NCBI GenBank assembly: GCA_900079685.1
Contig: LT599018.1
Span: forward strand, 303,012 to 367,011
Direction of reading: 5' to 3'
Origin: an uncultured delta proteobacterium
Lineage (GTDB): Bacteria > Desulfobacterota > Desulfovibrionia > Desulfovibrionales > Desulfovibrionaceae
Length of the DNA: 64,000 nucleotides
The translations under genes were made by a program, and so were the position numbers. Under the pieces are notes generated by a model that was given only the letters and a program-made list of their open reading frames with translations, was not told where the DNA came from and did not search any database. Of the stretch, positions 1 to 64,000 are shown piece by piece. Position 1 is the first letter of the stretch. Every line of letters begins with the position of its first letter.

Positions 1-11
1 AAGATAATCTT

Positions 12-1271
12 CAATGTTGTCCGGTTAAGCACCCATAGCTAACAGGCTATAACTATAGGTGTTTATAGTTTTTCGTCTTCGCGGATTCAGAAGTTCTTCC
101 AGAGAATCCTTGCCGAACAGATTCAAGCAAATGAGCTCGAAGAGTTGTTGCACCGACAGCCCAAGCTTGCTCAGGAATTTCTGATAGGCCAGGAGTAAAT
201 ACACGGTCAGGGCCGTATAAATCTGGATGTGCACCGCATTCTCCGAGCGCCCGACAAAGCTTTTAATATGCAGATTTTGTTTGACTTCGCGGAAGAATAT
301 TTCAATTTGCCAGCGTTCTTTATAGATATCAGCAATTGTCTTGGCGGACAGGCGGAAATGGTTGGTCAAAAATTCGTACCGTTTGCCGGTTTTCGCATCG
401 CGATAGCCGATTCTGCGTAGACGAGTGGTTTTTCCCCGGCTGCTCACGTCAATGATGTGATCGGACGTGACCCCGGTTTTCCGGTCTACGGCGCGGCGAT
501 CAACGAGCTTATAGGCAGCATTGCTCTTCAGTCGGGTTACGAAGAAAATGCCCTTCGCGGTCAACATGCGAAACCAGGAATAGCAGATATAGCCTTTATC
601 GAAGGTGACGATGGAACCCTTTGGCAATGAAAGACTTTTGGCCATGCGGCTTTCGTGGGTTTTGGCATTGTTGATATCGAGAAAAGCGGGAATGTAGCCA
701 TCGTGGTCAAGCACGGTATTTACTTTCACGCCAGCCTTGTTCCGCCGGAACGACGCCCAGGGAAAGATGGACAGGCATAGGCTGATGGTGGTGGCGTCCA
801 TGCTGTACAGCTTGCACTTGAAGCGGAATTTGTGACGAGGCGCACGAAGATGGCACAGGCCATACATTTCAGCGAACAGGTCTTTGAAAAATTCCACAGG
901 CCTTGAATTGTTGGCATCGGCAACCGTGGAACGCGCTACTGATTTCAAGCCGAGGTGATACAGCCGTCTCTTGGCCGCCTCCAAGGCGCGAAGCCCATCG
1001 CGTAAAGAGCGCCTTGCAGCGAGTTGGATAAAGGCCATGACGGTGAATTGCTCCTTGAATCCAAATTGGCGTGAAGAGCGGCCAGTTTTGTGCTTGCGTT
1101 CGAGTTTTTCAAAAACATGTCCCGGTATCAGGGATAGCAGTTGAGAGAAGAGTGTAGTATGATGGCTCAAGTCCAAAATCTCCTTGTGTGGCAAGTTGTT
1201 GTGGTAACTTCTTATACCACATACTGCTGAGATTTTGGACTTTTTTGTTACCCCTTAGCCGGACAGCAATG
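12..1271 (-). mobile_element. IS4-family insertion sequence, copy A (divergent type)
   Basis: This 1260-bp element has imperfect terminal inverted repeats: CAATGTTGTCCGGTTAAG at the left end and, on the opposite strand, CATTGCTGTCCGGCTAAG at the right end. It carries one transposase gene on the minus strand. It is related to but clearly different from the two 1263-bp copies at 37015 and 59778. The 9 bases on the left (3-11) do not match the 9 on the right (1272-1280), so there is no target duplication, unlike the other two copies. That suggests recombination or deletion at one side. The right end abuts a truncated mcrC. Confidence 0.85.
25..1170 (-). CDS. IS4-family DDE transposase
   Basis: This is the transposase of IS copy A, about 381 residues. 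It has the IS4-type C-terminal signature Y-x2-R-x3-E-x6-K (YKERWQIEIFFREVK), where the glutamate is the third catalytic acid. Upstream segments MDATTIS and FDKGY fit the two DDE aspartates. The chosen start is TTG at 1170, because it aligns with the ATG of the two other copies (LSHHTTLFSQ against MSHHNTLFSQ) and keeps the AAGGAG ribosome site at the same distance. Use of TTG could lower transposase output. The protein is close but not identical to the other copies. I see no frameshift, so it is probably intact. Confidence 0.85.
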   Translation of the reverse strand: MSHHTTLFSQLLSLIPGHVFEKLERKHKTGRSSRQFGFKEQFTVMAFIQLAARRSLRDGLRALEAAKRRLYHLGLKSVARSTVADANNSRPVEFFKDLFAEMYGLCHLRAPRHKFRFKCKLYSMDATTISLCLSIFPWASFRRNKAGVKVNTVLDHDGYIPAFLDINNAKTHESRMAKSLSLPKGSIVTFDKGYICYSWFRMLTAKGIFFVTRLKSNAAYKLVDRRAVDRKTGVTSDHIIDVSSRGKTTRLRRIGYRDAKTGKRYEFLTNHFRLSAKTIADIYKERWQIEIFFREVKQNLHIKSFVGRSENAVHIQIYTALTVYLLLAYQKFLSKLGLSVQQLFELICLNLFGKDSLEELLNPRRRKTINTYSYSLLAMGA

Positions 1272-1699
1272 AGAAGAGAAATATTCAGCAAAAATGGCTA
1301 GTGGATGGCTGGTCAAACGATACTGAGCACTATTTGCCCCATATGGCGCTGGATGTTGTGCTGACCAGCAAGGATCGGCAAGAAAAAATTGTGATTGATA
1401 CCAAGTTCACCAGCCTTCTCAAGCCGGGCTGGTATCGGGATAAATCTTTCTCCAGCGCCTATATCTACCAAATGTATGCCTATCTGCGCTCCCAAGAAGA
1501 GCGTGGAGAACCACACAGAACCGCAACTGGCGTTCTCCTGCACCCAGCAACCGATAAGTCTGAAAAATTTACTGTGTCCATACAGGGGCATACTTTCGTT
1601 TTTGCAACGGTGAACCTGAACGCTCCCGTTAAGGAAATTCGGAAAGAACTCCTCGACATCTTGGTCACTGAAGAAAATTCGGAACTCGTTGGAAGTTAG
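1272..1699 (+). pseudogene. mcrC: McrC-like restriction subunit, C-terminal fragment cut by the IS
   Basis: The frame stays open back to the IS edge at 1272 (EKRNIQQKWLVDGW...), so the GTG at 1301 is probably not a real start. The fragment carries the McrC/LlaJI-type nuclease core: LPHMALDVVL, then IVIDTKF, fitting the D...(D/E)xK pattern of the PD-(D/E)xK fold, and a following YQMYAYL helix. McrC partners the McrB GTPase in modification-dependent restriction. The N-terminal half and any mcrB are missing, so the system is presumably dead here. It reads toward the convergent HU gene, separated by a hairpin at 1750-1787. Confidence 0.7.
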
Positions 1700-1749
1700 G
1701 ATAGCTGTGACCAAAGGCGAACCTGTCAGCCACCTGTATCGGTTGGTGC

Positions 1750-1787
1750 CTTTCAAAGACAGCGCAAGGCCGTGCTGTCTTTGAAAG
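1750..1787. terminator. 14-bp perfect hairpin between mcrC fragment and HU gene
   Basis: The arms CTTTCAAAGACAGC (1750-1763) and GCTGTCTTTGAAAG (1774-1787) pair perfectly around a 10-base loop between two convergent genes. There is no long T-run on either side, so the terminator role is inferred from position. Confidence 0.5.
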
Positions 1788-1799
1788 ATGAGAAAAAAT

Positions 1800-2084
1800 T
1801 CACGAGAACAGCCACAGGCTCTCTTTCAAAGCCTTGCCCGGCGTAAACTTTACAGCGGTAGATTCGGGAATCTGAATTTCCGCGCCGGTACGGGGATTGC
1901 GACCTTTACGAGCGGCGCGTTTTACCGGTTTGAAGCTGCCGAAGCCGGAAATGGCAATGCTGTCGCCATTTTTCAAAGCATTGCCGAGCAGGGAAAACAT
2001 GGTGTTGTAGGCATTTTCGGCTTGAGCCAGCGAAGTAAGCCCGGCCTCTTCTTTCAGTCGTTTGACGATTTCGGCTTTTGTCAT
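1800..2084 (-). CDS. HU-family DNA-binding protein
   Basis: This is a 94-residue histone-like protein of normal HU length. It begins MTKAEIVKRL and contains the core ISGFGSFKPVKRAARKGRNP with the DNA-binding arm RNPRTGAEIQIPES and the typical ending AVKFTPGKALKE. It would bend and wrap DNA without strong sequence preference. Its ATG overlaps the stop of the upstream pRiA4b-like gene (ATGA), so the two are translationally coupled. Its position beside a pRiA4b-like gene and a plasmid-type helicase suggests a mobile-element HU rather than the main chromosomal copy. Confidence 0.92.
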   Translation of the reverse strand: MTKAEIVKRLKEEAGLTSLAQAENAYNTMFSLLGNALKNGDSIAISGFGSFKPVKRAARKGRNPRTGAEIQIPESTAVKFTPGKALKESLWLFS

Positions 2085-2863
2085 GACTTCCTCCTATTTT
2101 TTGTTTGTTGAGCATATTTTCGTTCGATCAGGGCTATCGAACGCTGCGTTGGTTCAAGCCTGTCTTCATAAATCTGCTTGTAGATGCGAGGCAATTTTTT
2201 CAGGCGAAAATTCATGTCATCAATGTCGAAAGCGGTGGTCATATCCAATTCATCCATGCCCAGCCAGTCTCGCAGGTTTTCATAGAGAGTACCTTTTTTC
2301 TTTGTGAACACTGCCGCCAGTTCCGCAAGACCGGGCGTTCCTCCGCAATCCTCAATAATACCAAACCCAGCCCCCTCCAATGCATGTGGCAGTTCACTAC
2401 CGGGCAAAGCCGCATTTTTGGTGACGGATTCAAGGGTGAGGGATACCCACCAGTCGTCGCCAAAGTCATAATTCAGGCTCAACTTGTCACCCGGATGTTG
2501 TATGGTCTTTGCAATGTTGCTTTTTGTAGCGTCGAAAACCCTGTTTTCCTTCGGGTCTCCAAAACTATCCGATTCAAAATCCAGCAATTCGTAACGCCAG
2601 ACGGAATGGACGCCCGCGAGCGCTTTTTCGGCGGCGGCAACATCGCTATCGTTGGGAGACTTCCTACGGATTTCCTCAAGAAAATTATCACTAAAGGGTA
2701 CTTCAACGGCAAACAGGTGGCTGGCCTTCATTTCAAACAAGGTCATCACAATGTAAGCCAGACGAGCTATTGTCACATTGCCAGGCACCTGAAACCGCCG
2801 CCATATTATAGGCTTATAATCGTCCAGTACTGCATAAAACTGATATATTGGCTGACTGGCCAT
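2081..2863 (-). CDS. Plasmid pRiA4b ORF-3-like protein
   Basis: This protein of about 260 residues begins MASQPIYQFYAVLDDYKPIIWRR. The stretch with the W-R-R motif, followed by LNYDFGDDWWVSLTLE and DCGGTPGLAEL, is the hallmark of the pRiA4b ORF-3-like family. Its molecular function is unknown; members are often carried by plasmids and integrative elements. The start at 2863 is supported by TTGGAGG eight bases upstream; a longer frame to 3001 lacks that support. The C-terminal tail is basic (RIYKQIYEDR...KNRRKS). It is coupled to the HU gene downstream, and a hairpin separates it from the helicase upstream. Confidence 0.82.
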   Translation of the reverse strand: MASQPIYQFYAVLDDYKPIIWRRFQVPGNVTIARLAYIVMTLFEMKASHLFAVEVPFSDNFLEEIRRKSPNDSDVAAAEKALAGVHSVWRYELLDFESDSFGDPKENRVFDATKSNIAKTIQHPGDKLSLNYDFGDDWWVSLTLESVTKNAALPGSELPHALEGAGFGIIEDCGGTPGLAELAAVFTKKKGTLYENLRDWLGMDELDMTTAFDIDDMNFRLKKLPRIYKQIYEDRLEPTQRSIALIERKYAQQTKNRRKS

Positions 2864-2986
2864 TTCGTGCGCCTCCAAGCGGTTTGCCATATGGAATTTC
2901 ATTACGGGAACCCTACGAGGGATATACTGTCCGTTTGATTTTTTCGGGTCAAGAAAATCCCGGCAGGGAACCAAACTCTCATTTTT

Positions 2987-3024
2987 CGCTTGTAACCCCA
3001 CCGAACTCGATGGGGTTACAAGCG
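2987..3024. repeat. 14-bp perfect inverted repeat between helicase and pRiA4b-like gene
   Basis: CGCTTGTAACCCCA (2987-3000) and its exact reverse complement (3011-3024) flank a 10-base loop, immediately after the helicase stop on the minus strand. There is no T-run on either side, so it could be an mRNA-end hairpin or an operator for the pRiA4b-like/HU operon. Confidence 0.55.
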
Positions 3025-3037
3025 GAGTTGCATAAAT

Positions 3038-6000
3038 TCACCCGCACCGCATTGTTAATTGCGGAGCTGGCGCGGGCATCGGCATGGGCGGCACTTCCAT
3101 GTCCAGGGATGTTTTCGGCTCCCAGGTGGAAACATACTTGGAATCGTCCTGCATACGTTGCAGCTCCCGAATAATCGCGCCGTGGTTTTCGCGCACCAGG
3201 GCCAGCTCGTCTTTTTGGGGAAACTCTTTTCCCAATGCCGCCTCAACAGTTGCCAGTTCTGCGGTTTCGCGCCGGGCATTCTCCCTGGAGGCATCTACTG
3301 TTTCATCCAGCCCCTTGGTCAAGAAGTTGTCCATACGTTGAAACAGGCCGGATAAGCTCAATTTTTCGTCAAAGCTGTATGTCAGGTTTTCCGGTTTGTA
3401 TTTTTGGTCGCCCGCGCCTTCAAAAACAAAGCGGAATCCATCGTTGCCCAACAAGCGCGTTACCCGTTCAATATACACATCAAAGCCGCGATACGAGCCG
3501 AAAAGCGGCCTTTTGGTAAAATTTCGGCTCACTTCTTCCGCCCCGGCCAACAACCTGTTTTTTATGCGCTCACTGTCCTTTTCCCCAAGGCTTTTTCCGT
3601 CAACCACAAGCGCAACTTGGATTTTCTCTTTGCCCTCTTTGTCTTTGACAGTGCGAGTGTTGGCATCCCTGCGCCGGATATTTTCGGAATAAACGGCTTC
3701 CGCTGCGGCCAGGCGCTTGTCGATGGTGCCAAGGGTTTTCAGGCGGTCCCGCAAGCGATGCTGACTGCGCTGATGTTGGGAATACAGGGCTTCCAGCTTC
3801 CGCAGATCGCTGGCCAGCTTCACTTGCATGAGTATCAGCGGGTTGCCTGATGCCGCCGCTTTCATTTCGGCGGCGTTAGCGGCCTCGCTTTGCACATCGT
3901 CAATGACGCGCTGTAACAAGTCGCCTTTGCGGAACTGTTCGATTGCCGCCGCCTTGTATTCTATGGTCTGCCACATACGGGCATCATAGGTCTGCTTGGT
4001 GGCGTAATTAAAAATGCCGACCGAAAAATTATCCGGATCGCGCTCATAAAGCATATTGCCCTGGCGGATAATACGCCCGTTTCGCTGTTCCAGATCGGAC
4101 GGTCGCCAGGGCGCATCAAGGTGGTGTGCGGCCACCAGACGCTTTTGCGCGTTCATGCCCGCGCCCATTTTGGCCGTGGAACCGAGAAGAACCCGGACGC
4201 GCCCGGCGTTCATATCGCCAAACAGCTTGGACTTGCGAATATCCGTGTTGGCATCGTGGATAAAAGCGATTTCGTCAGCGGGGATGCCCCGCGCAACAAG
4301 TTTTTGCCGCATATCGTCATAGACGGAAAATTTGGAAGAAGACAGCGCGATAACGGCGTCCATGTCAGCGGCCACGGAGGTATCTTCGCCGCTGTCATCG
4401 TCGCCAGCTTCCACCAGGTCGGAATCGGTCACATCTTCCGTTTCTCCCATCGCTTCATCTGGAACTGGCTCAAAACCTTCTACCGCAAAAACACCATCTT
4501 GCACGGCCTGCGGAGCCGGGACCGCCGAGCCTTTACCTTTCGGTGTGGACAAATCGCAGAACACAAGCTGAGTCCCACGGTCTTCCGCCGTGTCGCGCCA
4601 GATTTCATAGATGCGCTCGACCGCCGCATTGATTTTGGAGCCGGGGGCATCTTCCGCTTCCGGCGTAATCAAACGGAAATCCAGACCGGCTTTGCGGGCG
4701 TCATTGGTAATTTTGAGCGGATTGTCTTCGCGTGGGTCGGACGGCAAATGCTCCATGCGGTGAATGATGTCATCCATGTATACAGCCTGGTCATCGGACC
4801 GCTCGACAATATGGTTGAACGCTCTGCCGCCCGTAACCGGGGGCGTGAGAGGCCGCATACCGGCCTGTTTTGCCTGCTCGTCAAGGTCATTTTTCGTCAC
4901 CACGTCCGCGAAGGTCCGGTACATGGAAAGCAGTTCCGGTACGTTCTGGAAGCTGGCAAAACGGCTTTTGAGTTTGTAATTGACGCCTGTGGCGTCCAGC
5001 TCCCACCCGTTTGTAATCTGTCCGAAGGTGGAGGCCCAGGCGTCGAAATGCTCAATATCCTTGGCCTGCAATTCCTCATACTGCATGTATCGTTGCAGAG
5101 TGTATACCTCCGCGATGGTGTTGCTGATGGGAGTTCCGGTCATAAAATACACGCCCCGCCCGTCATTTTGACGCTGCAAGTAGCGGCATTTTATGAAGAG
5201 GTCCAAAGCCTTGGCGCTGCCGGTGATATTCCCCAGACCGGATACGTTCATGGTTGTCTGATAGGCCAGATTCTTGAACTCATGGCTTTCGTCAACAAAC
5301 AGGGCATCCACGCCCAAATCGGAAAAATCCACGGAACGGTCTTTGGCTCCCGTACCGGCCAGCAGCTTTTCATAGCGGGCCTGCATTTTCTCTTTTTGCT
5401 TTTCCAACTGTTTGACCGTGGCCCGTCCACCCTCATTTTCCTTGGCGGTCTGTATCGCTTCAACAACCGCATCGATCTGCTCCTGAAGAATTTCCTCCTG
5501 CACATCGCGGGGCATGTCGATTTTTTTGAAAGAACTGTGCGCGACAATAACGGCGTCCCATTCGCCGGTGGCAATCCGGCTGAACAGCCGTTCCCGGTTT
5601 TCTTTGGTAAAATCGGTCTTGTCGGCCACAAGAATATTTGCACCCGGGTAAAGCCGATAGAACTCATCCCGCCACTGGTGCAGCAGATGGTTCGGCACGA
5701 CAACCATAGGTTTTGAGACAAAGCCCATGCGCTTGCTCTCCATAATCGAGGCAACGCAGGCCATAGTCTTGCCCGCGCCCACAACATGGTCAAAAAGCGC
5801 CGTGCCTTCCTGAATGCTTCGCCAGACCACATCTTTTTGATGCGGCCTGAGAGTGACATCCGAGGAAGCCCCTACCAGTTCGATATGCGAACCGTCATAG
5901 GATGGAGGAACATGAGTGTTGAAACGCTCGTTATAGAGCCTGGTCAGCATGTCGCGCCGGTCGTCATCGGTCCAGACCCAATCAAGAAACGCCTGGCGGA

Positions 6001-6362
6001 TTTCGTCCGCCTTCTGCATGACGGCGGCAGTAAGCTCCTGATCCACTATCATGATCGGCTTACCGCTATCGTCGCTTTGGCCGCTTTCCTTTTCCACCTT
6101 GATCGGTCTGTTCATCAGCAAGGACTCGATAATCTTGCCAGCCGGATATTCGGGAATGCCCCAAACAGCCGTATTCAGGGCCGTGTCCCATATATTGACC
6201 TTGGCCTCCCACCGGCCCAAAGTCGGAAAATAGTTGACGCTCTGCCTTCCCTTGCCGGAATGAAGCTGTTCAATAAAATCCGAAACTACCAGGCCCGGCA
6301 CCCAGGTGGAGCCGAACTTGATGCCGATGTCCACTGCCTCAATGTCCGGAGGCATGGCGGCG
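3038..6362 (-). pseudogene. Giant SNF2/DEAD-like helicase of plasmids and ICEs, N-terminus missing
   Basis: About 1100 residues are left. Walker A is VVGAGKT, motif II is VDESHEF, motif III is MTGTPISNT, and motif VI is QRNGRIIRQGN. A coiled-coil C-terminal region follows (KQLEKQKEKMQ, LRKLEALYSQHQRSQHRL). This arrangement matches the very large helicases of conjugative elements, which often carry an N-terminal methyltransferase-like domain (DarB-like anti-restriction proteins). Similarity starts near MPPDIEAVDIGIKFGSTWVP and stops dead at about 6362. Beyond that point the same open frame runs as meaningless antisense of fliF as far as 7666. The true N-terminal half is therefore absent. A linker rich in D, E and S (near 4400) lies between the two helicase lobes. 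Confidence 0.8.
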
Positions 6363-6370
6363 GTCAAGCG
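6350..6370. other. Breakpoint joining truncated helicase to truncated fliF, head to head
   Basis: To the left, minus-strand codons read as helicase up to AMPPDIEAVD. To the right, plus-strand codons read as FliF from QALQGELARTL. Both genes lose their N-terminal parts at the same point. No IS end, tRNA or obvious repeat is visible, so the exact base cannot be fixed. Confidence 0.75.
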
Positions 6371-7576
6371 TTGCAGGGCGAACTCGCCCGCACGCTGACC
6401 GCGTTCCCCGCTGTTGAGAACGCCCGCGTGCACCTGGTTCTTCCCGCCCGCACCCTGTTCATCGAAGAGCAGCAGAAGCCTTCGGCCTCGGTCGTGCTGA
6501 AGCTCTCCGGCGCAGCCAAGATGGACCAGCGCGACGTCATGTCGATCGTCAATCTTCTGACGATGTCCGTCGAAGGGTTGGACAAGAGCAGGATCTCCAT
6601 CGCCGACACCTCCGGCAAGGTGCTTTTCCAGCCTAACGAAGAAGGCGCGCTCCAGCTTTCCGGCACCCAGGTCGAGATGACCAACGCGGCCCAGGCCCGT
6701 TTTGAACGCCGCATTGAAGAGCTGCTCACCCCCATGGTCGGCGCGGGCAAGGTCAAGGCCACGGTTAACGCGGAACTCGATTTTTCCCAGCGCACCATCC
6801 GCAAAGAAGTGTTCGACCCGGAATCCGCCGTGCTCCGTTCCGAGGAAAGAAGCGAAGAATCCCGCCAGGGCAGCGCCAACCTGGATTCCGGCGTGCCGGA
6901 AACCAACTTCCGCGGCGACGGCATGGGCGGCACCCAGTCCACGTCCCAGAGCACCCGTGAGACCCGTAAGAGCAACTTTGAGATCAACAAGGAAGAGCAT
7001 AATATCGTCGCCCAGCTGGGCGGTGTCCATCGCCTCAGCGTGGCCGTGATTGTTGACGGCGCGTATGAAAAGGACCAGAATGGTAATACGGTTTACGTGC
7101 CGCGCACCGATGAAGACCTGAAGCGGATCCGCCAGCTGGTTGCGGGCGCCGTGGGCTTTGATTCCGCGCGCGGAGATGTTATTGAAGTTTCCAGTGTGCA
7201 GTTCAGCGCCATGGATCAGGAAATCCCGGCCAACATCGCCGACGTCATCACGGATTACACCCTGCGTCTCGGCAAGCCTTTCCTGAACGCGCTGCTCATC
7301 TTCCTCTTCCTCATGATGGTCGTGCGGCCCGTGGTGATGGCGCTCATCCGGCCCAAAGTGGAAGGGGAAATGGTTGAAGGGTTTGAAGGCATTCCCCTGC
7401 CGCCGTCCGACGAGCGCCTGGCCCTTATCGACGGCAGCGACGAAGCGGTGGAAGCGCTCGCCATGCTGGAAAAGATCGAAGATATCAAGGCCCATGCCAT
7501 CCAGCTCTCCGAGCAGAACATGGAGCAGGCCGTGGGTATTATCAGAAGCTGGCTCAAGACGGCGGAACCGGCCTGA
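6363..7576 (+). pseudogene. fliF: Flagellar MS-ring protein FliF, N-terminal region missing
   Basis: About 404 residues of a protein normally about 540 long remain. They start inside the first ring-building region (QALQGELARTL...VENARVHLVLP) and run through the collar region, the C-terminal membrane segment (PFLNALLIFLFLMMVV) and the FliG-binding tail (MEQAVGIIRSWL). The N-terminal membrane helix and roughly 120-130 residues are lost at the 6362 breakpoint, along with any promoter, RBS and the flgB-flgC-fliE genes that usually precede. As written, no MS ring could form. The downstream fliGHI genes are intact, which makes an assembly join or a very recent rearrangement more likely than old decay. 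Confidence 0.85.
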
Positions 7577-7638
7577 GAAAGCTGCATAGAAAAATCGCGG
7601 TGGAGGGACGTCCGGTAGGGACGCCCCTTCCCGCGTAA

Positions 7639-7688
7639 AAAAGCCATGCGCAAAAGCCATGCGCAAAAGCCATGCCCAAAAGCCATGG
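7639..7688. repeat. Tandem 13-bp repeat between fliF and fliG
   Basis: Four head-to-tail copies of AAAAGCCATGCGC are present, starting at 7639, 7652, 7665 and 7678. The third has one change and the fourth is partial. Each copy carries an ATG. Because 13 is not a multiple of 3, copy-number change would shift any frame reading through, but the chosen fliG start lies downstream. Confidence 0.8.
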
Positions 7689-7728
7689 AAGACAGGCTGC
7701 CCCGGCGCGGCAGCGGGAGGTAACGGCA

Positions 7729-8745
7729 GTGTCCCAAATCAGCGACGCAAAAAACCTGACGGGTCCCCAAAAGACGGCGGTTCTCCTGCTCAGCTTGGGC
7801 GACTCGTTCGCGGCGGAAGTTTTCAAACGCATGGAGCGGCAGGAAATCGCCCAGGTTTCCAAAGCTATCATGGAAATGGAAACGATCGACAAGGAAGTCG
7901 TTGAGGACGTCTTGCGCGAATACCACCATGCCCTGGTCACCGGGCAGGAAATGGTGCGCGGCGGCTCGGACACGCTCCGCAGGCTCCTGTCCAACAACCT
8001 GGACAGCGAAACGACCAAATACGTCAGCGACCTGCTGAGCCTGGATACCGGCCCCACCCCGTTCCGCGAGCTGGACAACGTCAGCCCGCGCGTGCTTGCC
8101 CAGATTCTGCGCAACGAACACCCGCAAACGCTGGCCCTTATCGTCGGGCACATGCGCTCGGATCAGGGCGCTTCGCTCCTGCAGGCGCTGCCGGCGGGGG
8201 TCCGTTGCGAGGTGCTCATGCGCCTCGCCAAGCTTGAAGCCGTTCCCGAGGAGATGCTCATGGCGGTGGACAAGGTTTTGCAAAGCCAGCTTATCGCCAT
8301 GGGCGGCAAGGAAGGCAAAAAAGTCGGCGGCGTTCAGTCCGTGGCGGAAATCCTCAACTCCGTGGACCGCGCGACGGAAGAGGAAGTGCTTTCGGAAATC
8401 GAGGAACAGTCCGCGCAGATGGCGGAAGAAATCCGCAACCTCATGTTCGTGTTCGAGGACGTTGCCGGCCTCGACGACCGCGCCATCCGAGAATCCCTCA
8501 AGGAAATTTCCAACGAGGATCTTACCATGGCGTTACGCGGCGCCAAGGAAGACATGCGCGACGTCTTCTTCCGCAACATGTCCGAACGCGCCGCCACCAT
8601 GATCCGGGAAGACCTGGAAATTATGGGACCCACGAAACTTTCCGACGTGGAAGCGGCGCAGCAGAATATCGTCAAGATTATCCGCCGCCTGGAGGCGGAA
8701 GGCCGCATCATGATAGCCAGGGGTTCCAGCGATGTCTTTGTCTGA
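7729..8745 (+). CDS. fliG: Flagellar motor switch protein FliG
   Basis: This 338-residue protein of the cytoplasmic C-ring binds the FliF tail and couples stator torque to rotation. The N-terminal domain reads LTGPQKTAVLLLSLGDSFAAEVFKRM. The middle domain has the EHPQTLALIVGHM motif (EHPQ is the family signature). The C-terminal torque domain includes FEDVAGLDDRAIRESLKEI and the charged helix ALRGAKEDMRDVFFRNMSERAA. The start is GTG at 7729, chosen for GGGAGG eight bases upstream and because the product then has family length; the in-frame ATG at 7672 would add a low-complexity tail encoded by the 13-bp repeat. It overlaps fliH by 14 bp. Confidence 0.95.
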   Translation: MSQISDAKNLTGPQKTAVLLLSLGDSFAAEVFKRMERQEIAQVSKAIMEMETIDKEVVEDVLREYHHALVTGQEMVRGGSDTLRRLLSNNLDSETTKYVSDLLSLDTGPTPFRELDNVSPRVLAQILRNEHPQTLALIVGHMRSDQGASLLQALPAGVRCEVLMRLAKLEAVPEEMLMAVDKVLQSQLIAMGGKEGKKVGGVQSVAEILNSVDRATEEEVLSEIEEQSAQMAEEIRNLMFVFEDVAGLDDRAIRESLKEISNEDLTMALRGAKEDMRDVFFRNMSERAATMIREDLEIMGPTKLSDVEAAQQNIVKIIRRLEAEGRIMIARGSSDVFV

Positions 8746-9445
8746 CGACGACAAGCCCAGAACCTGGGGCACGGTCTACATGGGCACCAACGCCTTCAGC
8801 CTGGATTCGGTTGAGGGCGAGAAGAGCCAGAACTGGACCGAGGCGGATGAAGCCGCCTACCTCGCGCGCGTTAAGCAAAAAGCGACGGAAATGGCCGCCG
8901 GTCTGGTGGATGACGCCAGGCGGGAAGCCGATTCCATCCGCGAGGCTGCGCACCAGGAAGGATACAACGCGGGCATGGCCCAGGCCGAGCAGGAGATCGA
9001 GGATTTCCAGAACGCCGTCAGCGGCTCGGTTCAGGCCGTGCTTTCCGCCATCGAGGGGCAGTGCTCCGCTATTTTTGCGAATTGGCGCAGCGACCTGGTG
9101 ACGCTTCTGCGGCTCGCGGCGGAAAAGGCCGTGGGCATGCCCCTTGTTGACGACAGGGCGCGGCTGCTGGAGGAAGTGTATACCCAGTCCGTGGCGGCCC
9201 TGGAAAACCGCCGGAATCTCGTCGTCCGCGTCAACCCCGAAGACGAACCCGCCATCGCCGATATCGTGGCCATGACCCAGGCCCGGTTCACGGACCTGAA
9301 AGCCTGGTCCGTGAAGGCGGATCCCAAAATTCAGCCCGGCGGGCTTATCGTGGAAAGCGACGACTCGCTCGCCGACAACCGGGTGGAGAAGCGCGCGGCG
9401 CTTGTGAACGAGGTTTTGAAGAATTTGGCGTTGCCGCAGGAGTAA
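8732..9445 (+). CDS. fliH: Flagellar export apparatus stator FliH
   Basis: This 237-residue protein regulates the FliI ATPase and links it to the export gate and C-ring. The N-terminal stretch is acidic and polar. A glycine/alanine-rich helical region follows (AREADSIREAAHQEGYNAGMAQAEQEIEDF), typical of FliH and of V-ATPase subunit E-like stators. The C-terminal globular domain includes LLRLAAEKAVGMPLVDDRARLLEEV and DPKIQPGGLIVES. Position between fliG and fliI, with a 14-bp overlap upstream and 8 bp downstream, supports the call. Confidence 0.9.
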   Translation: MSLSDDDKPRTWGTVYMGTNAFSLDSVEGEKSQNWTEADEAAYLARVKQKATEMAAGLVDDARREADSIREAAHQEGYNAGMAQAEQEIEDFQNAVSGSVQAVLSAIEGQCSAIFANWRSDLVTLLRLAAEKAVGMPLVDDRARLLEEVYTQSVAALENRRNLVVRVNPEDEPAIADIVAMTQARFTDLKAWSVKADPKIQPGGLIVESDDSLADNRVEKRAALVNEVLKNLALPQE

Positions 9446-9453
9446 TATACTAT

Positions 9454-10782
9454 ATGGACCCCAAAGCGGTAGCGGCGATGCTGCGGCAGATGAACCCGGT
9501 GACGACCTTCGGCAAGGTGAGCAAGGTCGTGGGGCTGGTGGCCGAAGGCGGCGGTCTGAAGGCCCCGCTCGGCGCACTGTGCCATATCCTGCCCGAAGGC
9601 TCGGGGGATGCGGCTTCTTCCGGCGGTGACGGCATTCCGGTGGAAGTGGTGGGGTTCCGCGACGGAAAATTGTTGTTCATGCCGTACGGCGACTTGCGGG
9701 GCATCCAGCCCGGCAGCCTTATCCGCAACTCCAGCCTGCCGCCCGTGTTTCCCGTGGGCGAGGGTCTTTTGGGCAAAGCGTTCGACGCGTTCGGCGCTCC
9801 CATGGGCAACGGCGTTTCGTTTCATTCCGCGGGAGCCATGCCGCTGTATGCGGATCCTCCGTCTCCGCTCTCCCGCCCGCGCATAACCGACGCCCTGGAC
9901 GTGGGGGTGCGGTCCATCAACAGCTTGCTGACCCTGGGCAAAGGGCAGCGCGTGGGCATCATGGCCGGGTCCGGCGTGGGAAAATCGACGCTCATGGGCA
10001 TGATGGCCCGGTACACCAAGGCGGACGTCAACGTTATCGGGCTTGTCGGCGAGCGCGGCCGCGAAGTCGTGGAGTTCATGGAAAAGGATTTGGGGCCGGA
10101 AGGCATGGCCCGCTCGGTGCTGGTTATCGCGACCTCCGACCAGTCGCCGCTTATCCGGATGCGGGCAGCCTATGCCGCGACGGCTGTTGCCGAGTATTTC
10201 CGGGACCAGGGCAAGGACGTGCTCCTGATGATGGACTCCGTGACCCGGTTTGCCATGGCCGCGCGCGAAGTGGGCCTCGCCGTCGGGGAGCCGCCCACCA
10301 CGCGGGGATACACTCCCTCCGTATTCGCGCAGCTGCCGAAACTGCTGGAACGGGCGGGACGGAGCGAGAAAGGCACCATAACCGGCGTTTACACGGTTCT
10401 TGTGGACGGCGACGACTTCAATGAGCCGGTGGCGGACTCCGTGCGGTCCATCCTGGACGGGCATATCGTGCTGACCCGCGATCTGGCGGACCAGGGGCAT
10501 TTCCCGGCCATCGACGTGTTGCGGTCCATCAGCCGTCTGCGTTCCGATATCTGCCCGAAAGACATCATCAGCGCGGGGCGCACGGTCACGGGAAACCTCG
10601 CCACCTTCAAACGGGTGGAAGACATGGTAAACATCGGCGCATACGCGCGGGGTTCCAACCCGGGCATCGACAAGGCCATTGACATGGTTCCCGCCATCAA
10701 CGCGTTTTTGCAGCAGGACGTAGCCGACGGGCAGACGCTGGAAGCCAGCTACAGCCAATTGCAAAAACTGGCCGCCTCCTGA
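9454..10782 (+). CDS. fliI: Flagellum-specific ATPase FliI
   Basis: This 442-residue ATPase of flagellar type III export is a homologue of the F1 beta subunit. Walker A is GSGVGKST at residues 172-179. Other family blocks are VGERGREVVEF, Walker B LLMMDSVTRFA, and GEPPTTRGYTPSVFAQLPKLLERAG. The N-terminal 90 residues form the barrel-like domain that binds FliH. The gene starts 8 bp after fliH, so it belongs to the same operon. It is followed by a terminator rather than by fliJ, the chaperone gene that commonly comes next. Confidence 0.96.
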   Translation: MDPKAVAAMLRQMNPVTTFGKVSKVVGLVAEGGGLKAPLGALCHILPEGSGDAASSGGDGIPVEVVGFRDGKLLFMPYGDLRGIQPGSLIRNSSLPPVFPVGEGLLGKAFDAFGAPMGNGVSFHSAGAMPLYADPPSPLSRPRITDALDVGVRSINSLLTLGKGQRVGIMAGSGVGKSTLMGMMARYTKADVNVIGLVGERGREVVEFMEKDLGPEGMARSVLVIATSDQSPLIRMRAAYAATAVAEYFRDQGKDVLLMMDSVTRFAMAAREVGLAVGEPPTTRGYTPSVFAQLPKLLERAGRSEKGTITGVYTVLVDGDDFNEPVADSVRSILDGHIVLTRDLADQGHFPAIDVLRSISRLRSDICPKDIISAGRTVTGNLATFKRVEDMVNIGAYARGSNPGIDKAIDMVPAINAFLQQDVADGQTLEASYSQLQKLAAS

Positions 10783-10855
10783 CGCGCTTCAAAGGGCTCG
10801 CCGCGAGACGCGGCCGGACCCTGCCCGCCCTGCCACCACGCATGATACCCACCTG

Positions 10856-10877
10856 ACGCGGCCCGGCCGCGTTTTTT
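10856..10877 (+). terminator. Intrinsic terminator after fliI
   Basis: ACGCGGCC and GGCCGCGT form a GC-rich stem followed by six Ts. It ends the fliFGHI transcript about 75 bp after the fliI stop. Confidence 0.7.
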
Positions 10878-11213
10878 GCGTTCCGAAAGGTGGTTGCCTG
10901 GAATCACCGGCCGTCTTCCGGCATGCTGTATGGATGGAGGGCGGAGAATGTTTTATTTCTGTAAAATGTTTGATATAAAAACAATGATACATGAATAAAA
11001 AATGTACATGCTATGAAACTTACTGTAGTATTGCAACGGTGTCATATATAATCGTTTCATTTGTGGGCATATAAAAAATCAACAAAGATTTTTATCGTTT
11101 AATATCACTGTTTTGGTGAAAGCGGCGCGCCGTTTGTCGCTAGTGCAATTGGGGTCGGGCGGTATCATGGTTGTGTATCGTTTTATATCAGTTGTGTCAG
11201 CTGAGGAGGGCAC
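10878..11213. other. AT-rich intergenic region upstream of the first MCP gene
   Basis: The last 270 bases are much richer in A and T than the surrounding genes and must hold the promoter of the MCP at 11214. I could not pick a convincing sigma-70, sigma-28 or sigma-54 box. A clear GAGGAGGG ribosome site precedes the ATG. No other gene is seen. Confidence 0.5.
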
Positions 11214-13625
11214 ATGACGACGAAATTTAAAATCATCTTCGGGTTTGTAATCATGATGGCCCTTATGGGGGGGATCGCCGTTTTGGGCTACAGCGACCTC
11301 GGGGAAAGCTCGGAAAGGTTCCTGAAGTATCGGCGGTATGCGCGGGTGAACGTGTACGCGAGCGATATCGTGGGAAGCCTCGGCGCCGCGGGAACGCAGG
11401 CCAACGCGTTTTTGCTCACGCACAACACCAAGGCATTTGAGGCATGCCTGCAGCACATGGATGCCATGGACAAGCTTTTTGAAAGCGCCCTGGCGGAATC
11501 AAAGGATCCTGAAAATATTAAAACTATGTCCGATCTCCGCAAGATGGGAGGCGAGTATAGGGAAGGGCTGGTAAAACTGGCGGATGCCGTGATCGCCATG
11601 CAGACGCAGTACGATACGGTCGTCACGCCTAACGGCATGGTCATGGCGGAATTGCTCCATGATCTTGCGGAAGGCGCGCGGCGGAATAATATGATTGATG
11701 CGGTCGCCGATGTGGAAGCTATCTGGACTAAATACGGCCTGATGCTCTCCGCTTTGGGCCGTTATGCCTATTCGCGCGCCGACGCGGATATCAAGGCCGT
11801 TGATGCGCGCATCGGAGAGATGCGGCCGTTGCTGGAAAGAATGGGGAGCAACCTGGTTACCGCCGAAGGCCGTGGAAAGTTCTCCAAGTTGCAGGCCGCC
11901 GCCGATGCCGTGTTCGGCGCAATCGCGGAAATGAAGCAAAACGGCCAGTTCGCCAACGGGCTGATCGCCTCGCTTGGGGCCGCTCGTGTGAAGTTTACTA
12001 AAGATATCAGTGAGTTTAATTCGCGGGTCGACGCCTCGATGCGCGCCACCGGGCAGGAGACCATTGAAGCCAACGCGGACGGCCAGTGGCATATGTTGAC
12101 GGCCAGCGGCGTGGGAGTGGTGATTGCGGCGGCCATTGCGCTTTTCATCATCATCGGCATTGTCCGCGTGTTGCGGGAGATGTCCGGATTTGCCGTGGCC
12201 ATCGGCAACGGCGATTTTTCCCGCCAGATCAAAACGCGCGAAAAGGGCGAGATCGGCAGCATGGTCGCCGCGATGAAGGGCATTCCCGAAGTGCTGGAAA
12301 ACGTCGTCACCTCCGCGACCAAGGTCGTGCACAAGGTTCAGGTGGGCCATTTCCGCGAGCGTCTCGTTGTCGCGGATTTCCATGGGGCGTATGGGGATCT
12401 GGCCGTTGCCATCAATACCATGGGCGACGCCTATACCAAGATTCTTGACTCGCTGCCGCTCCCGTTGATGGCGGCGGGCAAGAACTGCAGCGTCAGTTTT
12501 TACAACACCGCGGGCCAGGCCGTTGCAGGCGGCAACCTTGTGGACACGCAATGCCGGGAGAATTTGAAAGCGCCGGAATGCGGCAAGGACAACTGTTTTG
12601 GCAGAAGGGCCATGGACAGCGGGCGGAGTTATACCGCGGAAACCAAACTCACCGTCAAGGGTAAAGACGCCTATATGTCCGTCACCGCCATTCCGTTGAC
12701 GGATATGGAGGGCAAGGTCGCCGGGTTTATCGAAATGCTGACCGATTTGACGGAGATCAGGACGCAACAGCAGCTTATGATGCAGGTTGCCAGCCAGGCT
12801 TCGGAAATATCCAACCGGGTTGCCGCCGCCTCGGAAGAGCTGGCCGCCCAGGTGGAGCAGGTTTCGCGCGGCGCGGAAGCGCAGCGTGAGCGGATAGAAA
12901 GCACGGCCAGCGCCATGACGGAAATGAACGCCACCGTCCTTGAAGTGGCCCGCAGCGCAGGGGAGGCTTCCGAGCAGGGCGAGTCCACGCGCGTCAAGGC
13001 AGGCGAAGGCGCGGCGCTCGTCAACCGGGTCATGACGGCCATCAATTCCGTCAACAGCGTCAGCCAGAATCTGCAGGGCAACATGCAGGAGCTGGGCAAC
13101 CAGGCGGAGAGCATCGGCAGCGTGATGAACGTCATTTCCGACATCGCGGACCAGACCAACCTGCTCGCGCTGAACGCGGCCATTGAGGCGGCGCGCGCCG
13201 GCGAGGCCGGTCGCGGGTTCGCCGTGGTCGCCGACGAAGTACGCAAACTTGCGGAAAAGACCATGGCCGCGACCCAGGAAGTGGGCGCCTCCATCAAGGC
13301 GGTGCAGCATTCCGCCCGGACGAACATCGACGAAGTGGAAAAGGCCGTCGTCAATATCGCGGAGGCAAACTCGCTGGCCAATTCGTCCGGCGCGGCTCTT
13401 TCGGAAATCGTGAGCCTCGCCTCGGCCAACTCGGCCGTTGTGGCGTCCATTGCCACGGCCGCGGAAGAGCAGAGCGCGACATCCGAGGAAATCAGCCGGG
13501 CCATTGACGAAATCAACCAGATCGTGGGCGAAACCACGGAAGGCATGATCCAGTCTTCCGCCGCCGTGCAGGATCTTTCCCGCACGGCGCAGGAGCTGCG
13601 CCGTGTGATGGAGGGGCTCAAGTAA
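11214..13625 (+). CDS. Methyl-accepting chemotaxis protein with Cys-containing PAS-like domain (MCP 1)
   Basis: This 803-residue transducer has, in order: a membrane helix near 7-28; a periplasmic helical sensor to about 295; a second helix ([19 protein letters not shown]); HAMP to about 375; a PAS-like domain near 400-520; and a signalling domain to the end. The hairpin tip reads [19 protein letters not shown] and [16 protein letters not shown]. The PAS-like part contains C447-x8-C456-x4-C461 followed by FG, shared exactly with the next MCP. It would report to CheA/CheW. The ligand is unknown; the cysteines hint at redox, metal or thiol sensing. A very strong hairpin follows the gene. Confidence 0.93.
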
Positions 13626-13628
13626 GAC

Positions 13629-13700
13629 CGGCACGGCCGGAACGCAAATGAAAAGGCCGGGGCGAACGCCCCGGCCTTTTCATTTGCGTTCAGCGTGCCG
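13629..13700. terminator. Very long bidirectional-looking terminator hairpin
   Basis: A perfect 24-bp stem (13641-13664 with 13667-13690, extended by one more pair) is followed outward by a second 7-bp stem, CGGCACG with CGTGCCG (13629-13635, 13694-13700). The inner GGCCGGGG/CCCCGGCC block is flanked by AAAA and TTTT, so it can terminate in both directions. Confidence 0.85.
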
Positions 13701-14070
13701 GAATAAGCCGGGCAACGGAAAAATGGGAGATCGGTGTAATTTGCAATACTTTGTGTAAAAACATAGGAGTATCTCTGTTTTTGTCAGTATGAGATGGTTA
13801 AGGGCAGTACAAAACTAATTGTATTGCATTGTTACATTTGATTATATTTTTCATATTGCATTATATATAAATTAAGGCATGATGTTTGTGCATATAGAAT
13901 TTAACGTAAAATTTATATGTTTTTCGATATAATCCGGCTACAAGTTTTTATCTCTTGAAATAACTGAAAAAATACACTGATATAGCAAACTGTACCACAG
14001 TTTTTGCCGCGTTTATCTTGTTTTTCTGGTCTGATTACATTGTGTGACTGAACGTGAATGAGGGAGATTT
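13701..14070. other. AT-rich promoter region of the second MCP gene
   Basis: About 330 of these bases are strikingly AT-rich compared with the GC-rich genes on both sides. GAGGGAG lies just before the ATG at 14071. Candidate -10-like TATAAT-type strings are many, so no promoter is named. No gene is visible. Confidence 0.5.
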
Positions 14071-16482
14071 ATGACAACAAAGTATAGAATTATTGTCGGT
14101 TTTGTTGTTATGATGGCTTTGATGGGGGTGACAAGTTTTTTTGGCTATAAAGGCCTTGGGGACGCTTCATCGCGGTTTAATGATTACCGCCGGTACGCGC
14201 GCGTCAACGTGCTGCTGGGCGAAATTGCGACCGACATGAACGCCGCGGGTACGCAGGCCTATGTGTTCCTGATAAGCCGCGACGAAAAGGCCGCCAAAGC
14301 CGCTGTGGAGTTCATGGAGGAGCTGGACAGGGACGCCGCCTCCGCTTTTGATATTTCCGGGGAGCAAAAAAACAAGGACGTCCTCACTTCCATCCGCAAA
14401 AGCGGCGTTGACTACAAGAACGGTCTCGCATCGTTGGTAGCGGCCGTTGACGCCATGAACAAGCAGTATAGCGACACGGTCACTCCCAACGGCATGGCCA
14501 TGGTGGGCCTGCTGCACGATTTGGCCGGGGTCGCGGTTCAGTTCGGCAACACTCAGGCGCTTTCCGCCGTGGAAAAGGTGTGGGGCGAGTATGCGCTTTT
14601 CCTTTCCGCGCTCGGCCGCTATGCGTATTCGCGCAGTGACGCGGATATGAAGGCCGTGCGTATGCGTGTGGACACCATGCAGCCGCTGCTGCGCGATATC
14701 CAGAATCTCGTTGTCACGCCTGAAGGCAAGGCCATGCACAACAAGCTCATGACCGCCTCCGCCGCCGTTTTTGAGGCCGCCGCCGAAATGGAAAAAAGAG
14801 GCACGGCCTCAAATCAGACCGTTGCCTCCCTGGCCGGCATCCGTAAGAAACTGACGGATGAGCTGGAGATACTGAACAACGCCGTCAACCAGGGGATGAA
14901 CACCTTGGGCGCCGCAACCGTCCAGGCCAACGCCGAGGGGCAGACGTACATGATGGTCACGAGCGTGGCAGGCATATTCATCGGCGCGGCGCTGGCCGTC
15001 TTTATCATCATCGGCATCATGCGGGTGCTGACGGATCTGTCCCGCTACGCCGGGGCCGTTGCCCAAGGCGATTTTTCCCGCCAGATACGGACGCGCGAGA
15101 AAGGCGAAATCGGCGCCATGGTCGCTTCCATGAAAGCCATTCCCGAGGTGTTGCAGCGCGTGGTCGGCTCGGCCCAGCATCTGGCCCGGGATATCCGGGT
15201 CGGCAAGCTGCGTGAGCGGATGGACGCCAAATCCTTCGATGGGGCTTTTTCGGATCTCGCCGTTGCGGTCAACACCGTGAGCGAGGCGTACACCGACATC
15301 ATAGACGCCATACCGACGCCGCTGATGGCGTGCGACAAGAACTGCAAGGTGGCATTCTTCAATGCGACGGCCCAGGGGGCTGTCGGCGGCAATTCGGTGA
15401 ACAGGGGCTGCCGGGAGCTGCTCAATGCGCCAGAATGCGGGATGCCCAACTGTTTCGGCAAGCGCACCATGGATTCCGGCACGGGCGTTTCCGGCGAAAC
15501 CACGGTTACCGTCCAGGGCAAAAAGCTGGACGTGGCGGTCGCGGCCATGCCGTTGCGCACCATCGAAGGCGAGATTGCCGGGTTCTTTGAAGTCCTCACG
15601 GATCTTACGGCGATCAAGGGCCAGCAGCGCCTTATGTTGCAGGTAGCCAACCAGGCTTCGGAAATATCCAACCGGGTGGCCGCCGCCTCGGAAGAACTGG
15701 CCGCCCAGGTGGAACAGATCTCGCACGGCGCGGAAGTACAGCGCGAGCGGATTGAAGGCACGGCCAGCGCCATGACGGAAATGAACGCCACCGTCCTTGA
15801 GGTGGCCCGCAGCGCCGGGGAAGCCTCCGAACAGAGTGAGGCCACCAGGGACAAGGCCGCCAACGGCGCGGAACTCGTCAACCGGGTGATGGCGGCCATC
15901 AACGCCGTCAACAGCGTCAGCCAGAATCTGCAAAATAACATGCATGAACTGGGGAACCAGGCGGAGAGCATCGGGAGCGTGATGAACGTCATTTCCGATA
16001 TCGCGGACCAGACCAACCTGCTCGCGCTGAACGCGGCCATTGAGGCTGCCCGCGCCGGGGAGGCCGGGCGCGGGTTCGCCGTGGTCGCCGACGAAGTACG
16101 CAAGCTCGCGGAAAAGACCATGGCCGCTACCCAGGAGGTGGGTTCTTCCATCAACGCGGTGCAGCAATCCGCCCGGACGAACATCGCGGAAGTGGAAAAA
16201 GCCGTCACCAGCGTAGCGGACGCGAACGGGTTGGCCAATTTGTCCGGCGAGGCGCTTTCGGAGATCCTGCGCCTTGCCTCGTCCAACTCGTCCGTTGTGG
16301 CGTCCATCGCCACGGCGGCGGAAGAGCAGAGCGCCACGTCCGAGGAGATCAGCCGGGCCATTGACGAGATCAACCAGGTTGTCGGCGAGACCACGGAAGG
16401 AATGATCCAGTCTTCCGCCGCCGTGCAGGATCTTTCGCGCATGGCGCAGGAGCTGCGCCGCGTCATGGGTGATCTCAAATAA
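14071..16482 (+). CDS. Methyl-accepting chemotaxis protein, paralogue of MCP 1
   Basis: This protein has 803 residues, the same length and domain order as MCP 1: N-terminal membrane helix, periplasmic helical sensor, second helix ([18 protein letters not shown]), HAMP, PAS-like domain, signalling domain. The cytoplasmic part is nearly identical to MCP 1. The periplasmic sensor is much less alike (for example residues 30-60 and 85-130), so the pair probably arose by tandem duplication and then diverged in ligand. The Cys triad C447, C456, C461 with FG is conserved at the same positions. It ends in a terminator at 16504. Confidence 0.93.
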
Positions 16483-16503
16483 CCGACGGGAAAAGAACCG
16501 TGG

Positions 16504-16540
16504 AAAGCCGCCGGGGATGTGCACTCCCGGCGGCTTTTTA
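16504..16540 (+). terminator. Intrinsic terminator after MCP 2
   Basis: AAAGCCGCCGG (16504-16514) pairs with CCGGCGGCTTT (16527-16537), followed by further Ts. Confidence 0.85.
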
Positions 16541-16602
16541 CCCTTGCATAACCCGCCGTTTCGAGGCACATTCCCCCTGACGAAACGACGGAGCCACAGC
16601 GG

Positions 16603-19600
16603 ATGCCGATACTCGATTTCCTCTTTTACCTCTGCATAGCCCCACTTGAAGCCGCCATGCGCCACGTGCTGTTTGCCGCGCACGGGCTGACCGGCTCCTG
16701 GGGCGCTTCACTGGTGCTCCTCAGTCTGGTGGTGAACATCGCGCTGATCCCGGTCTACCATCTGGCCGAGACCTGGCAGGAAGCCGAGCGCGCGGTGCAG
16801 CGGAAAATGGCGCCGAAACTGGCGGAAATACAGGCCGTTTTTGCAGGCCGCGAACGCTGGATGTTCACCCGGGCTCTGTACAGGCTCCATGGCTACAGCC
16901 CCATTTATTCCTTGCGGACGAGCTTCGGCCTGCTCATCCAGATCCCGTTCTTTTTCGCGGCCTATCACCTCTTGCATGCCGCGCCTGAAATGGCGGGAGC
17001 CTCCTGGCTCTTTCTCGCCGATCTTTCCCGGCCGGACGGGTTGATCACTCTCGGCGGGTTTTCCGTCAACCTCATGCCGTTCGTCATGACCGGGGTGAAC
17101 CTCCTTTCCGCCGCCGTGTACACCACCCGCCTGACGCGGCGGGAAAAAATCCAGCTGTACGGCCTGGCCGCCGTTTTTCTGGTTCTTCTGTACCCGTCCT
17201 CCGCCGCCCTGCTGGTGTACTGGACGTGCAACAACATTTTCTCCCTGGGCAAAAACCTGGTCTATACCCGGTTTATTTACGCCGCAATGGACACGGTCCG
17301 GACAGATACGACCCGGACGGACCAGGGCGCGCTTACATCCCGGGAAGACGCGGAAAGCCCGCTGCCGGGGAAGCCCGTTTCCGTTCTGCTGGCATGGGCC
17401 GACATCGTGTGCGCCCTGGCGGCGGGCGGCCTTTTCGCCGCGGCCATCAGCCAGCGCAAACGCACGGACGTCAACGCCCTGACCTTGTCGCTCGTGGGCG
17501 CGTCGCTCATTCTGGCGGGCATAGCCCTCATGGTGCGTCTGGCGGCGCTGCGGCGCGGCATCGACCCCCGCGACAACGGGCTTGCGCGCCATTACGGCAT
17601 CTTTCCCCTGCTTGTCGCTTGCATCGTTGCCCTGTGCGTCTGGAAGCTGACGTCGTTTAAAAAGGTTGCTGATCCGCTGCCCTGGGTCTTTTTCCGGTGC
17701 TATGCCGTCACCATCGGGCTTCTGGCGGGCTGGGCCGTGGCACGCGAACCGTTCCAGCGGCTTTTCCGCCGCCTTGCCGTCTACGCGGAAGCCCGCTTTG
17801 CCGTCCGCCCGGAAGCCCGCGCACAAGCCCGCTTCGATGCTCCCGTAGGCACGCGCAAAGCCGGGAGCCTTTTCGCGGCGGCCGCGCTGGTCCTGGCCGT
17901 TCTGATCTGCTGGTATACCCCGGCGGCCCTGTATGCCTCGGACCCGGATTTCTTTTATGAAAGCGCCGGCGCGCTGGCGGGCAGGCTGACGTTTCGCGCT
18001 CTCGTCTTTCTCGCCGCCTGCGGTCTGGCGTTCCATTGGTGCCACGGCAGGATGAAGCCGTTTTTCGCCCTGGTGTTGTCCTGGGCCGCGCTCGGCGCGC
18101 TGTTGTTCACCTTCGTGGCCACGGGCGATTACGGCACCATGGATGAATTCGTCCTCCAGGACCCGGCGCTTCTCAAAACGCGGCTGGCGTTCCTGGTAGA
18201 CCTTGCGGTTTCCCTCGCTGCCGCCGGGATCATCTGGTTCCTTCTCCGCCGTAAAACCGGCTCCAAAAACCTTACGGCCATTCTGCAGGGCGCCGCTTTC
18301 GCCCTCTGCCTCATGGCCCTGTACCAGACGGCCACGACGCCGCCCAGCGAGAACACCGGCCTGGAACAGGCTACCTCGCGCCTGCCGGATTACAACGACG
18401 AGTTGTTCGGCTTTACCCGCACGGGAACGAACACCCTGGTCGTCATGCTGGACATGTTCACCGGCAGCCATGTGGAGCGGATACTCGCCATGTCGCCGGA
18501 GCTGAAACAGGGACTCGACGGCTTTGTCTGGTATCCCGACGCCATGGCTCCCGGCGCGACGACGCTTCTGTCCATAGGGGCCCTTCTCGGCGGGGAGAAC
18601 TATACGGCCCCGGCCATCAATGCGCGGCGGCAACTGCCGCTCAAGGAAGAATTGCACAAAGCCTTCGCGACCCTGCCGGATATTTTCGTCCCCCAGGGGT
18701 ATTCCGTAGCTCTGGCCGACGTGGACGAGCTTGTTCCTTCCCTGTTCGAGGCCATGTGCCCGGCGGCGGCCAAAACCCTTGTGGTGGGCAAACCCGTGGC
18801 AACCGCCTACACCGGCTATTGGCGGGAGAAGCAGGGCCTGCCGTCCCCCTTGCCGGAAAGCCGCGCGCCGTTCCTTGGCAGCGTCGGTTTGTTCCGCGCG
18901 GCGCCCTGGGTTCTGCGCGACCACATTTACTTCGACGGGTCCTGGCTCGGCACGCAGACGGTCATCCACAACCCCTCCGAAGGCCCGTACGCCATGCTGG
19001 ACGTGTTGCCGGAAGTCGCCAACGCGGACAAGAAAAACAGCACCGTGAAGTACATAACGTCCCAGGTGGCTCATTATCCCTGGCGGCTGGACGAGGCGAC
19101 CTGCATGCCCGTCGACCGCAAAGGGGCGTATTCCGTGGGCAAGGACCGGGTCATTCGCGAGCATGTCGTGAACGAACGGTGCGGCCTGCTGGCCCTTGCG
19201 CGCTGGTTTGACTGGATGAAGAGTGCGGGCGTCTACGACAACACCCAGATAATCCTGGTCTCGGATCACGACGGCAACGATTCCGCCAGGTTCGGCAAGG
19301 ACTTCGACGACCTCAGGCCCGGCAACATGCCCTGGAAGCCGGACGCGCTTCTGCTGGTGAAACAGCGCGGCAGCCGGGGGGATTTGCGTATCGACAACCG
19401 GCCCATGTCCTCGGCGGACGTTGTGCCGCTTATCTGCGGCGACGGGGCATCCTGCCCCGGCATCACCTACCCGGACCCGCTGGCGGATATGCAAACGCCG
19501 CGCGTGCGCACCCACAGCGCCGGTCTTGCGAGTATCCGCCGCCATGGCGCCGACCATTTCAAAACGCGGGATTACCGCGTGACCGGGGCCATGTTCGACC

Positions 19601-19635
19601 GGAAAAACTGGGAACGGCTGGAGGCAAAACCATGA
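16603..19635 (+). CDS. YidC/Oxa1-like domain fused to a membrane domain and an LtaS/sulfatase-like domain
   Basis: This 1010-residue protein has three parts. Residues 1-230 align with the YidC core: GSWGASLVLLSLVVNIALIP matches E. coli [20 protein letters not shown], and QIPFFFAAYHLL and YWTCNNIFSLGKNLV match later helices. The invariant groove arginine is replaced by Asn45. Residues 250-600 hold about nine further membrane helices. Residues 610-1010 form an alkaline-phosphatase-superfamily domain: metal D617 in VVMLDMF, candidate nucleophile T653/T654 in APGATTLLS, ITSQVAHYPW, and metal ligands D888-H889 in VSDHDGN. LtaS-type enzymes move phosphoglycerol; sulfatases hydrolyse esters. The next gene overlaps (ATGA) and is TagF-like, which favours a phosphopolymer role. 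Substrate is unknown. Confidence 0.85.
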   Translation: MPILDFLFYLCIAPLEAAMRHVLFAAHGLTGSWGASLVLLSLVVNIALIPVYHLAETWQEAERAVQRKMAPKLAEIQAVFAGRERWMFTRALYRLHGYSPIYSLRTSFGLLIQIPFFFAAYHLLHAAPEMAGASWLFLADLSRPDGLITLGGFSVNLMPFVMTGVNLLSAAVYTTRLTRREKIQLYGLAAVFLVLLYPSSAALLVYWTCNNIFSLGKNLVYTRFIYAAMDTVRTDTTRTDQGALTSREDAESPLPGKPVSVLLAWADIVCALAAGGLFAAAISQRKRTDVNALTLSLVGASLILAGIALMVRLAALRRGIDPRDNGLARHYGIFPLLVACIVALCVWKLTSFKKVADPLPWVFFRCYAVTIGLLAGWAVAREPFQRLFRRLAVYAEARFAVRPEARAQARFDAPVGTRKAGSLFAAAALVLAVLICWYTPAALYASDPDFFYESAGALAGRLTFRALVFLAACGLAFHWCHGRMKPFFALVLSWAALGALLFTFVATGDYGTMDEFVLQDPALLKTRLAFLVDLAVSLAAAGIIWFLLRRKTGSKNLTAILQGAAFALCLMALYQTATTPPSENTGLEQATSRLPDYNDELFGFTRTGTNTLVVMLDMFTGSHVERILAMSPELKQGLDGFVWYPDAMAPGATTLLSIGALLGGENYTAPAINARRQLPLKEELHKAFATLPDIFVPQGYSVALADVDELVPSLFEAMCPAAAKTLVVGKPVATAYTGYWREKQGLPSPLPESRAPFLGSVGLFRAAPWVLRDHIYFDGSWLGTQTVIHNPSEGPYAMLDVLPEVANADKKNSTVKYITSQVAHYPWRLDEATCMPVDRKGAYSVGKDRVIREHVVNERCGLLALARWFDWMKSAGVYDNTQIILVSDHDGNDSARFGKDFDDLRPGNMPWKPDALLLVKQRGSRGDLRIDNRPMSSADVVPLICGDGASCPGITYPDPLADMQTPRVRTHSAGLASIRRHGADHFKTRDYRVTGAMFDRKNWERLEAKP

Positions 19636-21002
19636 TGCGCCGTCTGTTTTCCCGTAAATCACCGGCGGGCGCGGCGATGCTCGCCCTGTTCGCGGGCGTT
19701 CTGCTGGTGCCGCTCTTCCCCGGCGTCGCCCACGCCTATCTCGACCCCGGCACGGGCAGCATGCTGCTGTCCGCGCTCATCGGCATCGCGGCCACGGTCT
19801 TTTTCATGGTCAAAACGTTTTACTACAAGGCGGCGGGGATCTTTTACCGCCTTACCGGGACGGCGGTCCCGGCCAGCGGAAAAAACGGCATCGTGTTTTA
19901 TTCGGAAGGGCGGCAGTATTGGAACACCTTCCGCCCGGTCCTTGAAGCGCTGGACGCCAAGGGCGAGAGCGCCGCGTACCTCACCTCCGGCGAGGACGAT
20001 CCCGGCCTTTCCCACCCCTTCACCCACGTCAGCGCCCGGTACATCGGTTCCGGCAACCGGGCGTTCGCGGCCATGAACATGCTGGAAGCCGGGGTCTGCG
20101 TCATGACGACCCCGGGCCTTGACGTCTTGCAGATACGCCGCTCGCCGGGCGTGGGGCATTACGCGCATCTCGTGCATTCGCCCACGGATGCTGCGCTCTA
20201 CAAGCTGTATTCTTTTGATTGGTTTGACAGCGTTCTGTGCAGCGGCGAGCACCAGATACGCTCGCTCCGCTTCCTGGAACAGCTGCGCGGTACGCGGGCA
20301 AAGGAACTGTTCCGCACCGGCTGCCCCTATATGGACGTCCTGGCGGACGAACTGGCGGCGCTGCCGCCTTCCGTGACGCCTTCCATGGAGCCTGGCGCGC
20401 GTCTTTCCGCACAGGGCGCAAGCGCCGCGCCCCGCGTGCTGCTGGCCCCCACCTGGGGCAGGAACGGCCTGCTGCGCCGGTTCGGGCTTGATCTTTTGCT
20501 GCCCATGGCGGATGCCGGGTTCAGCCTGACCATCCGCCCGCACCCGCAAAGCAGGACGGCCGAGCCGGAACTGCTCGGCGACATCGCGCTCGCGCTCGCC
20601 GCATACCCCAACGTCGCCTGGGACCACGGCTCCAGTTCGTTAGCCGCCATGGTCGATTCCGACGTGCTCGTTTCGGATTTTTCCGGGATCGTCTTTGACT
20701 ACGCCTTCATTCTGGAACGCCCGGTCGTCACCATTGCCATGGATATGGACACGCGCGGCATGGACGCGGGAGATCTGGCGTATCCGGCCTGGGAGCTGGA
20801 CGTTTTGCCGGAGCTTGGGGCGTCCATCGCGGCGGAAAATATCCGCAACTTGCCGGAAACAATCAGAAATCTCCCGCCACGGGCGGAATTTGCCGCGCGC
20901 ATGCGGGAGTTGCGGGCGAAAAGCCTGTTCAATTACCGCAGCAGCGGCGCGGTTGCGGCGGAGCAGATCCTTGCCGTCCGGCAGGGGCTGGCGGGGAAGT
21001 AA
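19632..21002 (+). CDS. CDP-glycerol glycerophosphotransferase-like protein (TagB/TagF family), membrane-anchored
   Basis: This 456-residue protein starts by overlapping the stop of the YidC-like fusion. The N-terminus has one membrane helix, then HAYLDPGTGSMLLSALIG and a second hydrophobic stretch; the YLDPGTGS motif is frequent in membrane proteins of surface-polysaccharide loci. The rest is a GT-B-like transferase: VGHYAHLVHSPTDAALYKLYSFDWFDSV, APTWGRNGLL, LTIRPHPQS, WDHGSSSLAAMVDSDVLVSDFSGIVFDYAF. The RPHP and SDFSGIVFD blocks fit the CDP-glycerol:poly(glycerophosphate) glycerophosphotransferase family, which builds teichoic-acid-like chains from CDP-activated polyol phosphates. In a Gram-negative this points to a polyol-phosphate capsule or LPS decoration. 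Donor and acceptor are not known. Confidence 0.82.
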   Translation: MMRRLFSRKSPAGAAMLALFAGVLLVPLFPGVAHAYLDPGTGSMLLSALIGIAATVFFMVKTFYYKAAGIFYRLTGTAVPASGKNGIVFYSEGRQYWNTFRPVLEALDAKGESAAYLTSGEDDPGLSHPFTHVSARYIGSGNRAFAAMNMLEAGVCVMTTPGLDVLQIRRSPGVGHYAHLVHSPTDAALYKLYSFDWFDSVLCSGEHQIRSLRFLEQLRGTRAKELFRTGCPYMDVLADELAALPPSVTPSMEPGARLSAQGASAAPRVLLAPTWGRNGLLRRFGLDLLLPMADAGFSLTIRPHPQSRTAEPELLGDIALALAAYPNVAWDHGSSSLAAMVDSDVLVSDFSGIVFDYAFILERPVVTIAMDMDTRGMDAGDLAYPAWELDVLPELGASIAAENIRNLPETIRNLPPRAEFAARMRELRAKSLFNYRSSGAVAAEQILAVRQGLAGK

Positions 21003-21053
21003 GGGCCGCTGACGATAGGAAGAAAAGTGGGAGAGGCTCCCGATAAACAGCAC

Positions 21054-21473
21054 TTATTCCTGAATCAACGGCATGAAGTCCGCTGGAGCGAGGATTCGCA
21101 TATTTGCTGAATTCAGAAGCAACAGATGGGCGTCGCCGGAAATAAGCATGTCGGCCTTGCTCTGTTTTGCAAGATGGACAAAAACGACATCGTCCGGATC
21201 GCTCAGCCCCGAAACCGGCGTAGTGGGGCATTTCACGTTCCGTGTTTCCGAAAAGGGAAGAATTTCCGCAAGCAGGGTGTCAATGTCTTCCTTGGAGAGG
21301 CGGAATTTGGGATACGCCAGCACCCGGATAAGTTCGGCGACTGTTTCCTTGCAGACAATCGGTGTGATTGCGCCGCGGTGCCACGCGTGACGCAAGGCGG
21401 TAAGCTTGCCATTCTTGAAAAGCAGGGCCGAGATGAGGCAGTTTGTGTCAAGAACGACGCGCAATGGCTTCAT
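21054..21473 (-). CDS. PIN-domain toxin, VapC-like
   Basis: This RNase toxin of about 139 residues begins MKPLRVVLDTNCLISALLF. The first acidic residue is in VVLDTN, the second in CKETVAELIRV, and the later ones in SGLSDPDDVVF and DMLISGDAHLL, as expected for a PIN metal site. The start at 21473 is chosen because its ATG overlaps the antitoxin stop (ATGA); the longer frame would add MGQKGRA inside the antitoxin gene. VapC-like toxins cleave tRNA or rRNA; the exact target cannot be told. It is co-transcribed with the AbrB-type antitoxin upstream. Confidence 0.87.
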   Translation of the reverse strand: MKPLRVVLDTNCLISALLFKNGKLTALRHAWHRGAITPIVCKETVAELIRVLAYPKFRLSKEDIDTLLAEILPFSETRNVKCPTTPVSGLSDPDDVVFVHLAKQSKADMLISGDAHLLLLNSANMRILAPADFMPLIQE

Positions 21474-21694
21474 TGCGCGTCCTTTCTGGCCCACGCAATA
21501 GCCTCCGCCACATCGTCTTCGGAAATGCCGAGGGCTTCCAGTTTTTCGCGGACGGAATCGGCTCGCTGCAATTTAACGGGTGTCAGAATAACCCGTCCGT
21601 TTTCCGTGGAAACCTCAAAATATTCCGCATCTACCTGCTGCACAATGGCTTTGGGTAAGGTAAGCTGGTTTTTACTGGTCAGTTTGGCAAGCAT
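21470..21694 (-). CDS. AbrB/MazE-type antitoxin
   Basis: This 74-residue protein begins MLAKLTSKNQLTLPKAIVQQV, the swapped-hairpin AbrB DNA-binding fold. The C-terminal acidic helix (REKLEALGISEDDVAEAIAWARKD) would wrap the toxin. AAGGAG lies six bases before the ATG. It should repress its own promoter through the palindrome at 21724-21740. Confidence 0.88.
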   Translation of the reverse strand: MLAKLTSKNQLTLPKAIVQQVDAEYFEVSTENGRVILTPVKLQRADSVREKLEALGISEDDVAEAIAWARKDAQ

Positions 21695-21723
21695 GGCGTC
21701 TCCTTATTTGTGGAAAGTAATGC

Positions 21724-21758
21724 ATCCTTACAATAAGGATTCTGCCATCGTGCGTCAA
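21724..21758 (-). promoter_or_regulatory. Toxin-antitoxin promoter with palindromic operator over the -10
   Basis: On the minus strand, TTGACG (21758-21753), a 17-base spacer and TATTGT (21735-21730) make a good sigma-70 promoter. The palindrome ATCCTTA-TTG-TAAGGAT (21724-21740) covers the whole -10, as expected for autorepression by the antitoxin. Confidence 0.7.
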
Positions 21759-21799
21759 GATATGGATTGGAGCGTCAGCCTAAGCTTTTCATCTTTTTT

Positions 21800-23425
21800 T
21801 CATTTCACCAGCGACCGCAACACCCGCGCGCCCAGCGCGGCTATCAGGATCATGGTTCCCATGGCGGAAGCCTGGGCCGTGGCCCCGGATTCAAACATCT
21901 GCAAGACGGCCACGGACGCGGGCATGGTGTCCGGGGAATACAGAAACACCACGGCCGAGATCGTGGTCAGGGCGTTGACGAAGAGATAAAACGCCATGTC
22001 CGCGATAACGTCCTTCTGCATGGGCACGATGACGCGCGTGACGGTGCGGAGCCGCGATACGCCGAGCGTCGCGCCGACGGTTTCGTAGTTGGGGTCCAGC
22101 CGGGCCAGCCCGCCGGCGGCGGTGAAATGGCAGACCGTGTAAAAATGGACGATGCAGTTGCAGGCCAGGAACGGGATGGTGCCGTACACGGCCTGCATGG
22201 GGGCGTTGGCCGTGTTGAAGGCGAGAATATACGCAAGCCCGAGCACGGTGCCCGGAACGGCGAGCGGCAGAATGGCCAGCAGCCGGTAAAGGCCGCCGAT
22301 TTGGCGCGGGAGGGGGCAGCGTTCCACCAGATACGCTCCGCCGAAGATGATCGCGATGCCGAAGACGGTCGTCACGGACGCGAGAATAAGGCTGTTGGCG
22401 AACGGTTCCGCGCCGTACACGGAATTCTCGAAGCCGTAGTTGGCGAGGGTCAGCCCCAGTTCATACGGCCAGAAAGAAATGAACGATCCCCAGACCACCA
22501 TGGCGATAACGGCCAGCGGCAGGGCGGGCACCAGCCAGGCCAGAACGGTGAAGGCCGCGTCCCGGCGGGGCATGGGCGCGGGTATATAGGGACGGCCGCG
22601 CCATTGGAACCGCTGCTTTTTGCGGACCCAGCCGTCCAGCAGAAAGGCCGGGACGCAGGGGATGAGCAACACAAGGCTGACGGTCGCGCCCATGGCGAAA
22701 TCCTGCATGCCCACGACCTGCTTGAATATTTCCGTCGCCAGCATGGCGTAATCGCCGCCCAGCACCTTGGGCACGCCGAAATCCGTGATGGTCAGCACAA
22801 ACACCACGATGCCGGAACTCACCAGGCCATACCGCGCGCCCGGCAACGTGACCGTGCAAAACCGCCGCCACGGCCCCGCGCCAAGGGTGCGCGCGGCGGT
22901 GTACAAATCCGCGTCGATGTCGCGCAGGGCGTTCATGAGCGGCAGCAGGGCGTGGGGCAGCGTATAGATGACGCTGCCGAGGATAATGCCGAGCGGCCCG
23001 TAGAGCGGGATATCCCCGACGGCCATGGTGACCACGCCCTGGGAGCCGAAGAGGTAGATCAGGCCCAGCGCCGGGAACAGGGACGGCACGAACAGCGGCA
23101 GCAACGCCAGGGCCCGGCAGGCGGCAAGCCCTTTGAACCGGGTGTGGGTCAGGCCGTAGGACAGGGTAAAGGCCAGGACAAGGGTAATGGCCGTGACGGC
23201 CACACCCATGATGATGGTGTGCGTGAAGGCGGCGGTCAGGCCGGGCGTATCCAGAAAGAGGCGAAAGCAGGCAAGGCCCGTGAACGCGCCTTCGTCAAAA
23301 AAGCTCCGCCCGGCAAGTTTCATGAGCGGCAGAACCAGAAAGACGGCCAGAAACAGCGTCAGGATGAGGAGCAGCAAGAGCGGCGTCCGGAATGTGCGCG
23401 GGGCCGTGGCGGGAGTTTGCGTCAC
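21800..23425 (-). CDS. ABC transporter permease, 2-aminoethylphosphonate type (fused double permease)
   Basis: This 541-residue membrane protein has two tandem permease halves and about 12 membrane helices. Each half has its EAA-like loop (ALRDIDADLYTAARTLGAGPWRRF and LDPNYETVGATLGVSRLRTVTRV). The segments TDFGVPKVLGGDYAMLATEIFKQVVGMQDFAMGA (in pieces) and FYLFVNALTTISAVVFLYSPDTMPASVAVL resemble the PhnU-type permeases assigned to 2-aminoethylphosphonate import more than the FbpB iron permeases of the same superfamily. It overlaps the ATPase gene by 4 bp and is the last gene of a four-gene operon. Substrate assignment is from family resemblance only. Confidence 0.8.
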   Translation of the reverse strand: MTQTPATAPRTFRTPLLLLLILTLFLAVFLVLPLMKLAGRSFFDEGAFTGLACFRLFLDTPGLTAAFTHTIIMGVAVTAITLVLAFTLSYGLTHTRFKGLAACRALALLPLFVPSLFPALGLIYLFGSQGVVTMAVGDIPLYGPLGIILGSVIYTLPHALLPLMNALRDIDADLYTAARTLGAGPWRRFCTVTLPGARYGLVSSGIVVFVLTITDFGVPKVLGGDYAMLATEIFKQVVGMQDFAMGATVSLVLLIPCVPAFLLDGWVRKKQRFQWRGRPYIPAPMPRRDAAFTVLAWLVPALPLAVIAMVVWGSFISFWPYELGLTLANYGFENSVYGAEPFANSLILASVTTVFGIAIIFGGAYLVERCPLPRQIGGLYRLLAILPLAVPGTVLGLAYILAFNTANAPMQAVYGTIPFLACNCIVHFYTVCHFTAAGGLARLDPNYETVGATLGVSRLRTVTRVIVPMQKDVIADMAFYLFVNALTTISAVVFLYSPDTMPASVAVLQMFESGATAQASAMGTMILIAALGARVLRSLVK

Positions 23426-24423
23426 GGTTCGTTCCAGACCAGCAGTTTTTCCCCGGGCAGGGTCACGGCCACAAGATCCCGGCGGGCAAAGGGCGCCTCC
23501 AGGCTTGCGCGCGGCACGTCGGCGTAGATGCGGGTGGAAAAGTCGTTCAGCAGAATTTCCACCCGGTAATAAGACCCCATGAGGGCCGAATGCATGACCT
23601 GCCCCACCCAGGTGTTGGGCCGGGCAAGGGCTATCTCGGAAGGGACGGCGACGCGCACCTCCTCAAACCGGATGCCCGACGGAACCCCGTTATTAAGGGC
23701 GGGCATGCACACGGTATTCATATGCCCGATGAAATCCCCGGCGAACGGCGTGGCCGGGGCCGCGTACAGCGTGCCGGGGTCTCCCGCCTGCACGATACGG
23801 CCGTCGTTCATGAGCACCACGCGGTCGGCAAGGGCGAGGGCTTCCTGCTGATCGTGGGTGACCATGACGGTCGTGATGCCCGTTTCCCGCTGCAGGCGCA
23901 GGAGTTCCTGGCCGAGGGCCATGCGGACCTGGGCGTCCAGGGCGGACAGGGGCTCGTCAAGGAGCAGCACGGCGGGGTTTGTCGCCAGCGCCCGCGCAAG
24001 GGCCACTCTTTGCCGCTGTCCGCCGGAAAGCTCCAGCGGATAGCGCGCGTCAAGGCCGTGCAGGCCGGTAAGGTTCAGGAGGCTGTCTATCCGGTCGTTC
24101 GCTTCCTTTTTGGGTTTGGCGAAAAGCCCGTACCCGATGTTGTCCCGCACGGTCAGGTTCGGGAACAGCGCGTAATTCTGGAAGACCATGCCGAAATTGC
24201 GTTTTTCCGGCGGCAGGAGGGAAATATCCTTTCCTTCCAGAAAAAGGTGGCCGGAATCGGGCGTCATCACCCCGGAAAGGATGTTGAGAAGCGTGGTCTT
24301 GCCGCAGCCGGAAGGGCCGAGAATGGTGACGAACTCCCCCTTGGCGAGGGAAAGGGAAACGCCGCCGAGGGCGGCATTTCCGTCAAAGGTCTTGGTGATG
24401 TTTTCCAGGCGAAGGTAGGACAC
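23422..24423 (-). CDS. ABC transporter ATP-binding protein, phosphonate/iron type
   Basis: This subunit has about 333 residues. Walker A is GPSGCGKTT, the signature is LSGGQRQRVALARAL, Walker B is AVLLLDEPLSALD, and the switch histidine lies in VMVTHDQQEA. A C-terminal TOBE-like region follows (VGQVMHSALMGSYYRVEILLNDFSTRIYADVP). The start is GTG at 24423 (VSYLRLENITKTF), four bases after the binding-protein stop; the longer frame to 24594 would add a basic tail lying wholly inside the upstream gene and is rejected. It drives the adjacent double permease. Confidence 0.9.
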   Translation of the reverse strand: MSYLRLENITKTFDGNAALGGVSLSLAKGEFVTILGPSGCGKTTLLNILSGVMTPDSGHLFLEGKDISLLPPEKRNFGMVFQNYALFPNLTVRDNIGYGLFAKPKKEANDRIDSLLNLTGLHGLDARYPLELSGGQRQRVALARALATNPAVLLLDEPLSALDAQVRMALGQELLRLQRETGITTVMVTHDQQEALALADRVVLMNDGRIVQAGDPGTLYAAPATPFAGDFIGHMNTVCMPALNNGVPSGIRFEEVRVAVPSEIALARPNTWVGQVMHSALMGSYYRVEILLNDFSTRIYADVPRASLEAPFARRDLVAVTLPGEKLLVWNEP

Positions 24424-24427
24424 GGCG

Positions 24428-25453
24428 TTACCGAGATTCAAACAGGCCGCGCCACTTGTCCAGAACCTGCTTGCGCATGGCGGCGGATTCCAGCGGGTTG
24501 GAGGGGAGGAACGCCTCCCGCGCTTTTTTCGTCTCGGCGGTCTGGCAGTCTTCGCGGGCCGGGATATAGGCTTTTTCCAGGGCCACTTTCGCAACTTCCA
24601 CGGAGGTGCAGAAATCGAGGAGCTTTTGCGCGGCTTCCCTGTTCTTGCCGCCCTTGACCAGGGCGGAGGCTTCCAGGTCCCAGCCCGTGCCTTCGCTGGG
24701 GATAATCAGCTTTATCGGTGCCTTGCGCTCAATATACGGCTGGGCGCAGGCGGCTGAAGCCAGGCCGATGGGGACCTCCCCCTGGGCGGCCATCTGGGCG
24801 GGTTTACAGCCCGAGTGGGTATACATCCGCACGTTTTTGTGCAGCTCCTGCATGAAGTCCCAGGCCCGGTCTTCGCCCATGCTTTGCAACCAGGAGCTGA
24901 CGTTCATGTACATGGTGCTGGAGGTGACGGGGCTGGCCGTTGCGATGGCGTCTTTATATTTCGGATCCGTCAGGTCTTTCCAACTGGCAGGTTCGGGCAG
25001 GCCCTTTTTTTCGAGTTCCCTGGTGTTCACGCAGATGGCGGACCCCCAGGAATTGATGCCGACCCACAACGGCGGGTTGGCGGCATCGTACATGCCGGGG
25101 CTGAGAGCTTCAATGCCTTTGGGGCGGTACGGCTCAAGAACGCCGTGCTCCGCAAGGGGGAGCAGGGAGGAGAGCGCCAGACCGAAGACGACGTCCGCTT
25201 TGGGGGCGTCCTTCTCGGCCAGAAGGCGCGCGCCGATGGGCCCGGCGGAATCGCGGACCCACGCGATGCTGATATCGGGATTTTGGGCCGTAAAGTCTTT
25301 CAGGTAGCGGGGAAGAAGTTCCGGCTCAACGGCCGTGTAGACCGTAAGCTTTGTCGCCGCGTGGACGGCGGGGGCCGAGACGGCGGCGAGGCACAGGAAT
25401 AGTGCGATGAAACCCAGAATGCTCAGGGGGGCGTGGCAACGGGTATAGTGCAT
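24428..25453 (-). CDS. Periplasmic substrate-binding protein, 2-aminoethylphosphonate-like
   Basis: This 341-residue protein has a clear Sec signal (ILGFIALFLCLAAVSAPAVHA). The mature part begins ATKLTVYTAVEPELLPRYLKDF, the extracellular binding-protein fold shared by iron (FbpA) and 2-aminoethylphosphonate (PhnS) transporters. The FbpA tyrosine pair that binds iron is not evident; the equivalent region reads TSSTMYMNVSSWLQ, which fits the PhnS group better. GGAGTGACGC precedes the ATG, only 3 bases after the cytidylyltransferase stop, so the two are co-translated. Ligand assignment is by resemblance. Confidence 0.8.
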   Translation of the reverse strand: MHYTRCHAPLSILGFIALFLCLAAVSAPAVHAATKLTVYTAVEPELLPRYLKDFTAQNPDISIAWVRDSAGPIGARLLAEKDAPKADVVFGLALSSLLPLAEHGVLEPYRPKGIEALSPGMYDAANPPLWVGINSWGSAICVNTRELEKKGLPEPASWKDLTDPKYKDAIATASPVTSSTMYMNVSSWLQSMGEDRAWDFMQELHKNVRMYTHSGCKPAQMAAQGEVPIGLASAACAQPYIERKAPIKLIIPSEGTGWDLEASALVKGGKNREAAQKLLDFCTSVEVAKVALEKAYIPAREDCQTAETKKAREAFLPSNPLESAAMRKQVLDKWRGLFESR

Positions 25454-25456
25454 GCG

Positions 25457-25930
25457 TCACTCCAAGCGGAATTCTTTCTTGATTGTTTCAATAAGCAACC
25501 TGGCGATGGTGTCTGAACTGCTGTTGGGTTTTCCCTTGAGGTTCAGGGAAATGAGGCAGTCCAGCACGCGCTTGCGCAGGTCGGAACTGCTGATGCCTTC
25601 GGTTCTGGGGAAAATGACGAGTTTTTCCGCCGGGATGTGGTTTGAGTTGTCGCTGCCGTGCACCAGCAGATCGCAATTGTGTTTTTGCAGGAACGAATCG
25701 TCGATGAGCCAGGTGCTGGGCACAACCTCGTCCACGTAGCGGAGCCCTTCAAGGATTTCCTTGCGTTGTTCGTAGTTGAGTTCCGGGGTGTAGCCTTTTG
25801 TTTTCTTGACTTCCTCGTCCGTGGTCAGGGCGACGACAACGCTGCCCAGTTCCGACGCTTTTTGTAGCAGGCGCACATGCCCGTGATGCAGAAGGGTGGC
25901 GGACATATCCACCATGATACGTTTGGACAT
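25457..25930 (-). CDS. HxGH-type cytidylyltransferase (TagD/ECT-like)
   Basis: This protein of about 157 residues begins MSKRIMVDMSATLLHHGHVRLL. The HHGH is the nucleotidyltransferase HxGH motif, and PRTEGISSSDLRKR is the RTxGISS-type CTP-binding loop. Similar enzymes make CDP-glycerol (TagD), CDP-ethanolamine, or CMP-activated phosphonates. Start 25930 has GAGG five bases upstream; the longer frame (MEHRGI) lacks support. It is the first gene of an operon with a 2-aminoethylphosphonate-type transporter, three bases from the binding-protein gene, so a phosphonate or phosphoethanolamine substrate is a reasonable inference. CDP-glycerol is the alternative, given the TagF-like gene 4 kb away. 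Confidence 0.82.
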   Translation of the reverse strand: MSKRIMVDMSATLLHHGHVRLLQKASELGSVVVALTTDEEVKKTKGYTPELNYEQRKEILEGLRYVDEVVPSTWLIDDSFLQKHNCDLLVHGSDNSNHIPAEKLVIFPRTEGISSSDLRKRVLDCLISLNLKGKPNSSSDTIARLLIETIKKEFRLE

Positions 25931-26112
25931 GATACCTCGATGCTCCATGAAAAGGTTGTTGTCGTGAACACGTAAAACAATATATCATAGCTGATCCGAG
26001 TCCCACTTGCAAGGAACCCTGAGGCCGGGCAGTGGCTCATTATACCGGTTGCGGCCTCACCGGGATCTGTGCGATAGCAAGGGCTTACCCGCCAATCATG
26101 AAGGGGGACGCA

Positions 26113-26406
26113 ATGAATTCCAACGAAACGGAAGCCCAGAAACGCGACCAGATAGACGAGTTGCTGACGCGCCTGGACGCCAGCGGAATCGCGGAATATG
26201 TCAAGCTGTCGCAAAGAACCGGCAGGATACTGTGGCTGAATTTCTTGTCCGGCGTTGCCAGGGGGCTGGGTTTCACCATCGGAACAACCCTGGTCCTGGC
26301 CGTTGTGTACAAGATTTTGAGCCGGATAATCAGCATGAACATCCCGTACATCACGGAATGGCTGCAAAAGATCATCGCCCTGACCACCAAGGGCACGCCG
26401 ATCTGA
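26113..26406 (+). CDS. DUF5665-like small membrane protein
   Basis: This protein has 97 residues. The N-terminal helix is polar (ETEAQKRDQIDELLTRLDASGIAEYVKLSQ). Then comes RILWLNFLSGVARGLGFTIGTTLVLAVVYKILSRII, one membrane segment preceded by the conserved WLNF-GVARGLG block of DUF5665. Function is unknown. The start at 26113 is chosen for AGGGGGACGC just before it; ATG 26098 and a longer frame to 26032 are less well supported. It is divergent from the cytidylyltransferase operon and followed convergently by a small Cys-rich gene. Confidence 0.75.
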   Translation: MNSNETEAQKRDQIDELLTRLDASGIAEYVKLSQRTGRILWLNFLSGVARGLGFTIGTTLVLAVVYKILSRIISMNIPYITEWLQKIIALTTKGTPI

Positions 26407-26424
26407 TCCGTCCCACGGCGCGGT

Positions 26425-26640
26425 TCACGCGCCGCCGGAAGACGGCCCGCGGGACTCGGGCGGGTCCGCTGGCGGCTGCTCTTCCCCGGGGCGCCGGGTA
26501 TTTTCACGATCCTTTTGCCCGCTTCCTTCGTGCGTGACGGAGCACATCCCGTAACACCGCCCTCCGCCGCAGTGGGGGCATGTGTTGCGTTTGGGCGGCG
26601 GGAAGAGTATATCATTGAGATGTCTGAAAAAATCTTTCAT
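26425..26640 (-). CDS. Small Cys-motif hypothetical protein
   Basis: This 71-residue frame begins MKDFFRHLNDILFPPPKRNTC. It has one tight cysteine cluster, CPHCGGGRCYGMC, that could bind zinc or Fe-S, and then a polar, proline-rich tail that looks disordered. The ribosome site upstream of the ATG is not strong. No family is recognised. It lies between convergent DUF5665 and the bcp gene and may form a transcript with bcp upstream. Confidence 0.5.
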   Translation of the reverse strand: MKDFFRHLNDILFPPPKRNTCPHCGGGRCYGMCSVTHEGSGQKDRENTRRPGEEQPPADPPESRGPSSGGA

Positions 26641-26684
26641 GGCATAACCCGTTTGTTACGTCTGGCGGTCATAAGGCCGCCTCT

Positions 26685-27152
26685 CTAGCCCTGCAGTTCG
26701 TGCAGCTTTTCCAGGACGGCCTCCGCGTGCCCGTCGACCTTTACCTTTGTCCAGGCGGCGCGGACCATGCCTTTGGGGTCAACGATGCAGGTGGAGCGCA
26801 CGATGCCCATATACTCGTTGCCCGCCATTTTCTTTTTCTGCCAGACGCCTGTTTTTTCCAGAAGCGTGTGCGCCTCGTCGCTCAACAGGGTGAAGGGCAG
26901 TTCCAGCTTTGCCGCGAATTTGGCGTGGCTTGCGACGGAATCCGCGCTTATGCCGACGACCTCGGTGTTTTTCGCACTGTACTTTTTGATGAGCCCCGCG
27001 AAGCTGGAGGCTTCCAGCGAGCAGCCGGAGGTATTGTCGCGCGGGTAGAAGTACAGGACCAGCCATTTGCCCGCATAGTCGGCGAGGGTGTGGATTTTTC
27101 CGTCCTGACCGGGCAGGGAGAAATCAGGGAAGGGTGTATTGGTTTCAAGCAT
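26685..27152 (-). CDS. bcp: Thioredoxin-fold peroxiredoxin, Bcp/PrxQ type
   Basis: This 155-residue thiol peroxidase begins MLETNTPFPDFSLPGQDGK. The peroxidatic cysteine is C44 in YPRDNTSGCSLEA, within the PxxxTxxC active-site motif. The second cysteine found five residues later in many Bcp/PrxQ proteins is absent (CSLEAS). The only other cysteine is in RSTCIVDP, so the enzyme is 1-Cys-like or uses a different resolving partner. It would reduce hydrogen peroxide and lipid hydroperoxides in the cytoplasm. Length and order of blocks (VVGISADS, FTLLSDE, GIVRSTCIVDPKG) fit the family. Confidence 0.93.
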   Translation of the reverse strand: MLETNTPFPDFSLPGQDGKIHTLADYAGKWLVLYFYPRDNTSGCSLEASSFAGLIKKYSAKNTEVVGISADSVASHAKFAAKLELPFTLLSDEAHTLLEKTGVWQKKKMAGNEYMGIVRSTCIVDPKGMVRAAWTKVKVDGHAEAVLEKLHELQG

Positions 27153-27263
27153 GGATGCCTCGTTGATGCGTGTTATGGGATTGTATCAGTATAGCAATAC
27201 GTTGTTTCGGGGGATAACGCCACGATTTTTGTCGCCGGGCGTATGAAAAACCGGGCCGGTGCG

Positions 27264-28205
27264 TCAGTAGCCGCGCGCGATATCCACCTTTCCCCCGGGG
27301 GTGCCCCCGGATGCAACGGTCAGGATATCCGCGGCCAGGCGGTCCATGGTCTCGTCCGGCAGGGTCAGCGCCGCGACGTGCGGCGTGACCGTGACCTTCG
27401 GATGGGTCCAGAAAGGGTGTTCCTCCGGCAGAGGTTCTGTGCCGAACACGTCCAACGCGGCGGATTTGACCTGGCCGGACGCCAGCGCCGCCAGCAGATC
27501 CGCCTCCACCAGGTGCGCTCCCCGCGCGATATTCAGGATATGCGCGCCTTTTTCCAGCCGCGAAAACAGGCGGCTGTTCAGGATGCCCGTTGTTTCGGGC
27601 GTGGCCGGGAGGAGGTTTATGAGTACGCGCGTGCCCGCAAGAAAGGCGTCAAGCTGCGCTGTTCCGGCATAGCTGGCCACGTCCGGAATGTTTTTGGGCG
27701 AGCGGCTCCAGCACCGGACGGGAAAGTCCCAGGCCAGAAGCGCTTGGGCGACCGCGCTGCCCAGAATTCCGGCCCCCATGACGCCGACGATGAAATTCTG
27801 CCGCGCGCCGGGGAAGATACTTTTCCATCGTTTCGCTTTCTGCTGTTCGCGGTAGTCCTCGAAGTGCCGGTACCAGCCGAGAACCATGTACGTCGCGTAC
27901 TCCCGCATCTGCCGCGCCATGCCCGCGTCTTCCAGCCGGAACAGGGGCACGTTCTCGGGCATCATGCCGGGATTCTCCCGCAGCGCCTTGAGGATGACGT
28001 CAACGCCCGCGCCCAGGTTGAACACGGCTTTCAGGCCTGTCCTGCCCCGCAGCATCGCCGCGGGCGGATTCCAGGCCAGGGCGTAGTCCGCGTGGCCGTC
28101 GTCGCCCGGCGTCCAGGGGCGTATCCGGGCTTGGGGCAGGCGTTCGCGCAGCCCTTGGAGCCATACGTCCGGGCCGTTGGAGGGATCATAAATGATGATG
28201 TCCAT
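27264..28205 (-). CDS. ghrA: Glyoxylate/hydroxypyruvate reductase A-like D-2-hydroxyacid dehydrogenase
   Basis: This enzyme of about 313 residues is in the D-isomer 2-hydroxyacid dehydrogenase family. The nucleotide-binding glycines are in VGVMGAGILGSAVAQAL. The catalytic Arg is in LNIARGAHLVEADLL, Glu in DVFGTEPLPEEHPFW, and His in HPKVTVTPHVAALT. It would reduce glyoxylate or hydroxypyruvate with NAD(P)H. Start ATG 28205 has GGGAG eight bases upstream; the TTG at 28217 is rejected. A perfect 18-bp palindrome lies 32 bp upstream of the start and may be an operator. Confidence 0.88.
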   Translation of the reverse strand: MDIIIYDPSNGPDVWLQGLRERLPQARIRPWTPGDDGHADYALAWNPPAAMLRGRTGLKAVFNLGAGVDVILKALRENPGMMPENVPLFRLEDAGMARQMREYATYMVLGWYRHFEDYREQQKAKRWKSIFPGARQNFIVGVMGAGILGSAVAQALLAWDFPVRCWSRSPKNIPDVASYAGTAQLDAFLAGTRVLINLLPATPETTGILNSRLFSRLEKGAHILNIARGAHLVEADLLAALASGQVKSAALDVFGTEPLPEEHPFWTHPKVTVTPHVAALTLPDETMDRLAADILTVASGGTPGGKVDIARGY

Positions 28206-28236
28206 GGTTTCTCCCAAACAGGGTGGGTGGTGGATC

Positions 28237-28254
28237 TACAACTCCGGAGTTGTA
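28237..28254. promoter_or_regulatory. Perfect 18-bp palindrome upstream of ghrA
   Basis: TACAACTCCGGAGTTGTA reads the same on both strands with no spacer. Its place 32-49 bp before the ghrA start suits a repressor or activator site. The remaining bases up to 28455 show no gene that I can support. Confidence 0.55.
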
Positions 28255-28455
28255 AATCGCTTGCCGCGAAGATGCAAACGGTTCTCTTGCCGCAGACCGG
28301 GATGCGGAGGCAGGCTGGGGGGGGTAACCAGGCGATTTTTTAAGCGGTTACACCGTGCGTGGACACAAGCGTACAGGTTTTGACGTAAAAAAGCGGTTGC
28401 GGGCGTTGCGATTGTCTTTAGTAAATATTGCAGTATAGCTATTAAGTAATGAAAT

Positions 28456-28905
28456 ATGATGCCGATAAGATTGTTGTTCTGTGGTAATAGCCAACATTAT
28501 TGGAAGTCCGGCGCACTCGACCACGAGCGTACGCAAGCGAACGCTGAGCACAGAGGGTATGCATTCAACCCAGACAACTATAAGCAATATTACATGATGG
28601 ACTTCACCACCGGCATACCCGGACCGGCTTCGGATGAGGACATGGAGCGCATGCGGCAATTGGCGCGGCAGGTTTCCGAACGGTATGAAGCCGAGCAGGC
28701 CAAGATTGACGAGACGACCGCCCGGCTGAGGCAAAAACAAGCCGCCGCAGGCTCTGCCCCTCCGAAAGAAGAGCTTTATGGCGAGATGCGGAACAAGGCT
28801 ATTGAAGCCGCGGAACCTCTCGTAGAAGGGGTTTCAACGGATGACCGGCAGTCGCTGCTGCAAGAGCTTGTCGCGGACTATAAAAATCAAAAGAATGTTA
28901 TGTGA
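28456..28905 (+). CDS. Hypothetical protein with coiled-coil segment
   Basis: This is a 149-codon frame. The first 45 residues look non-typical, while the part from MMDFTTGIPGPASDEDMERM onward (ATG 28594 or 28597) is charged and helical: RQLARQVSERYEAEQAKIDETTARLRQKQ, then EELYGEMRNKAIEAAEPLVEGV. No good ribosome site precedes any of the ATGs, so the start is uncertain. No family is recognised. A good terminator follows the stop, which supports a real transcript. Confidence 0.45.
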   Translation: MMPIRLLFCGNSQHYWKSGALDHERTQANAEHRGYAFNPDNYKQYYMMDFTTGIPGPASDEDMERMRQLARQVSERYEAEQAKIDETTARLRQKQAAAGSAPPKEELYGEMRNKAIEAAEPLVEGVSTDDRQSLLQELVADYKNQKNVM

Positions 28906-28910
28906 GCAGT

Positions 28911-28936
28911 AAAAACCGGGTGTTACCCCGGTTTTT
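28911..28936. terminator. Bidirectional terminator between convergent genes
   Basis: AAAAACCGGG (28911-28920) and CCCGGTTTTT (28927-28936) enclose a 6-base loop. The A-run and T-run let it work for the plus-strand hypothetical gene and the minus-strand lipoprotein gene. Confidence 0.85.
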
Positions 28937-28941
28937 TCCCG

Positions 28942-29484
28942 CTATCGCACCGGCATCACGGGGCTGTAAACGAATATGGCGTCCAGGTTCCCGGCCAATC
29001 CCGGATAATGTTTCCGGATGGCGGCTTTGGCCTGTTCGGTATTGTCCGTTGCCGTGATGGCCGCGCGGCCCCGCAGCATCGTGACCGGCCCCTGGCGGCC
29101 GGACCGGGGCGCGCTCGCCGCCGGAAGGTCGTACCCGTAGCGCAGCTCAATGTCGCCGATATAGGTGATCTTACCGGCCTCGGCCGTGAATTCGCCCAGC
29201 CTGCCCGTGAAGCTGCCCGCGCCGTCCGTGAACTTCGTCGCGATATACCTGCCGGGCGACACCTTATATACGGGGTAGTCGCTGTTGCTGGTCAGCCGGA
29301 TCTGGTTGGCGTCATCCTGGTCGCCGTTGCGTGAGAAGGTTATGTCCTGAAAGCCGACCCCGTACTTGCCTACAACGTAGGCAAAGGCCCCTGTCAGTTG
29401 TTCATTGGCAGGCATCCTCGCCACGCCGCCGCAGCTGGAAGCGAGCGCGGCAATGGCCAAAAGCAGGAACAGCGCTTTTCTCAT
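28942..29484 (-). CDS. Putative lipoprotein
   Basis: This 180-residue protein begins MRKALFLLLAIAALASSCGG, a lipoprotein-like signal with candidate lipidated Cys18 (lipobox ASSC is imperfect). The body is mostly beta-like (YVVGKYGVGFQDITFSRN, YKVSPGRYIATKFTDGAGSFTGRLGEFTAEAGKITYIGDIEL). The phrase of the form P-G-x-Y, then an aspartate-rich and aromatic segment, then G-K-x-x-Y-I-G-D-I resembles surface-exposed or periplasmic domains seen in DUF2846-like lipoproteins. Its neighbour at 29535 shares the same general plan. Function is unknown. Confidence 0.65.
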   Translation of the reverse strand: MRKALFLLLAIAALASSCGGVARMPANEQLTGAFAYVVGKYGVGFQDITFSRNGDQDDANQIRLTSNSDYPVYKVSPGRYIATKFTDGAGSFTGRLGEFTAEAGKITYIGDIELRYGYDLPAASAPRSGRQGPVTMLRGRAAITATDNTEQAKAAIRKHYPGLAGNLDAIFVYSPVMPVR

Positions 29485-29534
29485 GATGCGTTCCTTCGGC
29501 GAGGGGGCGTATCGTTTTCGGGCACGGGCGGCGG

Positions 29535-30002
29535 TTACGGCAACTGGTCGTATTGGCCGTCGGTATCCACGCTGATCCCGCGCCCTTTGAATATGTAGCG
29601 TTTCCCGGCGTCCATCATGATCGTCACGGTTCCGTCAAAGGACGTCGTTCTGGAGGGCGTCGTTCTGCGTACCGTGGCGCCGCTTCCGTAGTGCTCATAC
29701 GTCGTCTGGCCCGCTTCATACCGGTAATAGCTGTAGGTAAAACTGTGCCTCCCGGCCGGAAGCCGTATTGCCGCGGCCGATCCCATCAACGAAAAGCCGC
29801 CGCCCGAGGTGCTCCATTGTACCTGCTCCCCGTCAAAATTCGTTACCGTGTACGCATCCGGTATCATCAAGAGGATGGATTGCTCTTCCGGGACCGGCTT
29901 GCCATAGGTCAAGGTCTGCACCTTGGTCGCACACCCGGAGAGGAACAGCATCATAACAACGGCGATGATCCCGGCAGACGTCACTACGTTTCGCATTTTC
30001 AT
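29535..30002 (-). CDS. Putative lipoprotein
   Basis: This 155-residue protein has a strong lipoprotein signal (IIAVVMMLFLSGCATKV; lipobox LSGC). Then come ILLMIPDAYTVTNFDGEQVQW, IRLPAGRHSFTYSYYRYEAG and MMDAGKRYIFKGRG, a beta-rich pattern (PAGRH, then AGKRY) found in small DUF2846-like lipoproteins. It lies upstream of the other lipoprotein gene on the same strand with a 50-bp gap, so the two may be co-transcribed. No function is known. Confidence 0.7.
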   Translation of the reverse strand: MKMRNVVTSAGIIAVVMMLFLSGCATKVQTLTYGKPVPEEQSILLMIPDAYTVTNFDGEQVQWSTSGGGFSLMGSAAAIRLPAGRHSFTYSYYRYEAGQTTYEHYGSGATVRRTTPSRTTSFDGTVTIMMDAGKRYIFKGRGISVDTDGQYDQLP

Positions 30003-30087
30003 AGTATTCCCATGGGGTTGTGGTTTATTGCAGCCGCCCGGCAGCGGTATGGAACAACCGCCGCATCACCGCCGGTGCCCGGAACGG

Positions 30088-31008
30088 TTATCCTCTTTTT
30101 ACAAAACGCTCGTAAGCCGCCTTGTGATAGGGCGTTGGAACACCGGTTTGTTGCCCGAAGGTCACCATTCTTCCGATGATATGGTCGAGCTCGGTTTCGT
30201 TCGCGGGCTTTCCGCCGCTGAGGTCGCGGTACAGGGAGGTCATGGTGTCCGGCGGCATCTTTGAAAAGTCATCCACAAAGCGGTCGGTTGTCTCTCCGGG
30301 CAGCGTAACGCCCTTGGCCGCCGCCACGGCGGTCAGTTCGCCGCTAACCGCGCGCAGCACCGTTTCGTGGTCCGGGTTTTCCCGGACCTTGCCGACCGGC
30401 GCGTCATAATAACAAAGCACCGTGCTGTTGCCGCACATGATGGCGTACTTGGCCCAGCTTTCCACCAAAATGTTGCCGGACACCGTCGTTTTGACGCCCG
30501 CGTTGTTCAGGATTGCCGCGAGTTCCTCAAGTTTGGCGGGTTTGCTCCCGTCTTTCATGCCGAAAACAATGCTGCACAACCCGGCGCTCTGCACAATATG
30601 GCCCGGTTTCTCCAACCGGCTGAAAACGCGGATAGTGCCGTCGGCAAGGATGCAGGGCGGCAACAGCGGCTCCATGATGTCGGAGACGATAACCCCGTTG
30701 AGCAGGGGGATTACGACGGTTTCGGGTCCCGCCATGGGGGTGATGGCTTCGCAGGCTGCTTTCAGGCTGTTTCCCTTGCAGGAGACAAAAATCGCATCCA
30801 TGATGCCGAGTTCCGCCGCCTTGTCCGAAGCGCGTTTCGGATGCGCGACAAAGTCGCCCCACAAAACGGATTGAACCGTAAGCCCGTTCCGGCGGATGGC
30901 GTTGAGGTTTTCTCCGCGAACGTAGAAGTAGGTTTCGGCGTGGCTTCTCGCCAGTGCGCCGCCGACAATGCCGCCAACGCCGCCGATCCCGAATAGAGCG
31001 ATTTTCAT
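30088..31008 (-). CDS. Ketopantoate reductase-like (PanE/ApbA family)
   Basis: This 306-residue protein begins MKIALFGIGGVGGIVGGALA, the Rossmann GxGxxG of the ApbA family. Conserved family blocks include IFVSCKGNSLKAACEAI, VIPLLNGVIVSDIMEP, the catalytic-lysine helix VESWAKYAIMCGNS and the C-terminal DTMTSLYRDLSGGKPANETELDHIIGRMV. It would reduce 2-oxo acids such as ketopantoate with NADPH. Genomes often carry several paralogues, so I leave the symbol open. Start 31008 has GGAGGCGCACGC directly before the ATG; the longer frame to 31128 is rejected. Confidence 0.85.
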   Translation of the reverse strand: MKIALFGIGGVGGIVGGALARSHAETYFYVRGENLNAIRRNGLTVQSVLWGDFVAHPKRASDKAAELGIMDAIFVSCKGNSLKAACEAITPMAGPETVVIPLLNGVIVSDIMEPLLPPCILADGTIRVFSRLEKPGHIVQSAGLCSIVFGMKDGSKPAKLEELAAILNNAGVKTTVSGNILVESWAKYAIMCGNSTVLCYYDAPVGKVRENPDHETVLRAVSGELTAVAAAKGVTLPGETTDRFVDDFSKMPPDTMTSLYRDLSGGKPANETELDHIIGRMVTFGQQTGVPTPYHKAAYERFVKRG

Positions 31009-31511
31009 GCGTGCGCCTCCAGCCCGATAGTTTTTTTCCGCAACGGTCGTTACCGTCGGACTATGATAATTGATCGTTATAACGAGCACCACAAGAAAGA
31101 TTTGTTTGCCGTTGCACCGGGACGGCATGCCGTTTCCGGTGCGGGAAGCTGCAGTGGGGTGAAAAAAGGGTGCGGCGAAGGGGGCTTCATAATAAACACC
31201 GCCGCTCCGGCATGTTGTATCGCCGCGACAAGTCCTCCATGGAGTACGTACTGAATAGTTACGCCGTCAATTTTATTTGTATAAAAGTTTCTATTTAAAA
31301 GTGAAGCAACGCGTTTTATTTCATTTTTCCATTGCTGAAACCGTGTAGTGTTGTCGTAAAAATAGGCAATCAAAAATAAGTACATATGTACTAAAAAATT
31401 TATTTTTGAAATGCTCTAAAGGAATCTACAGCTTTCCCGAAAAGGCGATTATGTGGGACTTTATAATGGAGGGTTTACAGTCGTAATCACGTGATCTCTG
31501 GGAGGGGAATC
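31009..31511. other. Long intergenic region between panE-like gene and RTX-like gene
   Basis: The first half is mixed in composition; the second (31250-31470) is AT-rich and should contain the promoter of the repeat protein. GGGAGGGG stands just before the ATG at 31512. Short open frames here (for example 31077-31385 minus) have no family features or ribosome sites. Confidence 0.45.
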
Positions 31512-34500
31512 ATGAAGATAATGAAAGCGACCATGAGCGCGGCCGCCCGCGGAACAAACGCCAGCACGTTCCGCATGGTGAGACGCGACGCCGGAAGCGG
31601 GGATTCCGCCAATTTCTCCGCTGAGGCCTTAAATTTGTCCACGGCCAACAAGAACGCCAAGTTCACGGCCTCGACAATGTCGGTCGAAGTTGAAGGGCAC
31701 ACCTTTACGTTCAACAATTCCACCGGGGCCATGACCTGGGACGGGAAAAAGCTGGACTTCAGCAACTTTGACAGGATTCAAACGTTCGCCAATCCCTTGG
31801 CCTACGACCTGACCTTCCAGCTGAATTCAGCCGCCAACGAACTTGCCGTTTACTCGTCAGGAGCCATGTCGCACGCGTTTAACGCCACCACCGGCGCGCA
31901 GGTCAAAAGCGGCATGGGCTGGGAAATAGCCACGGGTGTGTTGGACAGAACCAAGGCCATGATCGTGCTGAACAACCGAAACCAGGGGACGTGGGTTGGA
32001 GGCAGCTTAAGCGGCCCCAATGGCGGCACCGGCAACGACGTTATCATAAACCGCAAGGAAGGCACATCCATAACCGGCGGGGGCGGCAACGACCAGATCT
32101 TCAACTTCGCCAAAACCGTGGGCACCCTTGACGGCGGCACCGGCAGCGACGCCATCTATTCCGTGGGCCTGAGCGCCGGGGCGATCACCGCCGGGAGCGA
32201 CGGCAGCGACGCTTACGTCGGGCTGGTGGGCGTCATGAACGGCGGCTCGGTCACCGTGGGCAAGGGCAAAAACATCATCGAAGCCGCCGGCGCCACCCTG
32301 AACAATATCTCCATCACCGACGGCGGAGCCGGAACAAAATCCACCGCGTTGATGGCCAAAATCGTTAACGGCGGCGTCCTCAACCTCGGCGCGGACGCAA
32401 CCGGCCTGGATGTGGGCACGCTCAACAGCAACGTCACCTTGGGCGCCGGGGCCAACTCCCTGGTGGCGGACAAGGTGACCGGAGTCACAGTAACCAGTTC
32501 CGGCAACGATTCCTTCCAGTTCAAGGACCTGGCCGGGACCAACATAAATGCTTCCGGTTCCTCGGTCGTCAACGTCACCAATACGGCGAAAAACGCCAAA
32601 ATCAAGCTGGGTTCCGGGGCCAACACCGTCAACGCCGCCGGCAAGACCCTGACCTCGGTGGACATTTCCGATACCGCCGGGGCTTCCACGGCTATTCTGG
32701 CTGGTTCCGTCATCGGCACCGCGGCCGCGAGATCCAAAATCGCCCTGAACGGCAACGGTACGGACGGCAACGGCCTGGTCGTAAGCGGGGCCATAACCTA
32801 TGCCGACATAAATACCGGCAGCGGCAAGGGCGAGCTCTCGGCCGCCTCGGTCACCAACTCCATCCTGAATATGGGGGTCGGCGGCACGTCCGCGCAGACC
32901 GTAACCGTCAAGGGCGCGATGACCGGCAGCACCCTGAAAACCGGCAACGGCAACGACACGATCAGCATCCTCACCACGAAGAACAGCACCGTTAACCTGG
33001 GCGACGGCGACAACACCTACACCGGCAAGACAGCCGGCAATCTTACATACAGCGGCGGCGCCGGACGGGACGATGTGCATTTTTCCGGTTCCGTCGTTAA
33101 TTCAAGCATGGACCTGGGCCAGGGAACCAACAGCTTCAAGGCCGCGACCAAGGATAAAAACGGCAACGACGTCGGCCAGGCCGTGACCAACACCGCCATA
33201 AAATCTTACGGTTCAACCACGATCCTGGCGGGCAAGTACACGGCCGGGCTCACGGGCAATATGATCGACCTGGGTGTGGGCTCGCATTCCGTAACGCTCG
33301 CTTCCATAGTTTCAAGCACGGGCGTACGCGCTACCGTCAAGATGGACGTTGGCGGCACTCAGGCGTCAGATGTTTGACATCAAGGGCGCCGTGAAAAATC
33401 TGGATTACACCGGCTCAAACGGCGCGGACACCCTGGTCCTGAAGGGGGCTCTGTCCAACAGCACCATAAACATGGGTCAAGGCGCAAACACGCTCATCGC
33501 CGAAAACGCCAAAGGCGCCGGCCAGGCTATAACCAACACCGCCATTAAGTCCTACGGTTCCACCTCGATCCTGGCGGGCAAGTATACGGCCGGAGCAACG
33601 GGCAACACCATTGACCTGGGCGTGGGCGCACATTCCGTAACGCTTGCTTCCATCACTGCAACCAGGGGCGTGCGCGCTACCGTGAAGATGGACGTTGCGG
33701 GCAGCGATGACCAATCGCTTACGGTTAAAGGCGCTGTGAGCAACCTGGACTATACCGGCTCCAACGGCGCGGACACCCTGACCCTGAGCGGCGCTTTGTC
33801 CAACAGCACCATAAACCTGGGAGGCGGCGCAAACGCCCTCACCGCCAAAAACGCCAAAGGCGTCGGCCAGGCTGTGACCAACACCGGCATAACATCCAAC
33901 GGCTCCACCACGATTGAGGCGGGTAAATATACTGCCGGGGCGACGGGCAACACCATCGACCTGGGCGCGGGCTCGCATTCCGTAACGCTTGCTTCCATCG
34001 CCGCGGCCAAGGGCCTGCTCGCTACCGTGAAGATGGACGTTGCGGGCAGCCAGGCCCAATCCCTTGCGGTTAAGGGCGCAGTCACCTACGCCTCCATAAG
34101 CGCCGGCAACGGCAAAGGCACGGTGAGCGCCGGTTCCATGACCAATTCCACGCTGACCATGGGGAACGATTCCGGGCTCGTGAGCCGTACCATAGACATA
34201 GCCGGGAACATGGCCAGCTCCACGGTAAAGGCCGGTGGCGGCGGCACCGCCATGACGGTGGGCGGCAGCGTCAAAAACAGCGCCGTGGAAGCGGGCAAGG
34301 GCGACAACAGCCTCGCGATAGGCAAGGCCGCCTCCGGGCTTACCTACAAGGGTTCCAGCCAGAAAGACGACGTCAGCGTCAAGGGCTCTCTTTCCGCCTC
34401 CACGCTGGACCTGGGCGATGGGACCAACAGCGTTACCGTGGCCACCCTGGGCAAGACCGGCGGCCTGGTGGGGCAGACTATCAGCGACACCACCATAACG

Positions 34501-34611
34501 GCCACCGGCGCGGCTTCAACTTCCATAACCGCCGGTAAATACCTTTCCGGCAAGACCGGCAGCCAAATCACGTTCGGTACCGGCGTGAACTCCCTAAGGT
34601 TGATGGGGTGA
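31512..34611 (+). pseudogene. RTX-like repeat surface protein, split by a +1 frameshift
   Basis: Two frames join into one product of about 1033 residues. The first frame (31512-33377) has GGTGNDVI, GGGGNDQIFNF and GGTGSDAIYSV, which are GGxGxDxx calcium-binding nonapeptide-like repeats, followed by long Asn/Gly/Thr-rich beta-repeat sequence. The second resumes at DIKGAVKNLDYTGSNGADTL. At 33373-33375 GATGTTTGACATC has one T too many; removing it restores D-V-D-I-K-G. The repeat period (346 instead of 345 bp across this point) confirms an inserted base. It looks like a secreted or surface adhesin. No Sec signal is seen, so type I secretion is possible but no transporter is nearby. Sequencing error is an alternative. 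Confidence 0.8.
33039..34086 (+). repeat. Three tandem 115-residue repeats in the RTX-like protein
   Basis: Units begin at 33039, 33397 and 33742 with NLTYSGG, NLDYTGS and NLDYTGS. Units 2 and 3 are 345 bp apart. Unit 1 is 358 bp: a 4-codon insertion (12 bp) plus the single inserted base. Shared blocks are S(Y/N)GST, AGKYTAG, IDLG-G-HSVTLAS and ATVKMDV. Confidence 0.88.
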
Positions 34612-34642
34612 TTTGCCGGTAAAAAAACAGACGTTTGTGCAG

Positions 34643-34676
34643 TGCGCGCCGCCGAAGTTCACGGCGGCGCGCATTT
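34643..34676 (+). terminator. Terminator after the RTX-like gene
   Basis: TGCGCGCCGCCG (34643-34654) pairs with CGGCGGCGCGCA (34662-34673), followed by TTT. Confidence 0.8.
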
Positions 34677-34747
34677 GACGTCCGCAAGGGGGCGGTTGCG
34701 AATGTCAGACGCGAAATATGCTGCTATCGTTCACCGTAACATCGGGC

Positions 34748-34753
34748 TATACT
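34748..34753 (+). promoter_or_regulatory. -10 box placed for a leaderless uvsE transcript
   Basis: TATACT ends 7 bases before the uvsE ATG, and no Shine-Dalgarno sequence is present. Transcription starting at the usual distance would begin at or next to the start codon. The -35 region is weak. Confidence 0.45.
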
Positions 34754-34760
34754 TACTCTT

Positions 34761-36014
34761 ATGATTAGATACGGATTTGCCTGCAAAACCATCGGGGTGC
34801 CGGGCGCGGAGCAAACCACGCTTGCACTGGGCCGGGCGGATGAGGAACAGCTGCTGCGGGCCGGCCGCCGGAACCTGCGCGCTCTGGACGCCATGGTGCG
34901 CTATTGCCGGGCCGAGGGCATCCGGCTCATGCGCATCAGCTCGGACGTGATCCCCCTGGCCTCGCATCCCGGCGTGTCCTTTGACTGGCAGCATTTACTC
35001 CAGGAGGAGCTTGCGGCCATAGCGACCCTGATCGCCGATACCGGCGTGCGGGTATCCATGCACCCGGGCCAGTACACCGTCCTGAATTCTCCTCGGGATG
35101 ACGTTGTTGAGCGGGCTGTCGAGGACCTGCGCTTTCACGCGGATTTTCTCGGCGCCGTGGGCGCGGACATGACGGCAAGGATCATCTTGCATCTGGGAGG
35201 CGGCTACGGGGACAAGCAGGCGGCCCTCAGGAGGCTGGCAAGGAATATTGAAACGCTTCCGGCCCATATCCGAAATCGTCTGGCCTTGGAAAACGACGAG
35301 CGCATCTATACGATTGAGGACGTTCTGGCGGTCTGCGGCGAGTTTGCTCTGCCTGCCGTGTTCGATGTGTACCACCACGCGATCAATCCGCCGCCCCATG
35401 GGGCGACGCCGGACTGGCTGGACAAGGCCGCCCTGACCTGGGAAGGGGAGAGCGGACGCCAAAAGATTCACTACAGCCAGCAGTGGCCCGGCGGAAAACC
35501 GGGCATGCACTCCCAATCCATCAGCATGGATGCGTTTCTTCCGTTTCATGCCGGGCTGCGCGGGCGTGAGCTTGACGTCATGCTGGAGGTGAAGGACAAA
35601 AACCTCTCGGCCGTGAAATGCGCCAATCTGACCGCGCCTGATCTGCCACGGCGAAAACTTACCGATGAATGGGCCAGGTATAAATATCTGGTGCTGGAGC
35701 ATGATCCCGCGGCGTACAACGAAATCCGCGCGCTGTTGCGGGACAACGAGCCGGACGCGGCGGGTTTTTACAACCGTTTGGAGAAGGCCCTTGGGAAAAC
35801 CGTCGCGCCGGGCCACGCCCGGAACGCCGCCCAGCACGTCTGGGGATATGTGGACAAGCTGGCCTCAGCCGCGGAATCCAGACGCGTCCTGGCCGACATC
35901 GCGGCCCTGGATGGAGACGCCAGGGCCTTGCCGCGCCTTAAAAACAAGCTGCTCGCCCTGGCTGCAAAGCACGAGCGGGAGTATCTGCTGCGCAGCCTGT
36001 ATTTTTATCTGTGA
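34761..36014 (+). CDS. uvsE: UV damage endonuclease UvsE
   Basis: This 417-residue enzyme has a TIM-barrel fold. Family blocks are MIRYGFACKTIG at the N-terminus, RLMRISSDVIPLASHPGV, VRVSMHPGQYTVLNSP, ILHLGGGYGDKQAALRR, RLALENDERIYTIEDVL and PAVFDVYHHAINPP; their His, Glu and Asp residues bind the metal cluster. The C-terminal region includes MLEVKDKNLSA. It nicks DNA 5' of UV photoproducts and some abasic sites in an excision pathway independent of UvrABC. Members are usually about 300 residues, so this one has a C-terminal extension of roughly 100 residues (GFYNRLEKALGKTVAPG onward). No ribosome site is visible; see the -10 box just upstream. Confidence 0.93.
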   Translation: MIRYGFACKTIGVPGAEQTTLALGRADEEQLLRAGRRNLRALDAMVRYCRAEGIRLMRISSDVIPLASHPGVSFDWQHLLQEELAAIATLIADTGVRVSMHPGQYTVLNSPRDDVVERAVEDLRFHADFLGAVGADMTARIILHLGGGYGDKQAALRRLARNIETLPAHIRNRLALENDERIYTIEDVLAVCGEFALPAVFDVYHHAINPPPHGATPDWLDKAALTWEGESGRQKIHYSQQWPGGKPGMHSQSISMDAFLPFHAGLRGRELDVMLEVKDKNLSAVKCANLTAPDLPRRKLTDEWARYKYLVLEHDPAAYNEIRALLRDNEPDAAGFYNRLEKALGKTVAPGHARNAAQHVWGYVDKLASAAESRRVLADIAALDGDARALPRLKNKLLALAAKHEREYLLRSLYFYL

Positions 36015-36024
36015 AGCCGGTCCG

Positions 36025-36393
36025 TCATCCGTTGTGCAGAAAAATATAACAATTGAGGTACCAGGCAAAGCCGACCCAGAGTATGTAGGGTATGAACAGC
36101 CGGAAACTTGCGCGGTTTACCGGCCTGCTCTTCCACGCATAGAGCAGCAACAGGGGGAAAAGAACGGAAATGAGGCCCAACCCGGCCGCCGGGCTGCGCA
36201 GATAAAAGAATGCCGCGCTCCATAAAAAATTGACCGCCAGTTGCACCAGGAATAGTCCCGTAAGCATTGCGCGTCCCGGATGGCCGCTTCGCCTGGCAAG
36301 CCCGATGGAGACGCCCATCAGCACATACAGGATGGTCCAGACCACCGGAAACACCCAGTCAGGCGGCGTGAGCGCGGACTTCTCGAGATGGGG
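36025..36393 (-). pseudogene. TspO/MBR-family membrane protein, N-terminus missing
   Basis: The frame reads PHLEKSALTPPDWVFPVVWTILYVLMG and then four membrane helices, ending FIPYILWVGFAWYLNCYIFLHNG. The PPDWVFPVVWTILYxLMG block and WxxYLN ending are diagnostic for TspO (tryptophan-rich sensory protein; binds porphyrins). The first 35-40 residues, including helix 1, are missing: the frame hits a stop at 36402 and phage tail sequence starts at about 36395. The gene converges on uvsE. It was probably intact before the join to phage DNA. Confidence 0.85.
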
Positions 36394-36395
36394 GT

Positions 36396-36992
36396 AACCT
36401 CAAAAAACTTGCCGACATAAACAAGGAATATTCACTCAAGACGACCGGAGCGGAGGATTTAGAACAAGAATACAGGATTCGCAAGGAAGTTGCCGAAAAA
36501 ACAATTTCCAACGAGAGAGATAAGATTGCCGAACTAAAGCGTCTGCATAGGGAATATTTGGAGGCAATGATTAAGCTGCTCGAACAGACCGCTCAGGCCG
36601 AAGCAGCAGCAACTGGAAGCGTCAGTGAAGCAACAGCCGCGTCTCTTGGCAAGGCGAGAGATCAACTAAAGAATTTGGAAGGAGATGTTAAGGAGTCCCT
36701 TAAGGTGTTGGGCAGTTACTTGAGCCAGATTTCGTCCATACGCAACGTCACTACGGGCATGTTTATGCAATTCCTGCTCACCATGGTGCCGGGTGACGTT
36801 CTGTATATCAACACGCAGAGCGGATTCATTAAGGCTGCGCTAAATGGCGCTGATGTCCTAAAAAAGCTTACCCTGCAAAGTCGCATGGTCCAGGTTGAGT
36901 CCGGGAATAACACCTTGCTGTTCGAACCGGACCAGGGCGCGGACAGGGCCGGGTGTGAAATATCATTTAGGGGCAAGGTGGCGGGCATATGA
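36396..36992 (+). pseudogene. Phage tail fragment: tape-measure-like piece fused to distal-tail-like C-terminus
   Basis: The frame is open from the TspO junction without a start codon (NLKKLADINKEYSLKTTG...). The first 110 codons are charged coiled coil with an alanine/glutamate-rich end, like the inside of a tail tape-measure protein. From about TTGMFMQFLLTMVPGDVLYINTQ on it matches the C-terminal beta region of siphophage distal tail proteins (GD-(V/I)-x-x-I-N-T, then NG, then V-x-x-G-N-N-T-L). The two genes normally neighbour each other, so an internal deletion could have fused them. Its stop overlaps the next ATG (ATGA). The TTG at 36558 is not a believable start. Confidence 0.6.
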
Positions 36993-37014
36993 GCACGAAT
37001 AATACCGTCCGCTT

Positions 37015-38277
37015 CAATGCTGTCCGGTTAAGCTGCCAAGGATAACAGACTGAGGTTATAGAGGTTTTCATTTTTTCGTCGTCGGGGCTTCAGGAGTTCT
37101 TCCAGCGAGTCTGTTCCGAGGATGTTCAGTGAGGCGATTTGGAAAAGTTGCTGCACGGACAGCCCTGTTTTACTCAGGAATTTCTGGTAGGCCAGGAGCA
37201 GGTAGACGGTCAGCGCGGTATAAATCTGAATCAATACAGCATTTTCCGTGTTCCCGACAAAGCTTTTGATGCGTAGATTCTGTTTGATTTCGCGAAAAAA
37301 GAGTTCGATTTTCCAGCGTTCTTTGTAAATATCGGCGATGGTGCGGGCGGACAGGCGAAAGTGATTTGTCAGAAATTCGTAACGCTTGCCTGTTTCGGCG
37401 TCCCGGTAGCCGATGCGACGCAGGCGCAAGACTTTTCCCCGGCTGTGCTTCACTTCGATAATGTGGTCGGAAGTAACCCCGCTTGTGCGGTTCACCGGGC
37501 GGCGCTCCAGCAGTTTGTAAACAGCGTTGTCCTTCAGGCGGGTGACGAAAAAGATGCCATTTTCGAGCAGGGTCTGAAACCAGGGGTAACTGACATAGCC
37601 TTTGTCGAAGGTCACGATGGAGCCTTTGGGCAGAGAAAGACTTTTCGCCATACGGCTTTCGTGCGTTTTGGCCACATCAACGGTGACAAATGCCGGGATA
37701 TGACCATCGTGGTCAAGCACTGTGTTCATTTTGACGCCGCCCTTGTTTTGGCGGAACGTGGCCCAGGGAAACAGCGACAAACACAGGCTGATGGTGGTGG
37801 CGTCCATGCTGTAAAGTTTGCATTTGAAATGAAATTTGTGTTTGGAGGCCTTGGGAACACACAGGCTGTACATGTCGGCAAATAGATCTTTGAAAAAGCC
37901 CACAGGCCGGGAGTTGTTGGCATCGGAGAAAGTGGAACGTGCAACGGGAAAAAGGCCAAAATGATACAGCCTCTTGCCGCAGGCGGCCAAACAGCGCAAT
38001 CCGTCACGCATGGAGCGCCTTGCTGCAAGCTGGATAAAAGCCATGACCGTAAACTGTTCCTTAAAGCCGAATTGTCGAGAAGAACGACCTGTTTTATGCC
38101 GGGCTTCCAGTTTCTGAAAAACATGTCTGGGAATCAATGATAGCATTTGAGAAAAGAGTGTATTATGATGGCTCATGTTCAAAATCTCCTTGGGCTGCAA
38201 TGGGTTATGCAACTGTTTTGTAGCATAAACCTCGGAGATTTTGAACATATTTAACGCACCTTAGCCGGACAGCATTG
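37015..38277 (-). mobile_element. IS4-family insertion sequence, copy B1, with 9-bp target duplication
   Basis: The element is 1263 bp with ends CAATGCTGTCCGGTTAAG and, inverted, CAATGCTGTCCGGCTAAG. It is flanked by the direct repeat CGTCCGCTT (37006-37014 and 38278-38286). It appears base-identical to the copy at 59778-61040. The intact 9-bp duplication and identity mean recent transposition. Confidence 0.95.
37028..38176 (-). CDS. IS4-family DDE transposase
   Basis: This 382-residue transposase begins MSHHNTLFSQMLSLIPRHVFQ. AAGGAG stands nine bases before the ATG at 38176; the longer frame to 38248 runs through the leader and is not needed. The C-terminal signature is YKERWKIELFFREIK (Y-x2-R-x3-E-x6-K). 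Acidic catalytic candidates sit in MDATTIS and FDKGYVSY. It is identical to the copy at 59791 and related to the one at 25. Intact, so the element is probably active. Confidence 0.92.
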   Translation of the reverse strand: MSHHNTLFSQMLSLIPRHVFQKLEARHKTGRSSRQFGFKEQFTVMAFIQLAARRSMRDGLRCLAACGKRLYHFGLFPVARSTFSDANNSRPVGFFKDLFADMYSLCVPKASKHKFHFKCKLYSMDATTISLCLSLFPWATFRQNKGGVKMNTVLDHDGHIPAFVTVDVAKTHESRMAKSLSLPKGSIVTFDKGYVSYPWFQTLLENGIFFVTRLKDNAVYKLLERRPVNRTSGVTSDHIIEVKHSRGKVLRLRRIGYRDAETGKRYEFLTNHFRLSARTIADIYKERWKIELFFREIKQNLRIKSFVGNTENAVLIQIYTALTVYLLLAYQKFLSKTGLSVQQLFQIASLNILGTDSLEELLKPRRRKNENLYNLSLLSLAA

Positions 38278-39337
38278 CGTCCGCTTATACCTCAAGAATG
38301 AGGCATTTGAAACGGTTGATGTTATTGAACAAGGGTCCGCAGGCTTAAATTATAGTTCTCTGCAATGGGAAAGTGTTTTTCACACCCAGGACAAGTTTGA
38401 AATGCAATGCGGGGTGACTGATCCCGCGCTGACACAGATACCCCTTGACCCGGCAACAGCCTATATCGTGCGAAATGATACGCTCCAGGTCATTTACATC
38501 ACACGCCGCGAGTTTGATGGGAAAAAATTGACCATGGAGGGAATAGGCGTTGAGGGTCTTCTCGCCAAGCGTTTCACCATCGAAAAAGACTACCTGCCTA
38601 CTGGCGAGAACGAAGGGAAAAACTACGTTGGTGTGGTCATGTGCGACATTATTAACGACAACAATCCGTATCACTGGCTGATTGCCGACAGAACAAAAAA
38701 TGCGGCAGGGCCGTCCATTGCAACCTATACGGAACTTACCGGAAACGTCTACAAGTACATAAAGATGTTGGCAAAAGCCTATGACGTTGGGATCAAATGC
38801 GTTTTCAATGAGAGCGCAAATAATGTCGATTTCATAGCTTATGACGTGACCGGAATTGACGTGGACATCCCAGGCCGCACATATCGCCTTTCGGATGAAC
38901 TTGATAACGCCAGTGACCCGGAATACGAATACGATACCTCAAAATATTATAACAAGGCCCGCGTGATAGGGGATACCTTTTCTGTCGTGGTCGATCAGAG
39001 CAACGGGAAAGAGGTTTTTGAATACTCGTTTAAGTCTAAATCACGTCAAAAGAAGCTCACCGAAGCAGAATACGCCATGATCCTTTACGGCGAAGGCGAA
39101 CAAGAGCTTGCCAAGCGGGGAATAACCGAAACGTTTACCATGAAGCCCAAGCCGGACGTCAATATAGAACTTGGGTGGGAAACCGTGACTATAGGGAAAA
39201 ACATAAATAAGGTCACGGAGTCATTTTGTACTGAAATAAAAGAGACGTGGGAAGAAACATACGTGAGAGAACACACATTCGGCTACAAGGCTGACGATCT
39301 CGATGATCTTGTCACAAGCTTACAGGGAGAAATTTAG

Positions 39338-40267
39338 ATGGCTGATTATACCGGACTTACAAACAAACTTGGGAATGCGATAGGGATTCCGTTTTCGTCA
39401 TTTTCGACGGAAGAGCAGGGGATAATTGACCTTGCCTTCGCTGCCGACGACCTCACTCGCCAAAACGATATGTTCTGGCTCGACGGCATCCGGCAGGATT
39501 CCGCGAATTGGGCTGACGGTGATGGTGCGGTACGGTGGTCAAACGGTTTTAACGTGTATGTTCGCCCATTCCGTGGCGCCGTAAACGGAACCATCGTGTA
39601 TGCTCCGCAAATAGCACTGACCTTTGACCAGGAATCCATATCTGAACGCGTTGACTCAGTTATAATCCGCCGTGATTATGCCGCAAGAACCGTGAATGTA
39701 ATGATCTTAAAAGGAACATCAGGGAGCACGGAGCCGCCTGTGCTGACGCGTAACGCCTATGCTGTTTATGATTATGAGCTTGCGCGAGTGCATGTTGTTA
39801 ATACTATTGGTGCGTTGGCGCAAACAGATATTACCGATATGCGGACAGTCCTTGTTGCTGATTTTGGGATAAGGCCGACATCAGCTGATGCTGGAAAATC
39901 TATATCCATTGGGCAGGTCGGACAGTTAATTATTGATGGCCCCAAGCTGGATACGAGAGCGTATGCGGAGGATGCACAATCTCGTGACATAGTTCAGGGG
40001 CGGATCGCGGCAAACGGAACAATTCTTTCAAGTAGAAACATTGCCGGTGGTGGTAGAACAGCTGCAGGTCTTTACACCTTTGCTATAGCACCCGGAATAA
40101 TTACTGATGAATCAAAATGCACTCTTAGCTATAGCATTATAACTACTATTGCATCAATTATGATGATTACAGCTTTTTCAAAAACATCAATATCTTTTAG
40201 GACAGCTCAATGGGATAGCACGACTGCGGATAGGGAATTTAGTTTTGCAATAAAGCAGGGGGTATAA
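39338..40267 (+). CDS. Phage tail or baseplate protein, probable fibre component
   Basis: This 309-residue protein begins MADYTGLTNKLGNAIGIPFSSFSTEEQG directly after the Gp37-like stop. The middle (DGDGAVRWSNGFNVYVRPFRGAVNGTIVYAP, then VDSVIIRRDYAARTVNVMILKGTSGS and TDITDMRTV) resembles the upper baseplate or fibre-attachment proteins of siphophages and some prophages. Codon use becomes AT-richer toward the 3' end (after 40020), the part likely exposed on the fibre and exchanged between phages. The following gene looks like a fibre-assembly or adaptor protein. Confidence 0.65.
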   Translation: MADYTGLTNKLGNAIGIPFSSFSTEEQGIIDLAFAADDLTRQNDMFWLDGIRQDSANWADGDGAVRWSNGFNVYVRPFRGAVNGTIVYAPQIALTFDQESISERVDSVIIRRDYAARTVNVMILKGTSGSTEPPVLTRNAYAVYDYELARVHVVNTIGALAQTDITDMRTVLVADFGIRPTSADAGKSISIGQVGQLIIDGPKLDTRAYAEDAQSRDIVQGRIAANGTILSSRNIAGGGRTAAGLYTFAIAPGIITDESKCTLSYSIITTIASIMMITAFSKTSISFRTAQWDSTTADREFSFAIKQGV

Positions 40268-40268
40268 A

Positions 40269-40832
40269 ATGCCTATAGCAATCATAGACAAACAAACCAA
40301 CAAACTTTCCGCTCCTATCTATCATGAGGGCTGGAAAAACGAAAAAACAAAATATACTGCTGCCGAGGTTGCAACCGGGCTCGGTCTCGCGCCCGGCACA
40401 TGGCGCGAAATAACCGACGCCGAAGCCGCCGAACTGATGCAGCCGACCCTTGAGGAAGCCCACGCGGCCAAACTCGCAGAAGTCATGACCTCCTACAGCG
40501 CGGCCTTCTCGCCCATCGAATCCGTGTATCCCAAGGAAGAGCGCGAGACGTGGCCGAGCCAGCTTGAGGAAGCAATATCCGTACTGGGAGGCTCTACAGC
40601 GGAAACACCGATGCTTTCCGGCCTGATCGCACAGAGGGGGTTGGACGAGAGCCTTCAAGAATTTGCACAGAAGGTTATGGTGAATAACTTGATATACAGA
40701 AAGCTGGCCGGTGATATCACCGGCCAGCAGCAGCGCATGTACCGCGAGGTGAACGAGTTGAAGACCGTGGAAGAGGTACAAGCGTACAAGGTGGCATATG
40801 TGATGCCGGAAGGGTTGGGGTATGGTGGGTAA
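40269..40832 (+). CDS. Phage tail-fibre assembly-like protein
   Basis: This 187-residue protein starts one base after the previous stop. The N-terminus is short and AT-rich (MPIAIIDKQTNKLSAPIYHEGW). The rest is helical with the pattern seen in fibre-associated chaperones and DUF4376-like proteins: EEAHAAKLAEVMTSYSAAFSPIESVYPKEERETWPSQLEEA, then KVMVNNLIYRKLAGDITGQQQRMYREVNELKTVEEV. The last gene of the phage remnant, it ends 76 bp before the tRNA-Leu 3' end. Confidence 0.6.
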   Translation: MPIAIIDKQTNKLSAPIYHEGWKNEKTKYTAAEVATGLGLAPGTWREITDAEAAELMQPTLEEAHAAKLAEVMTSYSAAFSPIESVYPKEERETWPSQLEEAISVLGGSTAETPMLSGLIAQRGLDESLQEFAQKVMVNNLIYRKLAGDITGQQQRMYREVNELKTVEEVQAYKVAYVMPEGLGYGG

Positions 40833-40907
40833 AAAGTGGGTGCAGTAGAGGTGCAGTAAAAAAGGGTTTCAAAAACCTTTGCGATTCATGAAACCCCTTG
40901 TGTCCCT

Positions 40908-40994
40908 TGGTACCGGAGGTCGGACTCGAACCGACAAGTCCTTGCGGACGCGGGATTTTGAGTCCCGTGCGTTTACCAATTCCACCACTCCGGC
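40908..40994 (-). tRNA. tRNA-Leu (anticodon CAA)
   Basis: Read on the minus strand, acceptor arm GCCGGAG pairs with CTCCGGT (one G-U), followed by A and an encoded CCA. The anticodon stem CGGGA/TCCCG holds loop CTCAAAA, giving CAA. A long variable arm (GCGTCCGCAAGGACTTG region) and GGTTCGAGTCC T arm identify tRNA-Leu. Its 3' end faces the phage remnant, the usual orientation for an integrase attachment site. No duplicated 3' end is visible at the other side of the phage DNA. Confidence 0.95.
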
Positions 40995-41111
40995 GTGAGA
41001 TTTTGGATTTATGGCACCGGAGGCTTCCTGTCAAGCATTAATGCCGGTATTGAGCCTGCCGCCCCGTAAGGATTGACGTCACACCGCGCGGATTGTAAAT
41101 CAGGGGAAATT

Positions 41112-41134
41112 CCGGCAGGCCCTCCGTCTGCCGG
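41112..41134 (+). promoter_or_regulatory. Leader hairpin before metY
   Basis: CCGGCAG (41112-41118) pairs with CTGCCGG (41128-41134) in the short leader, ending 14 bases before GAGGAAGCC. It is too small to be called a known SAM riboswitch class; a leader-level role is only a suggestion. Confidence 0.35.
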
Positions 41135-41153
41135 GCGAACCATCGAGGAAGCC

Positions 41154-42431
41154 ATGACACACATCAACACCACTTGCGTTCAGGGCGGGTATGCGCCGAA
41201 AAACGGGGAACCCCGGCAGGTGCCCATTATCCAGAGCACCACGTTCAAATATGATTCCAGCGCTGCCATGGCTAAACTGTTCGACCTTGAGGAGGCCGGG
41301 TATTTTTATTCCCGCCTGCAAAACCCCACGACCGACAACGTGGCCGCCAAAATCGCCCAGATGGAAGGAGGCACCGCCGCCATGCTGACCGGCTCCGGGC
41401 AGGCCGCGACCTTCCTTTCCCTCTTCAATATCTGCCCCTGCGGCGGCCACGTCGTCTGCATGGCGGAAATATACGGCGGCACCTACAACCTTTTGTCCGT
41501 GACCATGAAGCAGATGGGCATCGAGGCCACGTTCGTGCGCAACAACTGCTCCGACGAGGAGCTGGCCAAAGCCATCAGGCCCAATACCAAAGCCGTTTTC
41601 GGGGAGACCATCTCCAACCCCACCTCGGTCGTCCTGGATATCGAGCGGGTCGCCAAGGTCGCGCATGCGCACGGCATCCCCCTCATCGTGGACAATACCT
41701 TTGCCACGCCGGTCAATTGCAGGCCTTTTGAATGGGGCGCGGACATCGTGACCCATTCGACGACGAAATATATGGACGGGCACGGCGCGACGGTCGGCGG
41801 CGTTATCGTGGACAGCGGCAAGTTTGACTGGATGGCGCACGCGGATAAATTCCCCGGACTCACCCGGCCGGACGAAAGCTATCACGGCCTGGTATACGCA
41901 GAGCGCTTCGGTCTGGAAGGCGCCTATATCACCAAGGCCACGGCGCACCTCATGCGGGATCTGGGCTGCGTGCAGTCGCCCGTGAACGCCTTTATCCTCA
42001 GCCAAGGGCTTGAAAGCCTGCACGTGCGCATGCAGCGCCATTGTGAAAACGGCCTTGCCGTTGCCGCGTACCTTAAGGCTCATCCCCGGATATCCTTTGT
42101 GCGGTACTGCTCTTTGCCGGGTGACGCTTGTTACGATCTGGCCCGGAAGTACCTGCCTAACGGGTCCTGCGGCGTCGTCAGCTTCGGGGTCAAGGGCGGC
42201 AGGGAGGCGGCGGAGACGTTCATGAACGCGTTGACGCGCTGCAATATCGCAACCCATGTCAGCGATGCGCGCACGTGCATCCTGCACCCGGCTTCCAGCA
42301 CGCACCGGCAACTCTCGGACGAGCAACTGGCCGCGGCGGGGGTGGCGCCGGAATTTGTGCGGCTTTCCGTGGGCATCGAGTACGCGGATGACATTATTGC
42401 CGACCTGGACCAGGGATTGGCAAGATTATAA
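41154..42431 (+). CDS. metY: O-acetylhomoserine sulfhydrylase / PLP-dependent Cys-Met enzyme
   Basis: This 425-residue enzyme begins MTHINTTCVQGGYAPKNGEPRQVPIIQSTTF. The PLP lysine is K205 in THSTTKYMDGHG; other family blocks are YSRLQNPTTDNVAAKIAQMEGG, SGSGQA-like TGSGQAATF, VDNTFATP, and near the end HVSDARTCILHPASSTHRQ and VRLSVGIE. It joins O-acetylhomoserine with sulfide to give homocysteine, or makes cysteine analogues, in a sulfide-rich cell. Methionine gamma-lyase is the close alternative. The start at 41154 follows GAGGAAGCC; the longer frame to 41073 is rejected. A terminator follows at 42460. Confidence 0.9.
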   Translation: MTHINTTCVQGGYAPKNGEPRQVPIIQSTTFKYDSSAAMAKLFDLEEAGYFYSRLQNPTTDNVAAKIAQMEGGTAAMLTGSGQAATFLSLFNICPCGGHVVCMAEIYGGTYNLLSVTMKQMGIEATFVRNNCSDEELAKAIRPNTKAVFGETISNPTSVVLDIERVAKVAHAHGIPLIVDNTFATPVNCRPFEWGADIVTHSTTKYMDGHGATVGGVIVDSGKFDWMAHADKFPGLTRPDESYHGLVYAERFGLEGAYITKATAHLMRDLGCVQSPVNAFILSQGLESLHVRMQRHCENGLAVAAYLKAHPRISFVRYCSLPGDACYDLARKYLPNGSCGVVSFGVKGGREAAETFMNALTRCNIATHVSDARTCILHPASSTHRQLSDEQLAAAGVAPEFVRLSVGIEYADDIIADLDQGLARL

Positions 42432-42459
42432 CGCCAGAATAAAAACTGTTTTTTTTCAC

Positions 42460-42498
42460 AATAAGCCTCTGTATTTTACGGGGGCTTATTTTTATTTT
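42460..42498 (+). terminator. Terminator after metY
   Basis: AATAAGCC (42460-42467) pairs with GGCTTATT (42483-42490), followed by a T-rich run. Confidence 0.75.
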
Positions 42499-42571
42499 TT
42501 ACATTTCAAAAAATAGTTGTCCTATAGAAACCTCGATCCTATATATATTTCACGCTATGTTATGGCAATGT

Positions 42572-42629
42572 TCCTATGTTTTTATGGTAAAACATAGGAT
42601 CATGGTTGATGCAATATTGTTTTGCATCA
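42572..42629. promoter_or_regulatory. Two operator-like inverted repeats upstream of the first BON gene
   Basis: TCCTATGTTTT (42572-42582) and AAAACATAGGA (42589-42599) form an 11-bp perfect repeat with a 6-base gap. TGATGCAA (42607-42614) and TTGCATCA (42622-42629) form an 8-bp repeat with a 7-base gap. Both are AT-rich and stand 35-90 bp before the gene. Confidence 0.55.
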
Positions 42630-42663
42630 TGAAATGTTATTATAATACAGCAGGAGATTTACA

Positions 42664-42978
42664 ATGAGACACATTTCACTTTTTGCACGCGCGGCTCTGG
42701 TGGCAATGATCCTGGTTGCGGCCCCGTCCTTTGCAGGCGCGGCCTCGTCGTCCGACGCCGCGTTGGCCAACGCCGTGTCTGACAAACTGATGGAAGGCAA
42801 AAACGACTTTGACGCCACGAGCATCATCGTGACTTCCGAAGACGGCGTGATCCATCTGCGCGGTTCGGTGCAGAAGAGAGGCGAAATCCAGCGCATGGAA
42901 GAAGTTGCCAAAAGAGTGCCCGGCGTCAAGAGCGTTGAGTCGCAGATTGATGTAGCCCAGGACGCCGGAGGAAAGTAA
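42664..42978 (+). CDS. Periplasmic BON-domain protein (1)
   Basis: This 104-residue protein has a Sec signal (LFARAALVAMILVAAPSFAGA) and one BON domain: ALANAVSDKLMEGKNDFDATSIIVTSEDGVIHLRGSVQKRGEIQRMEEVAKRVPGVKSVESQIDV. BON domains bind lipid or other envelope surfaces (OsmY-like) and help cells survive envelope stress. GGAGATTTACA precedes the ATG. It has a close paralogue 500 bp downstream. The complex operator-like upstream region suggests stress-dependent control. Confidence 0.9.
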   Translation: MRHISLFARAALVAMILVAAPSFAGAASSSDAALANAVSDKLMEGKNDFDATSIIVTSEDGVIHLRGSVQKRGEIQRMEEVAKRVPGVKSVESQIDVAQDAGGK

Positions 42979-43019
42979 CAGCATTTTCGGGACGGAGGAA
43001 CGTTTCCTCCACCCGGGAA

Positions 43020-43052
43020 AAGAGCCCGCTGGCGTTAGCGCGGCGGGCTCTT
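43020..43052 (+). terminator. Terminator after BON gene 1
   Basis: AAGAGCCCGC (43020-43029) pairs with GCGGGCTCTT (43043-43052). The T-run is short. Confidence 0.7.
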
Positions 43053-43163
43053 ATGCGACCTCCCGCCGGATAACGCAGCGGTTGCAAACAGCAGCCATGC
43101 CCGGCGCAAGGACGGAATTGGATCAGAAAATACAATGAGTCCACTAGACAACAGGAGAGTACC

Positions 43164-43469
43164 ATGAAACGTATTATCGCATTCACAAGCGCGGCCCTGG
43201 CCGCAATGGTTTTGATCGCAACCCCGTATGCGGCGAACGCCGCCTCGTCCTCCGACGACGCTCTGGCCAAAGCCGTGTCTGAAAAGTTGATGGAAGGGAA
43301 AAACGACTTTGACGCCACGAGCGTCATTGTGACGGCCGAGGACGGCGTGGTGCTCCTGCGCGGCGACATGCCCGGGGACAGAGAGGCCGTCGGCCGTATG
43401 GGGTATACCGCCGAGAGAGTTCCCGGCGTCAAGCGCGTCGAAATGCAAATCGACGTCATCGAAGAATAG
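43164..43469 (+). CDS. Periplasmic BON-domain protein (2)
   Basis: This 101-residue paralogue of the previous gene has signal IIAFTSAALAAMVLIATPYAANA and a BON domain that is almost the same up to TAEDGVVLLRGDM, then differs (PGDREAVGRMGYTAERVPGVKRVEMQIDVIEE). CAGGAGAGTACC precedes the ATG. It has its own terminators on both sides, so it is a separate transcription unit made by tandem duplication. It lacks the two dyads seen before gene 1, so it may be controlled differently. Confidence 0.9.
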   Translation: MKRIIAFTSAALAAMVLIATPYAANAASSSDDALAKAVSEKLMEGKNDFDATSVIVTAEDGVVLLRGDMPGDREAVGRMGYTAERVPGVKRVEMQIDVIEE

Positions 43470-43514
43470 CGGCACTGTGGAGAACACGGTAGCCACCCTG
43501 TTTTCCCGCTTTAG

Positions 43515-43550
43515 AAAAACCCACCGGAACGTCAACTCCGGCGGGTTTTT
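43515..43550. terminator. Terminator between BON gene 2 and a convergent small gene
   Basis: AAAAACCC-A-CCGGA (from 43515) pairs with TCCGG-CGGGTTTTT (to 43550). It lies exactly between convergent genes, with A- and T-runs usable in both directions. Confidence 0.75.
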
Positions 43551-43552
43551 TG

Positions 43553-43750
43553 TTATGGCGCGGCAGGGGGTTCTCGTTTTTCTGCCGGGGTTTCCGTTGT
43601 TTTCCCGCTTGCCGTTTTTTCCTGCTCCAGAACGGACTGCAAGGCCTGCCCCGTGCATCCGCGCATCTGCCCGTATTTCGGGGAGGGCAGAAACCAGATG
43701 GCAAGCAGGCAAATCGCAACGATAATTATAAGACCGATAAAAAGAGACAT
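43553..43750 (-). CDS. Small single-span membrane protein
   Basis: This 65-residue protein begins MSLFIGLIIIVAICLLAIWFLPSP, one N-terminal membrane helix, then a polar cytoplasmic or periplasmic tail (YGQMRGCTGQALQSVLEQEKTASGKTTETPAEKREPP). AAGGAGCTGCC directly precedes the ATG, which is strong support for translation. No family is recognised. It converges on BON gene 2. Confidence 0.7.
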   Translation of the reverse strand: MSLFIGLIIIVAICLLAIWFLPSPKYGQMRGCTGQALQSVLEQEKTASGKTTETPAEKREPPAAP

Positions 43751-44041
43751 GGCAGCTCCTTGTTATGGGTATACATATTCTTCATACCAAACCCTGTGTG
43801 TCCGGACAAGGTGAATCACCAGCGCATGGTTCCCGTGCAAAAAATGCAGGCATGCATGGAAGGGTGGCCTCCGGTACAACTCCTGTTTGCTTTATTTTCT
43901 TTTTATTATTAATCTGAGTGAACATTTTTGCGAGGTGTTCCGTTCCGCCGGGTTTTTGAAAACGGGCGGCGGGAATGCCCGGCGGCTGCCGGCCAAAGGC
44001 TCAGCCGTCTTGTTTGTTGGGCGGCGGGGGAGATCGGGTGT

Positions 44042-45247
44042 ATGCGTGTAGGCGTTGGCTATAGTGAAAATCCGGAAACAGCGGCGGCCGGGCGCCAAGC
44101 GGTATTGAGCGCGCAGGAGCAGGCGGGGCGGAATGATCCGTGCGACATGGTCATGCTCTTTGCAACAGCCCGGCATGACGCCGTGATCCTGCGGCAGGCC
44201 GTTGCGGATATCGTCGGCGAGGCCGTGCCCGTCGTCGGCGGGGGCGCTATCGGCGCCATCACCAACGACGCTTACGGATACGCGGGCGACCAGATCGTGC
44301 TGGCTCTTCTCTGGCTGGAAGGTTCCCGCTGCGATATCGTTACCGAAGGCGGCCTCACCGGCAGTGAGGCGGAGGTTGGCCGCCGCCTGGGACGGGCCCT
44401 GGCCTCGCGGGGGGTGACGAAGGATTCCCAGGTCCTGTTATTTTATGATGCCATCGACCGCACCCAGGGGGGCATGCGGATGGTCATGGCAACCTACCTC
44501 CTCGCGGCGATGGAAGAAAGCCTCGGTTTCCTGCCGGATCTGAACGGCGCGGGCATGCAGGGCGACTATCTGTGCACGCCCACCCGCCAGTGGCTGGGCG
44601 ACAAGGTCGGGGAGCATTCCGCGCTGGCCCTTGTCTTCAGCGGGGCCGTCCGCGTCGATTCGATCATCATGCACGGTTGCCGCCCCGCGACCGCGTACTA
44701 CACGGTGACCAAAGCCGACAGGCAGACAATCCTCGAAATAAACGGCGAACCCGCGTTGCTCTTCATGGAGAAGCTGCTGGGAGAAGCCGTTCCGCCGGAA
44801 AAATATCCTTTTTTTTTTATTTTGGGCGTCAACAGAGGCGAAAAATGGGGCGAATTTGACGCGAACAACTACGCCAGCCGTCTGTGCCTTGCCATTGACA
44901 AGGAAAGGAACGGCATCGTCATGTTTGAGCCGGACATGGTCACGGGAACGGAGTTCCAGATCATGTACCGCAGCCTGAATCTCGATTACATGGCCCCTGA
45001 GATGGAACGCCTTTTCAGTTCCCTCAAAGACCGCGAGCCGGTTTTCGCCCTGTACATCGACTGCGGCGGGCGGGCAGCGGGGTTTGGCGGGACGGATATG
45101 GAAGACGCTGTCGTCGTTCAGAACGCCGTCGCGGGCAGGGTTCCGCTTCTGGGTATGTATACCGGAGTGGAAATAGCGGCCGTGCAAGGGCGGCCGCGGA
45201 GTCTTGATTGGACGGGCGTGTTCTGCCTGTTTAGTGTGCCGAAATGA
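44042..45247 (+). CDS. FIST-domain sensor protein
   Basis: This 401-residue protein begins MRVGVGYSENPETAAAGRQAV. The N-terminal FIST block includes DMVMLFATARHD, VVGGGAIGAITNDAYGYAGDQIVLALL, and the FIST_C part includes YYTVTKADRQTILEINGEPALLFMEKLL, PFFFILGVNRG and FALYIDCGGRAAGF. FIST proteins bind small ligands, probably amino acids, and pass the signal to a partner kinase or cyclase. GGGGGAG precedes the ATG at 44042; the longer frame to 43928 is rejected. Its stop overlaps the next start (ATGA), so the hybrid histidine kinase downstream is very likely its output partner. Confidence 0.88.
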   Translation: MRVGVGYSENPETAAAGRQAVLSAQEQAGRNDPCDMVMLFATARHDAVILRQAVADIVGEAVPVVGGGAIGAITNDAYGYAGDQIVLALLWLEGSRCDIVTEGGLTGSEAEVGRRLGRALASRGVTKDSQVLLFYDAIDRTQGGMRMVMATYLLAAMEESLGFLPDLNGAGMQGDYLCTPTRQWLGDKVGEHSALALVFSGAVRVDSIIMHGCRPATAYYTVTKADRQTILEINGEPALLFMEKLLGEAVPPEKYPFFFILGVNRGEKWGEFDANNYASRLCLAIDKERNGIVMFEPDMVTGTEFQIMYRSLNLDYMAPEMERLFSSLKDREPVFALYIDCGGRAAGFGGTDMEDAVVVQNAVAGRVPLLGMYTGVEIAAVQGRPRSLDWTGVFCLFSVPK

Positions 45248-47460
45248 AAGACGAGACCACCGTATGTCCCCCTTCCGGGGAACTGGAAGAATTGCGCCGC
45301 GAGGTCGCGTACCTGCGCCGTTTGTCCGGGCAGACCATCGCCAAAATGTTGCAGCTTGACGCCGAGTCCATCAGCATCCGCCACGAGCTTGAGCAAAAAC
45401 GGCGGGGTTTCAAATTGATGGCGGAACTCGCCGGTTCGCTGGGGAAACACGTTGACCACACCAGTTTGTTCGTCGCCGTCAGCCGCCGCCTGAACGCCGC
45501 CCTCGGCATGCAGCGCACCGCCGTGCTGACGCCCGGACCGGACGGCCTGTTCAATCCGGCGGTGCTGCAAGGCTATTCCCCGGAGGAGGAAGCGGCTCTC
45601 GCCGTTTGCAGCCTGGAATTGCCCCCCGAATTTTTACGGCCGGACCTTCCGGTATTGATTACCGGCGTGGACGGTGCCGACCGCTTTGCTTCGTTGCGGG
45701 AAACGCTCGGGCTGCCGTTCCTGATCGCCTCCCCGGTTTTTCTGCAAAACGTTCCGGTCGCCGTTCTTATCACCGGTCGCCTTTTGGAACAGCAGCCGTA
45801 CATGCCTCCGTTGGGGCGGAGCGATGTGGAAACGGTGCAGACGGTCGCCTCGCACCTGGCGACGTTGCTTGCCGCGCGGCTGCTGGTCGAAGACGAGCAG
45901 CGGACAAAGATCATGCTGGATGCCATGCCGCACTGCTGCAATTTTTGGGATGAAAACCACAATAATATCGATTGCAACGAAGCCGCCGCCCGGTTGTTCG
46001 AACTTGGCAGCAAGGTGGAGTATCTGGAGCGGTTCAATGAACTGTCGCCGGAATATCAGCCCTGCGGCCGCCTTTCCGCCGAGCTTGCCGCGGAAAGAAT
46101 CCATGAGGCTTTTACCGAAGGGTACTGCCGCTTCGAGTGGATGCACCAAAAGCTGAACGGGGAGCCCGTTCCCGCGGAAATTACGCTTGTCCGGGTCCGG
46201 TGGGGCAAAGGGTTCATTGTCGTGGGCTACACCCGCGACCTGCGGGAGCAGAGGGCCATGCAGACCGCCGTGGAGAGAACGCAGCGCGAGCTGCTCAAGG
46301 CCCGCGACGTGGCGGAAAAGAGCGCCAGGGCAAAGAGCGAATTTCTGGCTAATATGAGCCATGAGATCCGCACGCCCATGAATGCCGTACTCGGCATGAC
46401 CTATCTGCTCGGGCGGACGGATCTTACGGAAAAACAGCGGGGATATCTGAACCAGACCGAACATTCGGCGAATCTTCTTTTACGCGTCATCAACGATATT
46501 TTAGATTTTTCCAAACTCGACGCCGGGAAAATGCACCTTGAAACGGTGGAGTTTTCCCTGCGCAAACTGATGCGGAACGTGCATGATATCGTGCGGGCGG
46601 AGGCGGACGCGAAGTCCCTTCACCTGTACTCCAATATTGATGACGCGGCGGTGGACGCCTTGATCGGGGACCCGTCGCGGCTGGAGCAGGTACTGCTCAA
46701 CTTTACCAGTAATGCCATCAAGTTCACGCCTTCTCGCGGGAAGGTGTCCGTCAGGGTCCGGCAGCAATCGCTGTCGCCTGACAGGGCGGAATTGCAGTTT
46801 ACGGTGCAGGATACCGGGATAGGAATGACGCCGGAACAGGTTGCGAATCTTTTTTTGCCCTTCAGCCAGGTCGATACCTCGTCAACCCGGCGGTACGGCG
46901 GGACCGGGCTCGGCCTTGCGGTCAGCCGGTGCCTGGTCGAGCTTATGGGCGGCGCAATTTCGTGCTCCAGCCATGAGGGCGAGGGCAGTTCCTTTACCTT
47001 TGTTCTCACGTTGCCGTTGGCGAACAAGGCAAAATCCGCCGATGACGGTTCCGGGGAAACGGGAGATGATGCCGGTTCCCTGCGCGGCATGCGCGTGCTG
47101 CTGGCCGAGGACAATGAGATCAACCAGATGATAGCCCAGGAGCTTCTGGCGGCCAAAGGCGTCGTTGTGGGCACCGTCGCGACCGGGCAGGAAGCGCTGA
47201 ACGTTCTGGCCGAAGAGAGTTTCGACCTGGTCCTTATGGATATTCAGATGCCTGAAATGGACGGGCTGACGGCCACCATGTGCATACGGACGAACCCCTT
47301 GCACAAGGATCTGCCGATAATCGCCATGACCGCGCACGCCATGAGCGGCGACCGGGAAACCAGCCTGAAAAGCGGTATGAATGACCATCTGACAAAGCCC
47401 ATAGATCCGGAATTGCTGTACGCCGCTTTGCGGCGGTGGGATATGCGTTCCCGGGCTTGA
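45244..47460 (+). CDS. Hybrid sensor histidine kinase with receiver domain
   Basis: This 738-residue protein has, in order: a short coiled coil (1-50); a GAF-like domain (about 65-215); a PAS-like domain (about 225-340); HisKA with phospho-acceptor H373 in NMSHEIRTPMNAV; HATPase (NFTSNAIKFTP; DTGIGMTPEQ; YGGTGLGLAVSRCLVELMGG); and a receiver with D666 in LVLMDIQMPEMDG and K in LTKPIDPE. There is no membrane helix, so it senses in the cytoplasm. It overlaps the FIST gene by 4 bp, suggesting the FIST protein supplies the signal. No separate response regulator follows, so the output may go through a phosphotransfer protein elsewhere. Confidence 0.93.
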   Translation: MKDETTVCPPSGELEELRREVAYLRRLSGQTIAKMLQLDAESISIRHELEQKRRGFKLMAELAGSLGKHVDHTSLFVAVSRRLNAALGMQRTAVLTPGPDGLFNPAVLQGYSPEEEAALAVCSLELPPEFLRPDLPVLITGVDGADRFASLRETLGLPFLIASPVFLQNVPVAVLITGRLLEQQPYMPPLGRSDVETVQTVASHLATLLAARLLVEDEQRTKIMLDAMPHCCNFWDENHNNIDCNEAAARLFELGSKVEYLERFNELSPEYQPCGRLSAELAAERIHEAFTEGYCRFEWMHQKLNGEPVPAEITLVRVRWGKGFIVVGYTRDLREQRAMQTAVERTQRELLKARDVAEKSARAKSEFLANMSHEIRTPMNAVLGMTYLLGRTDLTEKQRGYLNQTEHSANLLLRVINDILDFSKLDAGKMHLETVEFSLRKLMRNVHDIVRAEADAKSLHLYSNIDDAAVDALIGDPSRLEQVLLNFTSNAIKFTPSRGKVSVRVRQQSLSPDRAELQFTVQDTGIGMTPEQVANLFLPFSQVDTSSTRRYGGTGLGLAVSRCLVELMGGAISCSSHEGEGSSFTFVLTLPLANKAKSADDGSGETGDDAGSLRGMRVLLAEDNEINQMIAQELLAAKGVVVGTVATGQEALNVLAEESFDLVLMDIQMPEMDGLTATMCIRTNPLHKDLPIIAMTAHAMSGDRETSLKSGMNDHLTKPIDPELLYAALRRWDMRSRA

Positions 47461-47521
47461 GCCGCAGGGGAATAACGAAAAACACCGGGGACGGCGTTTT
47501 TCGCTCGGGCGTTTTTACTCT

Positions 47522-47773
47522 TCAGTGCTTGCTCAGTCTGCGCCGTTCTTCTGCTATCATCTTGAGAAAGTCGATGAATGGCGTGTTGAAACTTTCGGCG
47601 AGCCAATAGAGGGAGTGCAACGTCACCCCGCGCGTACCGGCTTCAAGTTGCGCTATTTGCGATCGCGAGGTTTTTGCAAAGCCCGCAAGCTGCTCTTGCG
47701 TGAATCGTGACTTTTTCCGCAGTGCTTTGACGATGTTGGCGACGGCTTCATTTATATGGGGTGCGTTTTCCAT
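47522..47773 (-). CDS. XRE-family helix-turn-helix regulator
   Basis: This 83-residue protein has a Cro/C1-type fold: ANIVKALRKKSRFTQEQLAGFAKTSRSQIAQLEAGTRGVTLHSLYWLAESFNTPFIDFLKMI. It is little more than the DNA-binding domain. It is divergent from the CI-like gene at 47875, sharing an AT-rich intergenic region with several GTAC strings, and convergent with the hybrid kinase gene. Confidence 0.85.
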   Translation of the reverse strand: MENAPHINEAVANIVKALRKKSRFTQEQLAGFAKTSRSQIAQLEAGTRGVTLHSLYWLAESFNTPFIDFLKMIAEERRRLSKH

Positions 47774-47874
47774 ATGACCAGCTTATAGAAGTCGGCACAA
47801 CAACTGAGTACATTTTCTTGTACAAATACGTACTTTCTTTTATAATTTTTGCGTACTTTTAGCATTTGCAGCAT

Positions 47875-48249
47875 ATGACCACCATGTCCGATCCCAGCAA
47901 TAGTTTTGAAAGACAAATGCGGCGAGTCTACGCGATAACGGGCGCCAGGACACAAGTCGAATTGGCGGCCCTGCTTGATATTAAGCAATCCACAATCGCG
48001 AATTCAAAAAAGCGGCGTAACGTTCCGGACCGTTGGCTGATACGCCTGCTTTGCCGGCTGAACGTGAACCCGGACTGGATACTGACCGGCAAAGGCACGC
48101 GCTATTTGGCCGTCGCGAGCGATGCCGGTGTTGGGGATGCGCTGGGAGTCCTCCGCAATTTCCCCACCAGAGCGCTTGTTGAGGAGCTCCTGCGAAGAAT
48201 TGACACACTGGAACGGGACAGAAAGATATTAGAAAGTTTGGGGAGATAG
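47875..48249 (+). CDS. CI-repressor-like helix-turn-helix protein
   Basis: This 124-residue protein starts at ATG 47875 (MTTMSDPSNSFERQ) or 47884; TTG 47866 is less likely. The domain ERQMRRVYAITGARTQVELAALLDIKQSTIANSKKRRNVPDRWLIRLLCRLNVNPDWILTGKGTRYL is the bacteriophage CI-type DNA-binding fold common in Desulfovibrio genomes. The C-terminal helix (LVEELLRRIDTLERDRKILESL) may make dimers. There is no LexA-like peptidase domain, so it is not cleaved on DNA damage. A terminator follows. Confidence 0.82.
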   Translation: MTTMSDPSNSFERQMRRVYAITGARTQVELAALLDIKQSTIANSKKRRNVPDRWLIRLLCRLNVNPDWILTGKGTRYLAVASDAGVGDALGVLRNFPTRALVEELLRRIDTLERDRKILESLGR

Positions 48250-48274
48250 CGCTTTTTAGAATATATAGGGAAAC

Positions 48275-48309
48275 GGAGCAGGGCGCGTGAGGCGGTCCTG
48301 CTCCTTTTA
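48275..48309 (+). terminator. Terminator after the CI-like gene
   Basis: GGAGCAGG (48275-48282) pairs with CCTGCTCC (48297-48304), followed by TTTTATTTT. Confidence 0.85.
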
Positions 48310-48335
48310 TTTTCTGCATGGGCGGCGGCGCGTGG

Positions 48336-48458
48336 TCAGCCCAGTTTGGCGCCCTTGGCCACCTTGTGACGCGGCGCAACCAGGACCACTCCTTCCTCGG
48401 CGTACACGCCGAGGACCAAAACTTCCGAGGAAAACCCCGCAATCCGGCGCGGCGGGCA
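48336..48458 (-). pseudogene. csaA: 3' remnant of csaA-like tRNA-binding protein gene
   Basis: On the minus strand, about 40 codons read GCPPRRIAGFSSEVLVLGVY and then AEEGVVLVAPRHKVAKGAKLG before a stop. This matches the end of CsaA-type tRNA-binding proteins (NFPPRxIxxFxSEVLVLG and a final PxGxKxG-like ending). Upstream the frame loses similarity and meets a stop (TGA at about 48487-48489), so only the 3' part is left. The rest of 48310-48556 shows nothing else. Confidence 0.5.
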
Positions 48459-48556
48459 TCCCGTTGTGGAGCCAGATTGGCAAAATCACAGGCGTTTGCC
48501 AAGCATATGTTTTCCCATTGTGTCCCAACGCGTTTTATGGCGGAAACAGGCGCGCG

Positions 48557-49933
48557 TCACATGGGGCGCGCCGCCGCCAGAAAGAGAACGTGCAGCGCCA
48601 CGGTGATAACCGTAAATACGGAGCCGCCGGCCTTTGCCGGGAGCAGGGCGTGCTTGAGGTAAATGGCGTTACGCGGGCAGGCCCCCATGCAATCGCGGCA
48701 CAACGAACAGGTGAGGGCGGCCTGTCCGCGCTCCCGGCAGGGGGCGTCCAGGGCCCGGTACGCACAAACTTTTTCGCAACTCCCGCAGCCGTTGCAGCGG
48801 GCTGGGTCTATCCGGAGCCGCCACGAAGACAGTATGCCCAACAGGTTGACCACCAGCCCCATGGGGCAAAACGCCGTGCAATGGACCATGCCCGTATAGC
48901 GCCGTGAAACGAACAGCATGACGACGAGACTTCCGGCTGTGAAGAGCGCCACAAGGCCGAGTGTGAGCATTGCCGGTGCGCCGCGGTACCGCAGAATCAG
49001 GGCGGATGCGAGCCCGAGCAGTAAAATGGCGGCCCTGCCGTGCCGTATTGCCGTTTCCATCATCGGCCGCGCTTTTTTAACCGGCTTGCCGGACCCGGCG
49101 ACGGCCTCAATGGAGCCGAAGTAGCACAGCATGCTGCACCACGCGCTGCCCGCGAGCAGCGTCGCCGCCAGCACCAGAAAGGGCATCATGGTGAAGGAGC
49201 CGCGATATGCCGGAGCGAACAGGATAAATGCGGGAACCGGCACATGGGGCGTTCCCGGGAGGGTCATGCCGGGAATGCCCGCAAGGCCGAGAGCGAGTTG
49301 CCCGAAAAAGACGGCGGTGAACAGAAACCATACGATTTTACGGGTTTTCCGGCTCGTGCGGGGATTGTTCAGTTTACCGGCAATGTACCCGGCATACCAG
49401 GACAGCAGAAATATCTGAATACTGCCCCAGGCCGGGAAAAGCCGCTCCAGCAGAAGGATGTCCGGCCTGCCCCACCGCAGGCCATAGAGCGCCAGGAACG
49501 TCAGCGTAAAGGCGGCAGCCCGGGTGAGCGCCGGTTCAGCCGGGGTCGCCCGGCCCCGGCGGGCGGCTTTCGCCAGCGTGTGGGACGCGGCCAGCGCGGT
49601 CAGGGCCGCGACAACGCCGAGAATCGCCGCACCCCGCGCCCAGGGCGCGCCCATGGCCGCGCGCAGCATGACCAGCGATTGCACGGCGGTTCCCCATTCC
49701 CAGACGCCCCAGACCAGCGCCGTTCCCACGGCGTATGTTTTCCAGGCGGCCCCGCTGCCGTGGAAGAGGATGAGCCCGGCAAGACAGAGGACGGCAGCGG
49801 TGTTTCCCGCACGGAAATAATGCGCCCCCAGTATGATAATGATAAGCAGAACCCCGGCCCAGGCCAGGGCTTCGCCCACCGTGAAGGTTTTTTCGAGAGC
49901 GTTCCGGCTCTCTCCGATAGTCGTTTGTCCCAC
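48557..49933 (-). CDS. Membrane-bound 4Fe-4S polyferredoxin (NapH-like)
   Basis: This protein of about 458 residues has roughly ten membrane helices and a C-terminal ferredoxin domain with two cluster motifs, CNGCGSCEKVC and CSLCRDCMGACP. Additional cysteine pairs, SAWCSMLC and HCTAFCPMG, lie in loops as in NapH/YccM/RdxA-type proteins. It probably moves electrons between the quinone pool and a periplasmic or cytoplasmic reductase. The start is GTG 49933 with AAGGAG six bases before; TTG 49939 is too close. It is divergent from hcp and near nrf genes, so a role in nitrosative-stress electron flow is an inference. Confidence 0.8.
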   Translation of the reverse strand: MGQTTIGESRNALEKTFTVGEALAWAGVLLIIIILGAHYFRAGNTAAVLCLAGLILFHGSGAAWKTYAVGTALVWGVWEWGTAVQSLVMLRAAMGAPWARGAAILGVVAALTALAASHTLAKAARRGRATPAEPALTRAAAFTLTFLALYGLRWGRPDILLLERLFPAWGSIQIFLLSWYAGYIAGKLNNPRTSRKTRKIVWFLFTAVFFGQLALGLAGIPGMTLPGTPHVPVPAFILFAPAYRGSFTMMPFLVLAATLLAGSAWCSMLCYFGSIEAVAGSGKPVKKARPMMETAIRHGRAAILLLGLASALILRYRGAPAMLTLGLVALFTAGSLVVMLFVSRRYTGMVHCTAFCPMGLVVNLLGILSSWRLRIDPARCNGCGSCEKVCAYRALDAPCRERGQAALTCSLCRDCMGACPRNAIYLKHALLPAKAGGSVFTVITVALHVLFLAAARPM

Positions 49934-49995
49934 GGACAACTCCTTTCCCGCCGGTCTTTTTCGTTTTCATTTCCTTACCCCCTGCCGTGGTAAAA

Positions 49996-50021
49996 AACTC
50001 CCCTGTTCTAACGGGGTAGTT
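49996..50021. promoter_or_regulatory. Imperfect dyad in the hcp promoter region
   Basis: AACTCCCC and GGGGTAGTT flank TGTTCTAAC in the divergent region before hcp. It may be a site for a nitrosative-stress regulator, but it does not match the HcpR palindrome as I know it. Confidence 0.35.
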
Positions 50022-50084
50022 ATACTGTTCCCATGAGGCTATAGTCCGACAAAACCGCATGAATAGGCGGTGAAGGAGAAAATC

Positions 50085-51713
50085 ATGTACTGCAATCAAT
50101 GTGAACAGACCGCTCAGGGCATCGCCTGCACCAAGCAGGGCGTCTGCGGCAAAACAGCTGATATCGCCGCTCTTCAGGATCTTATCGTCTATGCCGCCCG
50201 TGGACTTTCTCTCGCGGCCCTGGCCGCGGAAGCGAAAGGGATCGACACGAACGCCGCCGGCAGGCTGTGCGCCGCCGCGTTGTTCGCGACCGTCACCAAC
50301 GTGAACTTTGACAAGGACCCGCTGCTCGCCGTCCTGCGCCAGACCGTGGCCGAAAGGGACAAGCTTGCGCAGGCAGCCGGGCTCGCGGCCGATCTGCCCG
50401 TGATGAAGTTCAAACCGGCCCAGGATGAAACGGCCCTGCTCGCGCAGGCGGAAATCGCCTCCGTCACCAAACTGGCGGAAAATCCCGATTGCAACTCCCT
50501 GGCCCAGACCGTGCTGTACGGCCTGAAGGGAACCGCCGCTTACGCCGACCATGCCGCCATCCTGGGGCACGAGAGCCCGGCGTTGTACACGGCCATGTTC
50601 AAACTGCTCACGTTCGGTTTTGACGGCGCCACTCCCTCGCTGGAAGATTGGGTGACCGCGGCCATGGATTGCGGCAAGGCCAATTTGCTGGCCATGGAAC
50701 TGCTCGATGCCGCCAACACCGGAACCTACGGCCATCCCGAACCCACCGAAGTTTCCTTGAGGCCCAGGCCCGGCAAGGCTATCCTCGTCTCCGGCCACGA
50801 TTTGAAGGACCTGTTCGTCCTGCTGCAACAGACCGAAGGCAAGGGTGTCAACATTTATACCCACGGGGAAATGCTGCCCGCCCACGCGTATCCCGGCCTT
50901 AAAAAATTCCCGCACTTCGCCGGGCATTTCGGCACGGCGTGGCAGAACCAGGCCAAGGAATTCCCGCAATTCCCCGGCGCCATCCTGTTTACGACCAACT
51001 GTATCCAGCGGCCCTCGGACTCCTATAAGGCCAACGTGTTCACCACGGGCCTCGTCGGCTGGCCCGGCGTCGCCCACGTGAAAAACGGCGACTTCGGCCC
51101 GGTGATCGACTACGCGCTCGCCCAGAAAGGCTTTACGGAAGAAAGCGCGGCCCAGTTCCCCGAGGCCAAGGTGCTGGTCGGGTTCGGCCGCAACACGGTC
51201 CTCGGCGTGGCGGGTACGGTGGTGGACGCGGTGAAATCCGGCGCCATCAAGCATTTCTTCCTGGTCGGCGGGTGCGACGGCGCACGGCCCGGCCGCAACT
51301 ACTACACGGAATTCGTGGAAAAAACCCCGGCCGACACCATGGTGCTTACCCTGGCTTGCGGCAAGTTCCGTTTCTTCGACAAGCAACTCGGCAGCATCGG
51401 CGGCATTCCCCGCCTGCTGGACGTCGGCCAGTGCAACGACGCCTACAGCGCCGTGAAGATCGCCCTGGCGCTCGCGGACGCCTTCAAGTGCGGCGTCAAC
51501 GATCTGCCCTTGTCTCTGGTCCTTTCCTGGTACGAGCAGAAGGCCGTGGCCATTCTGCTGTCGCTCCTGGCGCTCGGCGTCAAAGGCGTGCGGCTCGGCC
51601 CCAGCCTGCCCGCGTTCCTGTCCCCCGCCGTGCTGCAGGTGCTGGTTTCCACGTTTGACATAAAGCCCATCGGCACGCCGGACGAAGATTTGAAAGCCAT
51701 CCTCGGCGCGTGA
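50085..51713 (+). CDS. hcp: Hybrid cluster protein Hcp (hydroxylamine/NO reductase)
   Basis: This 542-residue cytoplasmic iron-sulfur protein has the N-terminal motif C3-x2-C6-x8-C15-x5-C21 (YCNQCEQTAQGIACTKQGVC) that binds the first cluster, typical of class I Hcp from sulfate reducers. Hybrid-cluster ligands lie in blocks such as NIYTHGEMLPAHAYP, LFTTNCIQRP, FFLVGGCDGARPGRNYY, LACGKFRFF and VGQCNDAYSAVKIALALA. It reduces hydroxylamine in vitro and nitric oxide in vivo. GAAGGAG precedes the ATG at 50085; the GTG at 50070 is rejected. The next gene is the usual ferredoxin partner. Confidence 0.97.
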   Translation: MYCNQCEQTAQGIACTKQGVCGKTADIAALQDLIVYAARGLSLAALAAEAKGIDTNAAGRLCAAALFATVTNVNFDKDPLLAVLRQTVAERDKLAQAAGLAADLPVMKFKPAQDETALLAQAEIASVTKLAENPDCNSLAQTVLYGLKGTAAYADHAAILGHESPALYTAMFKLLTFGFDGATPSLEDWVTAAMDCGKANLLAMELLDAANTGTYGHPEPTEVSLRPRPGKAILVSGHDLKDLFVLLQQTEGKGVNIYTHGEMLPAHAYPGLKKFPHFAGHFGTAWQNQAKEFPQFPGAILFTTNCIQRPSDSYKANVFTTGLVGWPGVAHVKNGDFGPVIDYALAQKGFTEESAAQFPEAKVLVGFGRNTVLGVAGTVVDAVKSGAIKHFFLVGGCDGARPGRNYYTEFVEKTPADTMVLTLACGKFRFFDKQLGSIGGIPRLLDVGQCNDAYSAVKIALALADAFKCGVNDLPLSLVLSWYEQKAVAILLSLLALGVKGVRLGPSLPAFLSPAVLQVLVSTFDIKPIGTPDEDLKAILGA

Positions 51714-51724
51714 CGGAAGTGGCG

Positions 51725-51754
51725 GAGAGCGCTCCCGCCAGCGGGAGCGCTCTC
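51725..51754 (+). repeat. 14-bp intercistronic hairpin between hcp and its ferredoxin gene
   Basis: GAGAGCGCTCCCGC and its exact complement (51741-51754) form a nearly loopless stem 12 bases after the hcp stop. It has no long T-run, so it may protect or partly end the hcp message and lower expression of the next genes. Confidence 0.6.
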
Positions 51755-51790
51755 CTTGTAAAAAAGCATGCTTTGGAAGGGGAAGCATAC

Positions 51791-52540
51791 GTGATCAGAA
51801 AAATTATCAAAATCGACGCGGCAAAATGCAACAGTTGCGGCGAATGCGTGACAGCCTGCCATGAAGGGGCCATCGGCATGGATAACGGCAAAGCGGTCCT
51901 TCTCCGGGACGATTATTGCGACGGCCTGGGAGACTGTCTGCCCGCCTGCCCGACAGGGGCGATCACGTTTGAGGAGCGGGAGGCGCTCGCCTATGACGAA
52001 GTTGCCGTGCTCAGCAATCTCAAAAGCAAGACGTTCAAGGAATTGTCGCGCGATTACCTGAAGCATCTGAAAACGCCGTCTCTTTCCTCCAAAAAGCGGA
52101 ACCGGCTGGACCGCGAGCGGAAATCCTGCCTCGGGCAATGGCCGGTTCAGATACGGCTCGTGTCCGCGCACGCGGCCTTTTTCAAAGACGCCGACCTGCT
52201 TGTGGCCGCTGATTGCTGCGCCTATGCGTATGGCGATTTTCACAACGAATTCATGCCGGGACGCGTGGTGCTGATCGGCTGCCCGAAGCTGGACGCGGTA
52301 TGCTATACGGAAAAAATCGCGGAAATACTGGCGCAGAACGATGTGCGTTCGGTGACGGTCGCCCGGATGAGCGTTCCCTGCTGCGGCGGTATTGAGCAGG
52401 CCGTGAAAAACGCGATTTCCTCGTCCCGCAAAGCCGTTCCCTGCGTGGTGCGGGTCATTTCGCCGCAGGGCATGCTTGCTCCTGAAACGCCGTCCCACAT
52501 GAACCCGGATGAACACGATGTGCACGCCGTCTGCAAATAG
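51791..52540 (+). CDS. Ferredoxin partner of Hcp
   Basis: This 249-residue protein starts at GTG 51791 (GGAAGGGGAAG upstream). The first 60 residues hold two 4Fe-4S motifs, CNSCGECVTACHEG and CDGLGDCLPACPTG. The C-terminal 150 residues contain further cysteines (LVAADCCAYAYGDF, LIGCPKLDAVCY, SVPCCGGIEQAV), a fused domain often found next to hcp in anaerobes. It probably gives electrons to Hcp. It overlaps the CBS gene by 32 bp. Confidence 0.9.
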   Translation: MIRKIIKIDAAKCNSCGECVTACHEGAIGMDNGKAVLLRDDYCDGLGDCLPACPTGAITFEEREALAYDEVAVLSNLKSKTFKELSRDYLKHLKTPSLSSKKRNRLDRERKSCLGQWPVQIRLVSAHAAFFKDADLLVAADCCAYAYGDFHNEFMPGRVVLIGCPKLDAVCYTEKIAEILAQNDVRSVTVARMSVPCCGGIEQAVKNAISSSRKAVPCVVRVISPQGMLAPETPSHMNPDEHDVHAVCK

Positions 52541-53120
52541 ACCGCTGCCGCCGTTGTCCGAAGAGGATATCCTGCGGGGGATGGAAGCGTTGCACGGGTA
52601 TGTGGACCTCACTCCCCAGGATTTCAGGGCGCTGTACACGAACGTCCGCGCATTGGCGTATGAGCGCTTTTTGCGGGAACGGACGGCGGCGGACATCATG
52701 ACGAGCCCGGTCGTCACCGTCAGGGAGAGCAGCTCCGTCGGCGAGTGCATCGGCCTGCTGGCGGAACGGGGAATTTCCGGCGCGCCCGTGGTGAACGCGC
52801 AGGGAGCCATGGTGGGGATCGTTTCGGAAAAAGACATTTTGCGCCTGTTGGGCAAACGGCCCGAAACGCACCTGATGCGGCTCATCGACGACAGTACCCG
52901 CCAGCCGTTGCAGCCTTCTCCCGCGCTGCTGCACGCAAGGGTCGCCACGATCATGTCCGCGCCGGTTGTGGCCGCCGGTCCGGAAACACCCCTGGACGAA
53001 CTGGCCAGAATCTTCGGCAGGCACGCCATCAACCGGCTGCCCGTGACGGACGAACACGGCGCGGTACTGGGCATCATCACACGCGCGGACATGATCCGCG
53101 CCATTTCCGAACTGGCGTAA
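52509..53120 (+). CDS. Two-CBS-domain protein
   Basis: This protein of about 203 residues starts at ATG 52509 or 52518, inside the ferredoxin gene end. The N-terminal part is helical (LSEEDILRGMEALHGYVDLTPQDF). Two CBS motifs follow, around residues 60-120 (ADIMTSPVVTVRESSSVGECIGLL; GAPVVNAQGAMVGIVSEKDIL) and 140-200 (ATIMSAPVVAAGPETPLDELARIF; RLPVTDEHGAVLGIITRADMI). CBS pairs bind adenine nucleotides and control partner proteins. The next gene encodes an HPP-family membrane protein; many homologues are fused to CBS domains, so the two likely act together. Confidence 0.88.
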   Translation: MNTMCTPSANRPLPPLSEEDILRGMEALHGYVDLTPQDFRALYTNVRALAYERFLRERTAADIMTSPVVTVRESSSVGECIGLLAERGISGAPVVNAQGAMVGIVSEKDILRLLGKRPETHLMRLIDDSTRQPLQPSPALLHARVATIMSAPVVAAGPETPLDELARIFGRHAINRLPVTDEHGAVLGIITRADMIRAISELA

Positions 53121-53125
53121 TCGCA

Positions 53126-53665
53126 ATGAAACACTATTTCGCGAAAATGCGGGGAGGCGGCAGCACGCCGCCCGTCCCCGGGGGGACGGAGATCGCTTTC
53201 GGCTTCATCGGCAGTTGCGCCGCCCTGTACGTGGTCGGGCTGCTGCACACCCTCAGCATGGATATTTCCGGGCTGCCGCTTATCATGGCGCCGTTCGGGG
53301 CTTCGGCCGTGCTGGTTTTCGGCGCGTTCAGAAGCCCGCTGGCCCAGCCGAGGAATGTTATCGGCGGGCACGTGCTTTCCGCGATTGTGGGGGTAACGGT
53401 GTACCAGTGCGTGGGCGATAACGCGGTCATGGCGGTCAGCCTGGCCGTGCCGGCCGCCATAGCGTTGATGCACCTGACAAAGACCCTGCACCCGCCGGGC
53501 GGCGCGACCGCTTTCGTCACGGCGGCCGGGGGGGCCGCCGTGCATTCCCTCGGGTACTGGTACGTCGTGACGCCTTGCGCTGCGGGAAGCGCGGTGTTGA
53601 TCGCCGTGGCGGTTTTCGTCAACAACCTGCCGCGCGAGCACAAATATCCACAATTTTGGTTCTGA
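53126..53665 (+). CDS. HPP-family membrane protein, possible nitrite transporter
   Basis: This 179-residue protein has four or five membrane helices. The name-giving HPP motif lies in LMHLTKTLHPPGGATAFVTAAGG, and the N-terminal block GLPLIMAPFGASAVLVFGAFRSPLAQPRNVIGGHVLSA is equally typical. HPP proteins in plants and cyanobacteria move nitrite. It starts 5 bases after the CBS gene and is the last gene of the hcp-ferredoxin-CBS-HPP operon, which fits a role in nitrogen-oxide handling. The substrate is inferred. Confidence 0.87.
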   Translation: MKHYFAKMRGGGSTPPVPGGTEIAFGFIGSCAALYVVGLLHTLSMDISGLPLIMAPFGASAVLVFGAFRSPLAQPRNVIGGHVLSAIVGVTVYQCVGDNAVMAVSLAVPAAIALMHLTKTLHPPGGATAFVTAAGGAAVHSLGYWYVVTPCAAGSAVLIAVAVFVNNLPREHKYPQFWF

Positions 53666-53710
53666 CGGAAGGGTGGGGGCAGAGCATTGTCCCTTTGCGG
53701 TGAAGAAGGG

Positions 53711-53739
53711 TTGACTTCTCTTTTTTTTGGATATACAAA
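53711..53739 (+). promoter_or_regulatory. Sigma-70-like promoter of the MazEF pair
   Basis: TTGACT (53711-53716) is followed at 15-17 bases by TATACA/TACAAA (53732-53739). GGAG then precedes the ATG at 53760. Confidence 0.5.
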
Positions 53740-53759
53740 ATTATCCACAGGAGAACGTC

Positions 53760-54011
53760 ATGCAACAAATCCACGTCACCAAGTGGGGCAACAGCCTGGG
53801 CTTTCGTATTCCGCGCGGCATTGCCGAGAGTATGGATATTGAAGCCGGAGATACGCTGGAACTGACCCCGTCCGAAGACGGCCTGCTGATCCGCAAGGCC
53901 GCGGCTCGAGGCAAGCGTTACGCCCTGGCGGATGTACTGGATTCCTTCGCTCCGGCGGCGACGCATCCGGCGGTTGATTTCGGCAAGCCGCAGGGCGAAG
54001 AAATATGGTAG
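53760..54011 (+). CDS. MazE-type antitoxin
   Basis: This 83-residue protein begins MQQIHVTKWGNSLGFRIPRGIAESM, the typical KWGNSxxxRIP opening of MazE/ChpBI antitoxins that bind DNA. The C-terminal tail (YALADVLDSFAPAATHPAVDFGKPQGEEIW) is acidic and would occupy the MazF active site. GGAGAACGTC precedes the ATG. Its end overlaps the toxin start by 7 bp. Confidence 0.92.
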   Translation: MQQIHVTKWGNSLGFRIPRGIAESMDIEAGDTLELTPSEDGLLIRKAAARGKRYALADVLDSFAPAATHPAVDFGKPQGEEIW

Positions 54012-54355
54012 GCGGCAAAACGCAGGCTCCCGGCCAAGGGCAACTTCTCAAGCTCGACCTGGATCCGACTTTGGGGCACGAACACAAGGGCTTTCGCCCC
54101 GTTCTGGTGGTGTCGGCAGCCCTGTTTAACCGGCACACGGGCTTTTGCTGGGTAGTGCCCGTTACCACCCCGCAAAAAGGCCTGCCCAATGAAATCCGCC
54201 TGCCGGAGGGGCTGCCCGTATACGGAACACTGCTGCTCTCGCAATTGCGCTCCATAGACTGGCGGGCACGGCCGTTCACGGTAGCGGGCACGGTTCCAGC
54301 CGTCTTTCTGGAGGATATCAACGCCCGCCTGGCTTCAGTGCTGGAGTTGGAATAA
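54005..54355 (+). CDS. MazF-type mRNA-interferase toxin
   Basis: This 116-residue protein carries LDLDPTLGHEHKGFRPVLVVSAALFNRHTGFCWVVPVTTP, where RPVLV and the P-V/T-T block are MazF signatures, then LSQLRSIDWRARPFT and a helical end (VFLEDINARLASVLEL). It would cut mRNA at short sequences. The overlap with mazE ensures coupled translation. Confidence 0.92.
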   Translation: MVGGKTQAPGQGQLLKLDLDPTLGHEHKGFRPVLVVSAALFNRHTGFCWVVPVTTPQKGLPNEIRLPEGLPVYGTLLLSQLRSIDWRARPFTVAGTVPAVFLEDINARLASVLELE

Positions 54356-54454
54356 ATACGTATCCGAACCTGAGTTCGATAAATATAAGATAGGAAGGCG
54401 GCGTAGGCGGAACTTTGCCCGCCGCTATGCGGCAATCCATCCGCGAAACGGCTA

Positions 54455-54943
54455 TTAGACAGGCGGGCGGGGCTTTTTGGCCTTGCCCGTTATCGTTTCT
54501 ATCTCCAGGCGGTACACGGCGGTTTTGGCAAAAGACGCGCGGATGTCCCGCTCGGCTTTGTCCAGGTGGTCCGGGAGGTATTTTTCGGCCAGGGCATAGA
54601 GGGAGCGGAACTTTTCATCCGGGTCCGCGACTTCGCTGACGGTCCCGAACACCATGGCGCTTTCATACCAGGTGGTGAAGTTCTTGGCGTAGACCGGCTC
54701 GGTTTCGCCGACCACGGTAAAGGCGGCGTCCCGGCAATGCAGGAGATTGTCTATTTTTCTGCCTTCGCGGGCGGAATGGAAATACACGCGGTTCTCCAGC
54801 ACGACATAGGAAAGGGGAACGCCGTAGGGCAGCCCGTCCGCCCCGACCGTGGCCAGGAAGCCGTATTCGCCCTTTTCCAGGAGCTCCCTGGCGGCCGCGT
54901 CCGGCATGGCCCTGTCGGCGCGCCGCATGGGCCGGGATGTCAT
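54455..54943 (-). CDS. Pyridoxamine 5'-phosphate oxidase-like flavin/haem-binding protein
   Basis: This 162-residue protein begins MTSRPMRRADRAMPDAAARELLEKGEYGFLATVGADGLPYGVPLSYVVLENRVYFHSA, the split-barrel PNPOx fold that binds FMN or haem. Later come GRKIDNLLHCRDAAFTVVGE and ESAMVFGTVSEV. The family includes nitroimidazole-resistance NimA-like proteins. Its ATG overlaps the stop of the Rrf2 gene (ATGA), so the regulator and this protein are coupled. Exact reaction unknown. Confidence 0.85.
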   Translation of the reverse strand: MTSRPMRRADRAMPDAAARELLEKGEYGFLATVGADGLPYGVPLSYVVLENRVYFHSAREGRKIDNLLHCRDAAFTVVGETEPVYAKNFTTWYESAMVFGTVSEVADPDEKFRSLYALAEKYLPDHLDKAERDIRASFAKTAVYRLEIETITGKAKKPRPPV

Positions 54944-55416
54944 TTTTTCAAACCCTTTATCGCCACGGCGTCCTCGGGATGAAATTTGTTCAGGACGATC
55001 CCGTGCGACTCCGTGGGATATTGCTGCAATATGGCGTCCAGGGATATGGCGTCGAGCTGGCTCTGCACGGTGCTTGAAACGGTTTTCCACACGCTCCGGA
55101 TGCCGCATTCCGCCTGGTTGGGGCATTCGTTGGATTTGTCGCCGCAGCAAACGGCGAATTCCACCCCATCGTCGAACAGATAGACGAGCGTGCCCAGGCT
55201 GATGTCCGCGAGCGGCTGGAGCAGCTGGATGCCGCCTTTGGCGCCCACGGTTCCGGCGGTGATGTTTTCGCGGCGCAGCACCGCATGGATATTCTCCACG
55301 GTGCGCAGCGACATGCCGGTCTTTTCCGCGAGGTACGCGGTGGAAACAGGCTCGGACAAGCCGCCGAGCTCAAACAGCACTCTGATCGCATACCGGGTGT
55401 TGGGCGAAAACTTCAT
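54940..55416 (-). CDS. Rrf2-family regulator, Fe-S type
   Basis: This 158-residue repressor begins MKFSPNTRYAIRVLFELGGL. The helix-turn-helix reads STAYLAEKTGMSLRTVENIHAVLRR with wing GAKGGIQLLQPLADISLG. The cysteine motif is CCGDKSNECPNQAEC, the spacing expected for a cluster-binding Rrf2 protein such as IscR or NsrR. It could sense NO, oxygen or iron-sulfur status. It lies directly downstream of ccsBA and near nrf and hcp genes, so NO/nitrite control of those operons is a testable guess. It is coupled to the PNPOx-like gene. Confidence 0.9.
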   Translation of the reverse strand: MKFSPNTRYAIRVLFELGGLSEPVSTAYLAEKTGMSLRTVENIHAVLRRENITAGTVGAKGGIQLLQPLADISLGTLVYLFDDGVEFAVCCGDKSNECPNQAECGIRSVWKTVSSTVQSQLDAISLDAILQQYPTESHGIVLNKFHPEDAVAIKGLKK

Positions 55417-55422
55417 AATGCC

Positions 55423-56205
55423 TCACGAATACACATGAATGCTCCCCTCCGCCGCCGGCAGGTAGGAAACGCCTATCCATGTTATCATGAGCAAAATGAA
55501 AGCGATTGGCAAGGTCCAGAGTGTGAATTTCGGGTGCGCGCGCCTGAGCCGCATGTGGATATAGATAAGGTAGGCCGCGCCCGTGATGAAGGCCCAGGTT
55601 TCCTTGGGGTCCCAGGACCAGTAGTTCCCCCATGCTTCTTTGGCCCAGAGCGCGCCCGTGAGCATGCCCAGCGCCAGAAAGCCGAACCCGATATAGACGA
55701 TATTGTCCATGAACGCGTACAGTTCCCGGTCCACTTTGCGGCGCGCCATGTTCCGGAGCTGCATGAACGAGGCGATGGTGGCTACCCCCAGCATGGCGTA
55801 GGAGAGAATGTACACCGTCACGTGCGGCACGAAGTAGTAGCTTTGCAGCGCGGGCATCAGTGCCTTGGAATGAATCTCCGGCTTGAAGTAGTTTACCCCG
55901 ATGAAAACGGAGGCCACCACGGCGGAGAAGAGCAGCAGCCAGGGGTACTTCCAGTGCCTGTAGGTGATATACCCAACCAGCGCCAGGAAGAAGGAGTACC
56001 AGAGGCGGGTTTCCCCCATGGTCCGCAGGGGGGGCCGCTCAAGGCCGATCCACAGCCCGATGATGAACGCTGCGAACAGCGCCAGGCCCGCGAGCATGAA
56101 CGCGTGTATGATCCAGGGCTTTCTGTTGCGGAACGCGGCCAGGCCCGCGAAAACCCAGAGATGGGCGGCGGGCAGGGCGAAGTAGATAAAATTATCCCAG
56201 GTCAT
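55423..56205 (-). CDS. ccsA: Cytochrome c assembly protein CcsA (system II)
   Basis: This 260-residue membrane protein has eight or so helices and the haem-handling tryptophan motif WGNYWSWDPKETWAF. Conserved histidines lie in HVTVYILSYAML and in ARRAHPK-type loops. With CcsB it exports haem and joins it to CxxCH cysteines of periplasmic cytochromes. It overlaps ccsB by 14 bp. The neighbouring NrfA/NrfH carry nine haem sites in total, explaining the location. Confidence 0.92.
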   Translation of the reverse strand: MTWDNFIYFALPAAHLWVFAGLAAFRNRKPWIIHAFMLAGLALFAAFIIGLWIGLERPPLRTMGETRLWYSFFLALVGYITYRHWKYPWLLLFSAVVASVFIGVNYFKPEIHSKALMPALQSYYFVPHVTVYILSYAMLGVATIASFMQLRNMARRKVDRELYAFMDNIVYIGFGFLALGMLTGALWAKEAWGNYWSWDPKETWAFITGAAYLIYIHMRLRRAHPKFTLWTLPIAFILLMITWIGVSYLPAAEGSIHVYS

Positions 56206-57469
56206 TGTCTTCTCCCGGCCTCCCGCCGCGCTGTCTGCCGGTTCCGGCCCAGATAAGCCAGAGCGCCCCGATACCCATCAGAAAAATTCCGGCATAGGCC
56301 GGCCACAGCCAGGCGTCGCGCACCAGCTCGATGCTGCTGTACGTGGACATCTTTCCGGCCTGGTCGTCGTAACTGTATTGGTAGAGCATCCACGGGCCGA
56401 CGGAGAGCGGTTTGTTCACCTCCAGACGGGCGTCCTCTTTGTGGCCGTCCTGGGTCAGCACCGTGATATCCGAAAGGAACCGTTTGGGCTCCGGCTGGGT
56501 CATGACCATGGTGAGGGTGCCTTCCAGATCCAGGCCCGCAAAAAATCCCGGTATGGTGCCGCCGCCGCAGATCCAGCCGGATTTCGTCGCGCCGGTGCGC
56601 GTGTTTTTCGCGGTCACCCGCGCGGCGGGGGTGGAGGCGGGCATGGGGGAGGCTTTGTACCCGTCCCCGGCCCGCACGGCTTCATGAATGTATTCGTCGA
56701 TCGTAACAGCCCATTCGCCCACGTTCCCGGCGGGGTGTTTCGCGTCGATCTGGAGATAGTACGGTTTGTCCTCGGGTTGCGGCTTGCCGTTCTGGCGGTT
56801 GATGATAACCAGCTTGGGCGGGTACTCCTCCATGGCGAAGTCCTTCAAGCGGATGGCGATGGGCAGTTCCAGCACGTCGTTTTTCGCGCTGTAGACCCGC
56901 CATTCGAGCTCGCCCTCGCGGATATGCATGACGAAGCGCTGCATGTCCGCCGCGCCGAAACCGGCGGCGAGCAGGAGGATCCATAACCCCAGGTGGTTGC
57001 AGTAAAAGGCGAGATCCCGTTTCCGGAAGGCCGTGAGCCTGCGCACGATGACGAGGCCGAGGGAGACGAGCGTTGTTCCGTACAGGAGCACGAACGGCCA
57101 GGACCGGGTGACCGTGGTGAAGCCGAGATCCGCAAAAACGCTGTGCGCGTGCGGGTCCACCCTGACCATCTGCGGCGTGAGTCCCATGATGAGGCCGAAC
57201 AGCAGCAGCGCGGCGATGCAGCTGACGCAAAAGGGTATTCCCGAAAGCCACTGGAACACAACCGTTTTGCGCGCAAACGCGGAGAGGCCAAGGAGCAAAA
57301 CCAGGGCCGCGGCGATCCCGGCGTTCGCGGGGTAGTGCAGGAGGAAGAAGTTGAAATGGCCGATGGCCAGTTGCAGGGCGAACCCCGCGGCAGCGATTCC
57401 GGCGACCAGAAGGGCGCTTTCTTTATACTGCCAGGGCGGTTGCCACAGCGGACGTTTTTTCTGTTCCAT
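56192..57469 (-). CDS. ccsB: ResB/CcsB-like cytochrome c biogenesis protein
   Basis: This 425-residue membrane protein has four helices, a periplasmic domain of about 200 residues, and a last helix (WLWPAYAGIFLMGIGALWLIWAG). Recognisable parts are RRLTAFRKRDLAFYCNHLGLWILLLAAGFG and the LxxNxP-like periplasmic block ending VNKPLSVGPWMLYQYSYDDQAGKMSTYSSIELVRDAW. It works with CcsA. A strong terminator hairpin sits directly before its ATG, and the ribosome site is weak, so expression may depend on read-through from nrfHA. Confidence 0.88.
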   Translation of the reverse strand: MEQKKRPLWQPPWQYKESALLVAGIAAAGFALQLAIGHFNFFLLHYPANAGIAAALVLLLGLSAFARKTVVFQWLSGIPFCVSCIAALLLFGLIMGLTPQMVRVDPHAHSVFADLGFTTVTRSWPFVLLYGTTLVSLGLVIVRRLTAFRKRDLAFYCNHLGLWILLLAAGFGAADMQRFVMHIREGELEWRVYSAKNDVLELPIAIRLKDFAMEEYPPKLVIINRQNGKPQPEDKPYYLQIDAKHPAGNVGEWAVTIDEYIHEAVRAGDGYKASPMPASTPAARVTAKNTRTGATKSGWICGGGTIPGFFAGLDLEGTLTMVMTQPEPKRFLSDITVLTQDGHKEDARLEVNKPLSVGPWMLYQYSYDDQAGKMSTYSSIELVRDAWLWPAYAGIFLMGIGALWLIWAGTGRQRGGRPGEDNDLG

Positions 57470-57480
57470 ACTCTGGGGTC

Positions 57481-57515
57481 AAAAAAAGTGCCCGGCGATT
57501 GGTCGTCCGGGCACT
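57481..57515 (-). terminator. Intrinsic terminator or attenuator between nrfA and ccsB
   Basis: On the minus strand the stem is AGTGCCCGG/CCGGGCACT (57487-57495 with 57507-57515) followed by a run of seven Ts, 11 bases before the ccsB ATG. It is a full terminator by structure. Confidence 0.85.
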
Positions 57516-57617
57516 TTCCGGGTAATCAGTTGGCGAGGGAAACCGTCATACAGCGTTCAAATCCATTGTCATCATAGACTGTTGCCCCCTGACGCAGCCA
57601 GGGAGCAAAAAGACCAT

Positions 57618-59129
57618 TTAGAGCCTTCCGGCCTGCTTGGCTTCGGAGAGCCACTGGGGCACGACGGTCTTTTTCCATTCTTCCTTTTCGCGCTTCAGCT
57701 TGTTCATATCCAGCCCGATATAGGCCTGGGCCTTGTCCTTGCTGGAGATGTCCGGCATGACCATCTTGGCGCCCTTCTCGAAGAGGACTTTCTGCAGTTC
57801 AAGCTGGGCGAGCAGGCTCTTGTCCAGGCTGTGGGCCAGGATGCGCTGCGTTTCAACCGGGGCGTGGAAGGAGGCGCCGTGGGAAGCCACGCCGAAGTCC
57901 CAGCGCCACTGGGCCTGGCGGATCAGCTTCTGCGCGGCGGCCATTTCTTCCTTGGTCGCGCCGGCATCCCAGGCGGTCTTGGCCATGATATGGGCCTTCG
58001 CCAGTTCCGCCTCGACCCGGTCACGCACTTCCAGGACCTTGTCCTGGTGGTCGTAGACGTACTTTTTCAGATTTTCTTCCGTATCCCTGTGGCAGGTCTG
58101 GCAGGTGGAGGACACGTTTTTGAGCGGGCTCATGATCTGGTGGTTGGAATACTTGAGGCCGCCTTCGGAAATATAGGGCATGTGGCAATCCGCGCAGGAG
58201 AGGCCGCGCTGGCCGTGGGTGCCGAGCAGGAACACTTCGTAATCCGGGTGCTGGGCTTTGAGCATCGGGGTCTTGCTGAGCGCGTGGGTCCAGTCGGAGA
58301 AGCCGATGTTGTCGTAGTATTCTTCCATGGCTTCGACGGTCATGCCTTTATCCCACGGGAAGGTCAGGTACTTGCCGTCGCCCTTGAAGTAGTATTCCAC
58401 GTGGCACTGGGCGCAGACCAGGGAACGCATTTCCTGGAGGGACGCCTTGGAGATGTCCTTGCCCTGGCGCTGGAACGCTTGGATGAGCGCCGGGCGGGTG
58501 ATGGTCAGGTTCATGGTTTTGGGGTCGTGGCAATCCGCGCAGCCGAGGGGGTTCACGACTTCGCTGCCCCAGGCGCTCCATTTGGCCTTGTAATATTCCT
58601 CAATGCCCTTTTCCTGTATCAGGCGGGGCACGTCCGGGCTTTTACAGGTCCAGCAGGTGCCGGGCTGCAAATCGCCCTGGCCGTCTCTGGGGGTGCCGGT
58701 CCGCAACGAATCGCGCATGTCGTCAAGCGTATACCAGTGGCCGCGCGGGGCGGAATAATCGCGGGAGAACGCGTACCCGGCCCAGAGCACGACCATGGCC
58801 GGGCGCGATTTAAGCACGTCCTCCGGGGCGTTGCCGAGGTGCTTGCTGCGGAAGTCCGTTTCCTGGGTTTTTTTCCAGGTTTCGTATTCCCGCGGGTAGT
58901 TCAGGCCCCACTGGTCGCTGTGCGGGTTGATGCCGGTGATCTCGACCTTTTTGTTGTTGTAGATCGAGGCGATTTCCGCCCGGCGCTCGGTAATGGAGGC
59001 CGCCAGAAGGCCCAGCAGGAACACGCCCACCATGGCGACGCCGAAGATTCCCCAGCCGATCAGGGGTCGTTCCTTGACTGTTTCCGCGAAGGACAGGGAC
59101 ATGTTCTTGAGCTTTTCCAGGAGTTTCAT
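57618..59129 (-). CDS. nrfA: Ammonia-forming cytochrome c nitrite reductase NrfA
   Basis: This periplasmic pentahaem enzyme of 503 residues reduces nitrite to ammonia with six electrons. The catalytic haem site is CWTCK (the CxxCK variant); the other four are CADCH, CAQCH, CADCH and CQTCH. An N-terminal membrane helix (GIFGVAMVGVFLLGLLAASI) acts as an uncleaved or cleaved signal. Active-site blocks include NPHSDQWG near the start and VASHGASFHAP. The start at ATG 59129 (MKLLEKLK) has GGAAG eight bases upstream; GTG 59135 is the alternative. It follows nrfH by 28 bp. Confidence 0.96.
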   Translation of the reverse strand: MKLLEKLKNMSLSFAETVKERPLIGWGIFGVAMVGVFLLGLLAASITERRAEIASIYNNKKVEITGINPHSDQWGLNYPREYETWKKTQETDFRSKHLGNAPEDVLKSRPAMVVLWAGYAFSRDYSAPRGHWYTLDDMRDSLRTGTPRDGQGDLQPGTCWTCKSPDVPRLIQEKGIEEYYKAKWSAWGSEVVNPLGCADCHDPKTMNLTITRPALIQAFQRQGKDISKASLQEMRSLVCAQCHVEYYFKGDGKYLTFPWDKGMTVEAMEEYYDNIGFSDWTHALSKTPMLKAQHPDYEVFLLGTHGQRGLSCADCHMPYISEGGLKYSNHQIMSPLKNVSSTCQTCHRDTEENLKKYVYDHQDKVLEVRDRVEAELAKAHIMAKTAWDAGATKEEMAAAQKLIRQAQWRWDFGVASHGASFHAPVETQRILAHSLDKSLLAQLELQKVLFEKGAKMVMPDISSKDKAQAYIGLDMNKLKREKEEWKKTVVPQWLSEAKQAGRL

Positions 59130-59157
59130 ACGCACGCTTCCGTCGGGTTAAAGTCCA

Positions 59158-59730
59158 TTATTGCATTGCTTTATTCAGCCAGTCGGGCACGGGGGACGAA
59201 GGCAGGGGCACAATGGCGTTGGGCGCCGAGGCCAGGTTGCTTATCCTGGTGTGCGGCACTTCCCTGTGGCAGTCCCAGCAGGCCTTTTCCCGGCCGTTTT
59301 TCACATCGGCGTATTGCGCCATGCCCGTTTTCACGAACTCGGTGTTCAACTGGGTATGGCACCGGACGCAGTTCTGCAGAATAACTTCGTTGCTGGCGTC
59401 CCGGGGCCGGATAACCTGCGGCTCCGCCCGGAGGGTGAACATGGCCGCGTGGTACAGCCCGTCCTGGGCCTTGAAGGCGTAGCCCGCCACCAGGCCCTGC
59501 GGCACGTGGCAGTCGTTGCAGGTCGCCCAGCGGGCGTGGGAGCTGTGGTTCCAGGATTGATAATACGGCGCCATGATGTGGCAGTTGACGCAGGCGGAAG
59601 GATCGTCGGAAAGATAGGAGAACGCCCGCGACATATAGACGGTGTACCCGCCGAGGCCCACCGTGACGCCGCCCACGATGAAGAGCGGCAGAATGAACTG
59701 CGCGGGGATGGGCTTCAAAATACGCCGCAT
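59158..59730 (-). CDS. nrfH: NrfH, membrane tetrahaem quinol dehydrogenase
   Basis: This protein of at least 190 residues takes electrons from menaquinol and feeds NrfA. It has an N-terminal membrane helix (FILPLFIVGGVTVGLGGYTVYM), then four haem sites CVNCH, CNDCH, CVRCH and CWDCH, and the SDDPSACVNCHIMAPYYQSW block typical of NapC/NrfH. The ATG at 59730 gives family length but has a poor ribosome site. The frame was open further upstream before an IS entered at 59778, and may have started 44 codons earlier (61134). The IS now cuts this leader and its promoter. Confidence 0.92.
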   Translation of the reverse strand: MRRILKPIPAQFILPLFIVGGVTVGLGGYTVYMSRAFSYLSDDPSACVNCHIMAPYYQSWNHSSHARWATCNDCHVPQGLVAGYAFKAQDGLYHAAMFTLRAEPQVIRPRDASNEVILQNCVRCHTQLNTEFVKTGMAQYADVKNGREKACWDCHREVPHTRISNLASAPNAIVPLPSSPVPDWLNKAMQ

Positions 59731-59777
59731 GAGGTCCGGCGCCCACGACCGGCATTCAAAGACAATATACCCGGCGT

Positions 59778-61040
59778 CAATGCTGTCCGGTTAAGCTGCC
59801 AAGGATAACAGACTGAGGTTATAGAGGTTTTCATTTTTTCGTCGTCGGGGCTTCAGGAGTTCTTCCAGCGAGTCTGTTCCGAGGATGTTCAGTGAGGCGA
59901 TTTGGAAAAGTTGCTGCACGGACAGCCCTGTTTTACTCAGGAATTTCTGGTAGGCCAGGAGCAGGTAGACGGTCAGCGCGGTATAAATCTGAATCAATAC
60001 AGCATTTTCCGTGTTCCCGACAAAGCTTTTGATGCGTAGATTCTGTTTGATTTCGCGAAAAAAGAGTTCGATTTTCCAGCGTTCTTTGTAAATATCGGCG
60101 ATGGTGCGGGCGGACAGGCGAAAGTGATTTGTCAGAAATTCGTAACGCTTGCCTGTTTCGGCGTCCCGGTAGCCGATGCGACGCAGGCGCAAGACTTTTC
60201 CCCGGCTGTGCTTCACTTCGATAATGTGGTCGGAAGTAACCCCGCTTGTGCGGTTCACCGGGCGGCGCTCCAGCAGTTTGTAAACAGCGTTGTCCTTCAG
60301 GCGGGTGACGAAAAAGATGCCATTTTCGAGCAGGGTCTGAAACCAGGGGTAACTGACATAGCCTTTGTCGAAGGTCACGATGGAGCCTTTGGGCAGAGAA
60401 AGACTTTTCGCCATACGGCTTTCGTGCGTTTTGGCCACATCAACGGTGACAAATGCCGGGATATGACCATCGTGGTCAAGCACTGTGTTCATTTTGACGC
60501 CGCCCTTGTTTTGGCGGAACGTGGCCCAGGGAAACAGCGACAAACACAGGCTGATGGTGGTGGCGTCCATGCTGTAAAGTTTGCATTTGAAATGAAATTT
60601 GTGTTTGGAGGCCTTGGGAACACACAGGCTGTACATGTCGGCAAATAGATCTTTGAAAAAGCCCACAGGCCGGGAGTTGTTGGCATCGGAGAAAGTGGAA
60701 CGTGCAACGGGAAAAAGGCCAAAATGATACAGCCTCTTGCCGCAGGCGGCCAAACAGCGCAATCCGTCACGCATGGAGCGCCTTGCTGCAAGCTGGATAA
60801 AAGCCATGACCGTAAACTGTTCCTTAAAGCCGAATTGTCGAGAAGAACGACCTGTTTTATGCCGGGCTTCCAGTTTCTGAAAAACATGTCTGGGAATCAA
60901 TGATAGCATTTGAGAAAAGAGTGTATTATGATGGCTCATGTTCAAAATCTCCTTGGGCTGCAATGGGTTATGCAACTGTTTTGTAGCATAAACCTCGGAG
61001 ATTTTGAACATATTTAACGCACCTTAGCCGGACAGCATTG
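59778..61040 (-). mobile_element. IS4-family insertion sequence, copy B2, upstream of nrfH
   Basis: This 1263-bp copy appears identical to copy B1 at 37015. It is flanked by the 9-bp duplication ACCCGGCGT (59769-59777 and 61041-61049). It is inserted 48 bp before the nrfH ATG with its transposase on the same strand as nrfHA, so it separates nrfHA from the original promoter, unless IS-borne transcription substitutes. Confidence 0.95.
59791..60939 (-). CDS. IS4-family DDE transposase
   Basis: This is the same 382-residue protein as at 37028, including the AAGGAG site and ATG (MSHHNTLFSQ), the YKERWKIELFFREIK signature and the presumed catalytic aspartates. Read-through from it would run into nrfHA. 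Confidence 0.92.
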   Translation of the reverse strand: MSHHNTLFSQMLSLIPRHVFQKLEARHKTGRSSRQFGFKEQFTVMAFIQLAARRSMRDGLRCLAACGKRLYHFGLFPVARSTFSDANNSRPVGFFKDLFADMYSLCVPKASKHKFHFKCKLYSMDATTISLCLSLFPWATFRQNKGGVKMNTVLDHDGHIPAFVTVDVAKTHESRMAKSLSLPKGSIVTFDKGYVSYPWFQTLLENGIFFVTRLKDNAVYKLLERRPVNRTSGVTSDHIIEVKHSRGKVLRLRRIGYRDAETGKRYEFLTNHFRLSARTIADIYKERWKIELFFREIKQNLRIKSFVGNTENAVLIQIYTALTVYLLLAYQKFLSKTGLSVQQLFQIASLNILGTDSLEELLKPRRRKNENLYNLSLLSLAA

Positions 61041-61049
61041 ACCCGGCGT

Positions 61050-61134
61050 AAATAACCGACATGGCGGCTGCGTACAGTACGGCGCAAGCCATTCGCTTGA
61101 CTCTGTCCGTGATACATCGAAGAATTTTTGCCAT
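61050..61134 (-). pseudogene. 5' part of an open frame continuous with nrfH before the IS insertion
   Basis: ATG 61134 starts MAKILRCITDRVKRMACAVL and continues AAAMSVIYAG to the IS. Removing the IS and one 9-bp copy continues in frame YIVFECRSWAPDL-MRRILKPIP, i.e. into NrfH. The stretch contains a possible extra membrane segment. It could be a longer NrfH N-terminus or chance openness over 44 codons; GGAACGAAT before the ATG is a weak ribosome site. Confidence 0.45.
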
Positions 61135-61188
61135 ATTCGTTCCGGGTTGGCCTGTTGTTGAGCCTGTATAAGAGGATCGATGTTTTTT

Positions 61189-61286
61189 CTCTATCAATTT
61201 TTAAAAAACAATACAATCTACAAAATGGGTTATTTTTATAATTATAATCGATAGAAAAGGTTGAGGTTTAAAAAAATTCGATAGAG
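61189..61286. promoter_or_regulatory. AT-rich upstream region with three TYGATAGA-like motifs
   Basis: ATTGATAGAG (minus strand, 61198-61189), ATCGATAGAAAA (61247-61258) and ATTCGATAGAG (61276-61286) are spaced over 100 bp in the original nrf promoter region. They may be regulator sites. Confidence 0.35.
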
Positions 61287-61343
61287 CGGCTGGGAATTTT
61301 TTGGCGGACGCCGCATCCCCCCGTGCGTGATCCATTTCGCCCA

Positions 61344-61385
61344 TAAAAAAACAACCGGCCGCCGGGGATATTCCGGCTGCCGGTT
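61344..61385 (-). terminator. Terminator of the aminotransferase gene
   Basis: On the minus strand the 13-bp stem AACCGGCAGCCGG with CCGGCCGCCGGTT (one mismatch) is followed by GTTTTTTT. Confidence 0.85.
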
Positions 61386-61413
61386 TTGTGGAAAATTGTT
61401 CCAGAGCGTTACA

Positions 61414-62631
61414 TCAATGGAAATACAATGGTTTCGTTTCTCCCAGCAACGCGCTGATCAGGCGGTCTATGTCCTCTTCGTCGTTATAAAAGTGCAGGGA
61501 CATCCGTACGCCGCCGCAACCGGCCTGATAGCGCACGGAAACTCCGACTCCGAGTTGCGAGAGCCGTCTCATGGTTTCCAGATCCGTGTCCACGCTTCCC
61601 GTGGTGGCGGAAACGATTCCGGACCGTTCTCCTTCCCCGCAGGGGGTGCTGACGGTGAATCCCTTGACGGCGCGCAGCCTTTCTATCAGGCGGTCCGTCA
61701 AATGCAGGACGCGTTCCTCGATATTCGCGATGCCGTAGGCATTGATGGTCTTTAATGACTCGTACAGGCCCCACAGGCCGGGCAGGTTGGGGCACGATTG
61801 GTATTTCGCGGCCGTGTCAACGAATTCAATGGCATAGTCGGTGAGGTTGTCCAGGTCGAGTTGATGATGGTACGGCTGCCGGGCTGGGTTTTTGAACAGG
61901 TTGCCGGATTCCACGATCGTGGGGTCGTACTTGCCGATGAGGTCCCGCCGGACGAACATGAGTCCGGTCGAGAACGGCCCGAAAAGCCACTTGTGGGATT
62001 GCGTCACCATGAAGTGGATGCCGGTTTTGCGCACGTCCAACTCCATGGCGCCGAGGGATTGGCAGGAATCGACGACCACATAAGCTTTCTTCGACTCGGC
62101 GAGATCCACCAGGCTTTTCAGGTCCATGCGGAACCCGTTGGTCCACTGCACGGAGCTGATAGCAATAAGCCGGGTACGGTCATCCACCAGTTTCGCGAAA
62201 TCGTCCAAGAGCAGGCGGCCCCCTTGGTGATTGACTCGACGGATTTCCACGCCTTTTCTCTGGCGCGCGGTAAAGGCGATAACGTTGGAGGGGAATTCCA
62301 GATCGTTGATCACGACATTGTCGCCTGCTTTCAGGTCGAGCGCGTCGGCAATTTTGCAGTTGCCCATGCCCGTGCTGGTGATGAACGCGATTTCCTCTTC
62401 CTGCGCGCCGAGGAGTTTTGCCGCTTCCACCCGGGCAAAAGCCACGGGCTTGAGCCAGGCGAGCGTCTGGTCAAAGGACGTTCCCGGCATCAACATGGCG
62501 CTGGAATGCCAGTCGGCCGCCGCCTGGGCCACCCGCGCGTAGCCGGGCGCGTAACAGGCGGTGTCCACGTACGTGCGGTGCCTGAATATCGGGAAATCTC
62601 TGCGTAACGCTTTGACATCTGTAATTTTCAT
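61414..62631 (-). CDS. Class V PLP-dependent aminotransferase-fold enzyme
   Basis: This 405-residue enzyme is of the cysteine desulfurase/isopenicillin-N-epimerase-like group. It begins MKITDVKALRRDFPIFRHRTYVDTACYAPG. The PLP lysine is in VTQSHKWLFGPFSTGLM; other blocks are VVINDLEFPSNVIAF, ISSVQWTNGFRMDLKSL and YVVVDSCQSLGAMELDV. The C-terminal part has SVRYQAGCGGVRMSLHFYNDEEDIDRL, with one Cys but not the desulfurase loop, so sulfur mobilisation is doubtful. AGGAGGATACGC precedes the ATG. An SSS symporter lies upstream on the same strand, and the enzyme may process the imported compound. Confidence 0.85.
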   Translation of the reverse strand: MKITDVKALRRDFPIFRHRTYVDTACYAPGYARVAQAAADWHSSAMLMPGTSFDQTLAWLKPVAFARVEAAKLLGAQEEEIAFITSTGMGNCKIADALDLKAGDNVVINDLEFPSNVIAFTARQRKGVEIRRVNHQGGRLLLDDFAKLVDDRTRLIAISSVQWTNGFRMDLKSLVDLAESKKAYVVVDSCQSLGAMELDVRKTGIHFMVTQSHKWLFGPFSTGLMFVRRDLIGKYDPTIVESGNLFKNPARQPYHHQLDLDNLTDYAIEFVDTAAKYQSCPNLPGLWGLYESLKTINAYGIANIEERVLHLTDRLIERLRAVKGFTVSTPCGEGERSGIVSATTGSVDTDLETMRRLSQLGVGVSVRYQAGCGGVRMSLHFYNDEEDIDRLISALLGETKPLYFH

Positions 62632-62672
62632 GGTTGCGTATCCTCCTGAAGCTCTCTGCAGTTACCGGGAAC

Positions 62673-62703
62673 ATTCACGAGCGGCCAAAGCCCGCTCGTG
62701 AAT
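62673..62703 (-). repeat. 12-bp intercistronic hairpin between symporter and aminotransferase genes
   Basis: ATTCACGAGCGG (62673-62684) pairs with CCGCTCGTGAAT (62692-62703) about 18 bp after the symporter stop. No T-run follows on the minus strand; it could stabilise the upstream message or partly reduce downstream expression. Confidence 0.6.
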
Positions 62704-62720
62704 ACTCCAACAACATCGAA

Positions 62721-64000
62721 TTACTTACGGCCGAATGTGAACTTGCTCCAGAATTTTTCCCGGAGATAACCATGGTATGCCTCCACCATTTCGTCGGAAG
62801 GCGGCCGGGTCATCAGGCTGACGACCACGTAAACCACGCCGCTCGTGACCACGCCCCAGGCGATGAAGTGAAGACCGTAGACATAGGTGCCGAAGTCGCC
62901 AAGTTTGAGGATAACTATAAGCACGCAGGAAACAACGATGCAGGCAATGGAGCCCGCTTTTGTCCCGCGCGGCCAGATAATGCAGCCCAGGAGCGGCCAG
63001 AGCAGGCAGCCGAAACCATAGAACAGCGCGGTCATCATGACCATGAACTGCGGCGGACTCATTGTCACGAGCAGAGCGATAAGCGTGAGAACCACCGTGA
63101 ATATTTGCCCGATGCGAGCGAGCTGAGAGTCCGAAAACTTGTTCGGCATATAGCGCTTGATGATGTCTTCCGTCAGATACTGGCTGGACACGAGCAGGAC
63201 GGAGTCGATCGTGGACATGGCCGCCGCCATGGCCGCAGCGAGGATGATGATGCCGACGATGGGGCTGACCATGTTGAAGTACGCGATCAGGGCCTGTTCC
63301 GTCTGCACGCCTTCCAGGCCGGGCACGTTGATGCGCAGGCCGAAACTGGTGAACATGGTGACGAGGTATGTGACAGGCAGCGCCCAAGCCGTGTGGAAGC
63401 AGGCTTTTTTCCAGGCGCCGAGATTCTTGACCGCATAGGCCCGCTGCCAGGTGTCCGGCCTGATGGCGGGCATGATGGTATACAAGACTATAAACGAGAG
63501 CCAGACACCCCAGGTATAGAAGCCTTTCGGCCCCGGCAGGCTCAGCATGGCCTGATCTTGGGCGGCTATGCCCTTGAAGAGCTCGGTGATGCCGCCTGCC
63601 TCAAAAAGGAAGTAGATGCCGAGCCCCCAGGCGATGAACATGAAAAACATGCCTTGGAAAAGGTCCGTCAAGGCCACACTCCGGAAACCTCCGAGGAACA
63701 CATACGCGCAGCATATGCCGCCGAGAATGATCGCCCCGACGCGGTAGGAAATCGCGCCGTCGGTGATCAACTGGAAAGCCATGCCGATGGCGGTGTACTG
63801 CATGGAAAGATACGGGACCGTGAAAGCGCAGAGCATGATGGAAACGAGCGACCCCAGCTTCTTGCTTTCATAGTAATGCTCTATCATGTCCGCCGGGGTG
63901 CCGTGGCCGAATTTCCTGCCGATAAGATGGATCGGGCCGCCCAGCACCCAGTACCAGAGGCCGTAACAGGCGCCGTAGGTAGTGGTCATGAGCATGGCGA
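62721..64000 (-). CDS. Sodium:solute symporter (SSS family), 5' end outside the window
   Basis: At least 424 residues are seen with about eleven membrane helices. The frame is open to the window edge, so the N-terminal helices are missing. Family blocks are IGRKFGHGTPADMIEHYYESK, AYVFLGGFRSVALTDLFQG (the SSS signature region), RPDTWQRAYAVKN and AAAMAAAMSTIDSVLLVSSQYLTEDI with the sodium-site serines. It imports an organic solute with Na+; substrate unknown (acetate, proline, pantothenate and other SSS groups cannot be told apart from this). It is followed by the aminotransferase. Confidence 0.88.
   Translation of the reverse strand, partial: AMLMTTTYGACYGLWYWVLGGPIHLIGRKFGHGTPADMIEHYYESKKLGSLVSIMLCAFTVPYLSMQYTAIGMAFQLITDGAISYRVGAIILGGICCAYVFLGGFRSVALTDLFQGMFFMFIAWGLGIYFLFEAGGITELFKGIAAQDQAMLSLPGPKGFYTWGVWLSFIVLYTIMPAIRPDTWQRAYAVKNLGAWKKACFHTAWALPVTYLVTMFTSFGLRINVPGLEGVQTEQALIAYFNMVSPIVGIIILAAAMAAAMSTIDSVLLVSSQYLTEDIIKRYMPNKFSDSQLARIGQIFTVVLTLIALLVTMSPPQFMVMMTALFYGFGCLLWPLLGCIIWPRGTKAGSIACIVVSCVLIVILKLGDFGTYVYGLHFIAWGVVTSGVVYVVVSLMTRPPSDEMVEAYHGYLREKFWSKFTFGRK

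Follow-up and report, generated by a model that had tools for sequence, protein, structure and literature searches.

We strongly infer that the break in the MS-ring gene fliF at window position 6367/6368 is a contig misjoin made by the assembler, a reading to which we give a probability of about 94% and for which the sequence evidence argues strongly rather than amounting to proof. The window (the whole stretch of DNA analysed, 64,000 nucleotides) is C1:303012-367011 of a 4,009,354-base assembly in three contigs; coordinates with the prefix C1 or C2 refer to those contigs and all others to the window. At 6367/6368, half of a minus-strand gene for an SNF2-type helicase meets part of the plus-strand fliF head to head, and both are without their 5' parts. 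The helicase reading frame (3041-6361, minus strand) matches Pfam PF00176, PF04851 and PF00271, and the FliF frame (6371-7573, plus strand) matches PF01514 from profile position 93 as well as PF08345. Alignment of the helicase with an intact relative begins at 6366, and a duplicated stretch of fliF at 6368. A lone N lies at C1:303011, one base to the left of the window, and no further N occurs within the window or in C1:285001-303010. The features around the join are as follows.

1-10, no strand: ten bases between the lone N at C1:303011 and the insertion sequence (IS); left edge of the misplaced piece
11-1272, minus strand: IS4-family insertion sequence, transposase at 25-1194 (profile NF033592)
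1301-1699, plus strand: C-terminal remnant of a McrC-type protein, adjoining the IS on its 5' side (PF10117 positions 260-310 of 318)
1800-2084, minus strand: HU-type DNA-binding protein (PF00216)
2081-3001, minus strand: pRiA4b ORF-3-like protein (PF07929)
3038-6366, minus strand: C-terminal (helicase) half of a DarB-like methylase-helicase, the N-terminal half of which is at C2:1-3460 (minus strand)
6367-6368, no strand: the join, with mobile-element DNA to the left and chromosomal fliF to the right, and no N at this point
6368-6964, plus strand: 597-bp stretch of fliF, repeated at 100% identity in C1:302414-303010, immediately ahead of the lone N
6965-7576, plus strand: remainder of fliF (3' end)

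A DNA search of the organism's own genome with window 5800-7000 as query recovered, besides the query itself, C1:302414-303010, which is identical to window 6368-6964 at 597 of 597 positions (across the own-genome DNA searches for the fliF region and the IS copies, 40 of 55 candidate places were scored). The direct copy ends exactly at the N, and the next base is base 1 of the window. The first-pass annotation had placed the loss of both 5' parts at one point with no visible repeat; the shared truncation point is borne out, at 6367/6368, and the absence of a repeat is contradicted by this exact copy. The same annotation took the 5' half of fliF to be lost. It had also called for a genome search for both missing 5' ends, and that search found both: the helicase end lies at C2:1-3460, and fliF starts at C1:302018, so that its 5' end occupies C1:302018-303010, outside the window. 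Loss of the fliF 5' end is thereby ruled out.

When the two pieces are overlapped at the 597 bp, they form a single open frame encoding a FliF of 534 amino acids. The YscJ/FliF and FliF C-terminal domains are found across both pieces, and the protein is full length in one frame only after overlapping. A search with the 5' part of fliF gave matches in 25 of 29 genomes including its own, that is, in 24 of 28 relatives. The overlapped FliF aligned as one segment at all 24 of these loci, with residues 15-528 of 534 or more covered at 22; the other alignments, to the distant relatives L091 and L092, span 8-458 and 45-411. Identity to a congener is 90.5%. The four relatives among the 28 that gave no match to the 5' part seem to indicate either that fliF loss does occur in the wider group or that those genomes are incomplete. 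The genes to the right of the join read as fliG, fliH and fliI, both by eye and in the first-pass annotation, and the gene order is thus an ordinary one if the insert is disregarded. The cell therefore probably has an ordinary, intact fliF.

The other side of the join leads to a second contig. The 5' half of the helicase gene is found in the organism's own genome only at C2:1-3460 (minus strand), in three fragments (6 of 6 candidates scored), and a search for the 3' half, with 5 of 5 candidates scored, found it nowhere but in the window piece. Loss of the 5' half of this gene is likewise ruled out. The N-terminal part is recognised by N6-methylase models, the window half by helicase models. 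At the intact locus of a relative (L025), methylase and helicase share a single reading frame of 2,063 amino acids, an arrangement replaced here by a split between C1 and C2 and an IS5-family insertion. Base 1 of C2 corresponds to position 7976 of that locus and window 6366 to position 7996, which leaves 19 nt unassembled.

We fetched 32 homologous helicase loci from relatives, the closest being Desulfovibrio and Mailhella records. Both halves were matched at 25 of the 32 and the window half alone at 7. At 23 of the 25 loci, 24 nt lie between the final codon used from C2 and the first used from the window, a spacing obtained by arithmetic with unaligned end residues counted; 13 of these 23 have no unaligned end residues, and the exceptions to the spacing are L029 (27 nt) and L055 (9 nt). 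The C2 side matches the family profile PHROG 10089, annotated 'DarB-like antirestriction', as far as position 2184, and the window side takes up the match at position 2195, with E-values of 0 for the window half and 2.2e-59 and 1.8e-114 for C2 fragments. Taken together, these comparisons argue strongly that a single DarB-like gene runs from the start of C2 on into window 6366, across a gap of about 19 nt; the two parts do not overlap, and their continuity is read from the homologues.

An IS5-family element with its transposase in two frames, at approximately C2:631-1471, interrupts the N-terminal half. The DarB-like gene is thus probably broken in the cell by this element even without the misjoin. 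A search of a plasmid collection with the helicase half returned 149 records, whose best place had 60-80% identity in 140 and 80-90% in 9; none of the 149 covered 80% of the query, and the 20 matches listed had 68.0-69.7% identity. The search provides family context only. A scan of viral contigs for the expected continuous helicase sequence gave no matches. In PADLOC the two DarB halves gave no more than partial cross-matches (helicase and methylase), and the McrC remnant gave no match.

Window 1-6367 very probably continues the conjugative-type element with which C2 begins, and was attached to chromosomal fliF in error. Near the DarB-like gene, C2:3500-8879 contains a relative of coupling proteins, with TrbC and TraD models matched below their cut-offs, a TrbN-like protein that also falls below the model cut-off, and a PIN-family putative toxin. 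These below-cut-off matches suggest that the start of C2 may be part of an integrative conjugative element or plasmid. G+C content is 0.524 for 1273-6367, 0.551 for the start of C2 and 0.609 for the fliF part. The McrC remnant at 1301-1699 is the only PF10117 match in the genome, and a PF10117 search found no match there for the N-terminal half of McrC. The true neighbour of the element piece on the IS side (the left) was not found.

The IS at 11-1272 has imperfect terminal inverted repeats of 19 bp (11-29 and 1254-1272) and is without a matching 9-bp target duplication. The genome has 25 further related copies, approximately 73-75% identical to it; no copy closer than 75% appeared among the places scored. 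We examined 19 of the 25. Both ends were present in 16, and 15 of these 16 are flanked by an exact 9-bp target duplication, the sole exception (L022) lying at a duplicated stretch of C2. Since the window IS lacks the duplication that 15 of 16 others have, the ten bases to its left probably did not flank it originally. The IS4-family element that is common in the genome occurs twice elsewhere in the window, at 37012-38277 and 59777-61041, in copies about 74% identical to 11-1272.

Other places in the assembly show related defects. Four N sites, all of a single N, were found in 246,338 distinct bases (C1:303011, C1:826477, C1:2349624 and C2:789171), a number that is not a whole-genome estimate as the bases examined come mainly from the surroundings of IS copies, contig ends and the window. 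The lone Ns at C1:826477 (L095) and C1:2349624 (L096) lie within IS copies that are missing something like 100 bp, so one N in this assembly appears to represent a gap of undetermined length. At these two sites no duplicated ends were present in the approximately 9-10 kb compared on each side. At a third place (L097), a direct repeat of 5,230 bp with 99.98% identity occupies C2:774017-779246 and 783941-789170. Both copies start at an IS4-family element, that of the second copy being without a target duplication, and the second copy abuts the lone N at C2:789171, the same signature as at fliF. This repeat is probably a second duplicated contig end.

We propose the following course of events. 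In the organism, fliF would be one uninterrupted chromosomal gene. One assembly contig would have ended inside it, at C1:303010, and the following contig would be a chimera, its first 6,367 bases being mobile element that continues from the start of C2, and its sequence from base 6368 being chromosome that begins inside the same fliF and overlaps the previous contig by 597 bases. The fusion point would also have split the DarB-like gene, whose other half stayed behind at the end of C2. With the overlap buried behind 6.4 kb of foreign sequence, the contigs would have been scaffolded with one N instead of being merged, and fliF would consequently appear interrupted and partly duplicated. The assembler rather than the cell would then have made the join, and the single N would mark a contig join. 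Three marks of an assembly misjoin are present here: an N at the boundary, a duplicated contig end and a continuation of the foreign part at another contig end. By simple arithmetic for 4.0 Mb and six contig ends, the odds that one of them lies by chance no more than 20 bp from the break are about 6 in 100,000. A misjoin accounts jointly for the N, the exact repeat, the head-to-head truncation and the end of C2, and fits the missing target duplication, which makes it the simplest account. The first-pass annotation had offered two contigs joined in assembly as one of its two options, and the N, the 597-bp duplicated end, the open overlapped FliF and the helicase half at a contig end strongly favour it. 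Its other option, a rearrangement that destroyed the MS-ring gene, finds no support.

Taken as it stands, the assembled sequence would describe such a rearrangement: a 6.4-kb element fragment placed into fliF between long exact direct repeats, with 597 bp duplicated, the DarB-like gene split, the MS-ring gene broken and the piece bordered on the left by an IS. We consider this very unlikely. The IS family makes 9-bp duplications in this genome, against 597 bp here, the right edge of the piece (6367) lies inside the helicase gene and not at an IS end, the break in the donor falls on base 1 of contig C2, and at its other end the piece runs up to the lone N. A real insertion would therefore have had to duplicate 597 bp, to end within a gene and to coincide by chance with the end of a contig. 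To our knowledge, a target duplication of 597 bp fits no known transposition. An IS-mediated insertion into fliF was rejected: no IS end lies at the right edge, the IS lacks a 9-bp duplication, and the repeat is 597 bp long. It is highly improbable that the window records a real, recent insertion of 6.4 kb of conjugative element with a 597-bp direct duplication and a flagellum switched off by this long-duplication route.

A mixed culture, in which the insertion is present in some cells, fliF is intact in the others and both versions entered the assembly, would permit the open overlap and the contig end within the helicase gene to occur together. It would still require a real chimeric molecule of an improbable kind, and a similar combination of N and duplication occurs at an unrelated place on C2; we hold this explanation to be exceedingly improbable. 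Nor do we give more than a minute chance to contamination, by which the element piece, with or without C2, would come from another organism and have been joined to this genome. The lower G+C content of the piece relative to the fliF part and the distance of its IS from the genome's 25 other copies would agree with such an origin. Against it, the start of C2 continues the same gene at a similar composition, which indicates that the piece and C2 belong together, and the IS common on C1 occurs several times on C2 as well.

With the misjoin as the preferred reading, the genome should not be recorded as fliF-defective on present evidence, and no conclusion on motility follows from the window. Any reading of the element piece at 1-6367 should take in the start of contig C2. 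Use of the assembly at face value would count a broken fliF and a misplaced mobile element, a caution beside which we cite one published study (PMC12108083). The genome also encodes two PFL-like enzymes, one of which was compared with solved structures and scored higher against glycerol dehydratase (663 bits) than against isethionate sulfite-lyase (468 bits), a result that lends no support to an assignment to Bilophila wadsworthia.

DarB is a protein of phage P1. The gene described here resembles DarB-like antirestriction methylase-helicases in that its fragments match PHROG 10089 at successive profile positions, and differs in being cut in two by the assembly and interrupted in its N-terminal half by an IS5-family element; its antirestriction role is a predicted one. 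FliF, the MS-ring protein, is recognisable from PF01514 and PF08345 and from a colinear gene in 24 of the 28 relatives searched, and departs from these in being present as two overlapping pieces in this assembly. For a chimeric contig or scaffold misjoin, nothing seen in the sequence sets the present case apart, and the likeness extends to the lone N, the exact duplicated end, the gene restored on overlap and the foreign half at another contig end.
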